Assembly (NCBI RefSeq): GCF_004364555.1
Contig: NZ_SOAM01000002.1
Span: forward strand, 248,001 to 312,000
Reading direction: 5' to 3'
DNA from: Amnibacterium kyonggiense
GTDB lineage: Bacteria > Actinomycetota > Actinomycetes > Actinomycetales > Microbacteriaceae
Length of the DNA stretch: 64,000 nucleotides
A program made the position numbers and the translations under genes. Of this stretch, positions 1 to 64,000 are shown one piece after another; the stretch's first letter is position 1; every line of letters begins with the position of its first letter. Below the pieces are notes generated by a model. That model made no database searches, was not told where the DNA came from, and worked only from the letters and a program-made list of their open reading frames with translations.

Positions 1-689
1 TCCCGGAGTCGGTCGTCGGCTTCATGGCCGGGGAGCTCGGCGACCTGCCCGGCGGCTGGCCCGAGCCGTTCCGCTCGAAGGTGCTCGCGGGCCGCACCGT
101 GCGCGTCGGGACCACGGAGCTCACCGCCGCCGACCGGGAGGCGCTCGGGGCCGATGCCGCCACGCGGCGGGCCGCGCTCAACCGCCTCCTCTTCCCCGGG
201 CCGACGAAGCAGTTCGGGGAGCTGCACGACCTGTTCGGCGACCTCTCCGTGCTCGACACCGCGGACTACCTCTACGGGCTGCGGCCCGGCGCCGAGCACG
301 CCGTCGCCATCCAGCGCGGCGTCGAGCTGTTCATCGGGCTGGAGGCGATCGGCGAGCCCGACGAGAAGGGCGTCCGCACGGTGATGACCACGCTGAACGG
401 CCAGCTGCGGCCGGTCTACGTGCGCGACCGGAGCATCGCCGTGACCACCGCGTCGGCGGAGAAGGCGGACCCGAACAGGGCCGGGCAGGTCGCCGCGCCC
501 TTCGCGGGCGTCGTCACGCTCAAGGTGCAGCAGGGGGCGGCGGTGGCGGTCGGCGACACGATCGCGACGATCGAGGCGATGAAGATGGAGGCGGCGATCA
601 CGACGCCCGTCGCGGGCGTCGTCCGCCGGCTCGCGGTGCACGGCACCGCGCAGGTCGAGGCGCAGGACCTGCTGGTCGTCGTCGAGTAG
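1..689 (+). CDS. pyc: Pyruvate carboxylase, C-terminal part (cut by window edge)
   Basis: This is the carboxyl end of a pyruvate carboxylase; the frame is open from base 3 and the start lies left of the window. The last ~70 residues form a biotinyl carrier domain with the motif EAMKMEA, whose lysine carries biotin. Before it, segments such as PGGWPEP and LFPGPTKQF match the conserved carboxyltransferase tail of pyruvate carboxylases. The enzyme forms oxaloacetate from pyruvate, bicarbonate and ATP in the cytoplasm. A free-standing carrier protein or an acyl-CoA carboxylase subunit would lack this transferase tail, so those are less likely. Only about 229 residues are visible, so the assignment rests on the C-terminal third of the protein. 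Confidence 0.9.
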   Translation, partial: PESVVGFMAGELGDLPGGWPEPFRSKVLAGRTVRVGTTELTAADREALGADAATRRAALNRLLFPGPTKQFGELHDLFGDLSVLDTADYLYGLRPGAEHAVAIQRGVELFIGLEAIGEPDEKGVRTVMTTLNGQLRPVYVRDRSIAVTTASAEKADPNRAGQVAAPFAGVVTLKVQQGAAVAVGDTIATIEAMKMEAAITTPVAGVVRRLAVHGTAQVEAQDLLVVVE

Positions 690-936
690 CCCGCCTCCGT
701 CCCCGCCGCTCAGGGGCGTCGCGGGCCCGGTCGCCGGGTCCCCGGGGCGTCGATCGCACGCGGTCCGCGGGGGACAGGGTGCACACTGGGAGGCGCGCGA
801 CCCACGCGCACGCCCCCGGAACCCTCGGGACACGCCCCCAGTTCGGGGCCTCGGCCGCCGCGCCGTGCCGCTTCCGGGGGTCGGAGAAGTCTCAAGTTAC
901 AGTCGAAGCATCGACCCGCTCGAGGAAGTGGAAGCC

Positions 937-2502
937 GTGGCCAACAAGCGCACGAAGCCGGATGCCGCCGGCGGTCTTCAGGGCGGCACCCACCTGGACG
1001 AGGACGCCGGATTCCGCGACGGCCCGGTGCAGGTGGCCCTCGTGACGCGCGCCGCCGGGGTCGACCTCTCCTCGATCCCGCGCTTCCCGCAGCCGCACCC
1101 GTCGATCGAGATCGACCTCCCGCCCCTGCCGAAGTCGGAGGTCCCGGAGGACGAGGCCGCCGTCGCGATCGACGACGTGGCCGTCGACCCCGGATCCCTC
1201 GCCGCCGCGACGTCGAGCGTCGAGATCATGCCCGGTGACACGGGGGACGTGCCCGACGTGCGGTCGCTGACGACGGGGTCGCTCGGCTCGCTTGTCACGG
1301 GCCCGACCCCGCGCTCGTCGCTCACGACCGGCTCGCTCTCCCGGACGACCGGGTCCATGTCGCGCCCGACCGGCTCGATGCCCGCGCCCCGCCGCACCGG
1401 CAGCGCCTACGACGCGCTGCTCGGCGCGCCGGTGTCGCCGCCCGGCCCGCTGGGCGGCCACCTGCCCGGTTCGACCGGTGAGTTCCCGCGCCTCGACGGC
1501 GCAGGCACCGCGACCCGTCGCGAGCGCCGCACCGGCACCGCCCCGGTCGCGGGCGAGCCGGAGTCGGCCGCGATGCTCACCCCCGACCGGCTCATCGAGA
1601 ACGGCGGCCGCGTCCGCGAGAAGCCGACCGGCGCCTGGAACAGGTTCGTCTACGCCGCGACCCTCCACCGCCTCAACCTCGGCGACTCCGCCGACGTGCG
1701 GATCGCGAAGGACGAGATCGCGCGCATCACGAAGCCGTTCGAGGGCGGCACCCGCTTCGTCCCGGTGCTCACGCGCAAGGGCGGCGTCGGCAAGACGACG
1801 GTCACCACCCTGCTCGGGATGACGATGGCGACGCTGCGCGAGGACCGCGTCATCGCGATCGACGCGAACCCGGACCGCGGCACGCTGTCGGAGCGCGTCA
1901 CGAAGCAGACCCGCGCCACCGTGCGCGACGTCGTCACCCGGGCGAACGCGATCGGCGGCTTCACGGACTTCTCGACGCTCGTGTCGCGGGACGAGACGCG
2001 GCTCGACATCCTCGCGTCGGACACCGACCCGCTGCTGTCGGAGGCGTTCGACGAGAACGACTACAACGTCGTCGCCGACCTCGCCGCCCGCTTCTACTCG
2101 ATCGCCCTCACCGACTGCGGCACGGGCATCGTCCACTCGGTCATGCGCGCGACGCTGCAGCGGGCGGACTCGATCGTGATCGTGTCGGGCGGCAGCGTGG
2201 ACGAGTCCCGGCTCGCCTCCGAGACCCTCACCTGGCTCGAGGCGAACGGGTACGGCGACCTGGTGCGCAATGCGGTCGTCGCGATCAACACGGCCACGCA
2301 CGGCACGTCGCTCGTGAAGCTCGACGAGATCGAGGCGCACTTCGCGTCCCGCGTCCGCGACATCGTCCGCATCCCGTACGACCCGCAGCTCGCCGCGGGC
2401 TCGGTCGTCGACTACAAGAACCTGAAGCAGACGACGAAGGACGCGGCGCGCACGCTGGCGGCGCTGGTCGCCGACGGGCTGCCCTCCCGCCGCGACGGGT
2501 GA
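937..2502 (+). CDS. MinD/ParA-like P-loop ATPase with long disordered N-terminus
   Basis: Predicted 521-residue protein. GTG at 937 is chosen because GAGGAAG lies 8 bases upstream; the longer reading from 865 has no ribosome site. The C-terminal half is a MinD/ParA-type ATPase: deviant Walker A KGGVGKTT at about residues 281-288, then VIAIDANPDRGTL, and a later ALTDCGTGI that fits the switch region. The first ~200 residues are low-complexity, with a Ser/Thr/Gly stretch repeating TTGSL and PTGSM. Related ATPases occur in actinobacterial type VII secretion loci and near wall-synthesis genes, but no secretion genes are present here, so its role is unknown. Its last 4 bases (GTGA) overlap the def start, so the two are probably translationally coupled. 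Confidence 0.85.
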   Translation: MANKRTKPDAAGGLQGGTHLDEDAGFRDGPVQVALVTRAAGVDLSSIPRFPQPHPSIEIDLPPLPKSEVPEDEAAVAIDDVAVDPGSLAAATSSVEIMPGDTGDVPDVRSLTTGSLGSLVTGPTPRSSLTTGSLSRTTGSMSRPTGSMPAPRRTGSAYDALLGAPVSPPGPLGGHLPGSTGEFPRLDGAGTATRRERRTGTAPVAGEPESAAMLTPDRLIENGGRVREKPTGAWNRFVYAATLHRLNLGDSADVRIAKDEIARITKPFEGGTRFVPVLTRKGGVGKTTVTTLLGMTMATLREDRVIAIDANPDRGTLSERVTKQTRATVRDVVTRANAIGGFTDFSTLVSRDETRLDILASDTDPLLSEAFDENDYNVVADLAARFYSIALTDCGTGIVHSVMRATLQRADSIVIVSGGSVDESRLASETLTWLEANGYGDLVRNAVVAINTATHGTSLVKLDEIEAHFASRVRDIVRIPYDPQLAAGSVVDYKNLKQTTKDAARTLAALVADGLPSRRDG

Positions 2503-2993
2503 CCGTCCGGGACATCCGCCTCTTCGGCGACCCGGTCCTCCGGACCGTCTGCGAGCCGGTCGGCGATCCGGGACCGGCGTTGGCGGCGCTCGTGGAGGAC
2601 CTGCTCGACACCGTCCAGGTGCCCGGCCGCGCGGGGGTGGCGGCGAATCAGATCGGTGTCGCGCTGCGCGCGTTCGCGTACAACGTCGACGGGCGGATCG
2701 GTTACCTCCTCGATCCGGAGCTCGTGGAGGTGCGCGGCGAACCCGTCGACTTCGACGAGGGCTGCCTCTCGGTGCCCGACCTGGTCTTCCCGACGAAGCG
2801 GTGGCCGTGGGCGCGGAGCACGGGCCGGCAGCTCGACGGCTCCGTCGTGGAGGTCGTCGGCGAGGGCGTGCTGGCCGAGGCGCTGCAGCACGAGCAGGAC
2901 CACCTCGACGGCCGCCTCTACCTGACCCGCCTCGAGCGGGACGTCCGCCGGGAGGCGATGGCGGAGGTCCGCACGGCGCCCTGGTTCCGCTGA
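2499..2993 (+). CDS. def: Peptide deformylase
   Basis: A 164-residue peptide deformylase that removes the formyl group from nascent N-terminal methionine. All three family motifs are visible: GVAANQIG (motif I, a slight variant of GxGLAAxQ), EGCLSVP (motif II, metal-binding cysteine) and HEQDHLDG (motif III, the HExxH metal site). The length is near the lower end for the family. The GTG start overlaps the TGA stop of the MinD-like gene (GTGA), and no separate ribosome site is seen, so translation is probably coupled to it. A strong hairpin follows the stop. Confidence 0.93.
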   Translation: MTVRDIRLFGDPVLRTVCEPVGDPGPALAALVEDLLDTVQVPGRAGVAANQIGVALRAFAYNVDGRIGYLLDPELVEVRGEPVDFDEGCLSVPDLVFPTKRWPWARSTGRQLDGSVVEVVGEGVLAEALQHEQDHLDGRLYLTRLERDVRREAMAEVRTAPWFR

Positions 2994-3016
2994 GCACTGC
3001 GCGCTGACGGGGCCGT

Positions 3017-3058
3017 CCGCTGCTGATCCGGCGGTGCGCTCCGTCGGATCAGCAGCGG
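3017..3058. terminator. Bidirectional hairpin terminator between def and fadD
   Basis: Perfect 14-bp inverted repeat, arms 3017-3030 and 3045-3058, loop 14 bases. It lies between the convergent ends of def and the acyl-CoA ligase. There is no clear T tract, as is usual in GC-rich actinomycetes. Confidence 0.7.
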
Positions 3059-3080
3059 GGAGCCCCGCCAGCATGAGCGC

Positions 3081-4901
3081 TCAGTGCGCGTTCGCCGAGT
3101 GCTCCTTCTTCGCCTCGGCGTAGAGGTCGTCGATCTCCCCGGCGCGCTTCTCGAGGATGACGTGGCGCTTGATCGAGAGCTTCGGCGTGAGCTCGCCGGA
3201 GTCCTCCGTGAAGTCGTCGGCGAGGACGCGGAAGGCGCGGACGCCCTCGGCGCGCGACACGTGCGTGTTCGCCTCGTCGATCGCCCGCTGGATCTCCTCG
3301 CGGACGACGGGCAGCTTCGCGGCGTCCGCGACGGAGGTGGAGGCGTCCTCGCCCTTGTTCTTCAGCCACTTCGGCAGCATCTCGGCGTCGAGCGTGACGA
3401 GCGCGGCGATGAACGGGCGCTGGTCGCCGACGACGACCACCTGGCTGACGATCGGATCGGCGCGGATCGGGTCCTCGAGCTCGGCGGGGGAGACGTTCTT
3501 GCCGCCGGCGGTGACGATGATCTCCTTCTTCCGCCCGGTGATCATGAGGTGGCCGTCCTCGTCCAGGCCGCCGATGTCGCCCGTGCGGAACCAGCCGTCG
3601 TGGAACGCCTCCGCCGTCGCCTGCTCCGCGTGGTGGTACCGCTCGAAGACGCCGATGCCGCGCACCTCGATCTCGCCGTCCGCGGCGATCCGGACCGCGG
3701 ACCCGGGCAGCGGCGGACCGACGGTGCCGACCTTCGCGGCCCAGGGGCGGTTCACGGTGATCGGCGCGGTCGTCTCCGTGAGCCCGTAGCCCTCGAGGAT
3801 GGTCACGCCGAGCGCCCGGTAGAAGTGGTTCAGCCGCTTGCCGAGCGGCGCGGACCCCGACACGGCCCATCGGCAGTTCCCGCCGAGCACGGCGCGCAGC
3901 TTCCGGAACACGAGCACGTCGGCGGCGCGGTACTGCAGCGCGAGCCCGAGGGGCACGTGGCCGGCGACCTTCGCCTCCGACCACCGGACGCCCGTGTCGA
4001 CGGCCCAGCGGAACGCGCCGCCGCGACCGCCGGCCTCGGCGGTCTGCTCGGCCGAGTTGTAGACCTTCTCGAACACCCGCGGCACGGCGAGCAGGAACGT
4101 CGGCTTGAAGGACCCGAGCGCCGGGACGAGCCGCGTCGTGTCGGCCTGGTGCCCGACGCGGACGCCGCCGTGGACGGCGAGCACGGAGATGAAGCGCGCG
4201 AACACGTGCGCCAGGGTCACGAACAGCAGGGTGGAGGCCCGCTCGTTCACGATCTGCGGGATCTCGAGCGTCGTGTTCCGCGTCAGCTCGACGAAGTTGC
4301 CGTGGGTGAGGACGACGCCCTTCGGCCGGCCCGTCGTACCGGCGGTGTAGATGATCGTCGCGACGTCGGACTCGACGGCGAGCTGCCTGCGCCGCTCGAC
4401 CTCCTCGTCCGCGACGTCCCGGCCCGCCACGACGAGCTTGTCGAGGCCGTCGAGGTGCAGCTGCCACACGGAGTGGACGTTCGGCAGGTCCGCGCGGACC
4501 TCGTCGACGCGGGCGAAGTGCTCGGCGGTCTCCACGATCATCGCCGAGGCCTCCGAGTCCTCGAGGATGTGCTTCACCTGGTGGGGGCTGCTCGTCTCGT
4601 AGACGGGCACGACGAGCGCACCCGCGTACCAGGCGGCGAAGTCGACGACCGACCATTCGTACCGCGTGGACGAGAGGAGGCCGATCCGGTCCCCGGGCTC
4701 GATCCCCGACGCGATCAGGCCCTTGGCGACGGCGACGACGCGCTCCCGGAACTGCGCGGCGGTCACGGGCCGCCAGGCATCGCCGTCCGGCACCTGGAAG
4801 AGGACCAGGTCCGGGGTGCGGGAGGCCCGCTGCGCGAGGAGGTCCGCCACGTTCAGCGCCGGTTCGGGCTCCGTGACGATCCGCGTCTCGGTCTGCTGCA
4901 C
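3081..4901 (-). CDS. Long-chain fatty acid--CoA ligase (AMP-forming)
   Basis: Predicted 606-residue AMP-forming acyl-CoA synthetase of the FadD/FadD15 type. GTG at 4901 is chosen because GAAGGAG lies just upstream and the protein then begins a normal distance before the AMP-binding domain; the open frame runs on to 5213 without a better start. Motifs seen: the phosphate-binding loop YTAGTTGRPKG, GYGLTET in the core, and GWFRTGDIGG followed by GRKKE at the hinge. It activates fatty acids to acyl-CoA through an acyl-adenylate, for lipid synthesis or degradation. It stands alone on the minus strand, with the divergent ROK kinase starting 94 bases away. The exact chain-length preference cannot be read from sequence. 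Confidence 0.9.
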   Translation of the reverse strand: MQQTETRIVTEPEPALNVADLLAQRASRTPDLVLFQVPDGDAWRPVTAAQFRERVVAVAKGLIASGIEPGDRIGLLSSTRYEWSVVDFAAWYAGALVVPVYETSSPHQVKHILEDSEASAMIVETAEHFARVDEVRADLPNVHSVWQLHLDGLDKLVVAGRDVADEEVERRRQLAVESDVATIIYTAGTTGRPKGVVLTHGNFVELTRNTTLEIPQIVNERASTLLFVTLAHVFARFISVLAVHGGVRVGHQADTTRLVPALGSFKPTFLLAVPRVFEKVYNSAEQTAEAGGRGGAFRWAVDTGVRWSEAKVAGHVPLGLALQYRAADVLVFRKLRAVLGGNCRWAVSGSAPLGKRLNHFYRALGVTILEGYGLTETTAPITVNRPWAAKVGTVGPPLPGSAVRIAADGEIEVRGIGVFERYHHAEQATAEAFHDGWFRTGDIGGLDEDGHLMITGRKKEIIVTAGGKNVSPAELEDPIRADPIVSQVVVVGDQRPFIAALVTLDAEMLPKWLKNKGEDASTSVADAAKLPVVREEIQRAIDEANTHVSRAEGVRAFRVLADDFTEDSGELTPKLSIKRHVILEKRAGEIDDLYAEAKKEHSANAH

Positions 4902-4995
4902 TCGAAGCTCCTTCGCCTGGGTGCACCGATGGTATCCGGCGCGCCCGCCCGGGAGCGCAGCGGCCGGCGGCCGGGCGGTCCTAGGCTCTGCTGCC

Positions 4996-5967
4996 GTGCA
5001 CGCGATCGGCATCGACATCGGCGGGACGAAGATCGCCGGCGGCGTCGTGGACGAGCTGGGCGCGATCGCCCGGTTCGAGCGCGTCCCCACCGACGCGGAC
5101 GACTCGCAGGCCATCGAGGACAGCATCGTCGCGATGATCGAGCTGCTCGCCGGCGGCGAGCGCATGCCGGTCGGGGTCGCGGCGCCGGGCTTCATCGACG
5201 CCGGCCAGAGCACCGTCTACTACACGCCGAACATCCCGTGGCGGAACGAGCCGCTGCGCGAGCGCCTCGAGGCGCGCCTCGGCCTCCCGGTCGTCGTCGA
5301 CAACGACGCGAACGCCGCGGGCTGGGCCGAGTTCCGATTCGGTGCGGGCCGGCTCGTGTCCGACATGGTGATGCTCACCTCCGGCACGGGCGTCGGCGGC
5401 GCCGTCATCGCGGGGGACCGGCTGCTGCGCGGCGGCTTCGGGGTCGCCGGCGAGCTCGGCCACATGCGGATCGTCCCGGACGGCATCCTCTGCGGCTGCG
5501 GCGCCCGCGGCTGCATCGAGCAGTACGGCTCCGGGCGCGCGCTGCAGCGGATGGCGAACGCGATCGCGGACGCGGGCGGCATCGGCCGCGGTCTCGCCGC
5601 CGAGCGCGCGACGGCCGGGGGCGAGTTGGCCGGACCGGTGATCGGCCGGCTGATCCAGGAGGGCGACGCGGGCGCGCTCGCCGCCCTGGCGGAGCTCGGC
5701 TCGTGGCTCGGGCAGGCGTGCGCGAGCCTGTCGGTCGTGCTCGACCCCCAGCTCTTCGTGATCGGCGGCGGCGTCGCCGATGCGGGGGACCGGCTGCTCG
5801 ACCCGGTCCGGCGCGCCTACCTGGACCACCTCCCCGCCCGCGGCTTCCACCCCGAGCCGGTCTTCGCGACGGCGGAGCTCGGCAACGAGGCCGGCGTGGT
5901 CGGCGCGGCGGACCTCGCCCGCCTGCACGACGACCCGTCCTACGCGGCCTTCGCGCCCCGCGGCTGA
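4996..5967 (+). CDS. ROK family sugar kinase (glucokinase-like)
   Basis: Predicted 323-residue ROK-family protein. The N-terminal phosphate-binding motif DIGGTK starts at about residue 6; the acidic motif NDANAAGWAEF and the ROK zinc site in CGCGARGCIEQYGSG follow. There is no N-terminal helix-turn-helix, so it should be an enzyme and not a ROK repressor. ATP-dependent glucokinase is the likeliest activity, but other ROK hexokinases cannot be excluded. The GTG start has no ribosome site; a TAGGCT -10 box ends 8 bases before it, so the mRNA is probably leaderless. plsC and the DAHP synthase follow in the same direction. Confidence 0.87.
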   Translation: MHAIGIDIGGTKIAGGVVDELGAIARFERVPTDADDSQAIEDSIVAMIELLAGGERMPVGVAAPGFIDAGQSTVYYTPNIPWRNEPLRERLEARLGLPVVVDNDANAAGWAEFRFGAGRLVSDMVMLTSGTGVGGAVIAGDRLLRGGFGVAGELGHMRIVPDGILCGCGARGCIEQYGSGRALQRMANAIADAGGIGRGLAAERATAGGELAGPVIGRLIQEGDAGALAALAELGSWLGQACASLSVVLDPQLFVIGGGVADAGDRLLDPVRRAYLDHLPARGFHPEPVFATAELGNEAGVVGAADLARLHDDPSYAAFAPRG

Positions 5968-6045
5968 GCCGCTCCGGGCCGCTGCGGGGCCCCTCGCGCG
6001 ACCGGTACGCTCGTCGGACTCGCGCGCTTGGAAGGGGGCCGTCGG

Positions 6046-6738
6046 ATGCTGTACTGGATCCTCAAGAACCTGTTCCTGGCGCCCTATCTGAACGCGACGT
6101 TCCGCCCGTGGGTCTCCGGGATCGAGAACGTGCCGGCCACCGGCGCGGTCATCCTGGCGTCGAACCACGTGTCGGTCGTCGACTCGCTGTTCCTCCCGCT
6201 CATGCTGAAGCGCAAGGTCACCTTCCTGGCGAAGAGCGACTACTTCACGGGCAAGGGCATCAAGGGCTGGGCGATCCGCTCCTTCCTGAACGGCGTCGGC
6301 CAGCTGTCGATCGACCGCTCCGGCGGCAAGGCGAGCGAGGCGTCGCTCGACACGGGCGTCGAGGTGCTCCGCGGCGGCGGCGTGCTCGGCATCTACCCCG
6401 AGGGCACGCGCAGCCCCACCGGCAAGCTCTACCGCGGCCGCACCGGCGTCGCGCGGATGATCCTGGAGGCGAAGGTGCCCGTCGTCCCCGTCGCGATGTT
6501 CGACACCGACAAGGCGATGCCGATCGGCTCGGTGATCCCGAAGGTGCGCCGCGTCGGCATCGTGATCGGCGAGCCGCTCGACTTCAGCCGCTTCGAGGGG
6601 ATGGAGGGCGACCGGTTCGTCCTCCGCTCGATCACCGACGAGATCATGGTCGAGATCGCTCGGCTCTCGGGTCAGGAGTACGTGGACGTCTACGGCAGCA
6701 CCCTGCGCAACAGGGCGCGGGCCGCGCAGGCCGCGTGA
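6046..6738 (+). CDS. plsC: 1-acyl-sn-glycerol-3-phosphate acyltransferase
   Basis: Predicted 230-residue PlsC-type acyltransferase. The catalytic HX4D motif is in NHVSVVDSLF and the glycerol-phosphate binding motif is EGTRSPTG. It transfers an acyl group to lysophosphatidate to give phosphatidate, at the inner face of the membrane. ATG 6046 is preferred because GGAAGGGGG lies just upstream; an in-frame TTG at 6028 would add six residues. The DAHP synthase gene starts 14 bases after the stop. A plsC homologue close to a class II DAHP synthase and a kinase is also the order I recall from mycobacteria. Confidence 0.88.
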   Translation: MLYWILKNLFLAPYLNATFRPWVSGIENVPATGAVILASNHVSVVDSLFLPLMLKRKVTFLAKSDYFTGKGIKGWAIRSFLNGVGQLSIDRSGGKASEASLDTGVEVLRGGGVLGIYPEGTRSPTGKLYRGRTGVARMILEAKVPVVPVAMFDTDKAMPIGSVIPKVRRVGIVIGEPLDFSRFEGMEGDRFVLRSITDEIMVEIARLSGQEYVDVYGSTLRNRARAAQAA

Positions 6739-6752
6739 GGTCCGGGACGACC

Positions 6753-8135
6753 ATGCTGCAGTCGATGACGGAGACCGTCGTGCCCGCGCGGCCCGAGGTG
6801 CTGGCGGGGCTCGACCACTGGCGCACCCTCGAGATCAAGCAGCAGCCGACGTGGCCCGACGCCGCGAAGGCGGAGGCGGCGATCGCCGAGCTGCGCAGCA
6901 TGCCGCCGCTCGTGTTCGCGGGCGAGATCGACCAGCTGCGCGGCCGGCTCGCGACGGCCGCCGCCGGTCGGGCGTTCGTCCTGCAGGGCGGCGACTGCGC
7001 GGAGACCTTCGAGGGCGCCACCGCCGACCGCATCCGCGCGCGGGTCAAGACGATCCTGCAGATGGCGGTCGTGCTCACCTACGGCGCCTCCATGCCCGTC
7101 GTGAAGATGGGCCGGATGGCGGGGCAGTTCGCCAAGCCGCGCTCGAGCGACGTCGAGACGCGCGGGACGACCACGCTGCCCGCGTACCGCGGCGACATCG
7201 TCAACGGCTACGACTTCACCGCCGAGTCCCGCGGCCACGACCCGGCGCGGATGGTGCGCGGCTACCACACGGCGGTCTCGACGCTGAACCTGGTCCGGGC
7301 GTTCACGCAGGGCGGGTTCGCCGACCTCCGCGAGGTGCACAGCTGGAACCGCGGGTTCGCGGCGAACCCGGCGAACCAGCGCTACGAGGGCCTCGCGATG
7401 GAGATCGACCGCGCGGTGAAGTTCATGGAGGCGGCGGGCGCCGACTTCGACGAGCTCAAGCGGGTCGAGTTCTACACCGCGCACGAGGCGCTGCTCATGG
7501 AGTACGAGCGCGCCCTCACGCGGATCGACTCCCGCAACGGCACCCCGGTCGACACCTCCGCCCACTTCGTCTGGGTGGGGGAGCGGACGCGCCAGCTCGA
7601 CGGCGCGCACCTCGACTTCGTGTCGCGGATCCGCAACCCGATCGGCGTCAAGGTCGGGCCGACCATGACGGGCGACGAGCTCGAGCGGCTCATCGACCTC
7701 GTGGACCCCGAGCGGGAGCCCGGGCGGCTCACCCTGATCACGCGGATGGGCGCCTCGCGGATCCGCGAGGCGCTGCCGCCGCTGCTCGAGGCGACGAAGG
7801 CGTTCGGCGCGACCCCGCTGTGGATCACGGACCCGATGCACGGCAACGGCATCACGACGCCGACCGGCTACAAGACTCGCCGGTTCGACGACGTGGTGGA
7901 CGAGGTGCTGGGGTTCTTCGCCGCGCACCGCGAGGTCGGGACGCATCCCGGCGGCATCCACGTCGAGCTGACGGGCGACGACGTCACGGAGTGCCTCGGC
8001 GGTTCGGAGCACATCGACGAGGAGACCCTCGCCACCCGCTACGAGTCGCTGTGCGACCCGCGCCTGAACCACATGCAGTCGCTGGAGCTCGCCTTCCTCG
8101 TGGCCGAGGAGCTGGCGAAGCACCCCCGCCCCTGA
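6753..8135 (+). CDS. aroG: Class II 3-deoxy-7-phosphoheptulonate synthase (DAHP synthase)
   Basis: Predicted 460-residue class II (plant/mycobacterial type) DAHP synthase, the first enzyme of the shikimate pathway, condensing phosphoenolpyruvate with erythrose 4-phosphate. Family motifs include LQGGDCAETF (metal-binding cysteine), KMGRMAGQFAKPRS (PEP-binding arginine and lysine), DPMHGNGI and HVELTGDDVTECLGG. The length is normal for the family. ATG 6753 has GAGG about 12 bases upstream; ATG 6765, four codons later, is an alternative. The stop is one base from the stop of the convergent kinase gene, so no terminator fits between them. Confidence 0.94.
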   Translation: MLQSMTETVVPARPEVLAGLDHWRTLEIKQQPTWPDAAKAEAAIAELRSMPPLVFAGEIDQLRGRLATAAAGRAFVLQGGDCAETFEGATADRIRARVKTILQMAVVLTYGASMPVVKMGRMAGQFAKPRSSDVETRGTTTLPAYRGDIVNGYDFTAESRGHDPARMVRGYHTAVSTLNLVRAFTQGGFADLREVHSWNRGFAANPANQRYEGLAMEIDRAVKFMEAAGADFDELKRVEFYTAHEALLMEYERALTRIDSRNGTPVDTSAHFVWVGERTRQLDGAHLDFVSRIRNPIGVKVGPTMTGDELERLIDLVDPEREPGRLTLITRMGASRIREALPPLLEATKAFGATPLWITDPMHGNGITTPTGYKTRRFDDVVDEVLGFFAAHREVGTHPGGIHVELTGDDVTECLGGSEHIDEETLATRYESLCDPRLNHMQSLELAFLVAEELAKHPRP

Positions 8136-8136
8136 C

Positions 8137-9696
8137 TCACTGCGCCGGGTCCGTCGAGGTCGTCGGCGCCGCCGCGTCGGCCGGCCCGGTCGACACGAGC
8201 AGGTGCACGGCCGTGCCGGCGTCGAGCGTCGTCCCCGGCGCGATCGTGGCGCCCTCGTCGTCGACGAGCCGCAGGACCGTGCCCGCTGCGCGGGTCGACG
8301 CGCGGTCGATCCGGCCGGCGACCACCAGCCGGGCGGCCGTCACCGCCGCGGTCGCGGCGGCGACCGTGCGGCCCTTGACGCTCGGCACCGACGCGGGCCG
8401 CTCGCCCTTCGAGAGGACGAGGGACACGGTCGCCCCGGGCGGCAGCAGCGCGCCGGCGCTCGGCCTCGTGGCCGTGACGACGCCCTCGTTCCGCGAGCTG
8501 TACGCCTGGTCGGCGGGTCCGATGCGGAAGCCCCGCCCGATCAGGGCGGCGTTCGCCGCGTCCTGGGACTTGCCGGTCACGCTCGGGACCACCGCGGTGG
8601 AGCCCGGCCCGCCGCCGTAGTACCAGCCGGTGCCCGCGGCGAGGCTGCCGGCGACGAGCACCGCCGCGAACGCCCAGGCCCCGCGTCGGTGCGCCCGCGC
8701 GGTCGCGGCCCGGAGCCGGTCCACGACGTCCGCGGACTGCGCGCGCCGCGGGGCGCTCGGCGCCAGGTCGGCGGTCGCGAGCACCCGCGTCGAGGCGGCC
8801 GACGGGAGGACGGCGGTGCGCTGCGTCGCGGTGCGGTTCGCCGGCGCGGCGTCGTGCATGAGGTGCTGGGTCTCGAACAGCTGGTCGAGCATCGCCCGGG
8901 CGTCGCGCGGACGGTCCTCCGGGTCCCGCGCCGTCGCCCAGAGCGTGAGGTCGTCGAGGAGCGCCGGGACGCCGGGGTTCTTCAGCGACGGCGCCGGCAC
9001 CGAGTCGTTCGCGTGCTGGTAGGCGATCTGCACGGGCTGCTCGCCCTTGAACGGCTGCTCGCCGGTGAGCATCTCGTACATCATGATCCCGACCGCGTAC
9101 ACGTCGCTGCGGGTGTCGGCGATGCCCCGGGTGACGAGCTCGGGGGAGAGGTACGCGATCGTGCCGAGCAGGGCCTGCCCGCTCGCGGTGCTGCTCGTCG
9201 CAGCGCGGGCGAGGCCGAAGTCGCCGAGCTTGATGCGGCCGTCGTCGGCGAGCAGCACGTTCTCGGGCTTCAGGTCGCGGTGGATGATCCCGGCCTTGTG
9301 CGCGGCGACGAGGCCGGCGAGCACCGCCTCGAGGATGTCCATCGTCTGCTCGGGCGTGAGCCGGCCGTACTCGCCGAGGAGGTCGCGGAGCGTGATGCCC
9401 TGCAGGTACTCCATGACCAGGTAGGCGGTGCCGAGGTCCTGCCCCTGGTCGAAGACGTTGACGACGTTCGGGTGGGCGAGGCGGGCAGCGCTGCGCGCCT
9501 CCTGGATGAAGCGGTCGCGGAACGCGGCGTCGTCGGCCAGGTGGGCGTGCATCACCTTGACGGCGACGCGGCGCTCCAGGCGCAGGTCCGTGGCGAGGTA
9601 GACCGTCGCCATGCCCCCGCGGGCGATGCGGGCACGGATCTGATACCGGCCGTCGAGCAGCCGGCCCACCATGGGGTCGGGAGGAGCGGCGGTCAC
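8137..9696 (-). CDS. Membrane Ser/Thr protein kinase with PASTA domains (PknL/PknB type)
   Basis: Predicted 519-residue Hanks-type kinase. The kinase domain spans about residues 18-275, with the Gly-rich loop IARGGMATV, lysine K47 (VAVKVM), HRDLKPEN with D141, and DFG at 159-161. A Ser/Thr-rich juxtamembrane stretch is followed by one membrane segment near residues 345-365 and two extracellular PASTA repeats that probably sense peptidoglycan fragments or lipid II. Gene order (class II aroG, kinase, Rv2175c homologue, prenyl synthase) matches mycobacterial pknL, although that kinase, as I recall, lacks PASTA repeats. The GTG start has no ribosome site, so a leaderless mRNA is possible. The stop is one base from the convergent aroG stop. 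Confidence 0.92.
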   Translation of the reverse strand: MTAAPPDPMVGRLLDGRYQIRARIARGGMATVYLATDLRLERRVAVKVMHAHLADDAAFRDRFIQEARSAARLAHPNVVNVFDQGQDLGTAYLVMEYLQGITLRDLLGEYGRLTPEQTMDILEAVLAGLVAAHKAGIIHRDLKPENVLLADDGRIKLGDFGLARAATSSTASGQALLGTIAYLSPELVTRGIADTRSDVYAVGIMMYEMLTGEQPFKGEQPVQIAYQHANDSVPAPSLKNPGVPALLDDLTLWATARDPEDRPRDARAMLDQLFETQHLMHDAAPANRTATQRTAVLPSAASTRVLATADLAPSAPRRAQSADVVDRLRAATARAHRRGAWAFAAVLVAGSLAAGTGWYYGGGPGSTAVVPSVTGKSQDAANAALIGRGFRIGPADQAYSSRNEGVVTATRPSAGALLPPGATVSLVLSKGERPASVPSVKGRTVAAATAAVTAARLVVAGRIDRASTRAAGTVLRLVDDEGATIAPGTTLDAGTAVHLLVSTGPADAAAPTTSTDPAQ

Positions 9697-9801
9697 GTCG
9701 GGAAGTGTACGAAGGGGGAGCGGACGAGCCCCCGGTTCGCCGCGGTGCGGCGGGGTTCCGCCCCGGACGGGGGGCGGTCGGCCCGCGTCAGCGGAAGCGG
9801 C

Positions 9802-10770
9802 TCAGCGCTCGAGGTCCTGCAGCCATCCGCGGGCCGCGCGCTCCCACTTGCCGTAGGCGGCGGGCGAGGCGTTCCGCTGGACCGCGGACGCGGCCTCCCC
9901 GACGCTCATGAACTCCCAGCCGCCGACGTCGAGCAGCCCTGCCGCCGGCGCGACGACGCCGCTGCCGGCGCCGCCGAAGAAGGCGACCGCGGCCGCGTAG
10001 GGGTCGAGGAGCGTGTCCGCGTCGCCCCACCCGCGGCTCGGCCGCTGCTGGAACAGGCCGACCGCGTCGCCTTCGCCGAAGGGCAGGTTGTGCAGGGAGG
10101 AGTCCTGCATCGCGGCGGTGAGCGCGACGACGATGCCGTCGTCGGGGATGCCGACCTCCCACCCGACCTCGAGGATCGTCCGGGCGTTCTCGAGCATCTC
10201 GCCGGTCAGCGTCACCGCACCGGAGCCGGTCTTCCGCAGGTTCGGGACGGGGATGACGAGCTGCTGGCCCGCGCGGACGGTGCTGCCGCGGGACAGGCCG
10301 TTCGCGAGCAGGACCGCGGCGGTGGCGACGCCGTGCCGCTGGGCGATCGAGGACACGGTCTCGTCGGCGCCGACGCGGTGCCGGTGCAGCTCGTCCGCGA
10401 CGGAGGTCGTCGGCCGGCGCGTCTCCGCGTGCTTCACGAGGACGGTGTCGCCGGCCTGCAGCTGCGAGCGCCAGCCGAGGCCGTTCAGCGCGAGCACGCT
10501 CGCAGCGGACACGCCGAAGCGGGCGGCGATGTCGAACACGGTCTCGCCGGGGCCGACCTCGACCTCCACCGCGCCCTCGCGGGCACGGCGCATCGGGTCG
10601 GACTCGGACGCGGGTCTCGCCCAGCGGCCGTCCCGCTCGGACTCGCCGGGCGCCCCGACCGTGCGGGCGAGCGACCCGACCAGGCGGCCGGCGGCGCGCA
10701 GCAGCCCGCGGTCGCCCGCGTGCCTGCCCCCGTCGCTCCGTCGCGCCTGCTCCGACAGCGTCGAACTCAT
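9802..10770 (-). CDS. LysM-domain cell-wall protein with lysozyme-like C-terminal region
   Basis: Predicted 322-residue protein with two LysM peptidoglycan-binding modules (about residues 70-112 and 130-173). A C-terminal domain contains ALTAAMQDSSL and VGLFQQRPSRGWG, a region that also occurs at the end of many actinobacterial wall peptidases and resembles a goose-lysozyme/transglycosylase fold. ATG 10770 is preceded by GGGGGGAAG at a good distance. No clear signal peptide is visible: the N-terminal ~65 residues are polar with at most a weak hydrophobic patch, so export is uncertain. It lies immediately upstream of the kinase on the same strand, which suggests a shared role in wall surveillance. 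Enzymatic activity is not established. Confidence 0.75.
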   Translation of the reverse strand: MSSTLSEQARRSDGGRHAGDRGLLRAAGRLVGSLARTVGAPGESERDGRWARPASESDPMRRAREGAVEVEVGPGETVFDIAARFGVSAASVLALNGLGWRSQLQAGDTVLVKHAETRRPTTSVADELHRHRVGADETVSSIAQRHGVATAAVLLANGLSRGSTVRAGQQLVIPVPNLRKTGSGAVTLTGEMLENARTILEVGWEVGIPDDGIVVALTAAMQDSSLHNLPFGEGDAVGLFQQRPSRGWGDADTLLDPYAAAVAFFGGAGSGVVAPAAGLLDVGGWEFMSVGEAASAVQRNASPAAYGKWERAARGWLQDLER

Positions 10771-10906
10771 CGTGCACTTCCCCCCGCGCCCTTCCCCCGA
10801 GGGGCGCTCTCGCACACTCACAGAGCGGACCCGGCGAGTCAACGGACGCGGCCGCCGCGCGCCGGGTCCGCTGTGCCCCCAGTTCGAGCCCTGGCATCCT
10901 GGTGGG

Positions 10907-11263
10907 GTGAGCACCGAGGAAGAGCGCGCCGAGGAAGTCCGGACCTGGCTGACCGTCCCCGACCTGGCCGACCGGCTGTCGCTGACCCCGAGCCGGGTCC
11001 GGCGCCTCATCGAGGACCGCCACCTGCTCGCCGTCCGGCGGGACGGTGTCCTCGTGGTGCCGGAGGTGTTCCTCGACGACGAGGGGCCGCTGCCCGAGCT
11101 GCGCGGAACGGCGATCCTGCTCCAGGACAACGGGTACACCGACGACGAGGCGGTGCACTGGCTCCTCGAGGAGGAGGACAGCCTCGGCACGGCCCCGATC
11201 GACGCGCTGCAGGCGGGTCGGAAGGCGGAGGTCCGCCGCATCGCGCAGGCCCTCGCCTTCTAG
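10907..11263 (+). CDS. Rv2175c-family DNA-binding protein
   Basis: Predicted 118-residue protein with an N-terminal winged helix-turn-helix (WLTVPDLADRLSLTPSRVRRLIEDR) shortened here to its key part PDLADRLSLTPSRVRRL, followed by a C-terminal helical domain (ELRGTAILLQDNGYTDDEA) ending in IDALQAGRKAEVRRIAQAL. This is the Rv2175c family; the mycobacterial member is a reported substrate of the adjacent kinase PknL. The divergent LysM and kinase genes next to it repeat that arrangement, so it may be a phosphorylation-controlled regulator. The GTG start has no ribosome site. A strong hairpin follows the stop. Confidence 0.85.
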   Translation: MSTEEERAEEVRTWLTVPDLADRLSLTPSRVRRLIEDRHLLAVRRDGVLVVPEVFLDDEGPLPELRGTAILLQDNGYTDDEAVHWLLEEEDSLGTAPIDALQAGRKAEVRRIAQALAF

Positions 11264-11274
11264 CCCGCCCCCGA

Positions 11275-11312
11275 GCGGCAGTCCCGCCCGCCCCGGCGGG
11301 CGGGACTGCCGC
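11275..11312 (+). terminator. Hairpin terminator after the Rv2175c-like gene
   Basis: Perfect 17-bp inverted repeat, arms 11275-11291 and 11296-11312, with a 4-base loop (CCCG), beginning 12 bases after the stop codon. Confidence 0.8.
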
Positions 11313-11431
11313 GGAGCGGGGTACATCCGCCCCCGGACTGGGGCTGAGTCGGGTCTACTGGTCCGGATGCCTCACTTCTAGCGTGAGCGCGGCCCCTCCG
11401 GGCCGTCTTCCGCGACCAGTGAGGCCACGAG

Positions 11432-14107
11432 ATGCGCACGACCACGTCGATCGACCCGCGACAGAAGCGACGCGTGCGGGCGACGGCCCTCGGAACGGCG
11501 GGCGTCGTCGTCGCCGCGTGCGGCATCGCCGCGGGCGGGACCGCCGCGTGGGCCGCGACCGACACGACGTGGAACTCGCTGTCGAGCGACTTCCAGAGCG
11601 GCGCGGACGACATCACGGTCGGCGCGAGCATCACGAAGACCGACGGCACGCTCACGCTCGGACCGAACACGGGGTCCGCCGGCTTCACGACGCTGCACCT
11701 CACCGGCGGCACCACGCTGACGGTCCAGGCGATCGAGCTGACGTCGGACCAGGGAGGTACCGCGACGCCGTCGACGCTCGTCATCACGGGGTCGGGTTCG
11801 CTCGTGGTGGCGCAGACCGATCCGTCCCTGCCGGCCATCGAGGTGTCGTCCGGCTCGTCCCTCACGGTCTCGAGCGGCACCGTCACCGCCTCGGTGCCGG
11901 GCTCGAGCAGTGCCGCCGCGATCGGCGGCGGCCCCTCCATGGGGCCGGGACCCCAGAACGCCGGGACCCTCGTGTTCAACGGCCTCGCGGACGTGACCGC
12001 GTCGGGCGGTGACCAGGGTGCGGGCATCGGCGGCGGATACGGCGGCAGCGCGACCGTCGAGGTCGACGACAGCGCGTCCGTGAAGGCCTCTGCGAGCGGC
12101 CGAGCCGCAGCGATCGGTGCGGGCGCCGGCTCCGGGTCCTTCGCCGTCACCGTGCGGCACGACGCGACCGTCGTCGCGAACCAGCTCGCGTCGGGCGTCG
12201 CGGGTGCGGCGATCGGCGGCGGTGCCTCGCCCGCGGGGCAGACCGCCGGCTCCGTCACCGTCGGTGACTCCGCATCCGTCACCGCGACCTCGATCGGCCG
12301 CTCCGCGGCGATCGGCGGCGGGTACCACGGCGATGGCGGGTCGGTCACGGCGACCGGGTACGCGCACATCACGGCGACGAGCGCCCAGGCGGCGATCGGC
12401 GACGGAGAGTTCGCGACCGGCGCCGGGACCGCGGTGTCCCTGTCCGGCCAGGGCGTGCAGGTCCAGGCGAACGGGGGGACCGGCTCGTCCGGCGGTGCCG
12501 GCATCGGCGGCTCGCTGAACGCATACGGCAACGACAGCCTGAGCGTCGGCGGAGGCGCATCGGTGGTCGCGAGCAGCGCGAACGGACCCGGCATCGGCGG
12601 ACTCGGCAACACCCAGGGCATGACGGTCTCGATCGATTCTGGATCGGTCTCGGCCACGGGCGGCCCGTCCGGCGCCGGCATCGGCGCGGGCAACGCCTCC
12701 TCCATGGGCGCCTCGGTGAGCGTCGGCACCGGCGGCTCGCTGACGGTCGCGGGCGGTGGAACCGCCATCGGCGGGTCCACCGCGACCCGGTTCGGGTCGC
12801 TCTCGAACACCGGCTCCCTCACGATCGCGAGCGGCAGCACCCTCGCGATCCCGGCCGGTGCATCCGCATCGACCTCGGGGACATGGACGAACGGGGGCAC
12901 CACGCGCGTCGACGGCACGCTGAACAACACCGGCATCATCGCGAACGCCGGCACGCTGAGCGGTGCCGGGACCCTGTCGAACTCCGGCTCCGTGCTGCAG
13001 AACGGCGTGCTGTCGACCGCGTCGGTGACCGGCAACGCCTATTCCCTCGTGTACGACGGCCAGGGCGGGACGAAGTCGGCCGGGTCCCAGCTGGTCTACG
13101 CGGACAGCGTGGCGGCTGCGGGGCTGAACCTCGCCACGGCGGTGCCGCCGACGACCGGCAGCTTCACCGGATGGAACAGCGCCGCGGACGGCACCGGCGC
13201 ATTCCTCCGCAACGGCGACAGCATCTCCGGCTTCGCGGGCGGAGGCGCGACCGGCTCCCCGCTCGTGGTGGACCTGTACGCCGTCTACCAGGTCGCGCCG
13301 GTGCTGGTCGATCGCGTGCTGCCGCAGGGCGTGGTCGGCTCGCCCTATTCGGCCACGGTCGCCGCCTCCGTCGGAACCGCGCCGATCGCCTACTCACGAG
13401 TCGTGGGGGACCTCCCCGCGGGTCTGACCCTCGACGCGTCCACGGGCGCCGTCTCGGGCACGCCGACGACGGCGGGCAGCTTCACGATGACGGTCGGAGC
13501 GGCCAACGCCTACTCGCGCCAGCACGGCTCGGTGACGCACGACTACACCGTCCAGATCGTGCAGACCTCGATCGGGATCACGGTGCCCCGGACCGCGACG
13601 GGCTCCACGCGGTACCTCGCCGGCGGAGCCGCGACCCTGCGGATCAGCGGCCTGGAGGCCAACGAGTCCTACACGGTGCGGATCGGCGGGAAGACGGCAG
13701 TCACGGGGAAGGCGCCCTCGAACGCGGCCTTCTCGCTCAAGGTGACCATCCCGAAGGCCATCGGCGACGGCGCGCAGGCGGTCTCGGTGTCGGGCGCCGA
13801 TCACGCGACGGCGGCCACCGCCACGATCCTCACCGCGTCGGTCGCGAAGGCGCTCGGCCTCAAGCTGTCGGCGAAGAAGATCACGCACGGCAAGAAGATC
13901 ACCGTGACGGTGTCGAAGCTCTACGCCGGGGAGTCGGTGCGCGTCGTGATCAGCGGCAAGCACGGCAAGACCGCGGTCGGCAGGGCCACCTCGAAGGGCG
14001 GCTACGTGCTCACCCTGAAGAAGGGGCTCACCAAGGGGAAGTACACGGTCACGGTGACCGGCGCCGGCACGGCTCGGAAGGCGAGCGCCAAGCTCACCGT
14101 CTCCTAG
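11432..14107 (+). CDS. Large secreted glycine-rich repeat protein (putative surface beta-helix)
   Basis: Predicted 891-residue exported protein of unknown function. A long signal sequence (basic QKRRVR, then a hydrophobic run) ends near AWA-AT at residues 39-43; VAAC ending at Cys30 could instead be a lipobox. Residues ~45-520 carry about ten variants of an [A/G]-I-G-G-G motif spaced roughly 30-40 residues apart within short Thr/Ser/Val strands, typical of a parallel beta-helix. Near residue 537 is an InlB-like repeat (YSLVYDGQGGTKSAG), near 625-710 a putative Ig domain (GLTLDASTGAVSGTP), and the last ~85 residues are lysine-rich. No LPXTG motif or C-terminal membrane segment is present. It sits where mycobacteria carry a mannosyltransferase gene, so it looks like a lineage-specific insertion. 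A GAGG lies about 8 bases before the ATG. Confidence 0.85.
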   Translation: MRTTTSIDPRQKRRVRATALGTAGVVVAACGIAAGGTAAWAATDTTWNSLSSDFQSGADDITVGASITKTDGTLTLGPNTGSAGFTTLHLTGGTTLTVQAIELTSDQGGTATPSTLVITGSGSLVVAQTDPSLPAIEVSSGSSLTVSSGTVTASVPGSSSAAAIGGGPSMGPGPQNAGTLVFNGLADVTASGGDQGAGIGGGYGGSATVEVDDSASVKASASGRAAAIGAGAGSGSFAVTVRHDATVVANQLASGVAGAAIGGGASPAGQTAGSVTVGDSASVTATSIGRSAAIGGGYHGDGGSVTATGYAHITATSAQAAIGDGEFATGAGTAVSLSGQGVQVQANGGTGSSGGAGIGGSLNAYGNDSLSVGGGASVVASSANGPGIGGLGNTQGMTVSIDSGSVSATGGPSGAGIGAGNASSMGASVSVGTGGSLTVAGGGTAIGGSTATRFGSLSNTGSLTIASGSTLAIPAGASASTSGTWTNGGTTRVDGTLNNTGIIANAGTLSGAGTLSNSGSVLQNGVLSTASVTGNAYSLVYDGQGGTKSAGSQLVYADSVAAAGLNLATAVPPTTGSFTGWNSAADGTGAFLRNGDSISGFAGGGATGSPLVVDLYAVYQVAPVLVDRVLPQGVVGSPYSATVAASVGTAPIAYSRVVGDLPAGLTLDASTGAVSGTPTTAGSFTMTVGAANAYSRQHGSVTHDYTVQIVQTSIGITVPRTATGSTRYLAGGAATLRISGLEANESYTVRIGGKTAVTGKAPSNAAFSLKVTIPKAIGDGAQAVSVSGADHATAATATILTASVAKALGLKLSAKKITHGKKITVTVSKLYAGESVRVVISGKHGKTAVGRATSKGGYVLTLKKGLTKGKYTVTVTGAGTARKASAKLTVS

Positions 14108-14170
14108 CGGTCCTCCCGTGCACTCGTTTCCAGCCCTGCGCTGTCGGAGCACTCCGGCTGGCTCCGCGCG

Positions 14171-14209
14171 CTTCGGCAGGCCAAGGGGAGCCTTCGCGGC
14201 CTGCCGAAG
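14171..14209. terminator. Hairpin between the convergent surface-protein and prenyl-synthase genes
   Basis: Perfect 12-bp inverted repeat CTTCGGCAGGCC / GGCCTGCCGAAG, arms 14171-14182 and 14198-14209, loop 15 bases. It lies between two converging stops and is probably a bidirectional terminator. Confidence 0.65.
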
Positions 14210-14273
14210 TGCGTGCAGCCTGCTGAAGCGCTGACGCCGGACGAGCGACGGGAGCTAGGACGACCGTCCGGCG

Positions 14274-15392
14274 CTAGGACGAGCGGACGCTGATCGACTC
14301 CGCGAGGCGGGACAGCGCGTCGATCGCGTCGCCCGTCAGCGGGGCGCCGTCGAGCGCGTCGAGGGCCAGGTCGACGTTCTCCGTGATCATCCGCTCGACC
14401 TCGTCGATCGCGCCGGACGCGCGGATCGTCTCCTGCAGCATCGCGATCTGCTCGGGCGTGAGCTCCGGGTCGCCGAGCAGCTCGTCGACCGTGCGCCGCG
14501 CCGACTGGGGGAGCGCCTGCCGGGCGAGCGCGATGAGCACCGTCCGCTTGCCCTCGACGAGGTCGTCGCCCGCCGGCTTGCCGGTCACCTCGCTGTCGCC
14601 GTAGACGCCGAGCAGGTCGTCCCGCAGCTGGAACGCGATGCCGAGCGGCAGCCCGAACTCGCGGAGCGCCGCCATCTGCGCGAGCGAGGCGCCGCCGAGG
14701 GAGGCGCCGATGGCGAGCGGCGCCTCGATCGAGTACTTCGCCGACTTGTACGTGATCACGTTCAGCGCGGTGTCGACCTCGCGGCCCTCGCGGACGTGCG
14801 GCCAGGACGCCTCCGCGACGATGTCGAGGTACTGGCCGGCCGTGACGTCGGTCCGCATCCGGTTGAACTCGGCGCGCGCCGCCCGGGCGTTGCCGCGGTC
14901 CGCGAGCCGGTCGAGCGAGTCCGCGAACAGCTCGTCGCTCCACACGAGCAGCAGATCGCCGAGGAGCACGCCCGAGGACTCCCCGAAGCGCTTCGGGTCG
15001 CCGAGGAAGCGGCCGTCGCGGTGCGCCTGCTCGAAGCGGCGGTGCGCGGACGGCGCGCCCCGGCGCGTGTCGGACGCGTCGATCAGGTCGTCGTGGACGA
15101 GGGCGGCCGCGTGGAAGAGCTCGAGCGCGGCGGCGACGCCGATCACCGCGGGCAGATCGCCGCGGCGCGCGTCGCCGAAGAAGTCGGCCGGATCGTCCGC
15201 GCCCTGCACCGACTGCCAGCCCCAGTACGCGAAGCGGGCCCGGAAGCGCTTCCCGAATCTCAGAAAGTCCCTCGAAATCTCGCCCAGCGGCACCGTCTCG
15301 TCCGCCACCGCGGCGAGAATCGGGTCATGGGCGTCGAGGAACTCGTCGATCCGGTTCTGCACGAGGTCGACGAGTCGGCCCCCTGTGCTCAC
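14274..15392 (-). CDS. idsA: Polyprenyl diphosphate synthase (geranylgeranyl/farnesyl type)
   Basis: Predicted 372-residue trans-isoprenyl diphosphate synthase. The first aspartate-rich motif is in LVHDDLIDASDTRRG and the second is FQLRDDLLG; the substrate-binding GKRFRAR is near residue 48. It condenses isopentenyl diphosphate with allylic diphosphates, probably to give the C15-C20 precursors of carotenoids, menaquinone or membrane lipids; product length cannot be read with certainty. GTG 15392 is used as the start; the open frame runs to 15440 without a better one. The position beside the kinase/Rv2175c module matches mycobacterial idsA2. The gene is divergent from the DUF3040 gene. Confidence 0.88.
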   Translation of the reverse strand: MSTGGRLVDLVQNRIDEFLDAHDPILAAVADETVPLGEISRDFLRFGKRFRARFAYWGWQSVQGADDPADFFGDARRGDLPAVIGVAAALELFHAAALVHDDLIDASDTRRGAPSAHRRFEQAHRDGRFLGDPKRFGESSGVLLGDLLLVWSDELFADSLDRLADRGNARAARAEFNRMRTDVTAGQYLDIVAEASWPHVREGREVDTALNVITYKSAKYSIEAPLAIGASLGGASLAQMAALREFGLPLGIAFQLRDDLLGVYGDSEVTGKPAGDDLVEGKRTVLIALARQALPQSARRTVDELLGDPELTPEQIAMLQETIRASGAIDEVERMITENVDLALDALDGAPLTGDAIDALSRLAESISVRSS

Positions 15393-15480
15393 ACCGCCTA
15401 GCCTAGCCGCGCGCCCGACTTGTACACTGGCGCCGCGCACGGCCGCGCGGCCGTTCCACCCTGGGAGAAGAGGGATCCGG

Positions 15481-15837
15481 ATGCCACTTTCGGAGCAGGA
15501 GCAGCGCCTTCTCGACGAGATGGAGCGCAGCCTCTACCACGGCGACGCCGACTACGTCGCGTCCGTCGGACGAGCGCCCGGTCGCGTCAGCTACGCGGCG
15601 ATCGTCGGCGGGGTCCTGCTCGCGGTCGCCGGTCTGGGGGTCCTCGTGCTCGGGGTCGTCCTCCACAACTGGTTCGTCGGCGCCCTCGGCTTCGCGATGA
15701 TGTTCGCCGGCGTCCTCGTCGCGACCGGCGTGCGCGGCCGTCGGATGCCCGCCGGCTTCCCCGCCGCCCCCGCCGGGCGGCGCACCGGCTTCATGGATCG
15801 CCTGGGTCAGCGCTGGGAGCGCCGACGCCGGTCCTGA
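15481..15837 (+). CDS. DUF3040 small membrane protein
   Basis: Predicted 118-residue member of the DUF3040 family. It begins with the family signature LSEQEQRLLDEMERSL, followed by two closely spaced membrane segments (about residues 40-60 and 63-85) and a basic tail ending RRRRS. Function is unknown. A homologue lies upstream of mraZ in many actinomycetes, so a link to division or wall growth is likely but unproven. ATG 15481 is preceded by GAGAAGAGGGA. TTGTACACTGG at about 15420 looks like a -10 region. A strong terminator separates it from mraZ. Confidence 0.88.
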   Translation: MPLSEQEQRLLDEMERSLYHGDADYVASVGRAPGRVSYAAIVGGVLLAVAGLGVLVLGVVLHNWFVGALGFAMMFAGVLVATGVRGRRMPAGFPAAPAGRRTGFMDRLGQRWERRRRS

Positions 15838-15853
15838 CCCACCAGCACCTCCT

Positions 15854-15889
15854 CAGAACGCCCCGCGGCTCCGGCCGCGGGGCGTTCTG
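15854..15889 (+). terminator. Hairpin terminator after the DUF3040 gene
   Basis: Perfect 15-bp inverted repeat, arms 15854-15868 and 15875-15889, loop CTCCGG, followed by TGTCGTTCC. It isolates the mraZ promoter from upstream transcription. Confidence 0.8.
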
Positions 15890-15939
15890 TCGTTCCCGGG
15901 GAGGGCGATGGAGGAGCACTGCTCTCGCAGTGGCCCGAG

Positions 15940-15964
15940 TGGAGGGAAGTGGAGTAAAGTGGGG
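15940..15964 (+). promoter_or_regulatory. MraZ operator: three TGGRG boxes on a 10-bp period
   Basis: TGGAG at 15940 and 15950 and TGGGG at 15960 repeat exactly every 10 bp, 45-69 bases before mraZ. MraZ is known to bind TGGG[A/N]-type repeats with 5-bp spacers upstream of its own gene, so this is very probably the autoregulatory operator of the division cluster. Confidence 0.75.
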
Positions 15965-16008
15965 GATACCAGCGCCGCTGGTCCAGTGGTCAGCGAGGGG
16001 TCGGTGCC

Positions 16009-16440
16009 GTGTTCCTCGGTACCTACTCGCCGCGACTCGACGAGAAAGGGCGGATCATCCTTCCGGCCAAGTTCGCGGACGACCTCGCCGACGGCGTCGT
16101 CATCACGCGCGGTCAGGAGCGGTGCCTCTACGTCTTCTCGACCGCCGAGTTCGGCCGGATGCACGAGCGCATCCGCCAGGCCCCCGTCACGAGCAGCGCG
16201 GCGCGGAACTACCTCCGGGTGTTCCTGTCGGGCGCGCACGACGAAACGCCGGACAAGCAGCGCCGGGTGACGATCCCGCCCGCGCTCCGCGCGTACGCGG
16301 GCCTCGAGCGGGAGCTCGCGGTCCTCGGCGTCGGCGACCGGGTGGAGATCTGGGACGCGGCCGCCTGGGAGCAGCGTCTCGCCGAGACGGAGGACGCGTA
16401 CGCGTCCGTCGACGGGGAGGTGGTCCCCGGGATCCTCTGA
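16009..16440 (+). CDS. mraZ: Transcriptional regulator MraZ
   Basis: Predicted 143-residue MraZ, first gene of the division and cell-wall cluster. It contains the two SpoVT/AbrB-like repeats of the family: [17 protein letters not shown] near the start and [18 protein letters not shown] in the second half. MraZ forms a ring-shaped oligomer that binds TGGG-type repeats upstream of its own gene and represses the dcw operon; three such boxes are seen 45-69 bases upstream. The GTG start has GCGAGGGG about 10 bases before it. The 125 bases to rsmH carry two REP-like hairpins. Confidence 0.95.
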
Positions 16441-16474
16441 CCCGTGCCTCCCGAGTCCCAGCCGTGACGGGATC

Positions 16475-16499
16475 CCTGACACACTTCCCCGGTGCCAGG
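16475..16499 (+). repeat. REP-like hairpin, copy 1
   Basis: Imperfect palindrome CCTGACAC ... GTGCCAGG (arms 16475-16482 and 16492-16499) enclosing ACTTCCCCG. It is identical to copy 2 over a 21-base core (16480-16500 against 16522-16542). It lies between mraZ and rsmH and resembles dispersed REP elements. Confidence 0.6.
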
Positions 16500-16516
16500 T
16501 CGCCCGTCTCCCCGCC

Positions 16517-16541
16517 CCTGTCACACTTCCCCGGTGCCAGG
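16517..16541 (+). repeat. REP-like hairpin, copy 2
   Basis: Imperfect palindrome CCTGTCAC ... GTGCCAGG (arms 16517-16524 and 16534-16541), in the same orientation as copy 1 and shifted by 42 bp. It ends 24 bases before the rsmH start. Confidence 0.6.
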
Positions 16542-16565
16542 TGCGGACCACGGATGGGTATCGGG

Positions 16566-17558
16566 ATGAACGGACCGGAGGATCCCGGGGGCCGTCCCTC
16601 CACACCGCTCCACGTCCCGGTGCTGCTGGAGACGTCGCTCGACCTGCTCGCGCCGGCGCTGGAGCGTGATCGCCCCACCACCGTCGTCGACGCCACGCTC
16701 GGCCTCGGCGGCCACGCGGAGGCCCTGCTCGCCCGGTTCCCGCGCGTCACGCTCATCGGGGTCGACCGCGATCCGGCGGCGCTGCGGCTCGCCGGCGAGC
16801 GGCTCGCGCCCTTCGGTGCGCGCTTCCGCCCCGCGCACGCCGTCTACGACCGCATTCCGGAGGTGCTCGACGACCTCGGCGTCGAGGCGGTCGACGGCGC
16901 ACTGTTCGACCTGGGCGTCTCCTCGATGCAGCTCGACGAGGACGACCGCGGCTTCAGCTACGCGCGCGACGTGCCGCTCGACATGCGGATGGACCCGGGG
17001 GAGCCCCGGACCGCCGAGACGATCGTGAACGAGTACGCGGCGAACGACCTCGCCCGGATCTTCCGCGTGTACGGGGAGGAGCGACTCGCCGACCGGTACG
17101 CGAGGGCGATCGTGCGGGCCCGCGAGGCCACCCCAGTCCGGGGTTCGGCGGCTCTGGTCGACATCCTCGAGGCCGCGACGCCGGCCGCGCTGAAATCGCG
17201 CGGCCACGTGGGCAAACGCGTCTTCCAGGCCCTCCGGATCGAGGTGAACCGCGAGCTCGAGGTGCTCGAGCGGGCGGTCCCGAACGCCCTCGACAGGATC
17301 TCCACAGGTGGCCGGATCGTCGTGCTGTCCTACCATTCGTTGGAGGACCGGATCGTCAAACGGGCGCTCGCCGCCCGGACCGTCTCGACCGCCCCGCGAG
17401 GGCTCCCGGTCGAGACCGACGAGACGGCCCCCACCTTCCGGATGCTGACGCGGGGCGCACCCAAGGCAGCGGACGCGGAGGTGGAGAGGAACCCGAGGGC
17501 CGCATCCGTGCGGCTCCGGGCGGCGGAGCGGATCCGGGGGGATCACCGCACCGCCTGA
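16566..17558 (+). CDS. rsmH: 16S rRNA (cytosine-1402-N4)-methyltransferase
   Basis: Predicted 330-residue RsmH (MraW), which methylates N4 of C1402 in 16S rRNA using S-adenosylmethionine. Motifs: VDATLGLGGHAEALL (SAM-binding loop), DLGVSSMQLDEDDRGFS, PLDMRMD, RVFQALRIEVN and VLSYHSLEDRIVK. The length is normal. ATG 16566 was chosen; ATG 16554 four codons earlier is equally open and neither has a strong ribosome site. The ftsL-like gene starts 30 bases after the stop. Confidence 0.95.
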   Translation: MNGPEDPGGRPSTPLHVPVLLETSLDLLAPALERDRPTTVVDATLGLGGHAEALLARFPRVTLIGVDRDPAALRLAGERLAPFGARFRPAHAVYDRIPEVLDDLGVEAVDGALFDLGVSSMQLDEDDRGFSYARDVPLDMRMDPGEPRTAETIVNEYAANDLARIFRVYGEERLADRYARAIVRAREATPVRGSAALVDILEAATPAALKSRGHVGKRVFQALRIEVNRELEVLERAVPNALDRISTGGRIVVLSYHSLEDRIVKRALAARTVSTAPRGLPVETDETAPTFRMLTRGAPKAADAEVERNPRAASVRLRAAERIRGDHRTA

Positions 17559-17588
17559 CACGGATGTCGCACAGTTGGGGGACTGTCA

Positions 17589-18005
17589 ATGAGCACCGCG
17601 TACGCGTTCGACCCTGTCCGCAGGCCGCTTCCGGCCCGTCCCGTGGAGGCCGCACCGGTCCTCGCGCCGGCGGCGCCGTCGACCGCCGCGGCGCCGCGCG
17701 CGCTCCCGCTCGTCCGCCCGAAGGTGCTCGCCGCCTCCGTCGTGCTCGCCGGCGCCGTCTGCGTGATCGTCGCGCAGCTGCTGCTGTCGATCGCCACGGC
17801 GGGGAGCGCCTACCGGCTCGCCGAGCTGCAGCAGCGCTCCGACGTGCTCGCGCACCAGCAGCAGGTCGCGGCGGAGGCCCTCGCGGCCGACGCGGCGCCG
17901 CAGCGCCTCGCCGCCCGCGCGAAGGCGCTCGGCATGGTGCCGGACGACTCGCCCGCGTACCTCGACGCGAGCACCGGGCGCGTGCTCGGCAGCACCGGTC
18001 GCTGA
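17589..18005 (+). CDS. ftsL: FtsL-like division protein
   Basis: Predicted 138-residue bitopic membrane protein in the ftsL position. A 45-residue Ala/Pro-rich cytoplasmic part is followed by one membrane segment (LAASVVLAGAVCVIVAQLLL, near 48-70) and a short coiled-coil-like extracytoplasmic helix (LAELQQRSDVLAHQQQ) ending with RLAARAKALGMV. FtsL links FtsQ/FtsB to the septal synthase FtsW-FtsI. Sequence conservation in this family is weak, so the call rests on topology and position between rsmH and ftsI. A GGGGGA ribosome site precedes the ATG. Confidence 0.8.
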   Translation: MSTAYAFDPVRRPLPARPVEAAPVLAPAAPSTAAAPRALPLVRPKVLAASVVLAGAVCVIVAQLLLSIATAGSAYRLAELQQRSDVLAHQQQVAAEALAADAAPQRLAARAKALGMVPDDSPAYLDASTGRVLGSTGR

Positions 18006-18070
18006 GCCGGGTCGGCGCCGGGCGGAGTGGCGCCCGGGCCGCGCTCGCGTCCTCGCCTAGGTTCGCGGGG

Positions 18071-19813
18071 ATGGACGGGCACCGGCGGCGCGCGCGATGG
18101 CGGCCCGCATTCGTCCTCCTCGGCGTCGTGCTGCTCGCGGCGGTCTTCCTCGTCCGGTTGACGGACGTGCAGGTGGTGCAGGCGGACGCGCTCCGCGCCG
18201 AGTCGAAGGACCGGCGGAGCATCACGACCGTCCTGCCGGGCCCGCGCGGCGACATCGTCGACGCCTCCGGGACGGTGCTCGCCACGACGGTCACCCGCTA
18301 CCGCGTCACCGCGGTGCCGTGGATCGCGGCGAAGGGCGGCCGGGTCGCGGCCGACTCGGCGCGGATCGCGAAGGCGCTCGGCGTCGGCGCGGACGGCATC
18401 CGCGCGGCGCTGACGGCCGACCCGAAGGCGAGCTACGCCCTGCTCGCGAAGCAGATCAGCTACGAGGCGCTGACCCGGCTGCAGCGGCTCGACCTCGGCT
18501 GGCTGTACTACGAGGCCGTGCCGAAGCGGACCTATCCGGCCGGAGCGGTGGCCGGCAACCTGCTCGGGTTCGTCGGCTCGGACCAGACCCCCCTCGCCGG
18601 GGTCGAGCGGGGCTACAACGCCTGCCTCGCGGGCACGGACGGCGAGCAGGTGGCGGAGAGCGGCCTCGACGGCACCCCCATCCCCGGCTCGACGGCCGTC
18701 GTGAAGGCGGCGAAGCCGGGCGGCCGGGTGCAGCTGACGATCGACCGCGACCTCCAGTACTACACGCAGCAGGTCCTGGCGCAGCGGGCGGAGCAGACGG
18801 GCGCCGCCTGGGGCGCGGTCGTCGTCGAGGAGGTCGGCACGGGCCGGCTGCTCGCGGTCGCCGACTGGCCGACCGTGGACCCGAACGACGTCGCGAAGAC
18901 GGCCGACAGCGACGCCGCCGCGCTCGGCTCCCGCGCCTTCACGGCGCCCTACGAGCCCGGTTCGACGATGAAGGCCGTCACCGCCTCGATGCTGCTCGAC
19001 GCGGGCGTCGCCACGCCCGGTACGCACGTCGTCGCCCCGTACCGCCTGCGGACCGCGGACGGCGCCGACATCAACGACAGCGAGCAGCACGGGAACGAGC
19101 GGCTGACGCTCACCGGGGTGCTGGTGCAGTCGAGCAACACGGGCATCTCGCAGCTCGGCGGCCGGATCTCGGACGAGCGGCGGCTCGCGTACTTGAAGGC
19201 GTTCGGGTTCGGCAGCCCCACGGCGGTCGGCTTCGCGGCGGAGGCAGGCGGCAGCTTCGGGGCGGGCCCGGACTGGGATCCGCAGACGCACTACGCGACC
19301 ATGTTCGGCCAGGGGCTGACGGTCTCCGCGGTGCAGATGGCGAGCGCGTACCAGACCCTCGCGAACGGCGGCGTGCGGCTGCCGGTCCGCCTCGTCGAGT
19401 CCTGCCGGAAGGCGGACGGCACGGTCCGACGCGTCGACGACGGATCGCCGACGCGGGTGATCTCGTCCTCCGCGGCCCGTTCGACGGTCAGCATGCTCGA
19501 GAACGTCGCGACGAAGGGCTGGCTCGCCGCCGACGTCCGCATCCCGGGGTACCGGATCGGCATCAAGACCGGCACGGCGCAGGAGGTGGACGCCTCCGGC
19601 GGGTACTCGAAGAACTACCTCGTGTCGATGGCGGGCGTCGCACCGGCCGACCATCCGAAGTACGTCGTCTACGTCGCGCTGTCGCAGCCGACGAAGCTCA
19701 ACTCGTCCCAGGCGACCGCGCCGGTGTGGCGGAAGGTGATGGCGCGAGCCCTGCAGACGGGCGGCGTCGTGCCGTCCGGCACCGCCTCGCCGGACCTCCC
19801 GGCGTCGTGGTGA
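18071..19813 (+). CDS. ftsI: Septal penicillin-binding protein (peptidoglycan transpeptidase)
   Basis: Predicted 580-residue class B penicillin-binding protein (FtsI/PbpB). An N-terminal membrane anchor (FVLLGVVLLAAVFLVRL) is followed by the PBP dimer domain (GPRGDIVDASG) and the transpeptidase domain: STMK with catalytic Ser298, SSN at 354-356, and KTG starting at residue 499. It cross-links peptidoglycan at the septum outside the membrane, with FtsW as partner. The ATG has no strong ribosome site; a TAGGTT -10 box ends 7 bases before it, so the mRNA may be leaderless. The next gene is murF, not murE: a 121-base gap with an upstream ORF separates them. Confidence 0.95.
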   Translation: MDGHRRRARWRPAFVLLGVVLLAAVFLVRLTDVQVVQADALRAESKDRRSITTVLPGPRGDIVDASGTVLATTVTRYRVTAVPWIAAKGGRVAADSARIAKALGVGADGIRAALTADPKASYALLAKQISYEALTRLQRLDLGWLYYEAVPKRTYPAGAVAGNLLGFVGSDQTPLAGVERGYNACLAGTDGEQVAESGLDGTPIPGSTAVVKAAKPGGRVQLTIDRDLQYYTQQVLAQRAEQTGAAWGAVVVEEVGTGRLLAVADWPTVDPNDVAKTADSDAAALGSRAFTAPYEPGSTMKAVTASMLLDAGVATPGTHVVAPYRLRTADGADINDSEQHGNERLTLTGVLVQSSNTGISQLGGRISDERRLAYLKAFGFGSPTAVGFAAEAGGSFGAGPDWDPQTHYATMFGQGLTVSAVQMASAYQTLANGGVRLPVRLVESCRKADGTVRRVDDGSPTRVISSSAARSTVSMLENVATKGWLAADVRIPGYRIGIKTGTAQEVDASGGYSKNYLVSMAGVAPADHPKYVVYVALSQPTKLNSSQATAPVWRKVMARALQTGGVVPSGTASPDLPASW

Positions 19814-19881
19814 TCGGGGGCGCCCGGCATCGATCCTCTACGCTGGACCCCCGGCCCTTGGACCAGCGGGAGGTAGCCGGA

Positions 19882-19938
19882 GTGCAGAAGCCGACGGTCG
19901 GACGGACCGCGTCGACGACGAGCAGCCCCCGCCCGTGA
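19882..19938 (+). CDS. 18-codon upstream ORF overlapping the murF start
   Basis: Short reading frame [18 protein letters not shown] starting at GTG 19882, with a very good ribosome site GGGAGG at 19868-19873. Its TGA (19936-19938) overlaps the murF GTG start as GTGA. A TACGCT -10 box lies near 19840. It may act as a leader that delivers ribosomes to murF by coupling, since murF itself has no ribosome site. It could also be a non-functional relic, for example of the missing murE. The peptide resembles nothing I know. Confidence 0.4.
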
Positions 19939-21347
19939 TCGCGCTCACGCTCGCGGAGATCGCCTCCGCCGTCGACGGCGAGGTGCGCCCCGCCGACGCC
20001 GCGGCGACGGTCGTGGACGGCGCCGTGGAGACCGACTCGCGCGAGATCGCGCCGGGCGGGATCTTCGTCGCCCGCCTCGGCGAGGCGATGGACGGCCACG
20101 ACTTCGCCGCGTCGGCGGTCGAGCGCGGCGCCGCGCTCCTCGTCGTCGAGCGGCCCCTCGACCTCGACGTGCCGCAGGTCGTCGTGCGGGACTCGACGGT
20201 CGCGCTGGCCGCCCTCGCGAAGGAGGTCGTCGCCCGCGTGCGCGCCGGCGGCCGGCTGCGGGTGGTCGGCATCACCGGGTCGAACGGCAAGACGACCACG
20301 AAGAACCTGCTCCGCGAGATCCTGGGCCGGATCGGCCCGACGGTCGCGTCGCACGCCTCGTTCAACAACGAGGTCGGCGGCCCGATGACGATGCTGCGGA
20401 TCACCCACGACACCGCCTACCTCGTCGCCGAGATGGGCGCCTCCGCCGCCGGCGACATCGCGCGGCTCGTGCGGCTCGCGAAGCCGGACGTCGGCGTCGT
20501 CCTCAAGGTCGGCCTCGCCCACGCGGGCGGCTTCGGCAGCATCGAGGGCACACAGCGCGCGAAGTCCGAGATGGTGACCGACCTCGAGCCGACGGACGTC
20601 GCGGTGCTGAACCGGGACGACCCGCGGGTCGCCGCGATGGCGGACGTCACGAAGGCGCGCGTCGCCTGGTTCGGGCTCGCCGCGGACCCGGCCGAGGGCG
20701 GCACCACCGCGCTGGACGTCGAGGCGTCCTCCGCCGGCACGACGTTCGAGCTGGTGCTGCCGGGCGGCGAGCGCCGCGCCGTGTCCTTCCGCGTCCTCGG
20801 CGAGCACCACGTCTCGAACGCGATGGCGGCTGCCGCCGCCGCGACGGCGCTGGGCGTCGACGCGGACACGGTCGTCGCCGGGCTCGAGGCCGTGGTCCGC
20901 GCGGAGCGCTGGCGCATGGAGGTCCTCGTCGCCGAGCCGCTGACGATCGTCAACGACGCCTACAACGCGTCGCCCGACTCGATGGCGGCGGCGCTGAAGG
21001 CGCTCGTGCAGATCGCGCCCGGTCGCTCCGTCGCGGTGCTCGGCGCGATGACCGAGCTCGGCGAGTCCGCGGGCGAGGAGCACGACCGCATCGGCCTGCT
21101 CGTCGTGCGGCTGAACATCGGGCAGCTGGTCGTCGTCGGTCCGGACGCGAAGCGCATCCATCTCGCCGCGGTCGCGCAGGGCTCCTGGGACGGCGAGAGC
21201 GTGTTCGCGGAGACGCAGGAGGAGGCGGAGGCGCTCCTCGCAGACGTCCTCCGGCCGGGCGACACCGTGCTCGTGAAGTCGTCGAACGCGGCGGGCCTCC
21301 GACACCTCGGCGACCGGCTCGGCGCGCGGTGGAGCGGGACGGCCTGA
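19935..21347 (+). CDS. murF: UDP-N-acetylmuramoyl-tripeptide--D-alanyl-D-alanine ligase
   Basis: Predicted 470-residue Mur ligase that adds D-Ala-D-Ala to the UDP-muramoyl tripeptide in the cytoplasm. Motifs: [14 protein letters not shown] (ATP loop), [13 protein letters not shown] and MGASAAGDI (MurF-type central domain), and [12 protein letters not shown] in the C-terminal domain. The MurF assignment over MurE is supported by the NNEVG and NAYNANP-like motifs. The GTG start has no ribosome site and overlaps the stop of an 18-codon upstream ORF. The TGA stop shares one base with the mraY ATG. Confidence 0.93.
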
Positions 21348-22492
21348 TGCAGTCCCTCCTCACCGGGGCCGCCGTGTCCCTCCTCTTCACGCTCTTCCTC
21401 ACGCCGCTGTTCATCCGGCTCTTCCACCGGCTGCAGTGGGGCCAGTTCATCCGCGACGACGGCCCGCGCAGCCACCACGCCAAGCGCGGCACGGCCACCA
21501 TGGGCGGCGTCGTCTTCATCCTCGCGTCGGTCGTCGGCTACTTCGTCGGGCACCTCAACAACGTGAAGGGCATCACGGCCTCCGGGATGCTCGTGCTCTT
21601 CCTCATGGTCGGGCTCGGGCTCGTCGGCTTCACGGACGACCTCCTGAAGACGCGGAACCAGCGCAGCCTCGGCCTCGGCGGCTGGGCGAAGATCGCCGGG
21701 CAGGTGATCGTCGCGACGGTCTTCGCGATCCTCGTGCTGCAGTTCCCGAAGACGGCGGTCGGCGCGGGCGGCAACACCTACACGACGACCCCGGCGACGA
21801 CGAACGTCTCGATCGTGCGCGACCAGTGGTTCGACGGCTCGACGCTGAGCTTCACCGCGCTCTTCGGCGCGACCGTCGGGGTGATCGTCTTCGTCGTCTG
21901 GATCTGGCTCATCGTCGCCGCGACGTCGAACGGCGTGAACGTCACCGACGGCCTGGACGGCCTCGCGAGCGGCGCCTCGATCTTCGCGATCGGCTCGTTC
22001 GTCATCATCGGCTTCTGGCAGTTCAACCAGTCGTGCTTCAACCGGGCGCTGACCGCGCCGATCAACGTCGCGCTCTGCTACAACGTGCGCGATCCGCTCG
22101 ACCTCGCGACGGTCGCCGCCTGCATCACCGGGGCGCTCATCGGGTTCCTCTGGTGGAACACGTCGCCCGCGCAGATCTTCATGGGCGACACCGGCTCGCT
22201 CGCGCTCGGCGGCGCCCTCGCCGCCCTCGCCGTCCTGTCCCGCACCGAGCTGCTGCTCCTCTTCATCGGCGGCCTCTTCGTCATCGAGCCCGGCTCCGTG
22301 ATCGTCCAGCGCGTGTACTTCAAGCTCACGCGGGGCAAGCGCATCTTCCTGATGAGCCCGATCCACCATCACTTCGAGCTGAAGGGGTGGGCCGAGGTGA
22401 CGGTCGTCGTCCGGTTCTGGATCATCGGCGGCCTGCTCGTCGCCGCCGGGGTCGGGCTGTTCTACCTCGAGTGGCTCACGAGGGCCGGATGA
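21347..22492 (+). CDS. mraY: Phospho-N-acetylmuramoyl-pentapeptide transferase
   Basis: Predicted 381-residue polytopic membrane enzyme that makes lipid I from UDP-MurNAc-pentapeptide and undecaprenyl phosphate. Family motifs: [18 protein letters not shown] near residue 32, GFTDDLLK with the paired catalytic aspartates, [12 protein letters not shown], and [13 protein letters not shown]. About ten membrane segments are visible. ATG 21347 is preceded by GGAGCGGG; an in-frame GTG at 21329 is less likely. The stop overlaps the murD start as ATGA. Confidence 0.96.
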
Positions 22493-23979
22493 CCGCGGAC
22501 CTGGAGACGCTGCACTCCTGGCGTGCGGAGGGCTGGCGCGGGCTGCGCGTCGGCGTGCTCGGCGCAGCGGTCGTCGGCTTCGCGGCCGCTGACACCCTCG
22601 TGGAGCTCGGCTGCGAGGTCCTCGTGGTCGGCGAACGGGCGACCGAGGAGCGGACGACCCTGCTCGACGTGATCGGCGCGCGCCTGGAGCTCGGCGACGC
22701 GGCCGCGCAGCGCGACGCGCTGGCCGCGTTCGCGCCGGACCTGCTCGTGGTGAGCCCGGGCTTCCACCCCGACGTCCCCGCGCTCGCCTGGGCCGCGGAG
22801 GCCGGCGTCCCGGTGCTCGGCGACGTGGAGCTCGCGTGGCGCCTCCGCGACAAGACGGGCACGCCCGCCGAGTGGATCACGATCACCGGCACGAACGGCA
22901 AGACGACGACCACGCAGCTGACGACCGCGATGCTCCGCGAGGGCGGCCTCCGCGCCCGGGCGTGCGGCAACATCGGCAGCCCGGTGCTCGACGCGATCCG
23001 CGAGCCGGACGGCTGGGACGTGCTCGTCGTGGAGCTGTCCAGCTACCAGCTGCACTGGATGAGCGAGGTGTCGCCCGCGGCGAGCGTCGTGCTGAACATC
23101 GCGGACGACCACCTCGACTGGCACGGCTCCGCGGAGGCCTACCGCGCGGCGAAGGGCCGCGTGTACGAGCGCACCCGCGTCGCCTGCGTCTACAACGTCG
23201 AGGACCCGGTCACCGAGCAGCTCGTCCGCGACGCCGACGTCGTCGAGGGCTGCCGGGCGATCGGCTTCACCCGCGGGGTGCCCCGCGTCTCCGAGGTCGG
23301 GATCGTCGAGGAGGTCCTCGTCGACCGCGCGTTCCTGGACGAGCGGCGCACCTCCGCGCTCGAGCTGACGACCCTCCACGCGCTCGACGAGGCCGGCCTG
23401 TCGGCGCCGCACGTCGTCGCGGACGTGCTCGCGGCGTCGGCCCTGGCTCGCGCGGTCGGCGTCGAGCCCCGGGCCATCCGGGACGCGCTCGCCGCCTTCC
23501 GCCTCGACGCGCACCGGATCCAGCCCGTCGCGGAGGTCGACGGCGTCCGCTGGATCGACGACTCGAAGGCGACGAACCCGCACGCCGCGGCCGCGTCGCT
23601 CGGGGCGTTCGACCGGGTCGTGTGGGTCGCCGGAGGACTCACGAAGGGCGTCGACGTCGCGCCGCTCGTGGAGGCCGTCGCGGCCGCCGACCGCCTCCGC
23701 GGCGCGGTCGTGATCGGCCGCGACACTGCCGCGTTCACGGAGGCGCTCGCCCGACACGCGCCGGGCGTCCCCGTCGCGGTCGTGCCCGACGTGGACACTG
23801 ACCGGGTGATGCCCCTCGCGGTCGAGGCGGCGCGAAGCCTCGCCGGACCCGGGGACGTCGTGCTGCTCGCGCCCGCCGCGGCGTCGATGGACCAGTTCAC
23901 CGATTACGCGGACCGGGGAGACCGGTTCGCGGCCGCCGTGCGCGCGCTGCCGCAGGGGGGCGCAGCACGGACGGAGTGA
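22489..23979 (+). CDS. murD: UDP-N-acetylmuramoylalanine--D-glutamate ligase
   Basis: Predicted 496-residue Mur ligase adding D-glutamate to UDP-MurNAc-L-Ala in the cytoplasm. Motifs: [15 protein letters not shown] (N-terminal nucleotide-like fold), [19 protein letters not shown] (ATP loop), [12 protein letters not shown], and [13 protein letters not shown], the last typical of MurD. ATGA overlap with mraY. The frame ends shortly before ftsW. The length is slightly above the usual ~450 residues owing to loops in the C-terminal half. Confidence 0.95.
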
Positions 23980-23984
23980 GGCCG

Positions 23985-25244
23985 ATGGACACCGCACCCG
24001 AGGCCGGGACGGGCAACCCCGTCGTCCGGCTCCCGGTCGCCCGCCGGCCGATCGTGCAGCGCATCGCGCTGCCGTCGCTCAGCGCGGTCGGCGGCGGCGA
24101 CGCCCTCGCCCTCGGCGCCCTCACCCTGTTCCTCGTCGGGTTCGGCCTCGTCATGGTGCTCTCGTCGTCGAGCGTCGAGGCCTCCGTCAAGGGCGACCCC
24201 TACGGCGACTTCACGACGCAGGGGCTCGCGGCGCTCGTCGGCGCGGGCGGGATGCTCGCGCTCGCGACGCGGCTGCCGACGACGTGGCTGCCGCGTCTGG
24301 CGCCGGTCGCGTTCCTCGTCGCCGTCGGCCTCCAGCTGCTGACGGCGCTCACGCCGCTCGGGACGAACATCGGCGGCAACCAGAACTGGATCCGCATCGG
24401 CGGCGCCAGCGTGCAGCCGTCCGAGTTCGTGAAACTCACGCTGGTGCTCACCCTCGCGTCGTTCTTCTCGCGCCGACCGGGCGAGCTGCTCGGCCTCAAG
24501 GGGCTCGTGCCGGTCTTCGTCATCGGCGCGCTCGGGATCGGATCGGTGTACCTCGGCGGCGACCTCGGCACCACGCTGATCCTCACGCTCATCGTCGCCG
24601 CGGCGCTCTGGTTCGGGCAGGTGCGCCTGCGCGTGCTCGTCCTGCCCGCGGTCCTCGCGCTCACGGCCCTCGCCGTCTTCGCGCAGGCGAACGGCTCCCG
24701 GACGAGCCGCCTCGCGGCCTGGCAGCACGGCTGCACCGACCTCCTCGGCACGTGCTGGCAGACGACGCAGGCGCAGTGGGCGCTCGCGAACGGCGGTCTC
24801 ACCGGCGTCGGCATCGGCAACTCGGTGTCGAAGTGGTTCTGGCTGCCGGAGGCCGACAACGACTTCATCGCCGCGATCATCGGCGAGGAGACCGGGCTGC
24901 TCGGGCTCGGTGTGCTGCTCGCCTGCTTCGTGGCGATGGCCGTCGTGCTGCTCCGCATCTCGACCCGCACGCACGACCGCTTCACGCGGGCGGCGGCCGG
25001 CATGACGCTCGCGTGGCTCGTCGGGCAGGCGTTCGCGAACATCGCGGTCGTCGTCGGCGTGGCCCCCGTGTTCGGCGTGCCGCTGCCGTTCGTGTCCGCC
25101 GGCGGCTCGTCGCTCCTCGCGAACTTCGCCGTCGTCGGCTGCCTGATGGCGCTCGCCGACCGGCCGGTCACCCGGCCCGCGGTGCGCCCCGTCGTGAACC
25201 CGGCGCACCCGTCCGCCCGGTCGCGCCTGGCGGGCGTCCGATGA
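23985..25244 (+). CDS. ftsW: Septal peptidoglycan glycosyltransferase FtsW
   Basis: Predicted 419-residue SEDS-family membrane protein with about ten membrane segments. It polymerises lipid II at the septum together with FtsI. Family features: [16 protein letters not shown] in the first segment region, [18 protein letters not shown] (the conserved region before the PSE motif), and [17 protein letters not shown] near the C-terminus. ATG 23985 is used, with GAGG a few bases upstream; GTG 23976, overlapping the murD stop as GTGA, is a real alternative. The stop overlaps the murG ATG as ATGA. Confidence 0.95.
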
Positions 25245-26332
25245 CGCGCTGGCTGCTCGCGGGCGGCGGCACCGGCGGCCACGTCAACCCGCTCCTCGCG
25301 GTCGCCGACCGGCTCGTGGCGGAGGGCGACGAGGCGCTCGTGCTCGGCACGGCGGAAGGCCTCGAGTCCCGGCTCGTCCCGGAGCGCGGGTACGAACTCC
25401 TCGTCATCCCGCGGGTGCCCTTCCCGCGCCGGCTGAACGGCGCCGCGCTGCGCTTCCCCGGTGCGGTCACCGGCTCGATCGCCCTGACCGGGCGCTACCT
25501 CGCGGATCGCGGGATCGACGGCGTCATCGGCTTCGGCGGCTACGCGGCCGCGCCCGCCTACCTCGCGGCGCGCCGGCGCGGCGTGGCGTTCGCGATCCAC
25601 GAGCAGAACGCGAAGCCGGGGATGGCGAACCGGCTCGGCGCGCGGATGACCCGCGCCGTCGGCGTCACGTTCCCGGACACCCCGCTGCCGCACGCCGTCC
25701 GCGTCGGCATGCCGCTGCGCCGCGAGATCGCGGACCTCGACCGCGCGGCCCTGCGAGCGGAGGCGCGCTCGTTCTTCGGCTTCGACCCGGCGCGACCGGT
25801 GCTGCTCGTCACGGGCGGCTCGCTCGGCGCCCGGCAGCTGAACCGCGCCGTGGTCGGCAACGCGGCGGCCCTGCTCGCGGCCGGCTGGCAGGTGCTGCAC
25901 CTCGCGGGCGGCCGCAACGAGGAGCCGGACCCGGGCCTCGACGGGTACCGGATGCTCGCCTACTGCGATCGCATGGACCTCGCGCTCGCGGCCGCCGAGC
26001 TCGCGGTGTCCCGCGCCGGCGCCTCCACGGTCAGCGAGCTGTCGGCCCTCGGGCTGCCCGCGGTCTACGTGCCGTACGCGGTGGGCAACGGCGAGCAGCG
26101 CTTCAACGCCGCAGGCGTGGTCGCGGCCGGGGGAGCCGTGCTCGAGGAGGACGCCGCGTTCACGCCGCAGCGGTTCGCGGAGGTCGTCCTCCCGCTGCTG
26201 CGCTCCCCGGAGCGGATCGCGGCGATGGCGGAGGCCGCGACCGGCGACGGCGTGCGGGACGGCGCCGAGCGCATGACGCGCCTGGCCCGCGCCGGGCTGG
26301 ACGGGAGCGCCCGCGTACCCTCGGGCGCATGA
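25241..26332 (+). CDS. murG: Lipid II synthase (undecaprenyldiphospho-muramoylpentapeptide beta-N-acetylglucosaminyltransferase)
   Basis: Predicted 363-residue GT28 glycosyltransferase that adds GlcNAc to lipid I on the inner membrane face. Motifs: the glycine-rich loop [16 protein letters not shown] at the N-terminus, [39 protein letters not shown], and [12 protein letters not shown]. Length is normal. It overlaps ftsW and murC by ATGA junctions, as expected for coupled translation in this operon. Confidence 0.96.
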
Positions 26333-27735
26333 CGATCAAGCCGGATCTCACCGTCCCGATCCCGGACCGGCTCGACCGGGTCCACTTCGTCGGCATCGGC
26401 GGCTCGGGGATGAACGGCATCGCGAAGCTGTTCCTGGCGCGGGGCGCGACGGTCAGCGGCTCGGACCGCACGCGCAACGCCTACACCGACGCGCTCCGCG
26501 ACGCGGGCGCGACCGTCTTCATCGGGCACGACGCGGGGAACCTCGGCGACGTCGACGCGATCGTCGTCACGAGCGCGCTCTGGCCGGACAACCCGGAGCT
26601 GCTGGAGGCGCGGCGCCGCGGGGTGCCCGTGCTGCACCGCTCCCACGCGCTGAAGGCGCTGATCGGCGCGGACCGCCTGGTCGCCGTCGCCGGCGCGCAC
26701 GGCAAGACGACGACGACCGGGATGATCGCGGTCGCGCTCGACGCGCTCGGCGCCGACCCGTCCTTCGTCGACGGCGGCACGATCAAGGACTTCGGCACGT
26801 CGTCCCGGATCGGCGGCGGCGACGTCTTCGTCGTCGAGGCGGACGAGTCGGACGGCTCCTTCCTGCTCTACGAGACCGCGATCGCCCTCGTGCTCAACGT
26901 CGATGCCGACCACCTCGACCACTACGGCACGGAGGAGGCGTTCGACGACGCGTTCGTCGCGTTCGGGTCGAAGGCGGCGGAGCTGCTCGTGATCAACGCG
27001 GACGACGCCGGCGCGCGACGGGTGCGGGAGCGCATCGCGGACCGCGCCGTGCGCACCTACGGCGAGGCGGCGGACGCGGACGTCCGGGTCACCGAGGTGA
27101 CCACGGACGGCGCGGCCGCGGGCGTGCTGACGGCGGACGGGGCGACGGCGCGCCTCCGCCTGAAGGTGCCGGGCCGGCACAACGTCGTGAACGCCGCGGG
27201 CGCCGTCGCCGTGCTCCTCGGGCTCGGCTTCGGGCTGCAGGAGTCGGCCGACGCGGTCGCGCGCTTCGGCGGCACCGGCCGCCGCTTCGACCTGCAGGCC
27301 CGCGTCGACGGCATCAGCGTCTACGACGACTACGCGCACCTGCCCGCCGAGGTCGACGCCGCGCTCACCGCGGCCCGCACGGTGGTGGGAGACGGGCGGA
27401 TCATCGCCGTCCACCAGCCGCACCTGTACTCGCGGACGCAGGCCATGGCCGGCCGGTTCGCGGAGGTGCTCGAGCGCACCGCCGACCACACCGTCGTGCT
27501 CGACGTGGACGGGGCCCGCGAGGACCCCGTCCCGGGCGTGACGGGCGCGCTCGTGGTCGACCGCTTCCAGGACCCGTCGCACGTCGACTACGCCCCGGAC
27601 TGGGCGGAGGCCGCCGACCTCGTCGCCCGCCTCGCGCGGCCGGGCGACTTCGTCGTCACGCTCGGCTGCGGCTCCGTCTACCGCATCGTCCCGCAGCTGC
27701 TCGAGGCGCTCGGCGACCGGACGCCCGCTCGATGA
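26329..27735 (+). CDS. murC: UDP-N-acetylmuramate--L-alanine ligase
   Basis: Predicted 468-residue Mur ligase that adds the first L-alanine to UDP-MurNAc. Motifs: [17 protein letters not shown] (N-terminal signature of MurC), [13 protein letters not shown] (ATP loop), [11 protein letters not shown], and [12 protein letters not shown] in the C-terminal domain, which is a MurC-specific region. Both ends overlap neighbours by 4 bases (ATGA). Confidence 0.96.
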
Positions 27736-28601
27736 GCCGGCCCCCGGCCGGGCTCGGCGCCCCGGTCCGGCCGCCGGCGATGCCGCAGCGCACGGCTCCC
27801 GTGCGCCCGCTGCATCCCGAGCGCGCCCTGCCGGTGCCGCCGCCCCCGCGAGACGACCGCCGTGCGATCCGCGCGGCGGTGCGCGCGCGGCGCCGCGCCG
27901 AGGCGGCCGAGCGCCGCCGGCCGACTGCACTCCGGCACCCGCGCGCGCTCGCGGGCGGGGCCGTCGGCGTGCTCGTCCTGCTCGTCGGGCTGCCGCTCCT
28001 CCTCGCGTTCGGTCCCGTGTTCCCCGTCCGCACCATCGCCGTGACGGGCGTCTCCGGCGGCCTGGCCGACACCGTCCGGTCCGCGCTCCGGGGTCAGCTC
28101 GGCCGCCCCGTCGCCCTCGTCGAGGACCGGGACGTCGCGGCGGCGCTCGCGCGCGTGCCCGCCGTCGAGCGGTTCGCCCTCGTGCGCCGCCCACCCGGCA
28201 CGCTCGAGGTCGCGGTCGTCCCGCGCGTCGCCGTGGTGCAGCAGCGCACGGCCGCCGGCTGGGCGCGGCTGGACGCGGCGCACGTGACCGTGTCCGTCGA
28301 GCCGGACCCGTCGGGTGCGCTGCCCGTGCTGACCGTCCCGGCCGGGACGCCTGCCGGCGCCTACGCGTCCGTCGTCGCGGCGCTCGACGCCCTGCGCCGC
28401 TCCGACCCGCCCGTCACCGCCGTCCGGCTCGCCAGCGCCGACGACGTCGAGCTGACCCTGCGCGGCGGGCTGCTCGTGCGCTGGGGCGGCCCGGAGCACG
28501 GTGCGGCCAAGGCCGAGGCGCTGGACGCGGCGCTGCGCCGGGCCGCGAAGGGCGCGACGGAGGTCGACGTCTCGTCCCCCGGTGTGGTGCTCACGCGCTG
28601 A
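27732..28601 (+). CDS. ftsQ: Division protein FtsQ
   Basis: Predicted 289-residue bitopic protein. A Pro/Arg-rich cytoplasmic part of ~75 residues precedes one membrane segment ([19 protein letters not shown]), a POTRA domain ([17 protein letters not shown]) and a beta-rich extracellular domain ([28 protein letters not shown]). FtsQ connects the divisome with FtsL and FtsB. ATGA overlap with murC. The region before ftsZ that follows holds a TACCGT -10 box. Confidence 0.9.
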
Positions 28602-28747
28602 CGCGCGGACCCGCCCGGTCGGCGCGTCGGGGACCCCGGACGGGGGAGAGCGCCTACCGTCGAGCCAGCGGAATCCCGCGATGAGCAGGAGTTTCACCCT
28701 CAAGTAGAGGTTGAAGCAACGCCACCGAGACCCACCGGAAGGCCCAC

Positions 28748-29968
28748 GTGTCCTCGAACCAGAACTACCTCGCGGTCATCAAGGTCGTCGGCGTCGGCGG
28801 CGGCGGCGTCAACGCCGTCAACCGGATGATCGAGCTCGGCCTCCGCGGCGTCGAGTTCGTCGCGATCAACACGGACGCGCAGGCGCTCCTCCTCTCCGAC
28901 GCCGACGTGAAGCTCGACGTCGGCCGGGAGCTGACCCGCGGCCTCGGCGCGGGCGCGGACCCGGAGGTCGGCCGCCGCGCCGCCGAGGACCACGCGGAGG
29001 AGATCGAGGAGGCGCTCGCGGGCGCCGACATGGTGTTCGTCACCGCGGGGGAGGGCGGCGGTACCGGTACCGGCGGCGCGCCCGTCGTCGCCCGCATCGC
29101 GAAGTCGATCGGCGCGCTCACCATCGGCGTCGTGACGAAGCCGTTCGCGTTCGAGGGCAAGCGCCGCCTCCAGCAGGCCGAGCGCGGCGTGCAGTCGCTC
29201 GCGAACGAGGTCGACACGCTCATCGTCGTGCCGAACGACCGGCTGCTCGAGATCAGCGACCGCGGCATCTCCATCGTCGAGGCGTTCGCGACGGCCGACC
29301 AGGTGCTCCTCGCGGGCGTCCAGGGCATCACGGACCTCATCACGACGCCCGGCCTCATCAACCTCGACTTCGCGGACGTGAAGAGCGTCATGCAGGGCGC
29401 GGGCAGCGCCCTCATGGGCATCGGCTCGGCCAGGGGAGCGGACCGGGCGATCAAGGCCGCGGAGCTCGCGGTGGCGTCGCCGCTGCTCGAGGCATCGATC
29501 GACGGCGCGCACGGCGTGCTGCTCTCGATCCAGGGCGGCTCGAACCTCGGGATCCTCGAGATCAACGACGCGGCCCGCCTCGTGCAGGAGGCCGTGCACC
29601 CGGAGGCGAACATCATCTTCGGCGCGGTCATCGACGACACCCTCGGCGACGAGGTGCGCGTCACCGTGATCGCCGCCGGGTTCGACGGCGAGAACTTCCG
29701 GGAGAAGCGCGACGCGCGACGCAGCAACTTCGTGGACGCGGGCCGCCCGGCGACGGGCGCCGTCGCCGCGGCCGGCGCTCCCGCCGCGGCTGCAGCGCCT
29801 GCCACGGCGCCCGCAGCGGTGCAGAAGCCCTCGACGGCGGCCGACCACAACACGACCGGCTCGCACGAGTGGCAGCTCGTCGCCGACTCGACGACGCTCA
29901 CCCAGACGAGCGACCTCGACTACGGCGACGACGACGACGATCTCGACATTCCGGAGTTCCTGCGCTGA
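28748..29968 (+). CDS. ftsZ: Cell division GTPase FtsZ
   Basis: Predicted 406-residue tubulin-like GTPase that forms the division ring. Motifs: [17 protein letters not shown] at the N-terminus, [16 protein letters not shown] (tubulin signature, near residues 101-110), and [11 protein letters not shown]. An Ala-rich linker follows, then the conserved C-terminal tail DLDIPEFLR that binds SepF and FtsW. The GTG start is preceded by GGAAGG. The 146-base gap upstream contains TACCGT at 28655 and the CCTC-N5-GAGG sequence at 28698, consistent with a separate ftsZ promoter and an ~80-base leader. Confidence 0.97.
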
Positions 29969-29976
29969 GTCCATCG

Positions 29977-29998
29977 CCGCGCCGCCGCTGCGGCGCGG
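29977..29998 (+). terminator. Hairpin terminator after ftsZ, first stem
   Basis: Perfect 9-bp stem CCGCGCCGC / GCGGCGCGG (arms 29977-29985 and 29990-29998) with a 4-base loop followed by TT, starting 8 bases after the ftsZ stop. Confidence 0.65.
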
Positions 29999-30010
29999 TT
30001 GCGCTGCTGC

Positions 30011-30033
30011 GCAGCGCCCTGCACGGGCGCTGC
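30011..30033 (+). terminator. Hairpin terminator after ftsZ, second stem
   Basis: Perfect 9-bp stem GCAGCGCCC / GGGCGCTGC (arms 30011-30019 and 30025-30033) with a 5-base loop. Together with the first stem it forms a tandem terminator. Confidence 0.55.
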
Positions 30034-30126
30034 GCTTCGCAGCGGTGTCACGCCCCTCGCCGGCTCGTGCCCTCGGGACGCCGCTCGCGCGTGTGCCGTC
30101 CGCGACCCGCAGTACCGTCGAGCCTC

Positions 30127-30807
30127 GTGACCGAGCTCGCCGACCGCCTCCACGGGGTGCAGCAGCGGATCGCCGCCGCCGCGCGCGCCGCCGACCGCGA
30201 CCCGGCGGAGGTCACCCTCGTCGTCGTCACGAAGTTCCAGCCCGTCGACCTGCTCCAGGAGCTGTACGACCTCGGGGTCCGCGACTTCGGCGAGAGCCGC
30301 CATCCGGAGGCGCGCGACAAGGCCGCCGCGCTGCCCGACGACGTCGTCTGGCACTTCATCGGGCAGCTGCAGACGAACAAGGCGAGACAGGTCGCGAAGT
30401 ACGCCGACGTGATCCATTCCGTCGACCGGATCGAATTGATCGAGGCGCTCGACGGACGAGAACTCGACGTCCTCCTGCAGGTCGATCTCGGCATTCCCGA
30501 AGGTGGCTCGGAGGGCCCCAGTCGTGGGGGTGCGAAACCCTCCGCCATTCCCTTCCTCGCTGGCCGGATCGTCGAATCCGACGGCCTCCGACTCCGCGGG
30601 GTGATGACGGTCGCACCGCTCGGGATGCCCGTCGTTCCGGCCTTCTCGGCCCTCCGGATGGTCTCGGAGCGGGTGCGCGGAGTCGCTCCCGACGCGTCCT
30701 GGATATCGGCCGGCATGTCCGGCGACTTCCGCGAGGCGATCGCCGCCGGCGCGACACACGTGCGGATCGGCTCGGCCGTCACTGGCCCGAGAAGCACAGG
30801 GCTGTAA
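30127..30807 (+). CDS. YggS family PLP-dependent enzyme homeostasis protein
   Basis: Predicted 226-residue YggS/PLPBP protein that binds pyridoxal phosphate without known catalysis and affects PLP balance. The PLP lysine is in VVVTKFQP; other family motifs are WHFIGQLQTNKARQ and AGATHVRIGSAVTG. The usual ENR motif is altered to GESRHPEARDKA. The C-terminal half, from about 30410, uses more A/T-ending codons than neighbouring genes and the gene ends in TAA, unlike most here. GTG 30127 has no ribosome site; TACCGT ends 8 bases before it. The laccase-domain gene often found between ftsZ and yggS is absent. Confidence 0.9.
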   Translation: MTELADRLHGVQQRIAAAARAADRDPAEVTLVVVTKFQPVDLLQELYDLGVRDFGESRHPEARDKAAALPDDVVWHFIGQLQTNKARQVAKYADVIHSVDRIELIEALDGRELDVLLQVDLGIPEGGSEGPSRGGAKPSAIPFLAGRIVESDGLRLRGVMTVAPLGMPVVPAFSALRMVSERVRGVAPDASWISAGMSGDFREAIAAGATHVRIGSAVTGPRSTGL

Positions 30808-30861
30808 TACTCGTTCCGGGCGGCACCGCGGGGGGTGTGTGCGCAGCCCGTGGAGGATTCC

Positions 30862-31308
30862 ATGTCGAACCCCATTCGCAAGTCGATGGTGTGGCTCGGC
30901 CTCGCGGACGACCAGTACGACTACGCGGAGCCGGTCGAGCCGGTGGCGCCGTACGTGCAGCCGGTCGTCACGCGCGCGCAGGTGACGCCGCTGCCGCGGC
31001 GGGTCGCGAAGGCGGCGGTGCCGGAGATGAACGAGATCCTGACCGTGCACCCGCGGCAGTACCGCGACGCGCAGCAGATCGCCGAGCACTTCCGCGACGG
31101 CACGCCCGTGATCATCAACCTGACGCAGATGACGGAGGCGGAGGCGCGGCGGCTCGTCGACTTCGCGTCCGGGCTCTCGACCGGCCTGCGCGGCCGGATC
31201 GAGCGCGTCACGAGCAAGGTGTTCCTGCTCTCGCCGGAGCACATCACGGTGTCGGGCGAGGAGCCCGCGAACGTCACGTCGGACCTCGACGCGACGTTCA
31301 CCGGCTGA
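30862..31308 (+). CDS. sepF: Cell division protein SepF
   Basis: Predicted 148-residue SepF. It has an N-terminal amphipathic start ([16 protein letters not shown]), an acidic/proline linker and the C-terminal DUF552 core ([43 protein letters not shown]). In actinomycetes SepF anchors the FtsZ ring to the membrane in place of FtsA, which is absent here. ATG 30862 has GTGGAGG a good distance upstream; ATG/GTG codons before it lack one. A strong hairpin follows. Confidence 0.94.
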
Positions 31309-31319
31309 CCCGATCAGCG

Positions 31320-31349
31320 GGTGACCGGCGCCCGTCGGCGCCGGTCACC
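31320..31349 (+). terminator. Hairpin between sepF and yggT
   Basis: Perfect 13-bp stem GGTGACCGGCGCC / GGCGCCGGTCACC (arms 31320-31332 and 31337-31349), loop CGTC, starting 12 bases after the sepF stop. Probably a terminator; a TACTGG box just downstream could be the yggT promoter. Confidence 0.65.
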
Positions 31350-31378
31350 GCGATACTGGATCCCGTGGAGTCCGGACG

Positions 31379-31681
31379 ATGAGCCCGATCGGCCTCGTCG
31401 GCGCGGTCGCGTACGTCGTCCTGCTGGTGTACTTCTTCGCGCTCTGGGCGCGCTTCATCCTCGACCTCGTGCAGGCCTTCAGCGAGAGCTGGCGGCCGCG
31501 CGGGGTCGTCCTGGTGCTCGCGGAGGCCGCGTACACGGCGACCGACCCGCCGATCAAGGCGGTCCGCCGCGTGCTGCCGCCGCTCAGGATCGGCCAGTTC
31601 GCGCTCGACTTCGGGTTCACGATCGTGATGTTCGCGGTCATCGTGCTGATGTACGTCGCGATCGCCGTCCAGGCCCTCTGA
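31379..31681 (+). CDS. YggT family membrane protein
   Basis: Predicted 100-residue YggT protein with two membrane segments (about residues 5-28 and 75-98) flanking a region containing TDPPIKAVRRVLPPL, the family signature. Function is unresolved; the conserved place between sepF and divIVA suggests a role in division or membrane organisation. The ATG has GGAG about 9 bases upstream. Confidence 0.88.
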   Translation: MSPIGLVGAVAYVVLLVYFFALWARFILDLVQAFSESWRPRGVVLVLAEAAYTATDPPIKAVRRVLPPLRIGQFALDFGFTIVMFAVIVLMYVAIAVQAL

Positions 31682-31819
31682 GCCCGGCCATAGCACGTCG
31701 GCCCGCGACACGCGGAGCGGCCGCTCACCCCCGGAAACGGGGTCGTCGGGGTCGGATCCGCGCTAGCCTCTCCTGCACCGCAATCCAGCAGCCCCGCAGA
31801 GAACCATGAAGGTGGGACC

Positions 31820-32470
31820 ATGGCCCTCACGCCTGAAGACGTCGTCAACAAGCGATTCCAACCGACGAAGTTCCGTGAGGGCTACGACCAGGACGAGGTC
31901 GACGACTTCCTGGACGAGGTCGTCGTCGAGCTCCGCCGCCTCGGCCAGGAGAACGAGGACCTCCGCCAGCGCCTGATCGCCAGCGAGTCCCGGATCGCGG
32001 AGCTGCAGCGCTCCTCCGCGCCGGTGACGGGCGAGCAGCCCTCGCAGGCGCCGATCGCGCAGCTCAGCTACCCGACGGCCCAGACCGACGTCGGCGCGGT
32101 CGACCCGTCGAACACGAACAACCTGCTCCAGCTCGCGCGCCGGCTCCACGAGGAGCACGTGCGGGAGGGCGTCGAGAAGCGCGACGCGCTCATCGCCGAG
32201 GGGCACGCCACGGCGGCCCGCGTCGTCGCCGACGCCGAGGCGAAGCAGCGCTCCCAGATGGGCACGCTCGACCAGGAGCGTGCGCTCCTCGAGCACCGCA
32301 TCGACGAGCTGCGCGCTTTCGAGCGCGAGTACCGCCAGAAGCTGAAGGGCCACATCGAGGGCCTGCTCCGCGAGCTCGACGCCTCGAACGTCGTCACCGC
32401 GGGCACCGGCTCCTACGGCAGCGTCGGCGTGCCGACGCCGTCCGGCTTCCAGGGCTTCGGTGGCAACTGA
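31820..32470 (+). CDS. divIVA: DivIVA/Wag31 polar growth protein
   Basis: Predicted 216-residue coiled-coil protein. The N-terminal membrane-curvature domain is clear (ALTPEDVVNKRFQPTKFREG then DQDEVDDFLDEVV), shown here in parts; two coiled-coil segments (about residues 30-65 and 110-190) are separated by a Pro/Gln/Thr linker. Wag31/DivIVA marks cell poles and recruits wall-synthesis machinery. AAGGTGGGA precedes the ATG and TAGCCT near 31774 is a likely -10 box. Its 3' end overlaps lspA by 11 bases in another frame. Confidence 0.94.
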   Translation: MALTPEDVVNKRFQPTKFREGYDQDEVDDFLDEVVVELRRLGQENEDLRQRLIASESRIAELQRSSAPVTGEQPSQAPIAQLSYPTAQTDVGAVDPSNTNNLLQLARRLHEEHVREGVEKRDALIAEGHATAARVVADAEAKQRSQMGTLDQERALLEHRIDELRAFEREYRQKLKGHIEGLLRELDASNVVTAGTGSYGSVGVPTPSGFQGFGGN

Positions 32471-33038
32471 CCCGAACGGACCCGACGGGGCGTCGCCGGT
32501 GACGGCGGCGCCCCGTTCCGCGTCCGCTCCCGTCCGTCCCGGCGTGCTTGCACTGCTCGTCGCCGTGGCCGTCGCCGTCCTGACGGCCGACCAGGTCGTC
32601 AAGGCCTGGGTCGTCGCGACGCTCCCGGAGGGCGTCCCGCACCCGGTCATCGGGAACCTGCTGATCTTCGAGCACGTCGCCAACCCCGGCGCGGCGTTCT
32701 CCCTCGCGACGGGCGCCACCTGGGTGTTCTCGATCATCGCCGTCGCGGTGGTCGTCTTCCTCGTCTGGTTCGCTCGGCGCATCCGGTCGGTGGCGTGGGG
32801 CGTGCTCTTCGGGCTGCTGCTCGGCGGCACGCTCGGCAACCTGACGGACCGCCTCACCCGCCCGCCGGGCTTCGGCGTCGGCCACGTGGTCGACTTCATC
32901 CTCGTGCCGTGGCTGCTGCCCGCCATCTTCAACCTGGCGGACTCGGCGATCGTGATCTCGATGTGCCTGTTCGTGCTGCTGACCCTGCTCGGCCGCGGCA
33001 TCGACGGCTCCAGGCGCCCGGCGCGGTCGAAGGGCTGA
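32460..33038 (+). CDS. lspA: Lipoprotein signal peptidase (signal peptidase II)
   Basis: Predicted 192-residue membrane aspartyl protease that cleaves prolipoprotein signal peptides. Four membrane segments are visible. Motifs: [38 protein letters not shown] with one catalytic Asp, and FNLADSAIV with the other. A ~30-residue extra N-terminus is Pro/Ala-rich. The GTG start overlaps divIVA by 11 bases, and rluD begins 2 bases after the stop. Its substrate in this window would include the lipoprotein CtaC. Confidence 0.95.
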
Positions 33039-33039
33039 G

Positions 33040-33957
33040 GTGCCCGAGCGACTGCTGCCCGTGCCCGACGGCCTCGCCGGGGAACGGGTCGACGCCGGCC
33101 TGGCGAAGCTCCTCGGCCTGTCCAGGACCAAGGCGGCGGCGATCGCGGACGAGGGCGGCGTGGAGGTCGACTTCAGGCCCGTCGGCCGCTCGGACCGGCT
33201 CGCCGCCGGCGCGCTGCTGTCGGTCCGGTGGGAGGAGCCGTCGGCCGCTCCGGTCGAGCCGATCGCCGTGCCGGGGCTCGACGTCGTGTTCGAGGACGAC
33301 GACCTGATCGTCGTCGACAAGCCCGCCGGCGTCGCGGCGCATCCGTCGCCCGGGTGGCTGGGGCCGACCGTCGTCGGCGGCCTCGCCGCCGCCGGGGTGC
33401 GCGTCAGCACCTCCGGCGCCGCCGAGCGGGCGGGGATCGTCCACCGGCTGGACGCCGGCACGAGCGGGCTCATGGTCGTCGCGAAGAGCGAACCCGCCTA
33501 CACGGCGCTGAAGCGCGCGTTCAAGGAGCGCACGGTGGACAAGGTGTACCTCGCGCTGGCACAGGGGCACCCGGACCCGACGTCGGGCACCATCGACGCG
33601 CCGATCGGGCGCCACCCGAAGGCCGACTACCGGTTCGCCGTCGTGTCGGACGGGCGTCCGTCCGTCACCCACTACGACACGCTGGAGGCGTTCCGCGCGG
33701 CGACCCTGCTCGAGGTCCATCTCGAGACCGGCCGGACCCACCAGATCCGCGTCCACTTCGCCCACCTCCGGCACCCGCTCGTCGGCGACACCATGTACGG
33801 CGCCGACCCGGGTCTCGCCCAGCGCCTCGGCGTCGAGCGGCAGTGGCTGCACGCGGCCCGGCTCGGGTTCGCGCATCCGGGGACGGGGGAGGCGGTCGAG
33901 TTCGAGAGCCCGCTGCCCGCCGATCTGCAGCACGCGCTCGACCTGCTCGCGGAGTAG
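33040..33957 (+). CDS. RluA-family 23S rRNA pseudouridine synthase
   Basis: Predicted 305-residue protein with an N-terminal S4 RNA-binding domain ([22 protein letters not shown]) in parts [15 protein letters not shown] and SRTKAAAI, and an RluA catalytic domain: [19 protein letters not shown] contains the catalytic aspartate, and [16 protein letters not shown] is the second family motif. RluD (positions 1911/1915/1917 of 23S rRNA) is the likely role because RluD-type enzymes carry an S4 domain and often follow lspA, but specificity is inferred. The GTG start follows lspA by one base. Confidence 0.9.
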
Positions 33958-33959
33958 GC

Positions 33960-34571
33960 GTGGCGGCGGCTCGGGCGACCGTCTGGATCGGCGGGGGCAG
34001 CGGCGCCGGGAAGTCGACCGTCGCCCGCATCCTCGGCGAGCGGCACGGCCGGCCGGTCGTCCACACCGACGAGTCCCTGCACGAGCACGCGACGGCGTCG
34101 GCCGGCGATCCGGCGGTCGACGCGTTCGTGCGGATGTCGATGGACGAGCGCTGGGTCGACCGTCGGCCGGGGGAGATGCTCGCGACGTTCCCCTGGTTCG
34201 CGGGCGCGGCGTTCGACCTGCTGCTGCGGGACCTGCCGCGCGGTCCCCTGGTCGTGGAGGGCTTCCGGCTCCTGCCGGGCTTCGTCCGCCGCTTCGTCGA
34301 GCTCGGCGACCGGGCGGTCTGGCTGCTGCCGACGCCGGAGCAGCGGGCGCGTGCGTTCGCCGGCCGCGCCGCCGAGGGCCGCGCCTTCTGGGAGCGGACC
34401 CGCGACCCGGCGCGGGCCCTCGCGAACGTGCTCGAGCGCGACCGGCTGTTCACGGAGGTCCTCCGCGACCAGTGCGCCGTGCTCGGGCTCCCGGTCGTCG
34501 ACGTGGACGGGTCCGAGGGCGCCGAGGCGGTCGCGGACCGGGTCGAAGGGCTGCTCGGACCGCTCGGCTGA
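33960..34571 (+). CDS. P-loop kinase-like protein of unknown substrate
   Basis: Predicted 203-residue protein with a clear Walker A motif at the N-terminus (GGGSGAGKSTVARI) followed by VVHTDESLHEH and VVEGFRLLPGFV, the latter fitting a Walker B/lid arrangement of nucleoside/adenylate-kinase-like folds. RARAFAGRAAEGRAFWERTRD may be the arginine-rich lid. I do not recognise a specific family member. GTG 33960 starts 3 bases after rluD, so it is probably co-transcribed with lspA and rluD. A small-molecule kinase is the best guess; substrate unknown. Confidence 0.72.
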   Translation: MAAARATVWIGGGSGAGKSTVARILGERHGRPVVHTDESLHEHATASAGDPAVDAFVRMSMDERWVDRRPGEMLATFPWFAGAAFDLLLRDLPRGPLVVEGFRLLPGFVRRFVELGDRAVWLLPTPEQRARAFAGRAAEGRAFWERTRDPARALANVLERDRLFTEVLRDQCAVLGLPVVDVDGSEGAEAVADRVEGLLGPLG

Positions 34572-34660
34572 ACGGCCGCCGCGCCCGGCCCGGAGGGCGA
34601 ATCGCGGCTCGATCAGGCGACACTGCCACTGTCCGAGGGCGCCGCTAACGTCCTCCCACG

Positions 34661-37600
34661 ATGGGCGCCTCCGACAGCTTCGTACACCTCCACGTGCACT
34701 CCGAGTACTCGATGCTCGACGGTGCCGCACGACTCGGCGACATGCTCGGCGAGGCCGCGAAGCAGGGCATGCCCGCGATCGCGATCACGGACCACGGCAA
34801 CACGTTCGGTGCGTTCGACTTCTGGAAGCAGTCGCAGCAGCACGGCGTGAAGGCGATCATCGGTACCGAGGCGTACCTGACGCCGGGCACGCACCGCGGC
34901 GACAAGACGCGCATCCGGTGGGGCGACGGCGGCGGCGACGACGTGTCGGGCTCGGGCGCCTACACGCACATGACGCTGCTCGCCGAGACGACGCAGGGGC
35001 TCCACAACCTCTTCAAGCTGTCGTCGCGCGCGTCCATCGAGGGCTACTACTTCAAGCCGCGCATGGACCGCGAGCTGCTGCACGAGCACCACGAGGGCCT
35101 CATCGCCACGACCGGCTGTCCCGGCGGCGAGGTCCAGACGCGGCTGCGCCTCGGGCAGTGGGACGAGGCGGTCGAGGCCGCGGCGGAGTTCCGCGACATC
35201 TTCGGGAAGGACAACTTCTTCGTCGAGCTGATGGACCACGGCATCTCCGTGGAGCGGCGGGTGCAGCAGGACCTGCTCCGGCTGGCGAAGGAGCTCTCGC
35301 TGCCGATCGTCGCGACGAACGACCTCCACTACACGCACGCGGAGGACGCGAAGAGCCACGCGGCGCTGCTCTGCGTCCAGTCCGGCTCGACGCTCGACGA
35401 CCCGAACCGCTTCAAGTTCGACGGCGACGAGTACTACTTGAAGACGGCCGCGGAGATGCGGCACATCTTCCGCGACCTGCCGGAGGCCTGCGACAACACG
35501 CTCGTCATCGCGGAGCGGTGCGAGATCGAGTTCGACACCTCGGCGAACTACATGCCGCGCTTCCCGGTGCCGGAGGGGGAGACGGAGGACTCCTGGTTCG
35601 TCAAGGAGGTCGATCGCGGGCTCGAGGTCCGATACCCGGACGGCATCCCGGACGCGGTGCGCAAGCAGGCCGAGTACGAGAAGTCGGTCATCCTCCAGAT
35701 GGGCTTCCCCGGGTACTTCCTCGTCGTCGCGGACTTCATCAACTGGTCGAAGAACCACGGCATCCGGGTCGGCCCGGGCCGCGGCTCCGGCGCCGGGTCG
35801 ATGGCGGCGTACGCGATGCGGATCACCGACCTCGACCCGCTCGTCCACGGCCTGATCTTCGAGCGGTTCCTCAACCCGGACCGCGTCTCGATGCCCGACT
35901 TCGACGTGGACTTCGACGAGCGTCGGCGCGACGAGGTGCTGAAGTACGTCACCGACAAGTACGGCGACGACCGCGTCAGCCAGATCGTGACCTACGGCAC
36001 GATCAAGGCGAAGCAGGCGCTGAAGGACTCGGGTCGCGTGCTCGGCTTCCCCTTCGGGATGGGGGAGAAGCTCACGAAGGCGATGCCGCCCGCGATCATG
36101 GGCAAGGACATCTCGCTGTCCGGCATCTTCGACCCGAAGGACAAGCGCTACAAGGAGGCCGGCGACATCCGGGCCGTCATCGAGATGGACCCGGAGGCCA
36201 AGACGGTCTTCGACACCGCGCTCGGGCTCGAGGGCCTGAAGCGGCAGTGGGGCGTCCACGCCTGCGGCGTGATCATGTCGAGCGTCCCGCTCACCGATGT
36301 GATCCCGATCCAGCGCCGCGAGCAGGACGGCCAGATCGTCACGCAGTTCGACTACCCGGCGTGCGAGGCGCTCGGGCTGATCAAGATGGACTTCCTGGGC
36401 CTCCGCAACCTCACGATCATCGAGGACGCGCTCGACAACATCCAGGCGAACCGGGGGCACCGCCCCGTGCTCGAGGACCTGCCGCTCACCGACGAGCTGA
36501 CGTACAAGCTGCTCGCCGCGGGCGACACCCTCGGGGTGTTCCAGTTCGACGGCGGCCCGATGCGGTCGCTGCTCCGGCTCATGAAGCCGGACAACTTCGA
36601 GGACATCTCCGCCGTCGGTGCGCTCTACCGCCCGGGCCCGATGGGTGCGAACTCGCACACGAACTACGCGCTCCGGAAGAACGGGCTGCAGGAGATCGTC
36701 CCGATCCACCCGGAGCTCGCGGAGCCCCTGAAGGACGTGCTCGGCACCACCTACGGCCTGATCGTCTACCAGGAGCAGGTGATGGCGATCGCGCAGAAGC
36801 TCGCCGGTTTCAGCCTGGGACAGGCGGACATCCTCCGCCGCGCCATGGGCAAGAAGAAGAAGGCGGAGCTGGACAAGCAGTTCGCCGGCTTCAAGGCGGG
36901 CATGAACGAGCGCGGCTACTCCGACGAGGCCGTGAACACGCTCTGGGACATCCTGCTGCCGTTCTCCGACTACGCCTTCAACAAGGCGCATTCGGCCGCC
37001 TACGGCGTGCTGTCCTACTGGACCGGGTACCTCAAGGCGCACTACCCGGCCGAGTACATGGCCGCGCTGCTCACCTCCGTCGGGGACGCGCGCGACAAGC
37101 TCGCCGTCTATCTCAACGAGTGCCGCCGGATGGGCATCAAGGTCCTGCCGCCGGACGTGAACGAGTCAATCGGCTTCTTCGCGGCCGTCGGCGAGGACAT
37201 CCGCTTCGGCATGGGCGCGATCCGCAACGTCGGCGCGAACGTCGTCGAGCAGATCATCGCGGCGCGGGAGGAGAAGGGCCGCTTCACGTCCTTCCACGAC
37301 TTCCTGAAGAAGGTGCCGCTCGGCGTCGCGAACAAGCGCACGGTCGAGTCGCTCATCAAGGCCGGCGCGTTCGACACGCTCGGGTCGACCCGCCGGGCGC
37401 TCCTCGAGATCCACGAGGCCGCCGTCGACATGAGCGTGAAGGACAAGCGCGCCGAGGCGAACGGCGACTTCGGGTTCGACTTCGACAGCCTGTTCGATGA
37501 GCCGCAGGAGACCGCGCAGGTCCCGCCGAAGCCGGAGTGGTCGAAGAAGCAGAAGCTCGCGTTCGAGCGGGAGATGCTCGGGCTCTACGTGTCCGACCAC

Positions 37601-38170
37601 CCGCTCGCGGGCCTCGAGACCGTGCTCGCGAAGCACGCGTCGACGTCCATCGCCGACCTGCTCGCCCTCGAGACGCCGCCCGACGGGGAGCAGGTCACCC
37701 TGGCGGGGCTCGTCACCGAGGTGCAGCACCGCGTCGCCCGGAACTCCGGCAACCAGTACGGCATCGTTCAGATCGAGGACTTCGGCGGCACGGTCAGCGT
37801 GATGTTCCTCGGCAAGGCGTACCAGGAGTTCGCGCCCGCGCTCGTCGCGGACAGCGTCGTGGTCGTCCGGGGTCGGGTCTCGGCCCGGGACGACGGCATC
37901 AACATCCACGCGAACAGCGTCTTCACGCCGGACCTCGGCACCTCCGGCGGGTCCGGGCCGATCATGATCACGCTGCCGGACGTGCGCGCGACGACGGCGA
38001 CCGTGAAGTCGCTGTCCGACGTGCTCATCCGCAACTCCGGCGAGACCGAGGTGCGCCTCCGGCTCACGAAGGGCGAGACGGCGCGGGTGTTCGAGATCCC
38101 GTTCCCGGTGCGCGTGACCGCGGACCTGTACGGCGAGCTGAAGAGCCTCCTCGGCCCCGCCTGCGTCTGA
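34661..38170 (+). CDS. dnaE: DNA polymerase III alpha subunit
   Basis: Predicted 1169-residue replicative polymerase (DnaE1). N-terminal PHP domain begins FVHLHVHSEYSMLDGA and includes ITDHGNTFG; the catalytic palm carries GPGRGSGAGS and the aspartate motif PDFDVDFDE near residue 412; later motifs are YRPGPMG and YNKAHSAAY-like FNKAHSAAYG. A C-terminal OB fold lies near GGTVSVMFLG. Length is normal. The ATG has no ribosome site; TAACGT ends 9 bases before it, suggesting a near-leaderless mRNA. hisD begins 18 bases after the stop, from its own -10 box. Confidence 0.97.
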   Translation: MGASDSFVHLHVHSEYSMLDGAARLGDMLGEAAKQGMPAIAITDHGNTFGAFDFWKQSQQHGVKAIIGTEAYLTPGTHRGDKTRIRWGDGGGDDVSGSGAYTHMTLLAETTQGLHNLFKLSSRASIEGYYFKPRMDRELLHEHHEGLIATTGCPGGEVQTRLRLGQWDEAVEAAAEFRDIFGKDNFFVELMDHGISVERRVQQDLLRLAKELSLPIVATNDLHYTHAEDAKSHAALLCVQSGSTLDDPNRFKFDGDEYYLKTAAEMRHIFRDLPEACDNTLVIAERCEIEFDTSANYMPRFPVPEGETEDSWFVKEVDRGLEVRYPDGIPDAVRKQAEYEKSVILQMGFPGYFLVVADFINWSKNHGIRVGPGRGSGAGSMAAYAMRITDLDPLVHGLIFERFLNPDRVSMPDFDVDFDERRRDEVLKYVTDKYGDDRVSQIVTYGTIKAKQALKDSGRVLGFPFGMGEKLTKAMPPAIMGKDISLSGIFDPKDKRYKEAGDIRAVIEMDPEAKTVFDTALGLEGLKRQWGVHACGVIMSSVPLTDVIPIQRREQDGQIVTQFDYPACEALGLIKMDFLGLRNLTIIEDALDNIQANRGHRPVLEDLPLTDELTYKLLAAGDTLGVFQFDGGPMRSLLRLMKPDNFEDISAVGALYRPGPMGANSHTNYALRKNGLQEIVPIHPELAEPLKDVLGTTYGLIVYQEQVMAIAQKLAGFSLGQADILRRAMGKKKKAELDKQFAGFKAGMNERGYSDEAVNTLWDILLPFSDYAFNKAHSAAYGVLSYWTGYLKAHYPAEYMAALLTSVGDARDKLAVYLNECRRMGIKVLPPDVNESIGFFAAVGEDIRFGMGAIRNVGANVVEQIIAAREEKGRFTSFHDFLKKVPLGVANKRTVESLIKAGAFDTLGSTRRALLEIHEAAVDMSVKDKRAEANGDFGFDFDSLFDEPQETAQVPPKPEWSKKQKLAFEREMLGLYVSDHPLAGLETVLAKHASTSIADLLALETPPDGEQVTLAGLVTEVQHRVARNSGNQYGIVQIEDFGGTVSVMFLGKAYQEFAPALVADSVVVVRGRVSARDDGINIHANSVFTPDLGTSGGSGPIMITLPDVRATTATVKSLSDVLIRNSGETEVRLRLTKGETARVFEIPFPVRVTADLYGELKSLLGPACV

Positions 38171-38188
38171 TCGGTAGGCTCGTCGACC

Positions 38189-39493
38189 GTGCTGCGGACC
38201 ATCGATCTGCGGGGGAGCGCGCTCGACGCCGCGACCATCCGCGCCGCCCTGCCCCGACCGGCTGACGACCCCGGCAGCGTGCAGGCGGACGTCGTCGCGC
38301 TCATCGACGACGTGCGCGCCCGCGGCGAGGCGGCGCTGCTCGAGCAGGCCGACCGCTTCGACGGGGGTCGGCCGCCGGCGATCCGGGTGCCCGTCGAGGA
38401 GATCGTCGCGGCGGAGCGGGCGCTGCCGCCGGACATCCGGGCGGCGCTCGAGATCACGATCGAGCGCGTGCGTGCCGCGAGCCGGGCGCAGCTCTCCGAG
38501 CCGACCACGACGCACCTCGGGGACGGCGCCTCGATCCTGCAGCGCTGGCTGCCGGTGCGCCGCGTCGGCCTCTACGTGCCGGGCGGCCGCGCGGTCTACC
38601 CGTCCAGCGTCGTCATGAACGTGGTGCCCGCGCAGGTGGCCGGCGTCCGGGCGATCGCGGTGGCGACGCCGGCGCAGCGGGACCAGGGCGGGCGCGCCCA
38701 CCCGGTCGTCCTCGGCGCCGCCGGGCTGCTCGGCGTGCACGAGGTCTACGTCATGGGCGGATCCGGTGCCGTCGGCGCCCTCGCGCACGGCGTGCCGGGG
38801 ATCGGCCTCGAGCCCGTCGACGTCGTGACGGGCCCGGGCAACGTCTACGTCGCCGCCGCCAAGCGCGCGGTGGCGGGGGTCGTCGGCATCGACTCCGAGG
38901 CCGGCCCGACCGAGATCGTCGTGATCGCGGACGACTCCGCGGACCCGGAGCTCGTCGCCGCCGACCTCATCAGCCAGGCCGAGCACGACGTGCTCGCCGC
39001 GGCGGTGCTCGTCACCGACTCGCCGAGCCTCGCCGCCGCCGTCGACGAGGCGGTCGTCCGCCGCGCCGCGGCGACGTTCCACGCCGACCGTGTGCGCACG
39101 TCCCTGACGGCGCGGCAGTCCGGGATCCTCCTCGTCGACGACCGCGCCGCGGCGGTCGCGGTGAGCAACGCGTACGCGCCGGAGCACCTCGAGGTGCAGA
39201 CGGTCGACCCCTGGTCCCTCGTCGCGGACTTGACGGAGGCCGGCGCGGTCTTCGTCGGCGCCGGCACGCCCGTGAGCCTCGGCGACTACGCCGCGGGCTC
39301 GAACCACGTGCTGCCGACCGGTGGCACGGCGCGGTTCGCCGCCGGTCTCTCCGTACGGCCGTTCCTCCGCCAGCAGCAGGTCGTCGACTACTCGCTCGAG
39401 GCCCTGCGCGCGGCCCGCCCGGTCGTGCGCGCCCTCGCCGACGCGGAGGGCCTGCCCGCCCACGGCGACGCCGTGGACGCCCGCTTCGCCTGA
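38189..39493 (+). CDS. hisD: Histidinol dehydrogenase
   Basis: Predicted 434-residue zinc enzyme that catalyses the last two oxidations of histidine biosynthesis (histidinol to histidine). Motifs: GLYVPGGRAVYPSSVVMN, GPGNVYVAAAKR, AGPTEIVVIAD, DLISQAEHD (Zn-binding region) and AYAPEHLEVQ. It stands apart from other his genes, as is common in related actinomycetes. GTG 38189 lacks a ribosome site; TAGGCT ends 8 bases before it. Confidence 0.96.
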   Translation: MLRTIDLRGSALDAATIRAALPRPADDPGSVQADVVALIDDVRARGEAALLEQADRFDGGRPPAIRVPVEEIVAAERALPPDIRAALEITIERVRAASRAQLSEPTTTHLGDGASILQRWLPVRRVGLYVPGGRAVYPSSVVMNVVPAQVAGVRAIAVATPAQRDQGGRAHPVVLGAAGLLGVHEVYVMGGSGAVGALAHGVPGIGLEPVDVVTGPGNVYVAAAKRAVAGVVGIDSEAGPTEIVVIADDSADPELVAADLISQAEHDVLAAAVLVTDSPSLAAAVDEAVVRRAAATFHADRVRTSLTARQSGILLVDDRAAAVAVSNAYAPEHLEVQTVDPWSLVADLTEAGAVFVGAGTPVSLGDYAAGSNHVLPTGGTARFAAGLSVRPFLRQQQVVDYSLEALRAARPVVRALADAEGLPAHGDAVDARFA

Positions 39494-39586
39494 CCGCATG
39501 CGACCGAGCGGAGCGCACAGGACCTGATCACCGCGGAATCACACCGCTGTCATTCGTCCCGCGCCACCGGTAGGATCGATCGCGAG

Positions 39587-40051
39587 ATGCACTGCCCCTT
39601 CTGCCGGAATCCGGACACCAGGGTCGTCGACTCCCGCGTGAGCGACGACGGCCTCGCCATCCGCCGGCGCCGGCAGTGCCCCAACTGCGGCCGACGCTTC
39701 TCCACCACGGAGACCGCGAGCCTGTCCGTCATCAAGCGGAACGGCGTGCTCGAGCCGTTCAGCCGCGACAAGGTCGTCGCCGGCGTGCGCAAGGCGTGCC
39801 AGGGCCGGCCGGTGACCGATTCCGACCTCGCGCTGCTCGCGCAACGGGTGGAGGAGACGATCCGGCAGACCGGCGCCAGTCAGATCGAGGCGAACGACAT
39901 CGGCCTCGCCGTGCTCCCGCCGCTCCGCGAACTCGACGAGGTCGCGTACCTCCGCTTCGCGAGCGTCTACCAGGGCTTCACCTCGCTCGACGACTTCGAG
40001 GCGGCCATCACGCTGCTGCGCGTCGAGAACTCGTCGCCCAAGGGCGCCTGA
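39587..40051 (+). CDS. nrdR: Transcriptional repressor NrdR
   Basis: Predicted 154-residue NrdR, the ATP/dATP-sensing repressor of ribonucleotide reductase genes. The N-terminal zinc ribbon has CPFC and CPNCGRRF (four cysteines), followed by the RRFSTTE turn and an ATP-cone domain ([20 protein letters not shown]). No nrd genes are in the window. A TAGGAT -10 box ends 10 bases before the ATG. pyrD starts 8 bases downstream. Confidence 0.96.
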
Positions 40052-40059
40052 GCGCACCC

Positions 40060-41088
40060 GTGGGAGTCGTCGAGCGGGCCTACCGCGCCCTGTTCCGCGT
40101 CGTGCTGATGCGCATGGACCCGGAGGCCGCGCACCACGCGGCGGTGGTCGTCATCCGCGCGCTCGGCGCCGCACCCGTCGTCGCCGACGCGGTCCGCCGG
40201 CGCACCACCGCTATCGGGACACCGGTCACCGCGATGGGCGTGCGCTTCCCGACGCCGTTCGGCCTCGCCGCCGGGTTCGACAAGAACGCGATCGCGGTCC
40301 GCGGGCTCGGCGCGCTCGGGTTCGGGCACATCGAGATCGGCACCGTCACCGCGAAACCGCAGCCGGGCAACCCGGCGCCCCGACTGTTCCGGCTGCCCGC
40401 CGACGGCGCGCTCATCAACCGCATGGGGTTCAACAACGACGGCGCCGAGGTCGTCGCCGCCCGCCTGCGGCGGCTCCGGCGCCGTGGCGGCCTGCCCGTC
40501 GTCGGCGTGAACATCGGCAAGAGCCGCGTCACCGCCGTCGAGGACGCGGTCGACGACTACCGCTTCAGCGCGCGGCTGCTGGCCCCGCTCGCCGACTACC
40601 TCGTCGTGAACGTCTCGTCGCCGAACACGCCGGGCCTCCGCGGGCTGCAGGAGCTCGACCTGCTCGAGCCGCTCCTCGCCGCCGTGCTGTCGGAGGCGGG
40701 GGCGACCCCGCTGCTCGTGAAGATCGCACCGGACCTCGAGGACGACGCGGTGCGCCACATCGGCGCGCTCGCCGCCCGGCTCGGCCTTGCCGGCGTCGTC
40801 GCCATCAACACGACGGTCCGGCGCGACGGCCTCCGCACCCCTGCGGACCGCGTCGAGGCGATGGGCGCCGGCGGGCTGTCGGGTCCGCCCCTCGCGACGC
40901 GATCGCTCGAGGTCCTCCGCGTCCTCCGCGAGGCGCTGCCCGCGGAGGCGTGCGTCATCAGCGTCGGCGGCGTCGCGACCGCTGCGGACGTGCGCGCGCG
41001 ACTCGACGCGGGTGCCGACCTCGTCCAGGGCTACACGGCGTTCCTCTACCGCGGCCCGGGATGGGCCGCGGCGCTGAACCGCGCCTGA
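40060..41088 (+). CDS. pyrD: Quinone-dependent dihydroorotate dehydrogenase (class 2)
   Basis: Predicted 342-residue membrane-associated flavoprotein that oxidises dihydroorotate to orotate in pyrimidine synthesis. Family motifs: FGLAAGFDKNA, IEIGTVTAKPQPGNPAPRLF, NRMGFNNDG, VNVSSPNTPGLR and GAGGLSGPPL. The N-terminal helix (VVERAYRALFRVVLMRMD) is typical of class 2 enzymes that use quinone. GTG 40060 is used; no ribosome site is obvious, so it may be coupled to nrdR. Confidence 0.95.
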   Translation: MGVVERAYRALFRVVLMRMDPEAAHHAAVVVIRALGAAPVVADAVRRRTTAIGTPVTAMGVRFPTPFGLAAGFDKNAIAVRGLGALGFGHIEIGTVTAKPQPGNPAPRLFRLPADGALINRMGFNNDGAEVVAARLRRLRRRGGLPVVGVNIGKSRVTAVEDAVDDYRFSARLLAPLADYLVVNVSSPNTPGLRGLQELDLLEPLLAAVLSEAGATPLLVKIAPDLEDDAVRHIGALAARLGLAGVVAINTTVRRDGLRTPADRVEAMGAGGLSGPPLATRSLEVLRVLREALPAEACVISVGGVATAADVRARLDAGADLVQGYTAFLYRGPGWAAALNRA

Positions 41089-41095
41089 CGACCGC

Positions 41096-41674
41096 TCAGG
41101 CGGTGACGCGGGTGCCGCGCTTGACCAGCGCCTTCGGCACGCGGAGGTTGCGGAACTGCGCCGACCGCATCACCACGTAGAGGTTCAGGCCGCGCTCCAC
41201 CTTGGTCCTGTCGCCGAGCTTCTGCGCGAGCCGCCGCCGGATGATCGCGGCGCGCAGGAGGCCGTCGACGATCGTCAGCGCGAGGTAGCCGTACAGGGGC
41301 AGGAAGAGCCAGGACGCCTGCGGCAGCACCAGCGTCGCCACGAAGAAGAGCACGAAGACCGGGATGAGGAACTCGCCGATCGTCCACTGCGAGTCGACGA
41401 AGTCGCGGGCGAACCGGCGCTGCGAGCCCCGGTCGCGCGCGGGGAGGTAGCGCTCCTCGCCGTTCGCCAAGCCGATGCGGGCGCGCTCCCGCGCCTCCGC
41501 CTCCCGCGTGCGGGACTGCCGACGCGCGGCCTTGCGGTCGGTGACGACGATCGGTCGACGGTTCGCCGCCTCGCGCTCGCGGCGCGAGGGGGTGGCGCGG
41601 CCCTTGCCGGCGACGGGTTCGCCGTTCAGCACGACGCCCGTCTGCGGAGCGTCCTCCGCGGTCTTCTTCGCCAT
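41096..41674 (-). CDS. DUF3043 membrane protein
   Basis: Predicted 192-residue DUF3043 protein. A basic, polar N-terminal half (TPSRREREAANRRPIVV; RKAARRQSRTREAEARER) is followed by DSQWTIGEFLIPV and two membrane segments (about residues 98-125), then a basic cytoplasmic tail. Function unknown; widespread in actinomycetes, commonly near pyrD or respiratory genes. ATG 41674 has GGAGGAGGT at an ideal distance. It converges on pyrD, with 7 bases between the stops, and is divergent from the peptidase. Confidence 0.88.
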   Translation of the reverse strand: MAKKTAEDAPQTGVVLNGEPVAGKGRATPSRREREAANRRPIVVTDRKAARRQSRTREAEARERARIGLANGEERYLPARDRGSQRRFARDFVDSQWTIGEFLIPVFVLFFVATLVLPQASWLFLPLYGYLALTIVDGLLRAAIIRRRLAQKLGDRTKVERGLNLYVVMRSAQFRNLRVPKALVKRGTRVTA

Positions 41675-41711
41675 CGCGGACCTCCTCCGGTACGCCTCAT
41701 AGGGTACCGGC

Positions 41712-43121
41712 ATGCCGGTCGAACCCGCGGAGCGTCCCGTCCTCGATGCCGTGGAGGCCGGCTTCCCCGCCGCCGTCGGCGCGCTCGGCCGACTGGTGCG
41801 CATCCCGTCGGTCGCGTTCCCGGGCTTCCCGGAGGCGGCGCTCACGACGAGCGCCGAGGCGGTCGCGGAGCTGCTGCGGGGGACCGGGGCGTTCGAGCTG
41901 GTGGAGGTGCGCCGCGCGGACTACGCCGCCGAGAGCGGCACCGCGACCGGCTCACCCGCCGTCGTCGCGCGTCGGCCGGCCGCCGAGGGTCGGCCCACCG
42001 TGCTGCTCTACGCGCACCACGACGTGCAGCCCGCGGGCCGCGACGAGCTCTGGAACACGCCGCCCTTCGAGCCGACGCTGCGCGGCGACCGGCTGTTCGG
42101 GCGCGGCGCGTCCGACGACAAGGCGGGCGTCGTCACGCACGTCGCCGCGGTCACGGCCGCGCTGGCGGCGCTCGGCGACGAGCTCGAGGTCGGCATCGCG
42201 CTGTTCGTCGAGGGGGAGGAGGAGGCGGGCTCGCGCTCGTTCGACGCCTTCCTCGCCGAGAACCACGACGTGCTCGACGCGGACGTGATCGTCGTCGCCG
42301 ACTCCGACAACGTGAGCACGACCGTGCCGGCGCTCACCTCGTCGCTCCGCGGGAACGTGACGGCGACGCTCGAGATCGCGACCCTCGACCACGCGAGCCA
42401 CTCCGGCATGTTCGGCGGCGCCGCTCCCGACGCGGTGCTCGCGGCGGTGCGCCTGCTCGACTCGCTCTGGGACGAGGACGGCGCCGTGGCCGTCGAGGGT
42501 CTGCGGTCCGCCGAGCCACCAGCGGGCGGTCCCGCCGGTCCGACCGACGCGCAGCTCGTGGCGGACGCCGCCCTGCTGCCGGGCGTGCGCGCGATCGGGC
42601 GGGGGACGGTCGCCGACCGCCTCTGGTACGGCCCGTCGATCACCGTGACCGGCATCGACGTGACCGACGTCGTGAACGCGTCGAACACGCTGCTGCCGTC
42701 CGTCCGCGTGCGCGTCAGCTGCCGCGTCGCCCCCGGGCAGCCGGCCGCCGAGGCGTTCGCCGCGCTCGAGCGCCACCTGCGGGAGCACGTCGCCTTCGGG
42801 GCGCGGCTGACCGTCAGCGACGTCGACCTCGGCGACCCGTTCCTCGTCGACCAGTCCGGCTGGGCGGCGGAGGCGGCCCGCGCCGCGCTCGCGGACGGCT
42901 GGGGCGCCGAGCCCGAGCTCACCGGCATCGGCGGCTCGATCCCCTTCGTCAGCACGCTCACCGAGCGGTTCCCCGCCGCGCAGATCCTCATCACCGGCGT
43001 CGAGGACCCGGACACGCGCGCGCACTCGCCGAACGAGTCGCAGGACCTCGGCGTGCTGCGGAAGGCGATCACGGCCGAGGCGCTGCTCCTCGCCCGGCTC
43101 TCGAAGCGGCGCGTCGACTGA
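41712..43121 (+). CDS. M20 family dipeptidase/peptidase
   Basis: Predicted 469-residue zinc peptidase of the M20 (ArgE/DapE/CPG2) family. Metal-binding motifs: LLYAHHDVQPAG, RGASDDKAGVVTHV, FVEGEEEAGSRSF (general base Glu) and DSDNVS. A dimerisation domain is inserted in the middle (TLDHASHSGMFGGAAPDAVL). It probably hydrolyses dipeptides in the cytoplasm; exact substrate is not readable. The ATG lacks a ribosome site and TAGGGT ends 6 bases before it, so the mRNA is likely leaderless. Confidence 0.88.
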   Translation: MPVEPAERPVLDAVEAGFPAAVGALGRLVRIPSVAFPGFPEAALTTSAEAVAELLRGTGAFELVEVRRADYAAESGTATGSPAVVARRPAAEGRPTVLLYAHHDVQPAGRDELWNTPPFEPTLRGDRLFGRGASDDKAGVVTHVAAVTAALAALGDELEVGIALFVEGEEEAGSRSFDAFLAENHDVLDADVIVVADSDNVSTTVPALTSSLRGNVTATLEIATLDHASHSGMFGGAAPDAVLAAVRLLDSLWDEDGAVAVEGLRSAEPPAGGPAGPTDAQLVADAALLPGVRAIGRGTVADRLWYGPSITVTGIDVTDVVNASNTLLPSVRVRVSCRVAPGQPAAEAFAALERHLREHVAFGARLTVSDVDLGDPFLVDQSGWAAEAARAALADGWGAEPELTGIGGSIPFVSTLTERFPAAQILITGVEDPDTRAHSPNESQDLGVLRKAITAEALLLARLSKRRVD

Positions 43122-43170
43122 CGCGCGGCGCGCACGCGCGGGATCCCGTGGACGCGTCTACCATCGAGCC

Positions 43171-43539
43171 ATGACCGACACCGCGATCCTCGGCACCACC
43201 ACCTCGGAGACCGGCCACGGCGTGCTGCTGACCGCTCCCGCCGCGAGCAAGGTGAAGAGCCTCCTCGAGCAGGAGGGCCGCGACGACCTGCGCCTCCGCC
43301 TCGCCGTGCAGCCCGGCGGCTGCAGCGGTCTCATCTACCAGCTCTACTTCGACGAGCGCCTGCTCGACGGCGACGCGACCGTCGCCTTCGACGGCGTCGA
43401 GGTCGTCGTCGACCGCATGAGCGTCCCCTACCTCGACGGCGCCACCGTCGACTTCGAGGACACCATCCAGAAGCAGGGCTTCACCATCGACAACCCCAAC
43501 GCGCAGGGCTCCTGCGCCTGCGGCGACTCCTTCCACTGA
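43171..43539 (+). CDS. erpA: Iron-sulfur cluster insertion protein (HesB/IscA, ErpA type)
   Basis: Predicted 122-residue A-type iron-sulfur carrier. Three conserved cysteines are present: GGCSGL near residue 50 and CACG near the C-terminus. It delivers clusters to apoproteins; the Rieske protein QcrA encoded nearby is a plausible client. The ATG has no ribosome site and TACCAT ends 6 bases upstream. A hairpin follows the stop. Confidence 0.93.
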   Translation: MTDTAILGTTTSETGHGVLLTAPAASKVKSLLEQEGRDDLRLRLAVQPGGCSGLIYQLYFDERLLDGDATVAFDGVEVVVDRMSVPYLDGATVDFEDTIQKQGFTIDNPNAQGSCACGDSFH

Positions 43540-43553
43540 GTTCATCGCTCTGC

Positions 43554-43587
43554 AGCGGCCGGCTCCGTGAGAGGGGGGCCGGCCGCT
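43554..43587 (+). terminator. Hairpin terminator after erpA
   Basis: Perfect 10-bp stem AGCGGCCGGC / GCCGGCCGCT (arms 43554-43563 and 43578-43587), loop 14 bases, followed by TCGTCGTTCC. Confidence 0.6.
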
Positions 43588-43776
43588 TCGTCGTTCCCGG
43601 CGTTTCAACCGGGCTGGTGCCGATCAGGCGCGCGCATCCCGGACGCGGTCCGGGGCCGCGCCCCCGTCCTCCCTACAAGTCGTAGAAAAAGGCGGTCCCG
43701 GTCGGGGTGGCGGACTCCGCCGGGCGATAGGCTGACGGTCGGCACGACGTGCCTGAAGAATCGGGGAAGGGAATCA

Positions 43777-44700
43777 GTGCGCTCCACTCGACGACGCGTG
43801 ATCCTCGTGCCGCTCATCGCGGCGGGGATCGTGGCGGCTCTCTCGGGCTGCAGCACCCTGGAGATGCACGGCTACCTCCCCGGCTTCATCGCCGGGCAGC
43901 CGGACGCCACCAACCAGACGCAGCGGGTGTCCGACCTCTGGGTCGGCTCCTGGATCACGCTCCTCGGCGTCGGCGTCATCACCTGGGGCATCATCATCTG
44001 GTTCGCGATCGTCTACCGACGTCGTCGCGGCCAGACCGGCCTCCCCGTGCAGCTCCGGTACAACATGCCGATCGAGATCTTCTACACGGTCGTCCCGCTG
44101 ATCCTCGTCCTCGGCCTGTTCGCCTTCACGGCGAAGGACCAGTCCGCGATCGAGACGCGGTTCGCGAACCCTGACGTCACGATCGACGCGTACGGCAAGC
44201 AGTGGGCGTGGGACTTCGCGTACGCGAAGGAGAACGTCTACGAGCAGGGCGTGCAGGCGCAGCTGAGCTCCGACCCGAGCAACGCGGGCAAGGTCGAGAC
44301 GAAGCTCCCGACGCTGTACCTGCCCGTGGACAAGAAGGTGGAGATCCAGCTCCGCACCCGCGACGTCAACCACAGCTTCTGGGTGATCGACTTCCTCTAC
44401 AAGAAGGACATGATCGCCGGGCAGACGAACTACTGGGACTTCATCCCGCAGCGGATCGGCACCTTCGAGGGCAAGTGCGCCGAGCTGTGCGGCGAGTACC
44501 ACTCGCGCATGCTCTTCCAGGTCAAGGTCGTGTCGCAGGCCGACTACGACGCCCACATCGCTTCGCTCCGGGCCGCCGGCAACGTCGGCACGATCGGCAC
44601 GCAGTACGACAAGGACGACAACGCTTCCGATCCCGGCTCGCAGAACTCGGGCGAGCAGGGCACGAACGGTGACACGAGCACCGGCGTGAGCGGGAACTGA
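43777..44700 (+). CDS. ctaC: Cytochrome c oxidase subunit II (aa3 type)
   Basis: Predicted 307-residue lipoprotein subunit II of the aa3 oxidase. The signal peptide ends in a lipobox LSGC with Cys25 as the lipid anchor; two membrane segments follow (near 60-80 and 100-122). The Cu-A site is [12 protein letters not shown] near residue 234. The tail is Ser/Asp/Gly-rich. It accepts electrons from the bc1 complex in the bcc:aa3 supercomplex. The GTG start has GGGAAGGGA upstream; a TAGGCT box near 43728 gives a leader of ~40 bases. First gene of ctaC-ctaD-ctaF. Confidence 0.95.
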
Positions 44701-44711
44701 GGGGGACGCGG

Positions 44712-46460
44712 ATGACTTCCACACTCGGACGGCCCACGCAGCAGCTGCCCGCCGGCCAGGCGGCGGCCGCGGTCGGGGGCAGCCAGGTCGCCCGCAAGGG
44801 CAACGTCATCGTCGAGTACCTGACGACGACCGACCACAAGAAGATCGGGTACCTGTACCTGATCACCTCGTTCGTGTACTTCCTGATCGGCGGCGTGCTC
44901 GCGCTGATCATCAGGGCGCAGCTGGCGGCCCCCGGGCTGCACGTCGTGGCGACGCCGGAGATCTACAACCAGGTCTTCACGATGCACGGCACGATCATGC
45001 TGCTGATGTTCGCGACGCCGCTCTTCGCGGCGTTCGCGAACGTGCTGATGCCGCTGCAGATCGGCGCCCCGGACGTCGCGTTCCCGCGCCTCAACGCCTT
45101 CGCGTACTGGCTGTACTTCTTCGGCTCGCTGGTCGCGGTCTCCGGCTTCTTCACCCCGGGCGGCGCCGCGAGCTTCGGCTGGACGGCCTACTCGCCGCTC
45201 TCGAGCTCGGCGTACTCGCCGGGCCTCGGCGGGAACCTCTGGGTGTTCGGCCTCGGCCTCTCCGGCTTCGGCACGATCCTCGGCGCGGTGAACTTCATCA
45301 CGACGATCATCACGATGCGCGCGCCCGGCATGACGATGTTCCGGATGCCGATCTTCACCTGGAACATCCTCATCACGTCGCTGCTCGTGATCATGGCGTT
45401 CCCGGTGCTGGCCGCCGCGCTGCTGACGCTCGGCGCGGACCGCGTGCTCGGCGCGCACGTCTACGACTCGTCGAGCGGCGGTGCGATCCTCTGGCAGCAC
45501 CTGTTCTGGTTCTTCGGGCACCCCGAGGTGTACATCATCGCGCTGCCGTTCTTCGGCATCATCAGCGAGATCATGCCGGTGTTCAGCCGGAAGCCGATCT
45601 TCGGCTATAAGACGCTGATCTACGCGACCATCTCGATCGCGGCCCTCTCGGTCGCGGTGTGGGCGCACCACATGTACGTGACCGGCTCGGTGCTGCTGCC
45701 GTTCTTCGCCCTGATGACGATGCTCATCGCGGTGCCGACCGGCGTGAAGATCTTCAACTGGACCTTCACGATGTGGCAGGGCTCGGTGACCTTCGAGACG
45801 CCGATGGTCTGGTCCCTCGGCTTCCTCATCACCTTCATCTTCGGCGGCCTGACGGGCATCATCCTGGCGTCGCCCCCGCTCGACTTCCACCTGTCCGACA
45901 GCTACTTCGTCGTGGCGCACTTCCACTACGTCGTCTTCGGCACGGTCGTGTTCGCGATGTTCGCCGGCTTCTACTTCTGGTGGCCGAAGTGGACCGGGAA
46001 GATGCTCAACGAGCGGCTCGGGAAGATCCACTTCTGGCTGCTGTTCGTCGGCTTCCACACGACGTTCCTCGTGCAGCACTGGCTCGGCGTCCTCGGCATG
46101 CCGCGGCGCTACGCCACCTACCAGCCGGGCGACGGCTACACGCTGATGAACCAGATCTCGACCGCAGGCGCGTTCATCCTCGCCGTCTCGATGCTGCCGT
46201 TCTTTTACAACGTGTGGATCACCGCCCGTCGGGGCGCGAAGGTCACCGTGAACGACCCGTGGGGCTACTCGCGGTCGCTGGAGTGGGCGACGAGCTGCCC
46301 GCCGCCCCGGCACAACTTCACGTCGATCCCGCGCATCCGTTCGGAGTCCCCGGCGTTCGACCTGAACCACCCGGAGGCGGGCATCCCGTTCGGCATCGGG
46401 CCGGCGAAGGACGCCCCGGACGCTCCGACGTACGACGCGGCACGGGACGAGGTGCGCTGA
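44712..46460 (+). CDS. ctaD: Cytochrome c oxidase subunit I
   Basis: Predicted 582-residue heme-copper oxidase subunit I with twelve membrane segments. Motifs: [10 protein letters not shown] (heme a ligand), [14 protein letters not shown] near residue 268 with the Cu-B histidine cross-linked to tyrosine, AHHMYVTG (two Cu-B histidines), and [10 protein letters not shown] (heme a and a3 ligands). It reduces oxygen to water and pumps protons. GGGGGA precedes the ATG; ctaF starts one base after the stop. Confidence 0.97.
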
Positions 46461-46461
46461 C

Positions 46462-46881
46462 ATGCGCGTCAACATCAATCTGCTCTGGGTCCTCGCGGCG
46501 TTCTTCGTGCTCGCCGACGTGGTCTACACGGGGTGGGCGATGCTCACCTACGACGGCCGGGTGGAGTGGGTCGGCACGGTCGGCATCGGCCTCGTGGCGC
46601 TCATGTCGATCTTCATCGGGTTCTACCTGAACCGCTCGTTCCACGCGCAGGGCGGCCCGCTGCCGGAGGACCGCCTCGACGCGTCCATCGACGACGGCGA
46701 CCCGGAGCTCGGGCACTTCAGCCCGTGGAGCTGGTGGCCGATCATCCTCGCCACGGCCGCGACGCTCGGCTTCCTCGGGTTCGCGGTGGGCACCTGGATC
46801 GCGTTCATCGGCTTCGCGGTCTTCATCATCGCGATCGTCGGCTGGGTGTACGAGTACTACCGCGGCTACTTCGCACACTGA
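46462..46881 (+). CDS. ctaF: Cytochrome c oxidase subunit IV (actinobacterial CtaF)
   Basis: Predicted 139-residue subunit of the actinobacterial aa3 oxidase with four membrane segments (about residues 5-25, 33-53, 91-110, 112-132). It has the family features FYLNRSFH, PEDRLDASIDDGDPELGHF and the C-terminal WVYEYYRGYFAH. It stabilises subunits I-III. The ATG follows ctaD by one base, so it is translationally coupled. A very stable hairpin lies downstream. Confidence 0.93.
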   Translation: MRVNINLLWVLAAFFVLADVVYTGWAMLTYDGRVEWVGTVGIGLVALMSIFIGFYLNRSFHAQGGPLPEDRLDASIDDGDPELGHFSPWSWWPIILATAATLGFLGFAVGTWIAFIGFAVFIIAIVGWVYEYYRGYFAH

Positions 46882-46901
46882 TCCGGGCCGCTGCCCGCAC
46901 A

Positions 46902-46937
46902 CGAAGGGCCCGGAGGCGACCGCCTCCGGGCCCTTCG
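46902..46937. terminator. Hairpin terminator after ctaF
   Basis: Perfect 17-bp inverted repeat, arms 46902-46918 and 46921-46937, with only two unpaired central bases, 21 bases after the ctaF stop. Confidence 0.85.
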
Positions 46938-46988
46938 TCGTCGCCGTGCAGCAGTAACCACGCCCTGGAGCAGTCCTGGCCCGGGTCG

Positions 46989-47041
46989 TGGTCTCGAGGC
47001 TCGCTGCGCTCGCACCTCGACCGGCGGAACGGCCGAGACCA
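46989..47041. repeat. Nested palindromic (REP-like) element
   Basis: Outer arms TGGTCTCG (46989-46996) and CGAGACCA (47034-47041) enclose inner arms TCGAGG (46994-46999) and CCTCGA (47015-47020) around CTCGCTGCGCTCGCA. The wording strongly resembles dispersed repeats I know from Microbacteriaceae and relatives (GGTCTCGA...CTCGCTGCGCTCG). It lies between two convergent genes. Confidence 0.6.
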
Positions 47042-47047
47042 GCGCGC

Positions 47048-47443
47048 TCAGAGCCGCTCGAGGAAGGGGCGCTGGCCGACCACCAGCAGGTCGCGCGCCT
47101 CGTCGAGGCCGACCCAGCGCAGCCGGTCGAGCTCCGGCACCTCGAACGTGCGGCCGCGGAGCGTCATGGTGAACGTGCCCGGCCGGAAGGCCTCGACGTC
47201 GACGTCCGCCTCGACCGCGTACAGCCGCACCGTCTTCCCGGATCGCTGCCGCTCGGCGCCCAGGTCGCGGTAGGGCGGCGGGGGAGGGGCGATGCCCGTC
47301 TCCTCCTGGAACTCCCGCAGCGCGGCGTCCAGGGGCTCCTCCGTCCCCTCGACGGCGCCCTTGGGGACCGACCAGGCGGCCGCGTCCTTCTTCGCCCAGA
47401 ACGGGCCGCCCATGTGCCCGATGAGCACCTCCGTGGCCGGCAC
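47048..47443 (-). CDS. Nudix hydrolase family protein
   Basis: Predicted Nudix protein, 131 residues from GTG 47443. The Nudix box is GAVEGTEEPLDAALREFQEETG, present in full as GAVEGTEEPLDAAL followed by REFQEETGI; the preceding WSVPKG fits the fold. The reading frame continues upstream and encodes SAGLLVVRK, which matches the first beta strand of this family, so the true protein may start at CTG 47473 or another non-standard codon. That segment lies inside the terminator hairpin of the qcr operon. Substrate unknown (nucleoside diphosphate derivative). It converges with ctaF. Confidence 0.8.
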   Translation of the reverse strand: MPATEVLIGHMGGPFWAKKDAAAWSVPKGAVEGTEEPLDAALREFQEETGIAPPPPPYRDLGAERQRSGKTVRLYAVEADVDVEAFRPGTFTMTLRGRTFEVPELDRLRWVGLDEARDLLVVGQRPFLERL

Positions 47444-47454
47444 CTTCCGGACGA

Positions 47455-47492
47455 CGAGAAGGCCGGCGCTCAGAGGAGCGCCGGCCTTCTCG
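47455..47492 (-). terminator. Hairpin terminator of the qcr operon
   Basis: Perfect 17-bp inverted repeat, arms 47455-47471 and 47476-47492, loop AGAG, starting 9 bases after the qcrB stop on the minus strand. It covers the apparent 5' end of the Nudix gene. Confidence 0.85.
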
Positions 47493-47501
47493 GTGGGTCG
47501 A

Positions 47502-49154
47502 TCAGTGATGGTGCGCGACCTCGAGCTCCGTCGACGTGACGGGCTCGATGCGGTCCTCGAAGAACCACCGGCTCAGCGACGCGCGCACGCGCTCCGTCGC
47601 CGGGATGCGGCCCGCCGCGTTCGGACGGATCATCAGCGGCTCGTAGTCGTTGAAGCTCACGAGCTTCCAGCGCTCGTACTCGTCGACGGGCTCGTGGACC
47701 TCGATGTACTCGCCGCCCGGAAGCCGGACGATGCGACCCGACTCGTAGCCGTGCAGCACGATCTGCCGGTCCTTCTTCTGCAGGGCCAGGCAGATGCGCT
47801 TTGCGATGAAGTACGCCGCGATCGGGGCGAGCAGCAGGGAGAACTGCAGGATCGTGATCACGCTCTCGATGGAGAGCTTGAAGTGCGTCGCGACGAGGTC
47901 GGAGCTCGCACCGGCGAACAGGACGACGTAGAACGTCGCACCCGCGGCGCCGATCGCGGTGCGGGTCGGCATGTTGCGCGGGCGGTCGGCGATGTGGTGC
48001 TCGCGACGGTCGCCCGTGACCCAGGCCTCGAGGAACGGGTAGATCATCACCGCGACGATGAACAGACCGAGCACCACGATCGGGATCAGGATGTTCAGCG
48101 AGTAGGTGGTGTTCAGGATCGTGAACTCCATCGGCACCCCGCCGGGACCGCCGAGCCAACCCGGCATGAGGCGCAGCGCGCCGTCCGCGAAGCCGATGTA
48201 CCAGTCGGGCTGCGTGCCCGCCGAGACGGGGGAGGGGTCGTACGGGCCGTAGACCCAGATCGGGTTGATCGTGAAGAACGCGCCCATGGCCATCAGCAGG
48301 CCGAAGACGACGAAGAAGAACCCGCCGGCCTTGGCCGCGAACACCGGGAGGACCGGGACGCCGATGACGTTCTCGTTCGTGCGGCCGGGGCCCGCGTACT
48401 GCGTGTGCTTGTGCGTGACGACGAACACGAGGTGGATCGCGATGAACGCGAGCACCGCGGCCGGCAGCAGCAGGATGTGCAGCGTGTAGAGGCGGCCGAC
48501 GATCGCGGTGCCGGGGAACTCGCCGCCGAAGACGAGCCACTCGAGCCAGCTGCCGATGAAGGGGATGCCCTCCACCATGCCGGCGATGATCCGCAGGCCG
48601 TTGCCCGAGAGCAGGTCGTCCGGGAGCGAGTAGCCGGTGAAGCCCTCCGCCATCGCGAGGATCCACAGCACGTAGCCGATGACCCAGTTGATCTCGCGAG
48701 GCTTGCGGAACGCACCCGTGAAGAAGATGCGCAGCATGTGCAGCATGATCGACGCCACGAACAGCAGCGCCGCCCAGTGGTGCACCTGACGGATCAGGAG
48801 CCCGCCGCGCACCTCGAACGAGATGTGCAGCGTGGACTGCATCGCCGCGGACATCTCGAGGCCCTTGAGCGGACCGTAGGAGCCGTCGTAGGTCACCTCG
48901 GCCATCGACGCCTGGAAGAAGAACGTCAGGAACGTCCCCGTCAGGAGGATGACGACGAAGCTGTAGAGGGCGACCTCGCCGAGCATGAAGGACCAGTGGT
49001 CCGGGAAGATCTTGCGACCGAACTCCCGGACGACGTAGCTGATGCCGGTGCGCTCGTCGACGTAGCGCGAGGCCCAGCCGGTGACGCCGCCCGTCTGCCG
49101 GCGGTCCGCCGGTTGCGTCGGGTCGTAGTTGTAGGTGTCAGACGTTGTAGTCAC
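47502..49154 (-). CDS. qcrB: Cytochrome bc1 complex cytochrome b subunit
   Basis: Predicted 550-residue cytochrome b of the actinobacterial bcc complex. Eight or so membrane segments; heme-binding histidines in VHHWAALLFVASIMLHMLR (VHHWAALLF, MLHMLR) and TLHILLLPAAVLAFIAIHL (TLHILLLP, IAIHL). The long cytoplasmic C-terminus beyond the usual cytochrome b is normal for actinomycetes. It oxidises menaquinol and passes electrons to QcrA and QcrC. The GTG start overlaps the qcrA 3' end by 17 bases. A strong terminator follows. Confidence 0.96.
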   Translation of the reverse strand: MTTTSDTYNYDPTQPADRRQTGGVTGWASRYVDERTGISYVVREFGRKIFPDHWSFMLGEVALYSFVVILLTGTFLTFFFQASMAEVTYDGSYGPLKGLEMSAAMQSTLHISFEVRGGLLIRQVHHWAALLFVASIMLHMLRIFFTGAFRKPREINWVIGYVLWILAMAEGFTGYSLPDDLLSGNGLRIIAGMVEGIPFIGSWLEWLVFGGEFPGTAIVGRLYTLHILLLPAAVLAFIAIHLVFVVTHKHTQYAGPGRTNENVIGVPVLPVFAAKAGGFFFVVFGLLMAMGAFFTINPIWVYGPYDPSPVSAGTQPDWYIGFADGALRLMPGWLGGPGGVPMEFTILNTTYSLNILIPIVVLGLFIVAVMIYPFLEAWVTGDRREHHIADRPRNMPTRTAIGAAGATFYVVLFAGASSDLVATHFKLSIESVITILQFSLLLAPIAAYFIAKRICLALQKKDRQIVLHGYESGRIVRLPGGEYIEVHEPVDEYERWKLVSFNDYEPLMIRPNAAGRIPATERVRASLSRWFFEDRIEPVTSTELEVAHHH

Positions 49155-50211
49155 CGCGACGCTCCCAGAAGCTCGGTCCGACTGGTTCGTGGAAGTCGCT
49201 CTGCGCGACGAGGTACCCCTCGCTGTCGACCGTGATCGGCAGCTGGGGGAGCGGACGGACGGCCGGTCCGAAGATGACGGCCGCCTCGCGCGTGATGTCG
49301 AACTGCGACTGGTGGCACGGGCACAGCAGGTGGTGCGTCTGCTGCTCGTACAGGGCCACCGGGCAGCCGACGTGGGTGCAGATCTTGGAGTACGCGACGA
49401 TCCCGTCGTAGTTCCAGGTCTTGCGATCCGGCGAGACGTGGAGGTCGCCCGGCTCGAGACGCATGAGCAGGACCGCGGCCTTGCCCTTCTCCTCGAGCAT
49501 GTCGTCGCTCTTCAGCAGCCCGTCCGGGATGACGTGGAAGACCGAGCCGATCGTGACGTCGGAGGCGAGGATCGGGTCGCCGGTCGGGTCCTTCGTGAGC
49601 CGCGTGCCCTGCTTCCAGAGCGTGTGGCTGTACGCCTCGGCGGGCGTGCCCGCGGCGGGCGCCAGGTCGCGGAACAGGAAGATCGCCGGGAACGGCAGCG
49701 CCGCGATCGCCGCGATCATGCCGTTGCGGATCAGGACGCGCCGGTTGAAGCCGGACTCCCGGTCCGCCTGGCGGAAGATCTCGACCGCGCGCGCCTGCAC
49801 CGGCGGCGGGCCGGCGACCGGGTGCCGGATGTCGATGCCCTCGTGGTCGTCCATCAGCGCCTTCGACCAATGGATCGCCGCGATGCCGATCGCCAGCAGG
49901 GCGAACGCGAGCCCCAGACCGATGAAGACGTTGTTGAGGCGCACCGAGCCGAGGTCGTTCGGCTTGATCGGGAACGCGAAGTACGCCGCCATCGCGAAGA
50001 CGGAGCCGATGACCGACACGTAGAAGAGGAGGACGATCACGCGCTCCGCGCGTTTCGCCGCCTTCGGGTCCTTGTCGGTGACCCGCAGCTGGTGCGGCGG
50101 CAGGCCCGGGTTCTGGAAGGCGTCCGCGCGCTCGACGGCGGTGCCCGGGTCGGTGAAGGTGGTGCCGTGGTCGTCGGCGGGGACGATGTCGGTCGGTTCG
50201 TTGCTCGCCAT
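49138..50211 (-). CDS. qcrA: Cytochrome bc1 complex Rieske iron-sulfur subunit
   Basis: Predicted 357-residue Rieske protein with three N-terminal membrane segments, as in other actinomycetes (near 58-80, 92-115 and 155-178). The [2Fe-2S] site is CTHVGCPV near residue 277 and CPCHQSQFD near 298, each giving one Cys and one His ligand plus the disulfide cysteines. Three bases separate it from qcrC upstream, and it overlaps qcrB downstream. Confidence 0.96.
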   Translation of the reverse strand: MASNEPTDIVPADDHGTTFTDPGTAVERADAFQNPGLPPHQLRVTDKDPKAAKRAERVIVLLFYVSVIGSVFAMAAYFAFPIKPNDLGSVRLNNVFIGLGLAFALLAIGIAAIHWSKALMDDHEGIDIRHPVAGPPPVQARAVEIFRQADRESGFNRRVLIRNGMIAAIAALPFPAIFLFRDLAPAAGTPAEAYSHTLWKQGTRLTKDPTGDPILASDVTIGSVFHVIPDGLLKSDDMLEEKGKAAVLLMRLEPGDLHVSPDRKTWNYDGIVAYSKICTHVGCPVALYEQQTHHLLCPCHQSQFDITREAAVIFGPAVRPLPQLPITVDSEGYLVAQSDFHEPVGPSFWERRGDYNV

Positions 50212-50214
50212 GTC

Positions 50215-51033
50215 CTAGTGCCCCTTCGCCGTGAGCCAGACCGTGAACGCCACGACCGCGCCGAGGCCGAAGATCCAGATGAACAGGCCTTCCGCCACCG
50301 GCCCGAGGCTGCCCAGCTCGAAGCCGCCGACGCCGGCGTCCTTGTTCTGGGTCTTCAGGGCGGTGATGATGTCCTGCTTCTCCTGCGGCGTGATGTTCTG
50401 GTCGTTGAAGACCGGCATGTTCTGCGGGCCGGTCAGCATCGCCTCGTAGATGTGCGCGGGCGTCGTGTTCATCAGGTTCGGTGCGTACTTGCCCTCGGTG
50501 AGGGCGCCGCCGGCACCCGCGACGTTGTGGCACATCGCGCAGTTGATGCGGAAGAGCTCGGCGCCCTTGGTCGCGTCACCGGTGAGCGTGAGGTTGCTCG
50601 AGGCCGGGATGCCGGGGCCGGGGGAGATGGAGGCGACGTAGGCCGCCATCTGCAGCGTCTGCGTCTCGTCGAAGACGCGCGGCTTGACCTCGGCCTGCGG
50701 CGCGTCCTGGGCGAGCGGCATGCGGCCCGTGCCGACCTGGAAGTCGACCGCTGCGGCGCCGACGCCGATGAGCGACGGGCCGGAGGAGCTGCCGGCCAGG
50801 TCCAGGCCGTGGCAGGTCGCGCAGTTCGCGGCGAAGAGCTTCTTGCCCTGCTGGATGCTCTGCGCGCTCGAGAGGTCGACGCTGGCGTTCGCCGGCGCCG
50901 CCGCCGACATGAGCGCGTACGCCCCGCCGGTGATGAGGAGGCCGGTCAGGACCAGCGCCACGCTCGCGAGCGGGGACCTGCGTCCGCGCCTGCGACGCTC
51001 GGGCTTCGTGTCGGAGGAGTTCATCGCCGCCAT
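50215..51033 (-). CDS. qcrC: Cytochrome bc1 complex diheme cytochrome c subunit
   Basis: Predicted 272-residue diheme cytochrome c. An N-terminal membrane segment (SVALVLTGLLITGGAYALM region) precedes two heme c sites, CATCH near residue 71 and CAMCH near 165, and a C-terminal membrane segment (LFIWIFGLGAVVAFTVWL) ends the protein. The two hemes replace a soluble cytochrome c, passing electrons straight to CtaC. ATG 51033 starts 2 bases after the ctaE stop; ATG 51024, three codons later, is an alternative. Confidence 0.95.
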   Translation of the reverse strand: MAAMNSSDTKPERRRRGRRSPLASVALVLTGLLITGGAYALMSAAAPANASVDLSSAQSIQQGKKLFAANCATCHGLDLAGSSSGPSLIGVGAAAVDFQVGTGRMPLAQDAPQAEVKPRVFDETQTLQMAAYVASISPGPGIPASSNLTLTGDATKGAELFRINCAMCHNVAGAGGALTEGKYAPNLMNTTPAHIYEAMLTGPQNMPVFNDQNITPQEKQDIITALKTQNKDAGVGGFELGSLGPVAEGLFIWIFGLGAVVAFTVWLTAKGH

Positions 51034-51035
51034 TC

Positions 51036-51671
51036 TCAGTGCGCCTGCAGCACGTAGATCACCAGGAACAGACCGATCCACACCACGTCGACGAAGTGCC
51101 AGTAGTAGGACACGACGATCGCCGTGGTCGCCTCCTTGTGCCCGAACTGCTTGACCGCGAAGGCTCGGCCGATCGTGAGGAGGAAGGCGATGAGGCCGCC
51201 GGTGACGTGCGCGCCGTGGAAGCCGGTCGTGAGGAAGAAGGCCGAGCCGTAGGCGGAGGAGTTAATCGCGATGCCCTCGCCGACGAGGGTGGCGTACTCC
51301 CAGACCTGGCCGGCGACGAAGATCGCGCCGAGGGCGTAGGTGAGGAAGAACCACTCGACCATGCCCCACTCGGAGGGCTTCCAGCCGGTGGACCTCGCCT
51401 GCAGGCGCTCGGCGGCGAAGACGCCGAACTGGCAGGTGAACGAGCTCGACACCAGGATGATCGTGTTCACCAGCGCGTACGGCACGTTCAGGTGCTTGAC
51501 GGACTCGGTCCAGAGGTCCGGCTGGGACGTCTTCAGCGTGAAGTAGATCGCGAAGAGACCGGCGAAGAACATCACCTCGCTGCCGAGCCAGACGATCGTG
51601 CCGACCGCTACCGGGTTCGGTCTGTTGACCGCGGGGGTGTTCGCGCTCTGAAGCACCGACGCACTGCTCAC
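51036..51671 (-). CDS. ctaE: Cytochrome c oxidase subunit III
   Basis: Predicted 211-residue subunit III with five membrane segments. Features: [31 protein letters not shown] and [14 protein letters not shown], all typical of the family. It is first of ctaE-qcrC-qcrA-qcrB. GTG 51671 is chosen because upstream sequence does not look coding. CATAAT at 51677-51682 (minus strand) ends 5 bases before it, suggesting a leaderless start; a perfect 21-bp palindrome lies about 40 bases upstream. Confidence 0.94.
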
Positions 51672-51709
51672 GACTTCATTATGGCCGGTGGAGGATGCTC
51701 CCAGCCCGA

Positions 51710-51730
51710 TCTTCGACAACTTGTCGAAGA
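51710..51730. promoter_or_regulatory. Palindromic operator candidate between ctaE and trpD
   Basis: Perfect 10-bp arms TCTTCGACAA and TTGTCGAAGA around one central C, in the 106-base divergent gap. It lies about 39 bases upstream of ctaE and 48 bases upstream of trpD, so a regulator bound here could affect either. Regulator unknown. Confidence 0.5.
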
Positions 51731-51777
51731 GTTTTGCGGCCCGAGGGGGCGCGACGCCCGGTCGATAGGCTCCGAGC

Positions 51778-52845
51778 GTGTCCGACACGCCCGACTGGCC
51801 GCAGCTCATCTCCTCGCTCCTCGCCGGACGCGACCTCCGCGTCGCCGAGGCGACCTGGGCGATGGAGCAGGTGGTGACGGGCGAGGTCTCGCCCGCGACG
51901 CTCGCCGGATTCCTCGTCGCGCTCCGCGCGAAGGGCGAGACCGTCGACGAGATCGTGGGGTTCCGGGACGCGGCGCTGGCCCACGCGCTGCCGCTGCCGC
52001 TGCCGGTGCGCGCCCTCGACCTGGTCGGCACGGGCGGCGACGGCTACAAGACGGTGAACATCTCGACGATGGCGGCGATCGTCGTCGCCGCGTGCGGCGT
52101 GCCGGTCGCGAAGCACGGCAACCGGGCGGCCAGCTCCGCGTCCGGGGCCAGCGACGTGCTCGGCGCCCTCGGCATCCGGCTCGACCTGAACGGCGACGAG
52201 GTCGCGCAGGTGTTCGAGCGGGTCGGGTTCACCTTCGTGTTCGCGTCCGCGTTCCACCCCGGGTTCCGGCACGCGGCCGAGGCGCGCAGCGCGCTCGGGG
52301 TCGGCACCGTCTTCAACTTCCTGGGCCCGCTGGTCCACCCGTCGCGCCCCGACGCGAACGTGATCGGCGTCGCGAGCCCGGAGGCCGTGCCCCTGATCAC
52401 GGGCGTCCTGCAGACCCGCGGCGCGACCGCGCTGGTCGTGCGCAGCGACGACGGCATGGACGAGCTCTCGACGACCGGGCACAGCCGCATCCGCGAGGTC
52501 GCGGTCGGCGCGGTGACCGAGCACGACGTGCACCCGTCCGATGTGGGGCTGCTGACGGCCCGGGTCGCGCAGCTGCGCGGCGGTTCGCCGCAGGACAACG
52601 CGGCGACGGTGCGCAGCGTGCTCGCCGGCGATCACGGCCCGGTGCGGGACGTGGTCCTGCTGAACGCCGCAGCGGGGCTCGTCGCCTGGGACCTCTACGA
52701 GGACCCGGCGAACGCCGAGCGCCCGATGAAGACCCGGCTCGTCGAGGGCATCGAGCGGGCCGCGCGCGCGATCGACTCGGGGCAGGCGGCCGCGAAGCTG
52801 GACGCGTGGGTCGCGGCGACCCACGAGGTCGCCGACGGCCGCTGA
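51778..52845 (+). CDS. trpD: Anthranilate phosphoribosyltransferase
   Basis: Predicted 355-residue enzyme of tryptophan biosynthesis, joining anthranilate to PRPP. Motifs: [17 protein letters not shown] (PRPP-binding GTGGD), [19 protein letters not shown] (KHGN region) and GPLVHPSRP. It stands alone from other trp genes, divergent from ctaE. The GTG has no ribosome site and TAGGCT ends 6 bases before it, so a leaderless transcript is likely. Confidence 0.95.
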
Positions 52846-52873
52846 GCGCGGCGGGCCGACCCGCCGGACACGA

Positions 52874-52909
52874 CGGAGGGCCGGGCGCCTCGCGGCTCCC
52901 GGCCCTCCG
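52874..52909. terminator. Bidirectional hairpin between trpD and glpK
   Basis: Perfect 12-bp stem CGGAGGGCCGGG / CCCGGCCCTCCG (arms 52874-52885 and 52898-52909), loop 12 bases, between convergent stops. Confidence 0.75.
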
Positions 52910-52924
52910 CGGCCGTGATGCGGC

Positions 52925-54439
52925 CTACTGCACGTCCTCGTCGACCCAGTCGAAGGTCTTGGTGACGGCCTTCTTCCAGAGCCGGTACTGGCGCTCGCGC
53001 TCGGCCGCGTCCATCTTCGGCTCCCAGCGCGCGTCCTCCTGCCAGTTCTTCCGCAGGTCGTCGAAGTCCTTCCAGAAGCCGACCGCGAGGCCGGCGGCGT
53101 AGGCGGCGCCGAGCGCCGTCGTCTCCGCGACCACAGGCCGGACCACCGGGACGCCGAGGATGTCGGCCTGGAACTGCATGAGCAGGTCGTTCGCGACCAT
53201 GCCGCCGTCGACCTTGAGCTCCTTCAGCTCGTCGCCGGTGTCGGCGTTCACCGCGTCGAGGACCTCCCGCGACTGGAACGCGGTCGCCTCGAGCGCGGCG
53301 CGGGCGATGTGGCCCTTGTTCACGAACCGGGTCAGGCCGACGAGGGCGCCGCGCGCCTCCGACCGCCAGTACGGCGCGAACAGGCCCGAGAACGCGGGCA
53401 CGAAGTACGCGCCGCCGTTGTCGTCGACCGTCTTCGCGAGCGCCTCGACCTCGGGCGCCGAACCGATGAGCCCCAGGTTGTCGCGCAGCCACTGGATCAG
53501 CGACCCGGTCACGGCGACCGAGCCCTCCAGCGCGTAGTGCGGCTCCCCGTCGCCGAGCCGGTACGCCATCGTCGTGAGCAGGCCGTTCGTGCTGTGCACG
53601 ATCTCGGTCCCGGTCGGGAAGATGAGGAAGTTGCCGGTGCCGTAGGTGTTCTTCGCCTCGCCGACCTCGAACGCGACCTGCCCGAACGTCGCCGCCTGCT
53701 GGTCGCCGAGGATGCCGGCGATCGGCACCTCGCGGAGCAGGCTCGACGACTCGACGGCGCCGTAGACCTCGGAGGAGCTCCGGATCTCGGGGAGCATCGA
53801 CTTCGGCACCCCGAACACGTCGAGGATCGACTCGTCCCACGCCAGGGTCCTCAGGTCCATGAAGAGGGTGCGGGAGGCGTTCGTGACGTCGGTCGCGTGG
53901 ACGCCGCCGTCGGTGCCGCCGGTGAGGTTCCAGAGCACCCACGTGTCGGTCGTGCCGAACAGCAGCTCGCCGTTCTCGGCCTTCTCCCGCGCCCCGTCGA
54001 CGTTCTCGAGGATCCAGACGATCTTCGTGCCGGCGAAGTACGTCGACAGGGGGAGGCCGACCGTGTCCTTGAACCGCTCGACGCCGCCGTCGGCCGCGAA
54101 CCGGTCGACGATCGACTGCGTGCGGGTGTCCTGCCAGACGATCGCGTTGTAGACCGGCTTGCCGGTGGCCTTCTCCCACACGACCGTCGTCTCGCGCTGG
54201 TTCGTGATGCCGACCGCGGCGATGTCGTGCCGCGTGATGTCGGCGCGGGACAGGGCCTGGCCGATGACCTCGCGGGTGTTGTTCCAGATCTCGACCGGGT
54301 CGTGCTCGACCCAGCCCGCCCGGGGGAAGATCTGCTGGTGCTCGAGCTGACCGGTCGAGACGACCTTGCCCTCGTGATCGAAGATCATCGCGCGGGTCGA
54401 GGTCGTGCCCTGGTCGATGGCGAGGACGTAGTCCGCCAT
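52925..54439 (-). CDS. glpK: Glycerol kinase
   Basis: Predicted 504-residue FGGY-family kinase that makes glycerol 3-phosphate from glycerol and ATP. N-terminal ATP-binding [13 protein letters not shown], the glycerol-site region [17 protein letters not shown] and WQDTRT, and the FGGY signature region near [20 protein letters not shown] ([12 protein letters not shown]) fit glycerol kinase. The length is typical. ATG 54439 has GAAGGAG upstream. It is second in a glpF-glpK unit (42 bases between). Confidence 0.96.
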
Positions 54440-54481
54440 GGAGACTCCTTCGTTTCCTGATTCGGTGGGTGGTGGGTCGGG

Positions 54482-55231
54482 TTACGGCAGCAGGACGCGC
54501 GACAGCAGACCGGCGATGAGGCCGCCGAGCAGCGGTCCGATGACCGGCACCCAGGCGTAGCCCCAGTCGCTGGAGCCCTTGTGCCGGATCGGGAGGATCG
54601 CGTGCATGATGCGCGGGCCGAGGTCGCGGGCCGGGTTGATCGCGTACCCGGTCGGCCCGCCGAGGGAGGCGCCGATGCCGACGACGAGCAGGGCGACCGG
54701 CAGCGCGCCGAGCGCGGCGAGCCCGGCCGGCGACTTGGTCGCGGCGTCGCCCGCGTGCCCGAACGCGATGACCACGAACACGAGGACGAACGTGCCGATG
54801 ATCTCGGTGATGAGGTTCCAGGCGTAGGAGCGGATCTCCGGGCCGGTCGAGAAGACGCCGAGGATCGTGCCCGCGTTCTCCTCCTCGTCGAAGTGCTTCT
54901 TGAACGCGAGCCACACGAGCAGGGCGCCGATCATCGCGCCGAGCAGCTGCGCGACGATGTAGAGGAGCGCGACGCCGATGCCCTGCGTGAACCCGCCCGA
55001 GGCGAGCAGGCCGACGGTGACCGCCGGGTTCAGGTGCGCGCCCGACGCGTACGAGACGGAGACGCCCGCGAAGACCGCGAGGCCCCAGCCGAAGTTGATG
55101 AGCAGCCATCCGCCGCCGAGACCCTTGCTCTTGGTCAGGATGGCCGTCGCGACGACGCCACCACCGAGCAGAAGGAGCATCGCGGTGCCGACGAGTTCCG
55201 AGAGGAACTCCTGGCCCACTGAGTACGTCAT
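54482..55231 (-). CDS. glpF: Glycerol uptake facilitator (aquaglyceroporin)
   Basis: Predicted 249-residue MIP-family channel with six membrane segments and two NPA boxes: GAHLNPAVT near residue 70 and GYAINPARD near 197, the latter with the NPARD form usual in glycerol facilitators. It lets glycerol enter for GlpK. ATG 55231 is chosen because AGGCAGGTGG lies just upstream; ATG 55249 six codons earlier is possible. It is divergent from the SorC regulator gene, whose operator candidate lies ~105 bases upstream of glpF. Confidence 0.93.
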   Translation of the reverse strand: MTYSVGQEFLSELVGTAMLLLLGGGVVATAILTKSKGLGGGWLLINFGWGLAVFAGVSVSYASGAHLNPAVTVGLLASGGFTQGIGVALLYIVAQLLGAMIGALLVWLAFKKHFDEEENAGTILGVFSTGPEIRSYAWNLITEIIGTFVLVFVVIAFGHAGDAATKSPAGLAALGALPVALLVVGIGASLGGPTGYAINPARDLGPRIMHAILPIRHKGSSDWGYAWVPVIGPLLGGLIAGLLSRVLLP

Positions 55232-55336
55232 TGCCACCTGCCTCTTCATCGAGTCCAGCCGGCGACACGAGTCGGGCGCCGGGCACGCAGACCGTACTCC
55301 CAGGTTCGCGCCGGCGGGCAGGACCTTCGACCGACC

Positions 55337-55350
55337 TGCACAACCGTGCA
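55337..55350. promoter_or_regulatory. SorC operator candidate 1 (TGCAC-N4-GTGCA)
   Basis: Perfect palindrome TGCAC-AACC-GTGCA in the glpF-regulator gap, six bases before a TATATT -10 box (55356-55361). The same 5-4-5 pattern recurs before dhaK. Confidence 0.6.
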
Positions 55351-55392
55351 CCCGCTATATTGCGGCTGCCGAGCACATCCGCGCAGCGGCTC

Positions 55393-55406
55393 GGCACCGA
55401 TGTGCA
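55393..55406. promoter_or_regulatory. SorC operator candidate 2 (one mismatch)
   Basis: GGCAC-CGAT-GTGCA differs from the palindrome of candidate 1 by one base and lies 24 bases before the regulator start, where binding would block its transcription. Confidence 0.45.
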
Positions 55407-55430
55407 GACCGTTTCGGGAGGCGAGGACCG

Positions 55431-56420
55431 ATGAGCATCGACACCGCGGGATCGACGCTCGCGCTCGGCGGTCGCAGCGCGAGTCGCACGCAGCAGGCCC
55501 TCACCGCGGCCCACCTCTACTACATGCAGGACCTGACGATGGAGGCGATCGCCCGCGAGCTGCACACCTCGCGCTCGTCGGTCTCCCGATTGCTCAGCCA
55601 CGCGCGCGAGACCGGGCTGGTCGACATCCAGATCCATTCGCCGGTCGAGTCCGCCGCGGAGCTCGCCGCGGTCGTGCGCGAGCGGCACGGCGTCACGGCC
55701 CACCTCGTGCCGATGCCGGACCACACGAGCGACGTCGACCGCCTCGAACGCGTCGCGATGTCGGCCGCCCGGCTGCTCGGCCGCTTCTTCGACTCCAACA
55801 TGACCCTCGGCATCGCCTGGGGCTCGACCGTCAGCGCGGTGAGCCGGCACCTCGTGCCGAAGGCGCTGAGCGGGGCGGAGGTCGTCCAGCTCAACGGCGC
55901 GGGGAACACGCGGACGACCGGGATCATCTACGCCAGCGAGATCCTGCGCCGGTTCGGCCGTGCCTATGGCGCCCACGTGCAGCAGTTCCCCGTCCCGGCC
56001 TTCTTCGACGATCCCGAGACGAAGCGCGCGCTCTGGCGCGAGCGGAGCATGAAGCGGGTGCTCGACGTGCAGGAGCACATGCAGGTCGCGCTCTTCGGCG
56101 TGGGGTCGCCGTTCGCGGAGGTGCCGAGCCACGTCTACATCGGCGGCTACCTCGAGCCGGAGGACTACCGCTCGCTGTCCGCCGACGCCGTGGTCGGTGA
56201 CGTCGCGACCGTCTTCTACCGCGGCGACGGCAGCTGGCGGGACGTCGCGCTGAACGCGCGGGCGTCGGGCCCCGGACTGGACGTGCTCCGGCGCACGGCC
56301 CGCCGCGTCTGCGTCGTGGCCGGCATGTCGAAGCTGCCGAGTCTGCGGGGCGCGCTCGCGGCGGGCCTCGTCACCGACCTCGTCATCGACGAGCCGCTCG
56401 CGCGGGCACTGGTGGCCTGA
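55431..56420 (+). CDS. SorC/DeoR-family sugar-binding transcriptional regulator
   Basis: Predicted 329-residue SorC-family regulator. N-terminal helix-turn-helix: QDLTMEAIARELHTSRSSV then SRLLSHARETG. The C-terminal domain is a DeoR-type sugar-phosphate-sensing fold (LGIAWGSTVSAV; VVQLNGAGNTRT; FGVGSPFAEVPSHVYIGGYL; VAGMSKLPSLRGALAAG). It sits between glpF-glpK and dhaK-dhaL-dhaM and is preceded by palindromes shared with dhaK, so it most likely controls glycerol/dihydroxyacetone use, with a phosphorylated C3 compound as effector (inferred). ATG 55431 has GCGAGG about 7 bases upstream. Confidence 0.88.
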   Translation: MSIDTAGSTLALGGRSASRTQQALTAAHLYYMQDLTMEAIARELHTSRSSVSRLLSHARETGLVDIQIHSPVESAAELAAVVRERHGVTAHLVPMPDHTSDVDRLERVAMSAARLLGRFFDSNMTLGIAWGSTVSAVSRHLVPKALSGAEVVQLNGAGNTRTTGIIYASEILRRFGRAYGAHVQQFPVPAFFDDPETKRALWRERSMKRVLDVQEHMQVALFGVGSPFAEVPSHVYIGGYLEPEDYRSLSADAVVGDVATVFYRGDGSWRDVALNARASGPGLDVLRRTARRVCVVAGMSKLPSLRGALAAGLVTDLVIDEPLARALVA

Positions 56421-56450
56421 GCCCTTCGCCTCCTGCGTCCGGATGGGCGG

Positions 56451-56464
56451 TGCACGATTGTGCA
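56451..56464. promoter_or_regulatory. SorC operator candidate 3 upstream of dhaK
   Basis: Perfect palindrome TGCAC-GATT-GTGCA, 30 bases before a TATATT -10 box (56494-56499). It matches candidate 1 in every arm base. Confidence 0.6.
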
Positions 56465-56542
56465 GGGTCGGGACGGCGACCGCCGCCCGCTCGTATATTC
56501 GCCCCGCCGGCGATCGCCGGAGGGCCCCTGGTGGAGGTTTCG

Positions 56543-57544
<1,002 letters not shown>

Positions 57545-57586
57545 GGACCGGGACCGGCAGGTCGGGCCGGCGGGAAGAGGAGCAGG

Positions 57587-58225
57587 GTGGACGGACTGGG
57601 CACGGACTGGGCGATCGACTGGGTGCGGCGGTCCGCCGCCGTCGTCGGGGAGCACCGGGCGGAGCTGTCGGAGCTCGACCGCGCGATCGGTGACGGCGAC
57701 CACGGCGAGAACCTCGACCGCGGGTTCCGCGCGGTGCTCGCGAAGCTCGACGGCGCGTCGCCGGAGACGCCGGGAGCGGCGCTGCGCCTGGTGGCGACGA
57801 CGCTGATCTCGACCGTCGGCGGAGCGTCCGGCCCGCTGCTCGGTACGGCGTACCTCCGGGGCGCGCAGGCCGCGGGCGACGCGGAGCGACTCGACGGGAC
57901 GGCGGTCGTCGCCCTGCTCGCCGCGGCGCGCGACGGGATCGTCGCGCGGGGCAAGGCGGAGTCGGGCGACAAGACGATGGTCGACGCATGGACGCCGGCG
58001 GTCGACGCCGCCCAGCAGGCCCTCGCCGCGGGCGGCGACGCGTCCGCCGTGCTCTCGGCCGCTGCGGACGCCGCCGAGTCGGGCGCGGAGGCCACCGTGC
58101 CGATGGTCGCCCGGAAGGGCCGCGCAAGCTATCTGGGGGAGCGGTCGGCCGGTCACCTCGACCCGGGTGCCCGATCCAGCGCCTACCAGCTCCGCGCTGC
58201 CTCCGACGCCGTGGCCGAGGGCTGA
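57587..58225 (+). CDS. dhaL: Dihydroxyacetone kinase subunit DhaL
   Basis: Predicted 212-residue ADP-binding subunit. The Mg-ADP site is RAIGDGDHGENLDRG near residue 30, with the paired aspartates that coordinate magnesium; GGASGPLLGTAYL and KAESGDKTMVDAW are family motifs. It carries phosphate from DhaM to dihydroxyacetone on DhaK through tightly bound ADP. The GTG start has GAGGAGCAGG upstream. dhaM starts 2 bases after the stop. Confidence 0.95.
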   Translation: MDGLGTDWAIDWVRRSAAVVGEHRAELSELDRAIGDGDHGENLDRGFRAVLAKLDGASPETPGAALRLVATTLISTVGGASGPLLGTAYLRGAQAAGDAERLDGTAVVALLAAARDGIVARGKAESGDKTMVDAWTPAVDAAQQALAAGGDASAVLSAAADAAESGAEATVPMVARKGRASYLGERSAGHLDPGARSSAYQLRAASDAVAEG

Positions 58226-58227
58226 CC

Positions 58228-58896
58228 GTGCCGGTCGGGCTCGTCTTCGTCTCCCACAGCGCGCGCATCGCGGACGGCGTCGTCGAGCTCGCCGAGCAGA
58301 TGGCGTCGTCGGTGCCGCTCGTCGCCGCCGGCGGGACCGACGACGGCGGCATCGGCACCAGCTACGACAAGGTGCTCGCCGCCATCGGCGCTGCCTCCCG
58401 CGGACAGGGCGTGCTGATCATCGGCGACCTCGGCTCCGCACTGATGACGGCCGAGACCGCGGTCGACCTGCTCGAGGCACCGCCCGACGGCGGCGTCCGC
58501 GTGCTCGACGTGCCCATCGTCGAGGGCGGCGTCGCCGCGGCCGTCGCCGCCGAGGCCGGCGAGGACCTGGACGCGGTCGCCCGGGCCGCGACGGGGGAGC
58601 CGGCACCGGACCAGCCGGCCGCACCGGGACCGGCGGCGCCGCCCGCCGCCGCCGAGGCCGACGTCGAGTTGATGGATCCCGAAGGCCTCCACGCCCGCCC
58701 CGCTGCGGCCCTCGTGAAGACCGTCACGGGCTTCGACGCGCGGGTCACCGTGAACGGCGCCGACGCGTCGAGCCTCCTGCGGATCATCGCGCTCGGGCTG
58801 CGGCACGGCGAGCGCGTCCGCGTCCGCGCGGAGGGCGACCAGGCCGCAGCCGCGGTCGACGCGGTCGTCGCCCTGCTCGGCGCCCGGCCCTCCTAG
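58228..58896 (+). CDS. dhaM: Dihydroxyacetone kinase phosphotransfer subunit DhaM (EIIA-HPr)
   Basis: Predicted 222-residue phosphotransfer protein. An N-terminal EIIA-mannose-like domain carries the phospho-histidine at residue 10 (VSHSARIA), and after a Pro/Ala linker a HPr domain has EGLHARPAA with His155 and ASSLLRIIALGL. There is no enzyme I domain, unlike the three-domain E. coli DhaM, so it needs a separate enzyme I, which is not in this window. The GTG start follows dhaL closely. Confidence 0.93.
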   Translation: MPVGLVFVSHSARIADGVVELAEQMASSVPLVAAGGTDDGGIGTSYDKVLAAIGAASRGQGVLIIGDLGSALMTAETAVDLLEAPPDGGVRVLDVPIVEGGVAAAVAAEAGEDLDAVARAATGEPAPDQPAAPGPAAPPAAAEADVELMDPEGLHARPAAALVKTVTGFDARVTVNGADASSLLRIIALGLRHGERVRVRAEGDQAAAAVDAVVALLGARPS

Positions 58897-59047
58897 CGGG
58901 TCCGGGGCTCCGGCAGTGCCCGCCACGCCGCGTCCGAGCACTCGGGAGAACGCCAGGTCGTGGCCCCCTTTCGGGGGGTGCGGAGATCGCACGCGACGCG
59001 CCGGGAACCTCCCGATCTGGGGGAGTGCCGGCTGTCACGCTCTCCCC

Positions 59048-59233
59048 GTGCTCACCACCCTGGTCCTGGTCCTCGCCGGCATCACCGCCTGGTGCGTCGC
59101 GTCGCTCGCGCTCGCGCTCGTCGTCGGGCCGATGGTCCGCAAGGCGGATCGCACACGAGTCGCGGACCGCACGGCGCTCGTCGCGGAGCGCCGTCCGCTC
59201 ACGGGAGCGATCCCGCTGCCCGTCGTCCACTAG
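59048..59233 (+). CDS. Small single-span membrane protein, unknown
   Basis: Possible 61-residue protein starting LTTLVLVLAGITAWCVAS after the GTG. One membrane segment (residues ~3-27) is followed by a basic tail (VRKADRTRVADR, VAERRPLTGAIPLPVVH). No ribosome site precedes the GTG. Two very stable hairpins directly follow the stop, which supports a transcribed gene ending here. I recognise no family. Confidence 0.45.
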   Translation: MLTTLVLVLAGITAWCVASLALALVVGPMVRKADRTRVADRTALVAERRPLTGAIPLPVVH

Positions 59234-59247
59234 GACGTCCGAGACCC

Positions 59248-59278
59248 GGGTGGAGGCGCGTCCCGTGCGCCTCCACCC
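59248..59278 (+). terminator. Hairpin after the small membrane-protein gene
   Basis: Perfect 12-bp stem GGGTGGAGGCGC / GCGCCTCCACCC (arms 59248-59259 and 59267-59278), loop 7 bases, 14 bases after the stop. Confidence 0.7.
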
Positions 59279-59281
59279 GAT

Positions 59282-59323
59282 GACGCGGGGCCCGCGCACG
59301 ATGTCGTGCGCGGGCCCCGCGTC
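59282..59323. terminator. 20-bp-stem bidirectional hairpin before the YihY gene end
   Basis: Perfect 20-bp inverted repeat, arms 59282-59301 and 59304-59323, two central bases, 17 bases beyond the stop of the minus-strand YihY gene. The most stable hairpin in the window. Confidence 0.85.
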
Positions 59324-59340
59324 GTTCGCCGGGGGAGCGG

Positions 59341-60588
59341 TCAGTCGGAGCGGCCCCGCGACTGCCGGAGGGCGCGGGCCTGGTCCACGTCCTGCTCGTG
59401 CTGCTTGGCCTTCTTGTCGGACTGCCGCGTGTCCCGCATCGGCAGCTGGATCTGCTCCTCGGCGGCGATGCCGGCCTGGAGCTCGCGGCTCCGCTCCAGC
59501 TCCGCGTCGAACTCCGCGCCGAACAGCAGCACGAGGTTCGTGATCCAGAGCCAGAGCAGGAACACGATGACGCCGGCGACCGCGCCGTACGTCTTCGCGT
59601 AGCTGCCGCCGCCGGTCACGCTCAGGTAGATGCCGAGCGCGGCCGTCGCAAGGCCCCACACGACGAGCGCGAGCAGCGACCCCGTGCTGATCCACTTGAA
59701 CTTCGGCTGCCGCACGTTGGGCGAGAAGTAGTAGAGGATCGCGATCGCGGCGATGGCGATCACGACGAGGATCGGCCACTTCACGATCTGGAAGACCGTG
59801 AGCGCGACCTGGCCGATGCCGATCACGTTCGCGACCTGCTCGACGATCGGCCCGGTCGAGACCAGGATCAACGCGCCGAGCACGACGAGGACGACGACGG
59901 CGACGGTCACCAGCAGCTGCGTCGGGCGGAGCTTCCACACCGGCCGCCCCTCCGGGATGCTGTAGATCCGGTTCATCGCGCGGCCGAACGCGCCGACGTA
60001 GCCGGACGCGGACCACAGCGCCCCGAGGATGCCGACGACGAGCCCGATGCCCACGCCCTGCGTCTTCGACGCGTTGTCGATCAGCTGCGTCACGATGTCG
60101 TAGACGCCGGGGGAGCTCGTCCGCACCGGCGCCAGGAACTGCGTCGTCAGCTGCGCGATCGCGCCGGGGCTCAGGAGGCCGAGGATCGACACGATCGCGA
60201 TCGCCGCCGGGCCGAGCGCCAGCACGGAGTAGTAGACGAGCGCCGCCGCGAGATCGGTGCACTGGTCGGAGCCGAACTCCTTCGCCGTCTTCTTCAGCGC
60301 GTAGGTCCAGGTCGGCTTGTGGAGATCCTCCGGGCCCTCGGGCTTCGAGGGCGCGTCGGGAGCCGGGGTGCTGCCTGGAGCGACGTCCCGCTCGGAGGTG
60401 GAAGCGCGGCTCCCCGCGCGGTCCGGTCCCGTCCGCCGACGCCACGGCTTGCCGGGATCGCGCCGGATCGCGTGGTCCACCGCAGCCGCCGCGCCGACGA
60501 GGCTGGCCGAGATCACGGAGATCCCGGCGGCGGTGATCAGGTCGCCGGAGCGGCCGCCGCCGCCGCCCTGCGTCCGCGGGGTCGGCAC
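59341..60588 (-). CDS. YihY/BrkB family membrane protein
   Basis: Predicted 415-residue YihY/UPF0761 protein. After a ~110-residue basic, Pro/Ser-rich N-terminus come six membrane segments; family features are DLAAALVYYSVLALGPAAI, GLVVGILGALWSASGYVGA (split: ALWSASGYVGAFGRAMNRIY) and GAVAGVIVFLLWLWITNL. It was long called ribonuclease BN but is now thought a membrane transporter-like protein of unknown role. GTG 60588 starts one base after the upstream gene's stop, so translation is coupled. The longer open frame to 60720 is not used. Confidence 0.85.
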   Translation of the reverse strand: MPTPRTQGGGGGRSGDLITAAGISVISASLVGAAAAVDHAIRRDPGKPWRRRTGPDRAGSRASTSERDVAPGSTPAPDAPSKPEGPEDLHKPTWTYALKKTAKEFGSDQCTDLAAALVYYSVLALGPAAIAIVSILGLLSPGAIAQLTTQFLAPVRTSSPGVYDIVTQLIDNASKTQGVGIGLVVGILGALWSASGYVGAFGRAMNRIYSIPEGRPVWKLRPTQLLVTVAVVVLVVLGALILVSTGPIVEQVANVIGIGQVALTVFQIVKWPILVVIAIAAIAILYYFSPNVRQPKFKWISTGSLLALVVWGLATAALGIYLSVTGGGSYAKTYGAVAGVIVFLLWLWITNLVLLFGAEFDAELERSRELQAGIAAEEQIQLPMRDTRQSDKKAKQHEQDVDQARALRQSRGRSD

Positions 60589-60589
60589 G

Positions 60590-60958
60590 TCAGGCCGCCG
60601 ACGGGGTCGAGCCGGAGGAGGGCTTCTTCGTCCGGCCGGTGGGCGGTGCGGGCGTGGGCGCATCGGTGCCGCCGTCGTCCTCCACTCCGGGGGAGGCGGC
60701 GTCCGCGGGCTTCGCGGCATCGGCCGCGGCTGCCGCAGCGCCCTGCACGGTCGAGGCGGCCTTCTCGGCGACGTCGGCGACCTGCGGCGCCTTCTCCTCG
60801 AGCGTGGCCTTCGCCGTCTCGCCGACGCGCTGCACGGTCGGGTTGTCGCGGGCTGTGCCCAGCCGCTCGGTGAGGGCCTCGTAGGCCGGCCGGCCGGCGC
60901 GCGCCCCGACCACGTAGCCGGCGGCGAGCCCGACGACGAACAGGATCGTCCCTCGCAT
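60590..60958 (-). CDS. Small YtxH-like membrane-anchored protein
   Basis: Predicted 122-residue protein. One N-terminal membrane segment (GTILFVVGLAAGYVVGARAG) with the glycine-zipper-like start common in YtxH-type proteins, then a helical stretch (VGETAKATLEEKAPQVADVAEK) cut here to EKAPQVADVAEKAAS, and an acidic, Pro/Thr-rich, lysine-tipped tail. Function unknown. A similar gene accompanies yihY homologues in relatives. ATG 60958 has GAAGGGGGAA. It is coupled to the YihY gene. Confidence 0.7.
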   Translation of the reverse strand: MRGTILFVVGLAAGYVVGARAGRPAYEALTERLGTARDNPTVQRVGETAKATLEEKAPQVADVAEKAASTVQGAAAAAADAAKPADAASPGVEDDGGTDAPTPAPPTGRTKKPSSGSTPSAA

Positions 60959-61129
60959 GGTTCCCCCTTCAGGTCGAGATCAGGTCGGGGCCATGCTGCT
61001 CGCCGGTCGCTGGCAGTCGGGCGGACGTCCAGCGCACTGCCGGGCTCCTCTCAGATCGTGAGGAGCCCGCGCCGTGCCCGGTGTGCAGTCCGGTTCGCCG
61101 CGGCCGGCCGGTCGTGCGAAGGTCGACCA

Positions 61130-62356
61130 ATGAGCCGGGGGAGCGCATCGGGGCGGGCCGCATCGCTGGACGACGCCGATCCGCTCGGCCGGTTCCGTTC
61201 GCGGTTCGTGACGGTCGACGACGTCGTGGCCTACCTCGACGGCAACTCGCTCGGCCGTCCGCTGGCGGTGACGCCCGCTCGGCTCGCGCGATTCGCCGAG
61301 ACCGCGTGGGGCGGGCGCCTGATCCGTGGCTGGGACGAGGGCTGGATGGAGGAGCCCGAGCGCGTCGGCGACGAGCTCGGGCGCATCGTTCTCGGCGCCG
61401 GTCCCGGGCAGGTCGTGGTGGGGGACTCGACGAGCATCCTGCTCTACAAGGCCGTCCGAGCGGCGGTCGCGCTCGACCCGTCGAGGACGGAGGTCGTGCT
61501 CTCCGCCGGCGACTTCCCGACCGACCGCTTCGTGCTGCAGGGCGTCGCGGCCGAGCTCGGGCTGACCCTGGTCGCGATCGACGCCCCGCCCGACGGCGGG
61601 GTCGACCCCGAGCATGTCGCCGCAGCGGTCGGCCCGCGCACCGCCGCCGTCGTGCTCAGCCATGTCGCCTACCGCTCCGCGTCCATCACCGACGTCGAGG
61701 CCGTGACCGCCGTCGCGCACGCGGCCGGTGCGGCCGTGGTCTGGGACCTCAGCCACTCCGTCGGGGCGCTGCCGATCCGGCTCGACGGCTGGGGCGTCGA
61801 CCTCGCGGTGGGCTGCTCCTACAAGTACCTGAACGGCGGACCGGGCGCACCGGCGTTCCTGTACGCGCGGCGCGACCTGATCCCGCGGCTGCGGCAGCCG
61901 ATCCAGGGGTGGATGGGCGCCGATCAGCCGTTCGCGATGGGGGAGCGCTACGTCCCCGACGCGGGCATCCGGCGGTTCCTGTCGGGCACGCCGTCGATCG
62001 TCGCGATGCAGCCGCTCCGCGACATGCTCGAGGTGATCGACGAGGCCGGCGTCGACGCGATCCGGGCGAAGTCCGAGCGGTTGACGGCTTTCGCCGTCGA
62101 GCTCGTCGACGACCTGCTCGAGCCGTTCGGCGCACGGCTCGCGAGCCCTCGGGACGTGGGCCTGCGCGGCAGCCACGTGACGGTCGACCACCCCGCGTTC
62201 CCGACGATGCTGCCCGCGCTGCACCGGCGCGGGGTGGTCCCCGACTTCCGGCGCCCCGATGGGCTCCGCCTCGGGCTGTCGCCGCTCAGCACGTCGTTCG
62301 CGGAGGTCGAGGCCGGGGTGCTGGCGATCCGGGACGAGCTGCAGGTCGCGCGATGA
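61130..62356 (+). CDS. kynU: Kynureninase
   Basis: Predicted 408-residue PLP enzyme of the kynureninase family, cleaving kynurenine to anthranilate and alanine. Features: YLDGNSLGRP at the N-terminus, VVVGDSTSILLYKAVRAA, WDLSHSVGALPI (PLP aspartate) and the PLP lysine K232 in SYKYLNGGPGAPAF. Other genes of tryptophan degradation are not in the window, although trpD, which uses anthranilate, lies 9 kb away. ATG 61130 has GAAGG upstream. Its stop is followed, in the same frame, by an isomerase fragment. Confidence 0.9.
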   Translation: MSRGSASGRAASLDDADPLGRFRSRFVTVDDVVAYLDGNSLGRPLAVTPARLARFAETAWGGRLIRGWDEGWMEEPERVGDELGRIVLGAGPGQVVVGDSTSILLYKAVRAAVALDPSRTEVVLSAGDFPTDRFVLQGVAAELGLTLVAIDAPPDGGVDPEHVAAAVGPRTAAVVLSHVAYRSASITDVEAVTAVAHAAGAAVVWDLSHSVGALPIRLDGWGVDLAVGCSYKYLNGGPGAPAFLYARRDLIPRLRQPIQGWMGADQPFAMGERYVPDAGIRRFLSGTPSIVAMQPLRDMLEVIDEAGVDAIRAKSERLTAFAVELVDDLLEPFGARLASPRDVGLRGSHVTVDHPAFPTMLPALHRRGVVPDFRRPDGLRLGLSPLSTSFAEVEAGVLAIRDELQVAR

Positions 62357-62368
62357 GCGGACTGGCAG

Positions 62369-62536
62369 GTGACGGACGAGCCCGCTCTCGACGCCGCGGA
62401 GATCCGCGCCCGCACCGGCGACCTGGCGCTGGTGATCTGGCAGCGGGCCGACCCGCTTTGCGACCCGGAGCGCTTCTCGGTCTCCGGACCGGAGAGGACC
62501 GCGGCGGCGTTCATCACGGCCCCGATCCACCCGTGA
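62369..62536 (+). pseudogene. C-terminal fragment of a mycothiol-dependent maleylpyruvate isomerase-like protein
   Basis: A 55-codon frame (GTG 62369) reading TGDLALVIWQRADPL, then ERFSVSGPERTAAAFITAPI. This matches the end of MDMPI/TIGR03083-type proteins, where a G-x-x-x-LALLLW-x-R strand is followed by a small acidic/gly turn and a final helix. The N-terminal ~150 residues of such a protein, including the DinB-like metal site, are missing. The preceding in-frame stop is the kynureninase stop, so a deletion joining two genes is likely. It ends 9 bases before the dif site. Confidence 0.4.
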
Positions 62537-62544
62537 TCCGGTCC

Positions 62545-62572
62545 GGCTGACATAATGTGCATTATCGGCGCT
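62545..62572 (-). other. Putative dif site (XerC/XerD recombination site)
   Basis: On the minus strand the arms read AGCGCCGATAA (XerC side, 62562-62572), centre TGCACA, and TTATGTCAGCC (XerD side, 62545-62555). It fits every fixed base of the actinobacterial dif core as I recall it, CCGATAAT and ACATTATGTCA separated by two bases. dif is where XerCD resolve chromosome dimers at the terminus. It lies in an AT-rich gap between the isomerase fragment and the HNH gene. Confidence 0.75.
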
Positions 62573-62592
62573 CAGAGTTCGGGTTGAAGCAG

Positions 62593-62620
62593 CCCGCTCA
62601 TAATGTCTCTTATGTCAGTT
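62593..62620 (+). other. Second, diverged dif-like site in inverted orientation
   Basis: On the plus strand: CCCGCTCATAA, centre TGTCTC, and TTATGTCAGTT, the last close to the consensus XerD arm. The XerC side is degenerate. It faces the main dif site, giving an outer 9-bp inverted repeat CTGACATAA / TTATGTCAG. Confidence 0.5.
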
Positions 62621-62664
62621 TGCTGAGGTCGCTCACGATCGCAGCCGGATCGTGACGTTTCGGA

Positions 62665-63996
62665 TCAGAACGGGCAGTCGTCGCCGGGTGGATCCGCCGG
62701 GCCGGGTTCGACGAGTTCCGGCGGCGCTGGATCGGACGGGTTCGACGGCGGGTCCGTGAAGACCTCGCCCCACGGGTTCCGCCAGTCGACGCTCCCGTTC
62801 TCCCGCAGCTCCTCGTCCCACAGCCCGACCGACTTCGCGAGATGGTGCGGGCGGCTCAGGCTCACGAGGTTGCCGATGTCGGTGACGCCGGCGTCCTGCC
62901 ATTCCTGCACGTGATCGAGGTCGCAGAGGTGCGCGGGACGGTTGCAGCCGGGGAAGCGGCAGAGCTCGTCGCGGAGGGTCACCCACCGGCGCATGTCCGC
63001 GGGCGGCTTCCGCGTCGTCCGATCCATCGCGATCCGGACGCCGGTGAAGGGATCGGTCAGGACGCGGAGGAACGAGGGCGCCTCCCCCGCCAGCTCCTTC
63101 GCGGCTTCGATGGACACCGGGCCGTAGCCGACCAGTCGGGCCTGCTCGGTGGTCCTGCCGAGGGCCGCGAGGGCGGGGATCGTCACGATCGGCGCGGGGA
63201 TCACGCCTTTCCGCATCGGCACCCGGAGGCCCGCCCATGCCGGGTCGGCCTGCTGCTTGATGCCCTCGACCAGCAGATCCATCATGATGTCGAAGCGGAG
63301 CTGCCCGACCGAGCGGGTCTCCCCCTCCCGCAGGCGAGCGGCGATCGCCGCCTTCGTCAGTGCCTGGTCGAATCCCACGATCGGGATCGCCGGCCCGGTC
63401 GCGGCGATCGTCGCGGCGCCGTCGTGCCCGTGGTCGATCGTCACCCTCCGCATCGCGCGGGTCCGCTCGCTCCGCTCCCCCGCGGTGTCGTCCTGCAGGC
63501 GTTCGCGGATCGTGTGCAGCTTCGCCTTCAGGCGCGAGGCCGGAGCGGCGACGACGGCGACCGCGGCCTGCTCGTCGTAGGCCGCGAGGTGCTCGTCGTC
63601 GAGTCCCTCCGCCTGGTCCGCGGCGAGCTCGACGGCCCTCCAGGGGGCGGCGCCGTCCAGGTACGCGGCCCAGACCGCCGGCAGGTCGTCGCGGAGCCGG
63701 ACCGCCGTGTCGAGCAGGCGCGCGACGCGGAGCGGCGACATCCCGAGCCGCAGCCCGATCGACTGGAAGAAGGACTGCGCTCCGAGCGAGCCGCGCTCGC
63801 CGTACTGCGTGCCGTAGCGACCCGCGAGATCCTGCATCGACGCCTCGTAGGCGTCGATGAGTGCGACGGTGCGGTCGGCGTCCGCTCGTCGCAGGTCGGC
63901 CTCGACCTGGGACAGGGCGTCCTGCTGCTCCTCCGCGAAGCGCTCCCGATCGTCGTCCGTGACGAGCACCGGATCATGGCGCTGCTCGATCACCAC
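62665..63996 (-). CDS. DUF222 / HNH endonuclease domain protein
   Basis: Predicted 443-residue protein. The N-terminal and middle parts form the DUF222 (13E12-like) domain (SFFQSIGLRLGMSPLRVARLLD; VTIDHGHDGAATIAATGPA; QLRFDIMMDLLVEGI) and the C-terminal ~110 residues are an HNH nuclease domain: CRFPGCNRPAHLCDLDHVQEW with the zinc cysteines and DH pair, then NLVSLSRPHHLAKS. Such proteins are often multicopy in actinomycetes and their role is unsettled; a mobile-element link is suspected. The GTG at 63996 is 4 bases from the window edge, so the true start may lie outside. It ends in a Pro/Glu-rich tail. Confidence 0.85.
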   Translation of the reverse strand: MVIEQRHDPVLVTDDDRERFAEEQQDALSQVEADLRRADADRTVALIDAYEASMQDLAGRYGTQYGERGSLGAQSFFQSIGLRLGMSPLRVARLLDTAVRLRDDLPAVWAAYLDGAAPWRAVELAADQAEGLDDEHLAAYDEQAAVAVVAAPASRLKAKLHTIRERLQDDTAGERSERTRAMRRVTIDHGHDGAATIAATGPAIPIVGFDQALTKAAIAARLREGETRSVGQLRFDIMMDLLVEGIKQQADPAWAGLRVPMRKGVIPAPIVTIPALAALGRTTEQARLVGYGPVSIEAAKELAGEAPSFLRVLTDPFTGVRIAMDRTTRKPPADMRRWVTLRDELCRFPGCNRPAHLCDLDHVQEWQDAGVTDIGNLVSLSRPHHLAKSVGLWDEELRENGSVDWRNPWGEVFTDPPSNPSDPAPPELVEPGPADPPGDDCPF

Positions 63997-64000
63997 GCTC

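Follow-up and report, generated by a model that had tools for sequence, protein, structure and literature searches.

The chromosome dimer resolution site dif of Amnibacterium kyonggiense was found to have an inverted companion, a second Xer-type site whose core lies 28 bp from the core of dif and which is conserved in all seven genomes of the genus that were compared (the own genome included). From the sequence comparisons described below, the locus was read as dif together with a putative accessory XerD-binding site that is under selection, and this reading is considered probable. In general, dif is regarded as one site of 28 bp. The conserved inverted companion is new, and so is the excess of lone XerD arms that other genera of the family show on the XerC flank of dif; the open-licence PubMed Central titles and abstract beginnings that were searched reported neither inverted nor accessory Xer sites next to an actinobacterial dif (the release of SMC was outside the topics of that search).

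The window (the whole 64-kb stretch of DNA that was analysed) corresponds to positions 248001-312000 of contig C2 of the own genome, and dif occupies 28 bp of its minus strand at 62545..62572, with the XerC arm at 62562-62572, the centre TGCACA at 62556-62561 and the XerD arm, directed towards the low-coordinate replichore, at 62545-62555. A sequence-only reading of the window had proposed this site from a match to all 19 fixed positions of the actinobacterial dif pattern and from its 11-6-11 layout of XerC arm, centre and XerD arm, and both were confirmed: the minus strand at 62548-62568 (C2:310,548-310,568) reads CCGATAATGCACATTATGTCA and matches at 19/19 positions (0.00 matches expected in 64 kb of shuffled sequence), and the layout holds over 62545-62572. 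The search for a rival match that the same reading had called for was made over the whole genome (3,709,865 bases in six contigs) and returned, at up to three mismatches, dif itself and nothing else; the pattern read backwards, used as a control, gave no match. The site is single-copy, as a chromosomal dif should be, the inverted companion having more than three mismatches to the pattern. It also has the 28-bp arrangement of XerC arm, 6-bp centre and XerD arm, the position at a switch of strand polarity and the accompanying XerC, XerD and FtsK-gamma genes of such a site. By sequence, 62545-62572 is the chromosomal dif, putatively resolving dimers via XerC/XerD under the control of FtsK. With up to two mismatches, dif was present in 178 of 199 Microbacteriaceae genomes, members of the genus among them. 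The dif suggested for Frankia alni, CACGCCGATAATGCACATTATGTCAAGT (Kono et al., 2011; PMC3025954), has the whole 21-bp core in common with that of Amnibacterium and is likewise a single copy at a polarity switch, but the passages of that paper drawn on here mention no second site beside it (PMC3025954).

The site lies in a gap of 308 bp between two convergent frames. It had been described as an AT-rich non-coding gap, of which the gap itself stands and the AT-richness is mild only (GC 0.659 vs 0.725 for the window). No Rfam family was matched in 60000-64000. The left neighbour (60317..62356, plus strand; true start later in the frame) is a kynureninase-like PLP enzyme (Pfam Aminotran_5 and KYNU_C), and the right neighbour (62665..63996, minus strand), convergent with it, is a DUF222 protein (Pfam, 53.6 bits) with a weak HNH match (PHROGs HNH endonuclease, 21.1 bits). 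Comparison of the loci by blastp placed a homologue of the kynureninase-like protein no farther than about 2.5 kb from the pair, and on the same side, at four of the six other genus loci; synteny is partial, and those six loci share other frames. A homologue of the DUF222 protein, with 48% identity, is found close to the pair in genome G004, on the opposite side.

The second site lies on the plus strand at 62593..62620, with the XerC arm at 62593-62603, the centre TGTCTC at 62604-62609 and the XerD arm (TTATGTCAGTT) at 62610-62620; its core, at 62597-62617, reads CTCATAATGTCTCTTATGTCA. Its XerD core, TTATGTCA, is intact and its XerC core matches at 5/7 positions. The XerD arm is directed towards the high-coordinate replichore, so that both XerD arms of the pair point outward. 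TTATGTCA occurs exactly twice in the window, once in each site (0.05 expected), and these two were also the only occurrences in 1.96 Mb of sampled own genome. dif and the second site together form a 24-nt inverted repeat with 75% complementarity. The sequence-only reading, which had presented the site as a lone dif and had not mentioned a companion core 28 bp away, is in this respect supported but incomplete, the conserved inverted companion having been overlooked.

The six other genomes of the genus set were those of A. setariae DD4a and Amnibacterium sp. CER49, two Amnibacterium MAGs, and MAGs labelled Microbacteriaceae M67 and 'Acidobacteria' G2_29, which were assigned to genus members because their positions or pair sequences agree. 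The second site is present in all seven; six have a core offset of 49 bp, and the seventh has one of 48 bp. The spacer between the two 28-bp sites (62573..62592 in the window) is not conserved in sequence and its length is kept, apart from the 1 bp by which it is shorter in that one species. The XerD core of the second site matches at 8/8 positions in all seven genomes and the XerC core at 5, 6, 6, 7, 7, 7 and 7 of 7, and the centres are TGTCTC, TGCTTC, TAACGC, TGTTCC, TGGCTC, TGCCTC and GGGCTC. When the seven genomes were aligned with dif as anchor, all ten columns of CTGACATAAG were invariant, as were 16/23 columns of the whole second site, and outside it no invariant column was seen in the left flank (0/70), the spacer (0/24) or the right flank (0/85; total 0/179). 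The flanks and the spacer are about 0.3 identical among the seven species, and dif is invariant across the genus at 20/21 positions. No further TTATGTCA was found in 8 kb of each of the six other genus loci. At the locus of genome G005 (L006) the inverted repeat continues outward past both XerD cores for seven more bases, GGTCGCT on either side, which may reflect recent recombination or conversion.

The pair was then sought more widely. A pair pattern with an exact dif was matched by three of 199 family genomes, all Amnibacterium; A. setariae was missed because this pattern demands an exact dif and its own has one change, and genomes G003-G005 were outside that sample. Another pair pattern, run against 396 genomes of the order, matched the own genome alone. 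A generic inverted-pair scan of genome contigs from 84,980 species returned 11 stretches, six of them from the other genus genomes. The remaining five (L067, L068, L069, L071 and L074; GC 0.26 to 0.49), from other organisms, were judged to be mostly chance, with L069 a possible exception. This last (L069:7882-7936, from Actinobacteria MAG E44_bin5, GC 0.34) is a near-perfect inverted repeat of a dif-like site in which the centres are identical.

Other genera of the family were examined by reading both flanks of dif, about 500 bp each, at 86 + 10 = 96 loci from 58 genera (both flanks complete in 94). A full second site (XerD core 8/8 and XerC core at least 5/7) was found at none of the 96 loci within these flanks, and weaker hits at four (L037, L202, L266 and L269). 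An extra TTATGTCA lay within about 500 bp of dif at 22 of the 96 loci. It was on the XerC side in the orientation of dif at 18 (0.16 expected) and inverted at three (0.17 expected), whereas the XerD side had one in the orientation of dif (0.14 expected) and none inverted; the expected counts were derived from the dinucleotides of each flank. That the relatives carry a bare dif alone is ruled out by these lone XerD arms.

The 18 lone arms in dif orientation on the XerC side (L018-L020, L025, L032-L034, L176, L180-L182, L194, L202, L205, L211, L220, L227 and L266) stand at distances of 169-511 bp, measured from the XerD core of dif, and come from 11 genera; an arm was present at every sampled locus of g77 (three), g59 (three), g32, g28 and g63 (two each). 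The offsets differ even inside one genus. Among the 8-mers of the XerC flank, TTATGTCA showed the strongest enrichment. When each locus was searched with its own 11-bp XerD arm, the XerC side in dif orientation held an exact copy at 9/95 loci and a match of at least 10/11 at 16/95, vs 0/95 for a reversed-arm control and none on the XerD side, and XerC arms were without comparable excess. At 24 loci with 1500-bp flanks, a single further word was found outside this zone, at +560 in a genome richer in AT. Since such arms stand beside dif in other genera, accessory XerD arms look, by sequence, like a wider trait, one that Amnibacterium made into an outward-facing pair; the 74 of 96 loci with no extra TTATGTCA within about 500 bp indicate that not every genome needs the element. 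Some other Microbacteriaceae have, over and above their main dif, dif-like sites whose centres are changed (G138:C9, C10 and C12; G113:C2; G031:C4); these are possibly plasmid (pdif-type) sites.

The replication terminus, which the sequence-only reading had placed at dif, was located there by tests of polar words, by a route other than the one it had relied on. The change of gene-strand preference it had described in this part of the window was not borne out, the coding-strand fraction in the samples being noisy on both sides, and the GC-skew inflection it had predicted near 62.5 kb is absent: skew in 20-kb samples along C1-C5 is flat and noisy, and the cumulative minimum of the window falls near 47-48 kb. 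As plain GC skew is flat in this genome, the position of its extremum is uninformative, and it was dropped as a test of the terminus in favour of polar oligomers. Leading-strand oligomers were learned solely from 40 stretches of C1 flanking dnaA and applied to 40 stretches of C2, where the best change point for words of k=6, 7 and 8 was C2:310,001 (the boundary between the samples at 290-310 kb and 310-330 kb), with dif beside it at 310.55 kb.

The strongest polar 7-mer was GGGGGAG, with a forward:reverse count in the sampled C2 of 90:0 before the switch and 2:192 after it. The switch is confined to an interval of 1.14 kb that contains dif (C2:309,939-311,082; 61939..63082 in the window, from the last forward word at 61939 to the first reverse word at 63082), which was taken as the replication terminus and zone of FtsK convergence. 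The word was one-sided in the samples of other contigs (C3 0:65, C4 0:34, C5 0:12), and on C1 the counts were 15:58 left of dnaA and 145:4 right of it. At the six other genus loci it was 25:0 left of the pair and 0:31 right of it, and at the 96 other-genus dif loci the XerC side gave 8:0 and the XerD side 0:34. GGGGGAG behaves as a putative KOPS-type word, judged by this distribution, and its flip serves as a sharp marker of the terminus where GC skew fails.

The genes for the Xer system were identified by profile matches. The XerD gene is at C2:8.6 kb (TIGR02225, 337.5 bits, above the NCBIfam cut-off of 329.6); the XerC candidate, at C1:1505 kb, has its best fit to TIGR02224 (290.9 bits, under the curated cut-off of 335.15), and FtsK with its gamma domain (82.1 bits) is a 1023-aa frame on C3. 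Besides the XerC candidate, C1 holds ten matches to phage-type tyrosine integrases. Two extra gamma domains were found in adjacent frames of 294 and 175 aa at C2:579-580 kb (L235:1453-2337 and L235:2526-3053, minus strand), with FtsK_gamma at the C-terminus (54.2 and 45.0 bits; Pfam cut-off 30.6), no other Pfam match, and an N-terminus in which hydropathy predicts one or two membrane segments (none scored in one contig-truncated copy of G003). They are followed directly, in the own genome, by a gene for a transglycosylase/transpeptidase PBP. At least three gamma matches are present in each of the seven genus genomes, one match in G003 being just under the cut-off. In the family sample the four genus members have three or four gamma domains each, and of the 195 other genomes 188 have one, three have none and four have two or three. 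These motorless FtsK-gamma proteins, restricted to the genus, are possibly also new; the open-licence PubMed Central titles and abstract beginnings that were searched held no report of such proteins.

The four other-genus genomes with two or three gamma domains (G102, G107, G115 and G179) have no full second site at their dif loci (L176 and L265-L267), and at three of these four loci a lone XerD arm stands no farther than about 500 bp from dif, in the same orientation as dif at L176 and L266 and inverted at L267. Co-occurrence of the pair and the extra gamma domains gave a Fisher value of 0.012 (one genus of 85 for each trait, with hand-set labels), which is not an independent test because it rests on one clade. 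Of the 14 extra gamma domains, 13 retain the Arg that corresponds to E. coli R1289. Reading of the alignment showed E. coli XerD E183/E184 replaced by S and Y in the XerD of Amnibacterium, so that the contact of E. coli gamma with XerD is not conserved here, and an argument for that contact from residues was dropped, its Arg being kept and its XerD partner not. In G208, from another family of the order, an FtsK-gamma domain lies within a frame that is TetR-like by eye (L268:1179-2033, minus strand), a possible warning that gamma is reused for other purposes.

The favoured explanation is that the Amnibacterium dif would be one half of a composite terminus site. We infer that XerD, and in some species XerC as well, would bind the second site as an accessory and would not recombine with dif. 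The invariant XerD arm of the second site, together with the lone XerD arms of the relatives, suggests that XerD binding is the selected property, the arm being constrained within the genus and enriched beside dif elsewhere, and the lone arms of the 18 other loci may be a simpler form of the same element. The centres of the two sites in the window differ at 4/6 positions, on the XerD side, and dif and the second site should for this reason not recombine; at attP of VGJphi, non-homology on the XerD side of the centre bars XerD from the exchange (PMC5357621). The XerC core of the second site, degraded in three of the seven species, counts against the accessory-site reading, as do the 74 loci that lack an extra TTATGTCA and the score of the XerC candidate under its cut-off, and the paired form, found in one clade, gives one origin only.

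The likeliest function of the accessory site would be extra loading of XerD at the terminus for a role outside recombination. dif offers XerD on one side only, and a second XerD on the opposite side would let both replichores meet it, whether through SMC or through FtsK. We infer by analogy that the accessory XerD may serve to release SMC arriving at the terminus, a role to which we give somewhat less than even confidence. Additional XerD-only binding sites (XDS) near dif were reportedly found in the study of SMC release in B. subtilis. The Microbacteriaceae loci differ from B. subtilis in having a single extra arm, at most about 500 bp from dif, and the Amnibacterium arm, known here from sequence, differs further in being inverted, accompanied by a XerC arm and kept at a fixed spacing. 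The likeness is that of XerD acting at the terminus outside recombination, XerD releasing arriving SMC there at least in B. subtilis (PMC11898615). In the plasmid resolution site cer, too, a recombination core is joined to adjacent accessory DNA, which spans about 180 bp and binds PepA and ArgR (PMC5357621), whereas the accessory DNA of Amnibacterium is itself a Xer-type site.

Before the lone arms emerged, the pair had been favoured as a two-sided platform for FtsK, a reading that then gave way to the accessory XerD site and that we now hold to be possible but doubtful. With outward XerD arms, FtsK coming from either replichore would meet XerD first, and the bound recombinases would stop FtsK and be activated on both sides. 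The geometry of the arms fits this, as does the convergence of polar words on the pair from both sides in all seven species; gamma contacts XerD (PMC5052618), and two extra gamma proteins occur in the same genus. Against it, a need for FtsK to meet XerD first finds no support in the passages of the literature consulted, and at 18 other-genus loci the extra XerD arm stands in the orientation of dif, which makes no outward pair.

The second site is unlikely to resolve dimers on its own, by recombination between its sister copies. It has the 11-6-11 layout, its XerC core is complete in four species and the centres of sister copies would be identical, but a second functional dif would conserve both arms and carry the centre of dif, and here the XerC core is weakened in three of the seven species and the centre varies, as against a dif invariant at 20/21 positions. 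In Lactobacillus delbrueckii ssp. bulgaricus two opposite copies of dif lie within a 47.5-kb inverted repeat, a duplication that is expected to complicate resolution and is said to be undergoing elimination (PMC5345009). That case resembles the present one in its two opposite Xer sites at the terminus of a circular chromosome (PMC5345009), and Amnibacterium differs from it in the 49-bp offset, the non-matching centre and the conservation throughout the genus.

A further reading concerns origin, and is compatible with an accessory XerD site: the pair could derive from a relic or domesticated attachment site of a phage or element that exploits Xer, which we regard as improbable. CTXphi attP1 and attP2 are inverted dif-like sites 90 bp apart (PMC4246890), and like the Amnibacterium pair they are close together, keep the Xer arms and have incompatible centres. 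The CTXphi sites are phage-borne and integrate as folded single-stranded DNA (PMC4246890), whereas the Amnibacterium pair is chromosomal and one of its sites is dif. The changes in the second XerC arm are moreover not matched in dif, so that a folded hairpin is not what is conserved, and the hairpin was weakened as a candidate for the conserved form. No viral contig contained the exact generic pair pattern in either arrangement, and the eight neighbouring frames of two genomes (three in the window and five at the A. setariae locus, L066) gave no match to PHROGs structural, packaging or integration families. In PHROGs, two kynureninase-like frames matched a family without known function, and the other matches were the weak HNH one, a weak one to an unknown family (MarR in Pfam) and a FabG-like one.

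That the pair is the operator of a transcription factor whose target resembles the XerD arm is very improbable. The 24-nt inverted repeat would suit an operator, and in A. setariae the pair has a MarR-type frame as its neighbour (L066:1941-2525). The flanking frames of the window, however, converge on the gap, the neighbours vary among the species while the pair is kept in all seven, and the word is an exact repeat of the XerD core of dif. If the second site were the neutral remnant of a small inverted duplication next to an ordinary dif, the differences among species in its centre and XerC arm would be explained; this is hardly credible given the ten invariant XerD-side columns between flanks and spacer that are about 0.3 identical, the offset kept to 1 bp and the enrichment of XerD arms beside dif elsewhere.

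For the family, the accessory XerD-site reading would mean that the dif of Microbacteriaceae is often composite. Amnibacterium, in an extension of that reading which is possible but doubtful, would have made an outward pair of it and added two membrane-anchored, motorless FtsK-gamma proteins that hold the XerD-bound terminus at the division membrane and gate or switch on XerD from both sides without the FtsK pump. Recombination is activated in the absence of the motor by gamma, and even by nine of its residues when these are joined to XerC (PMC5052618), and this independence of the motor is the likeness to the proposed role; the difference is that the extra gamma domains of Amnibacterium lie in separate, predicted membrane proteins. 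If linked to the pair, these proteins would separate the motor and activator functions that are joined in FtsK. Composite dif loci would offer natural material on the role of XerD at the terminus beyond recombination, and they bear on whether FtsK must approach the XerD side of dif and on whether extra binding of recombinases marks or holds the terminus.
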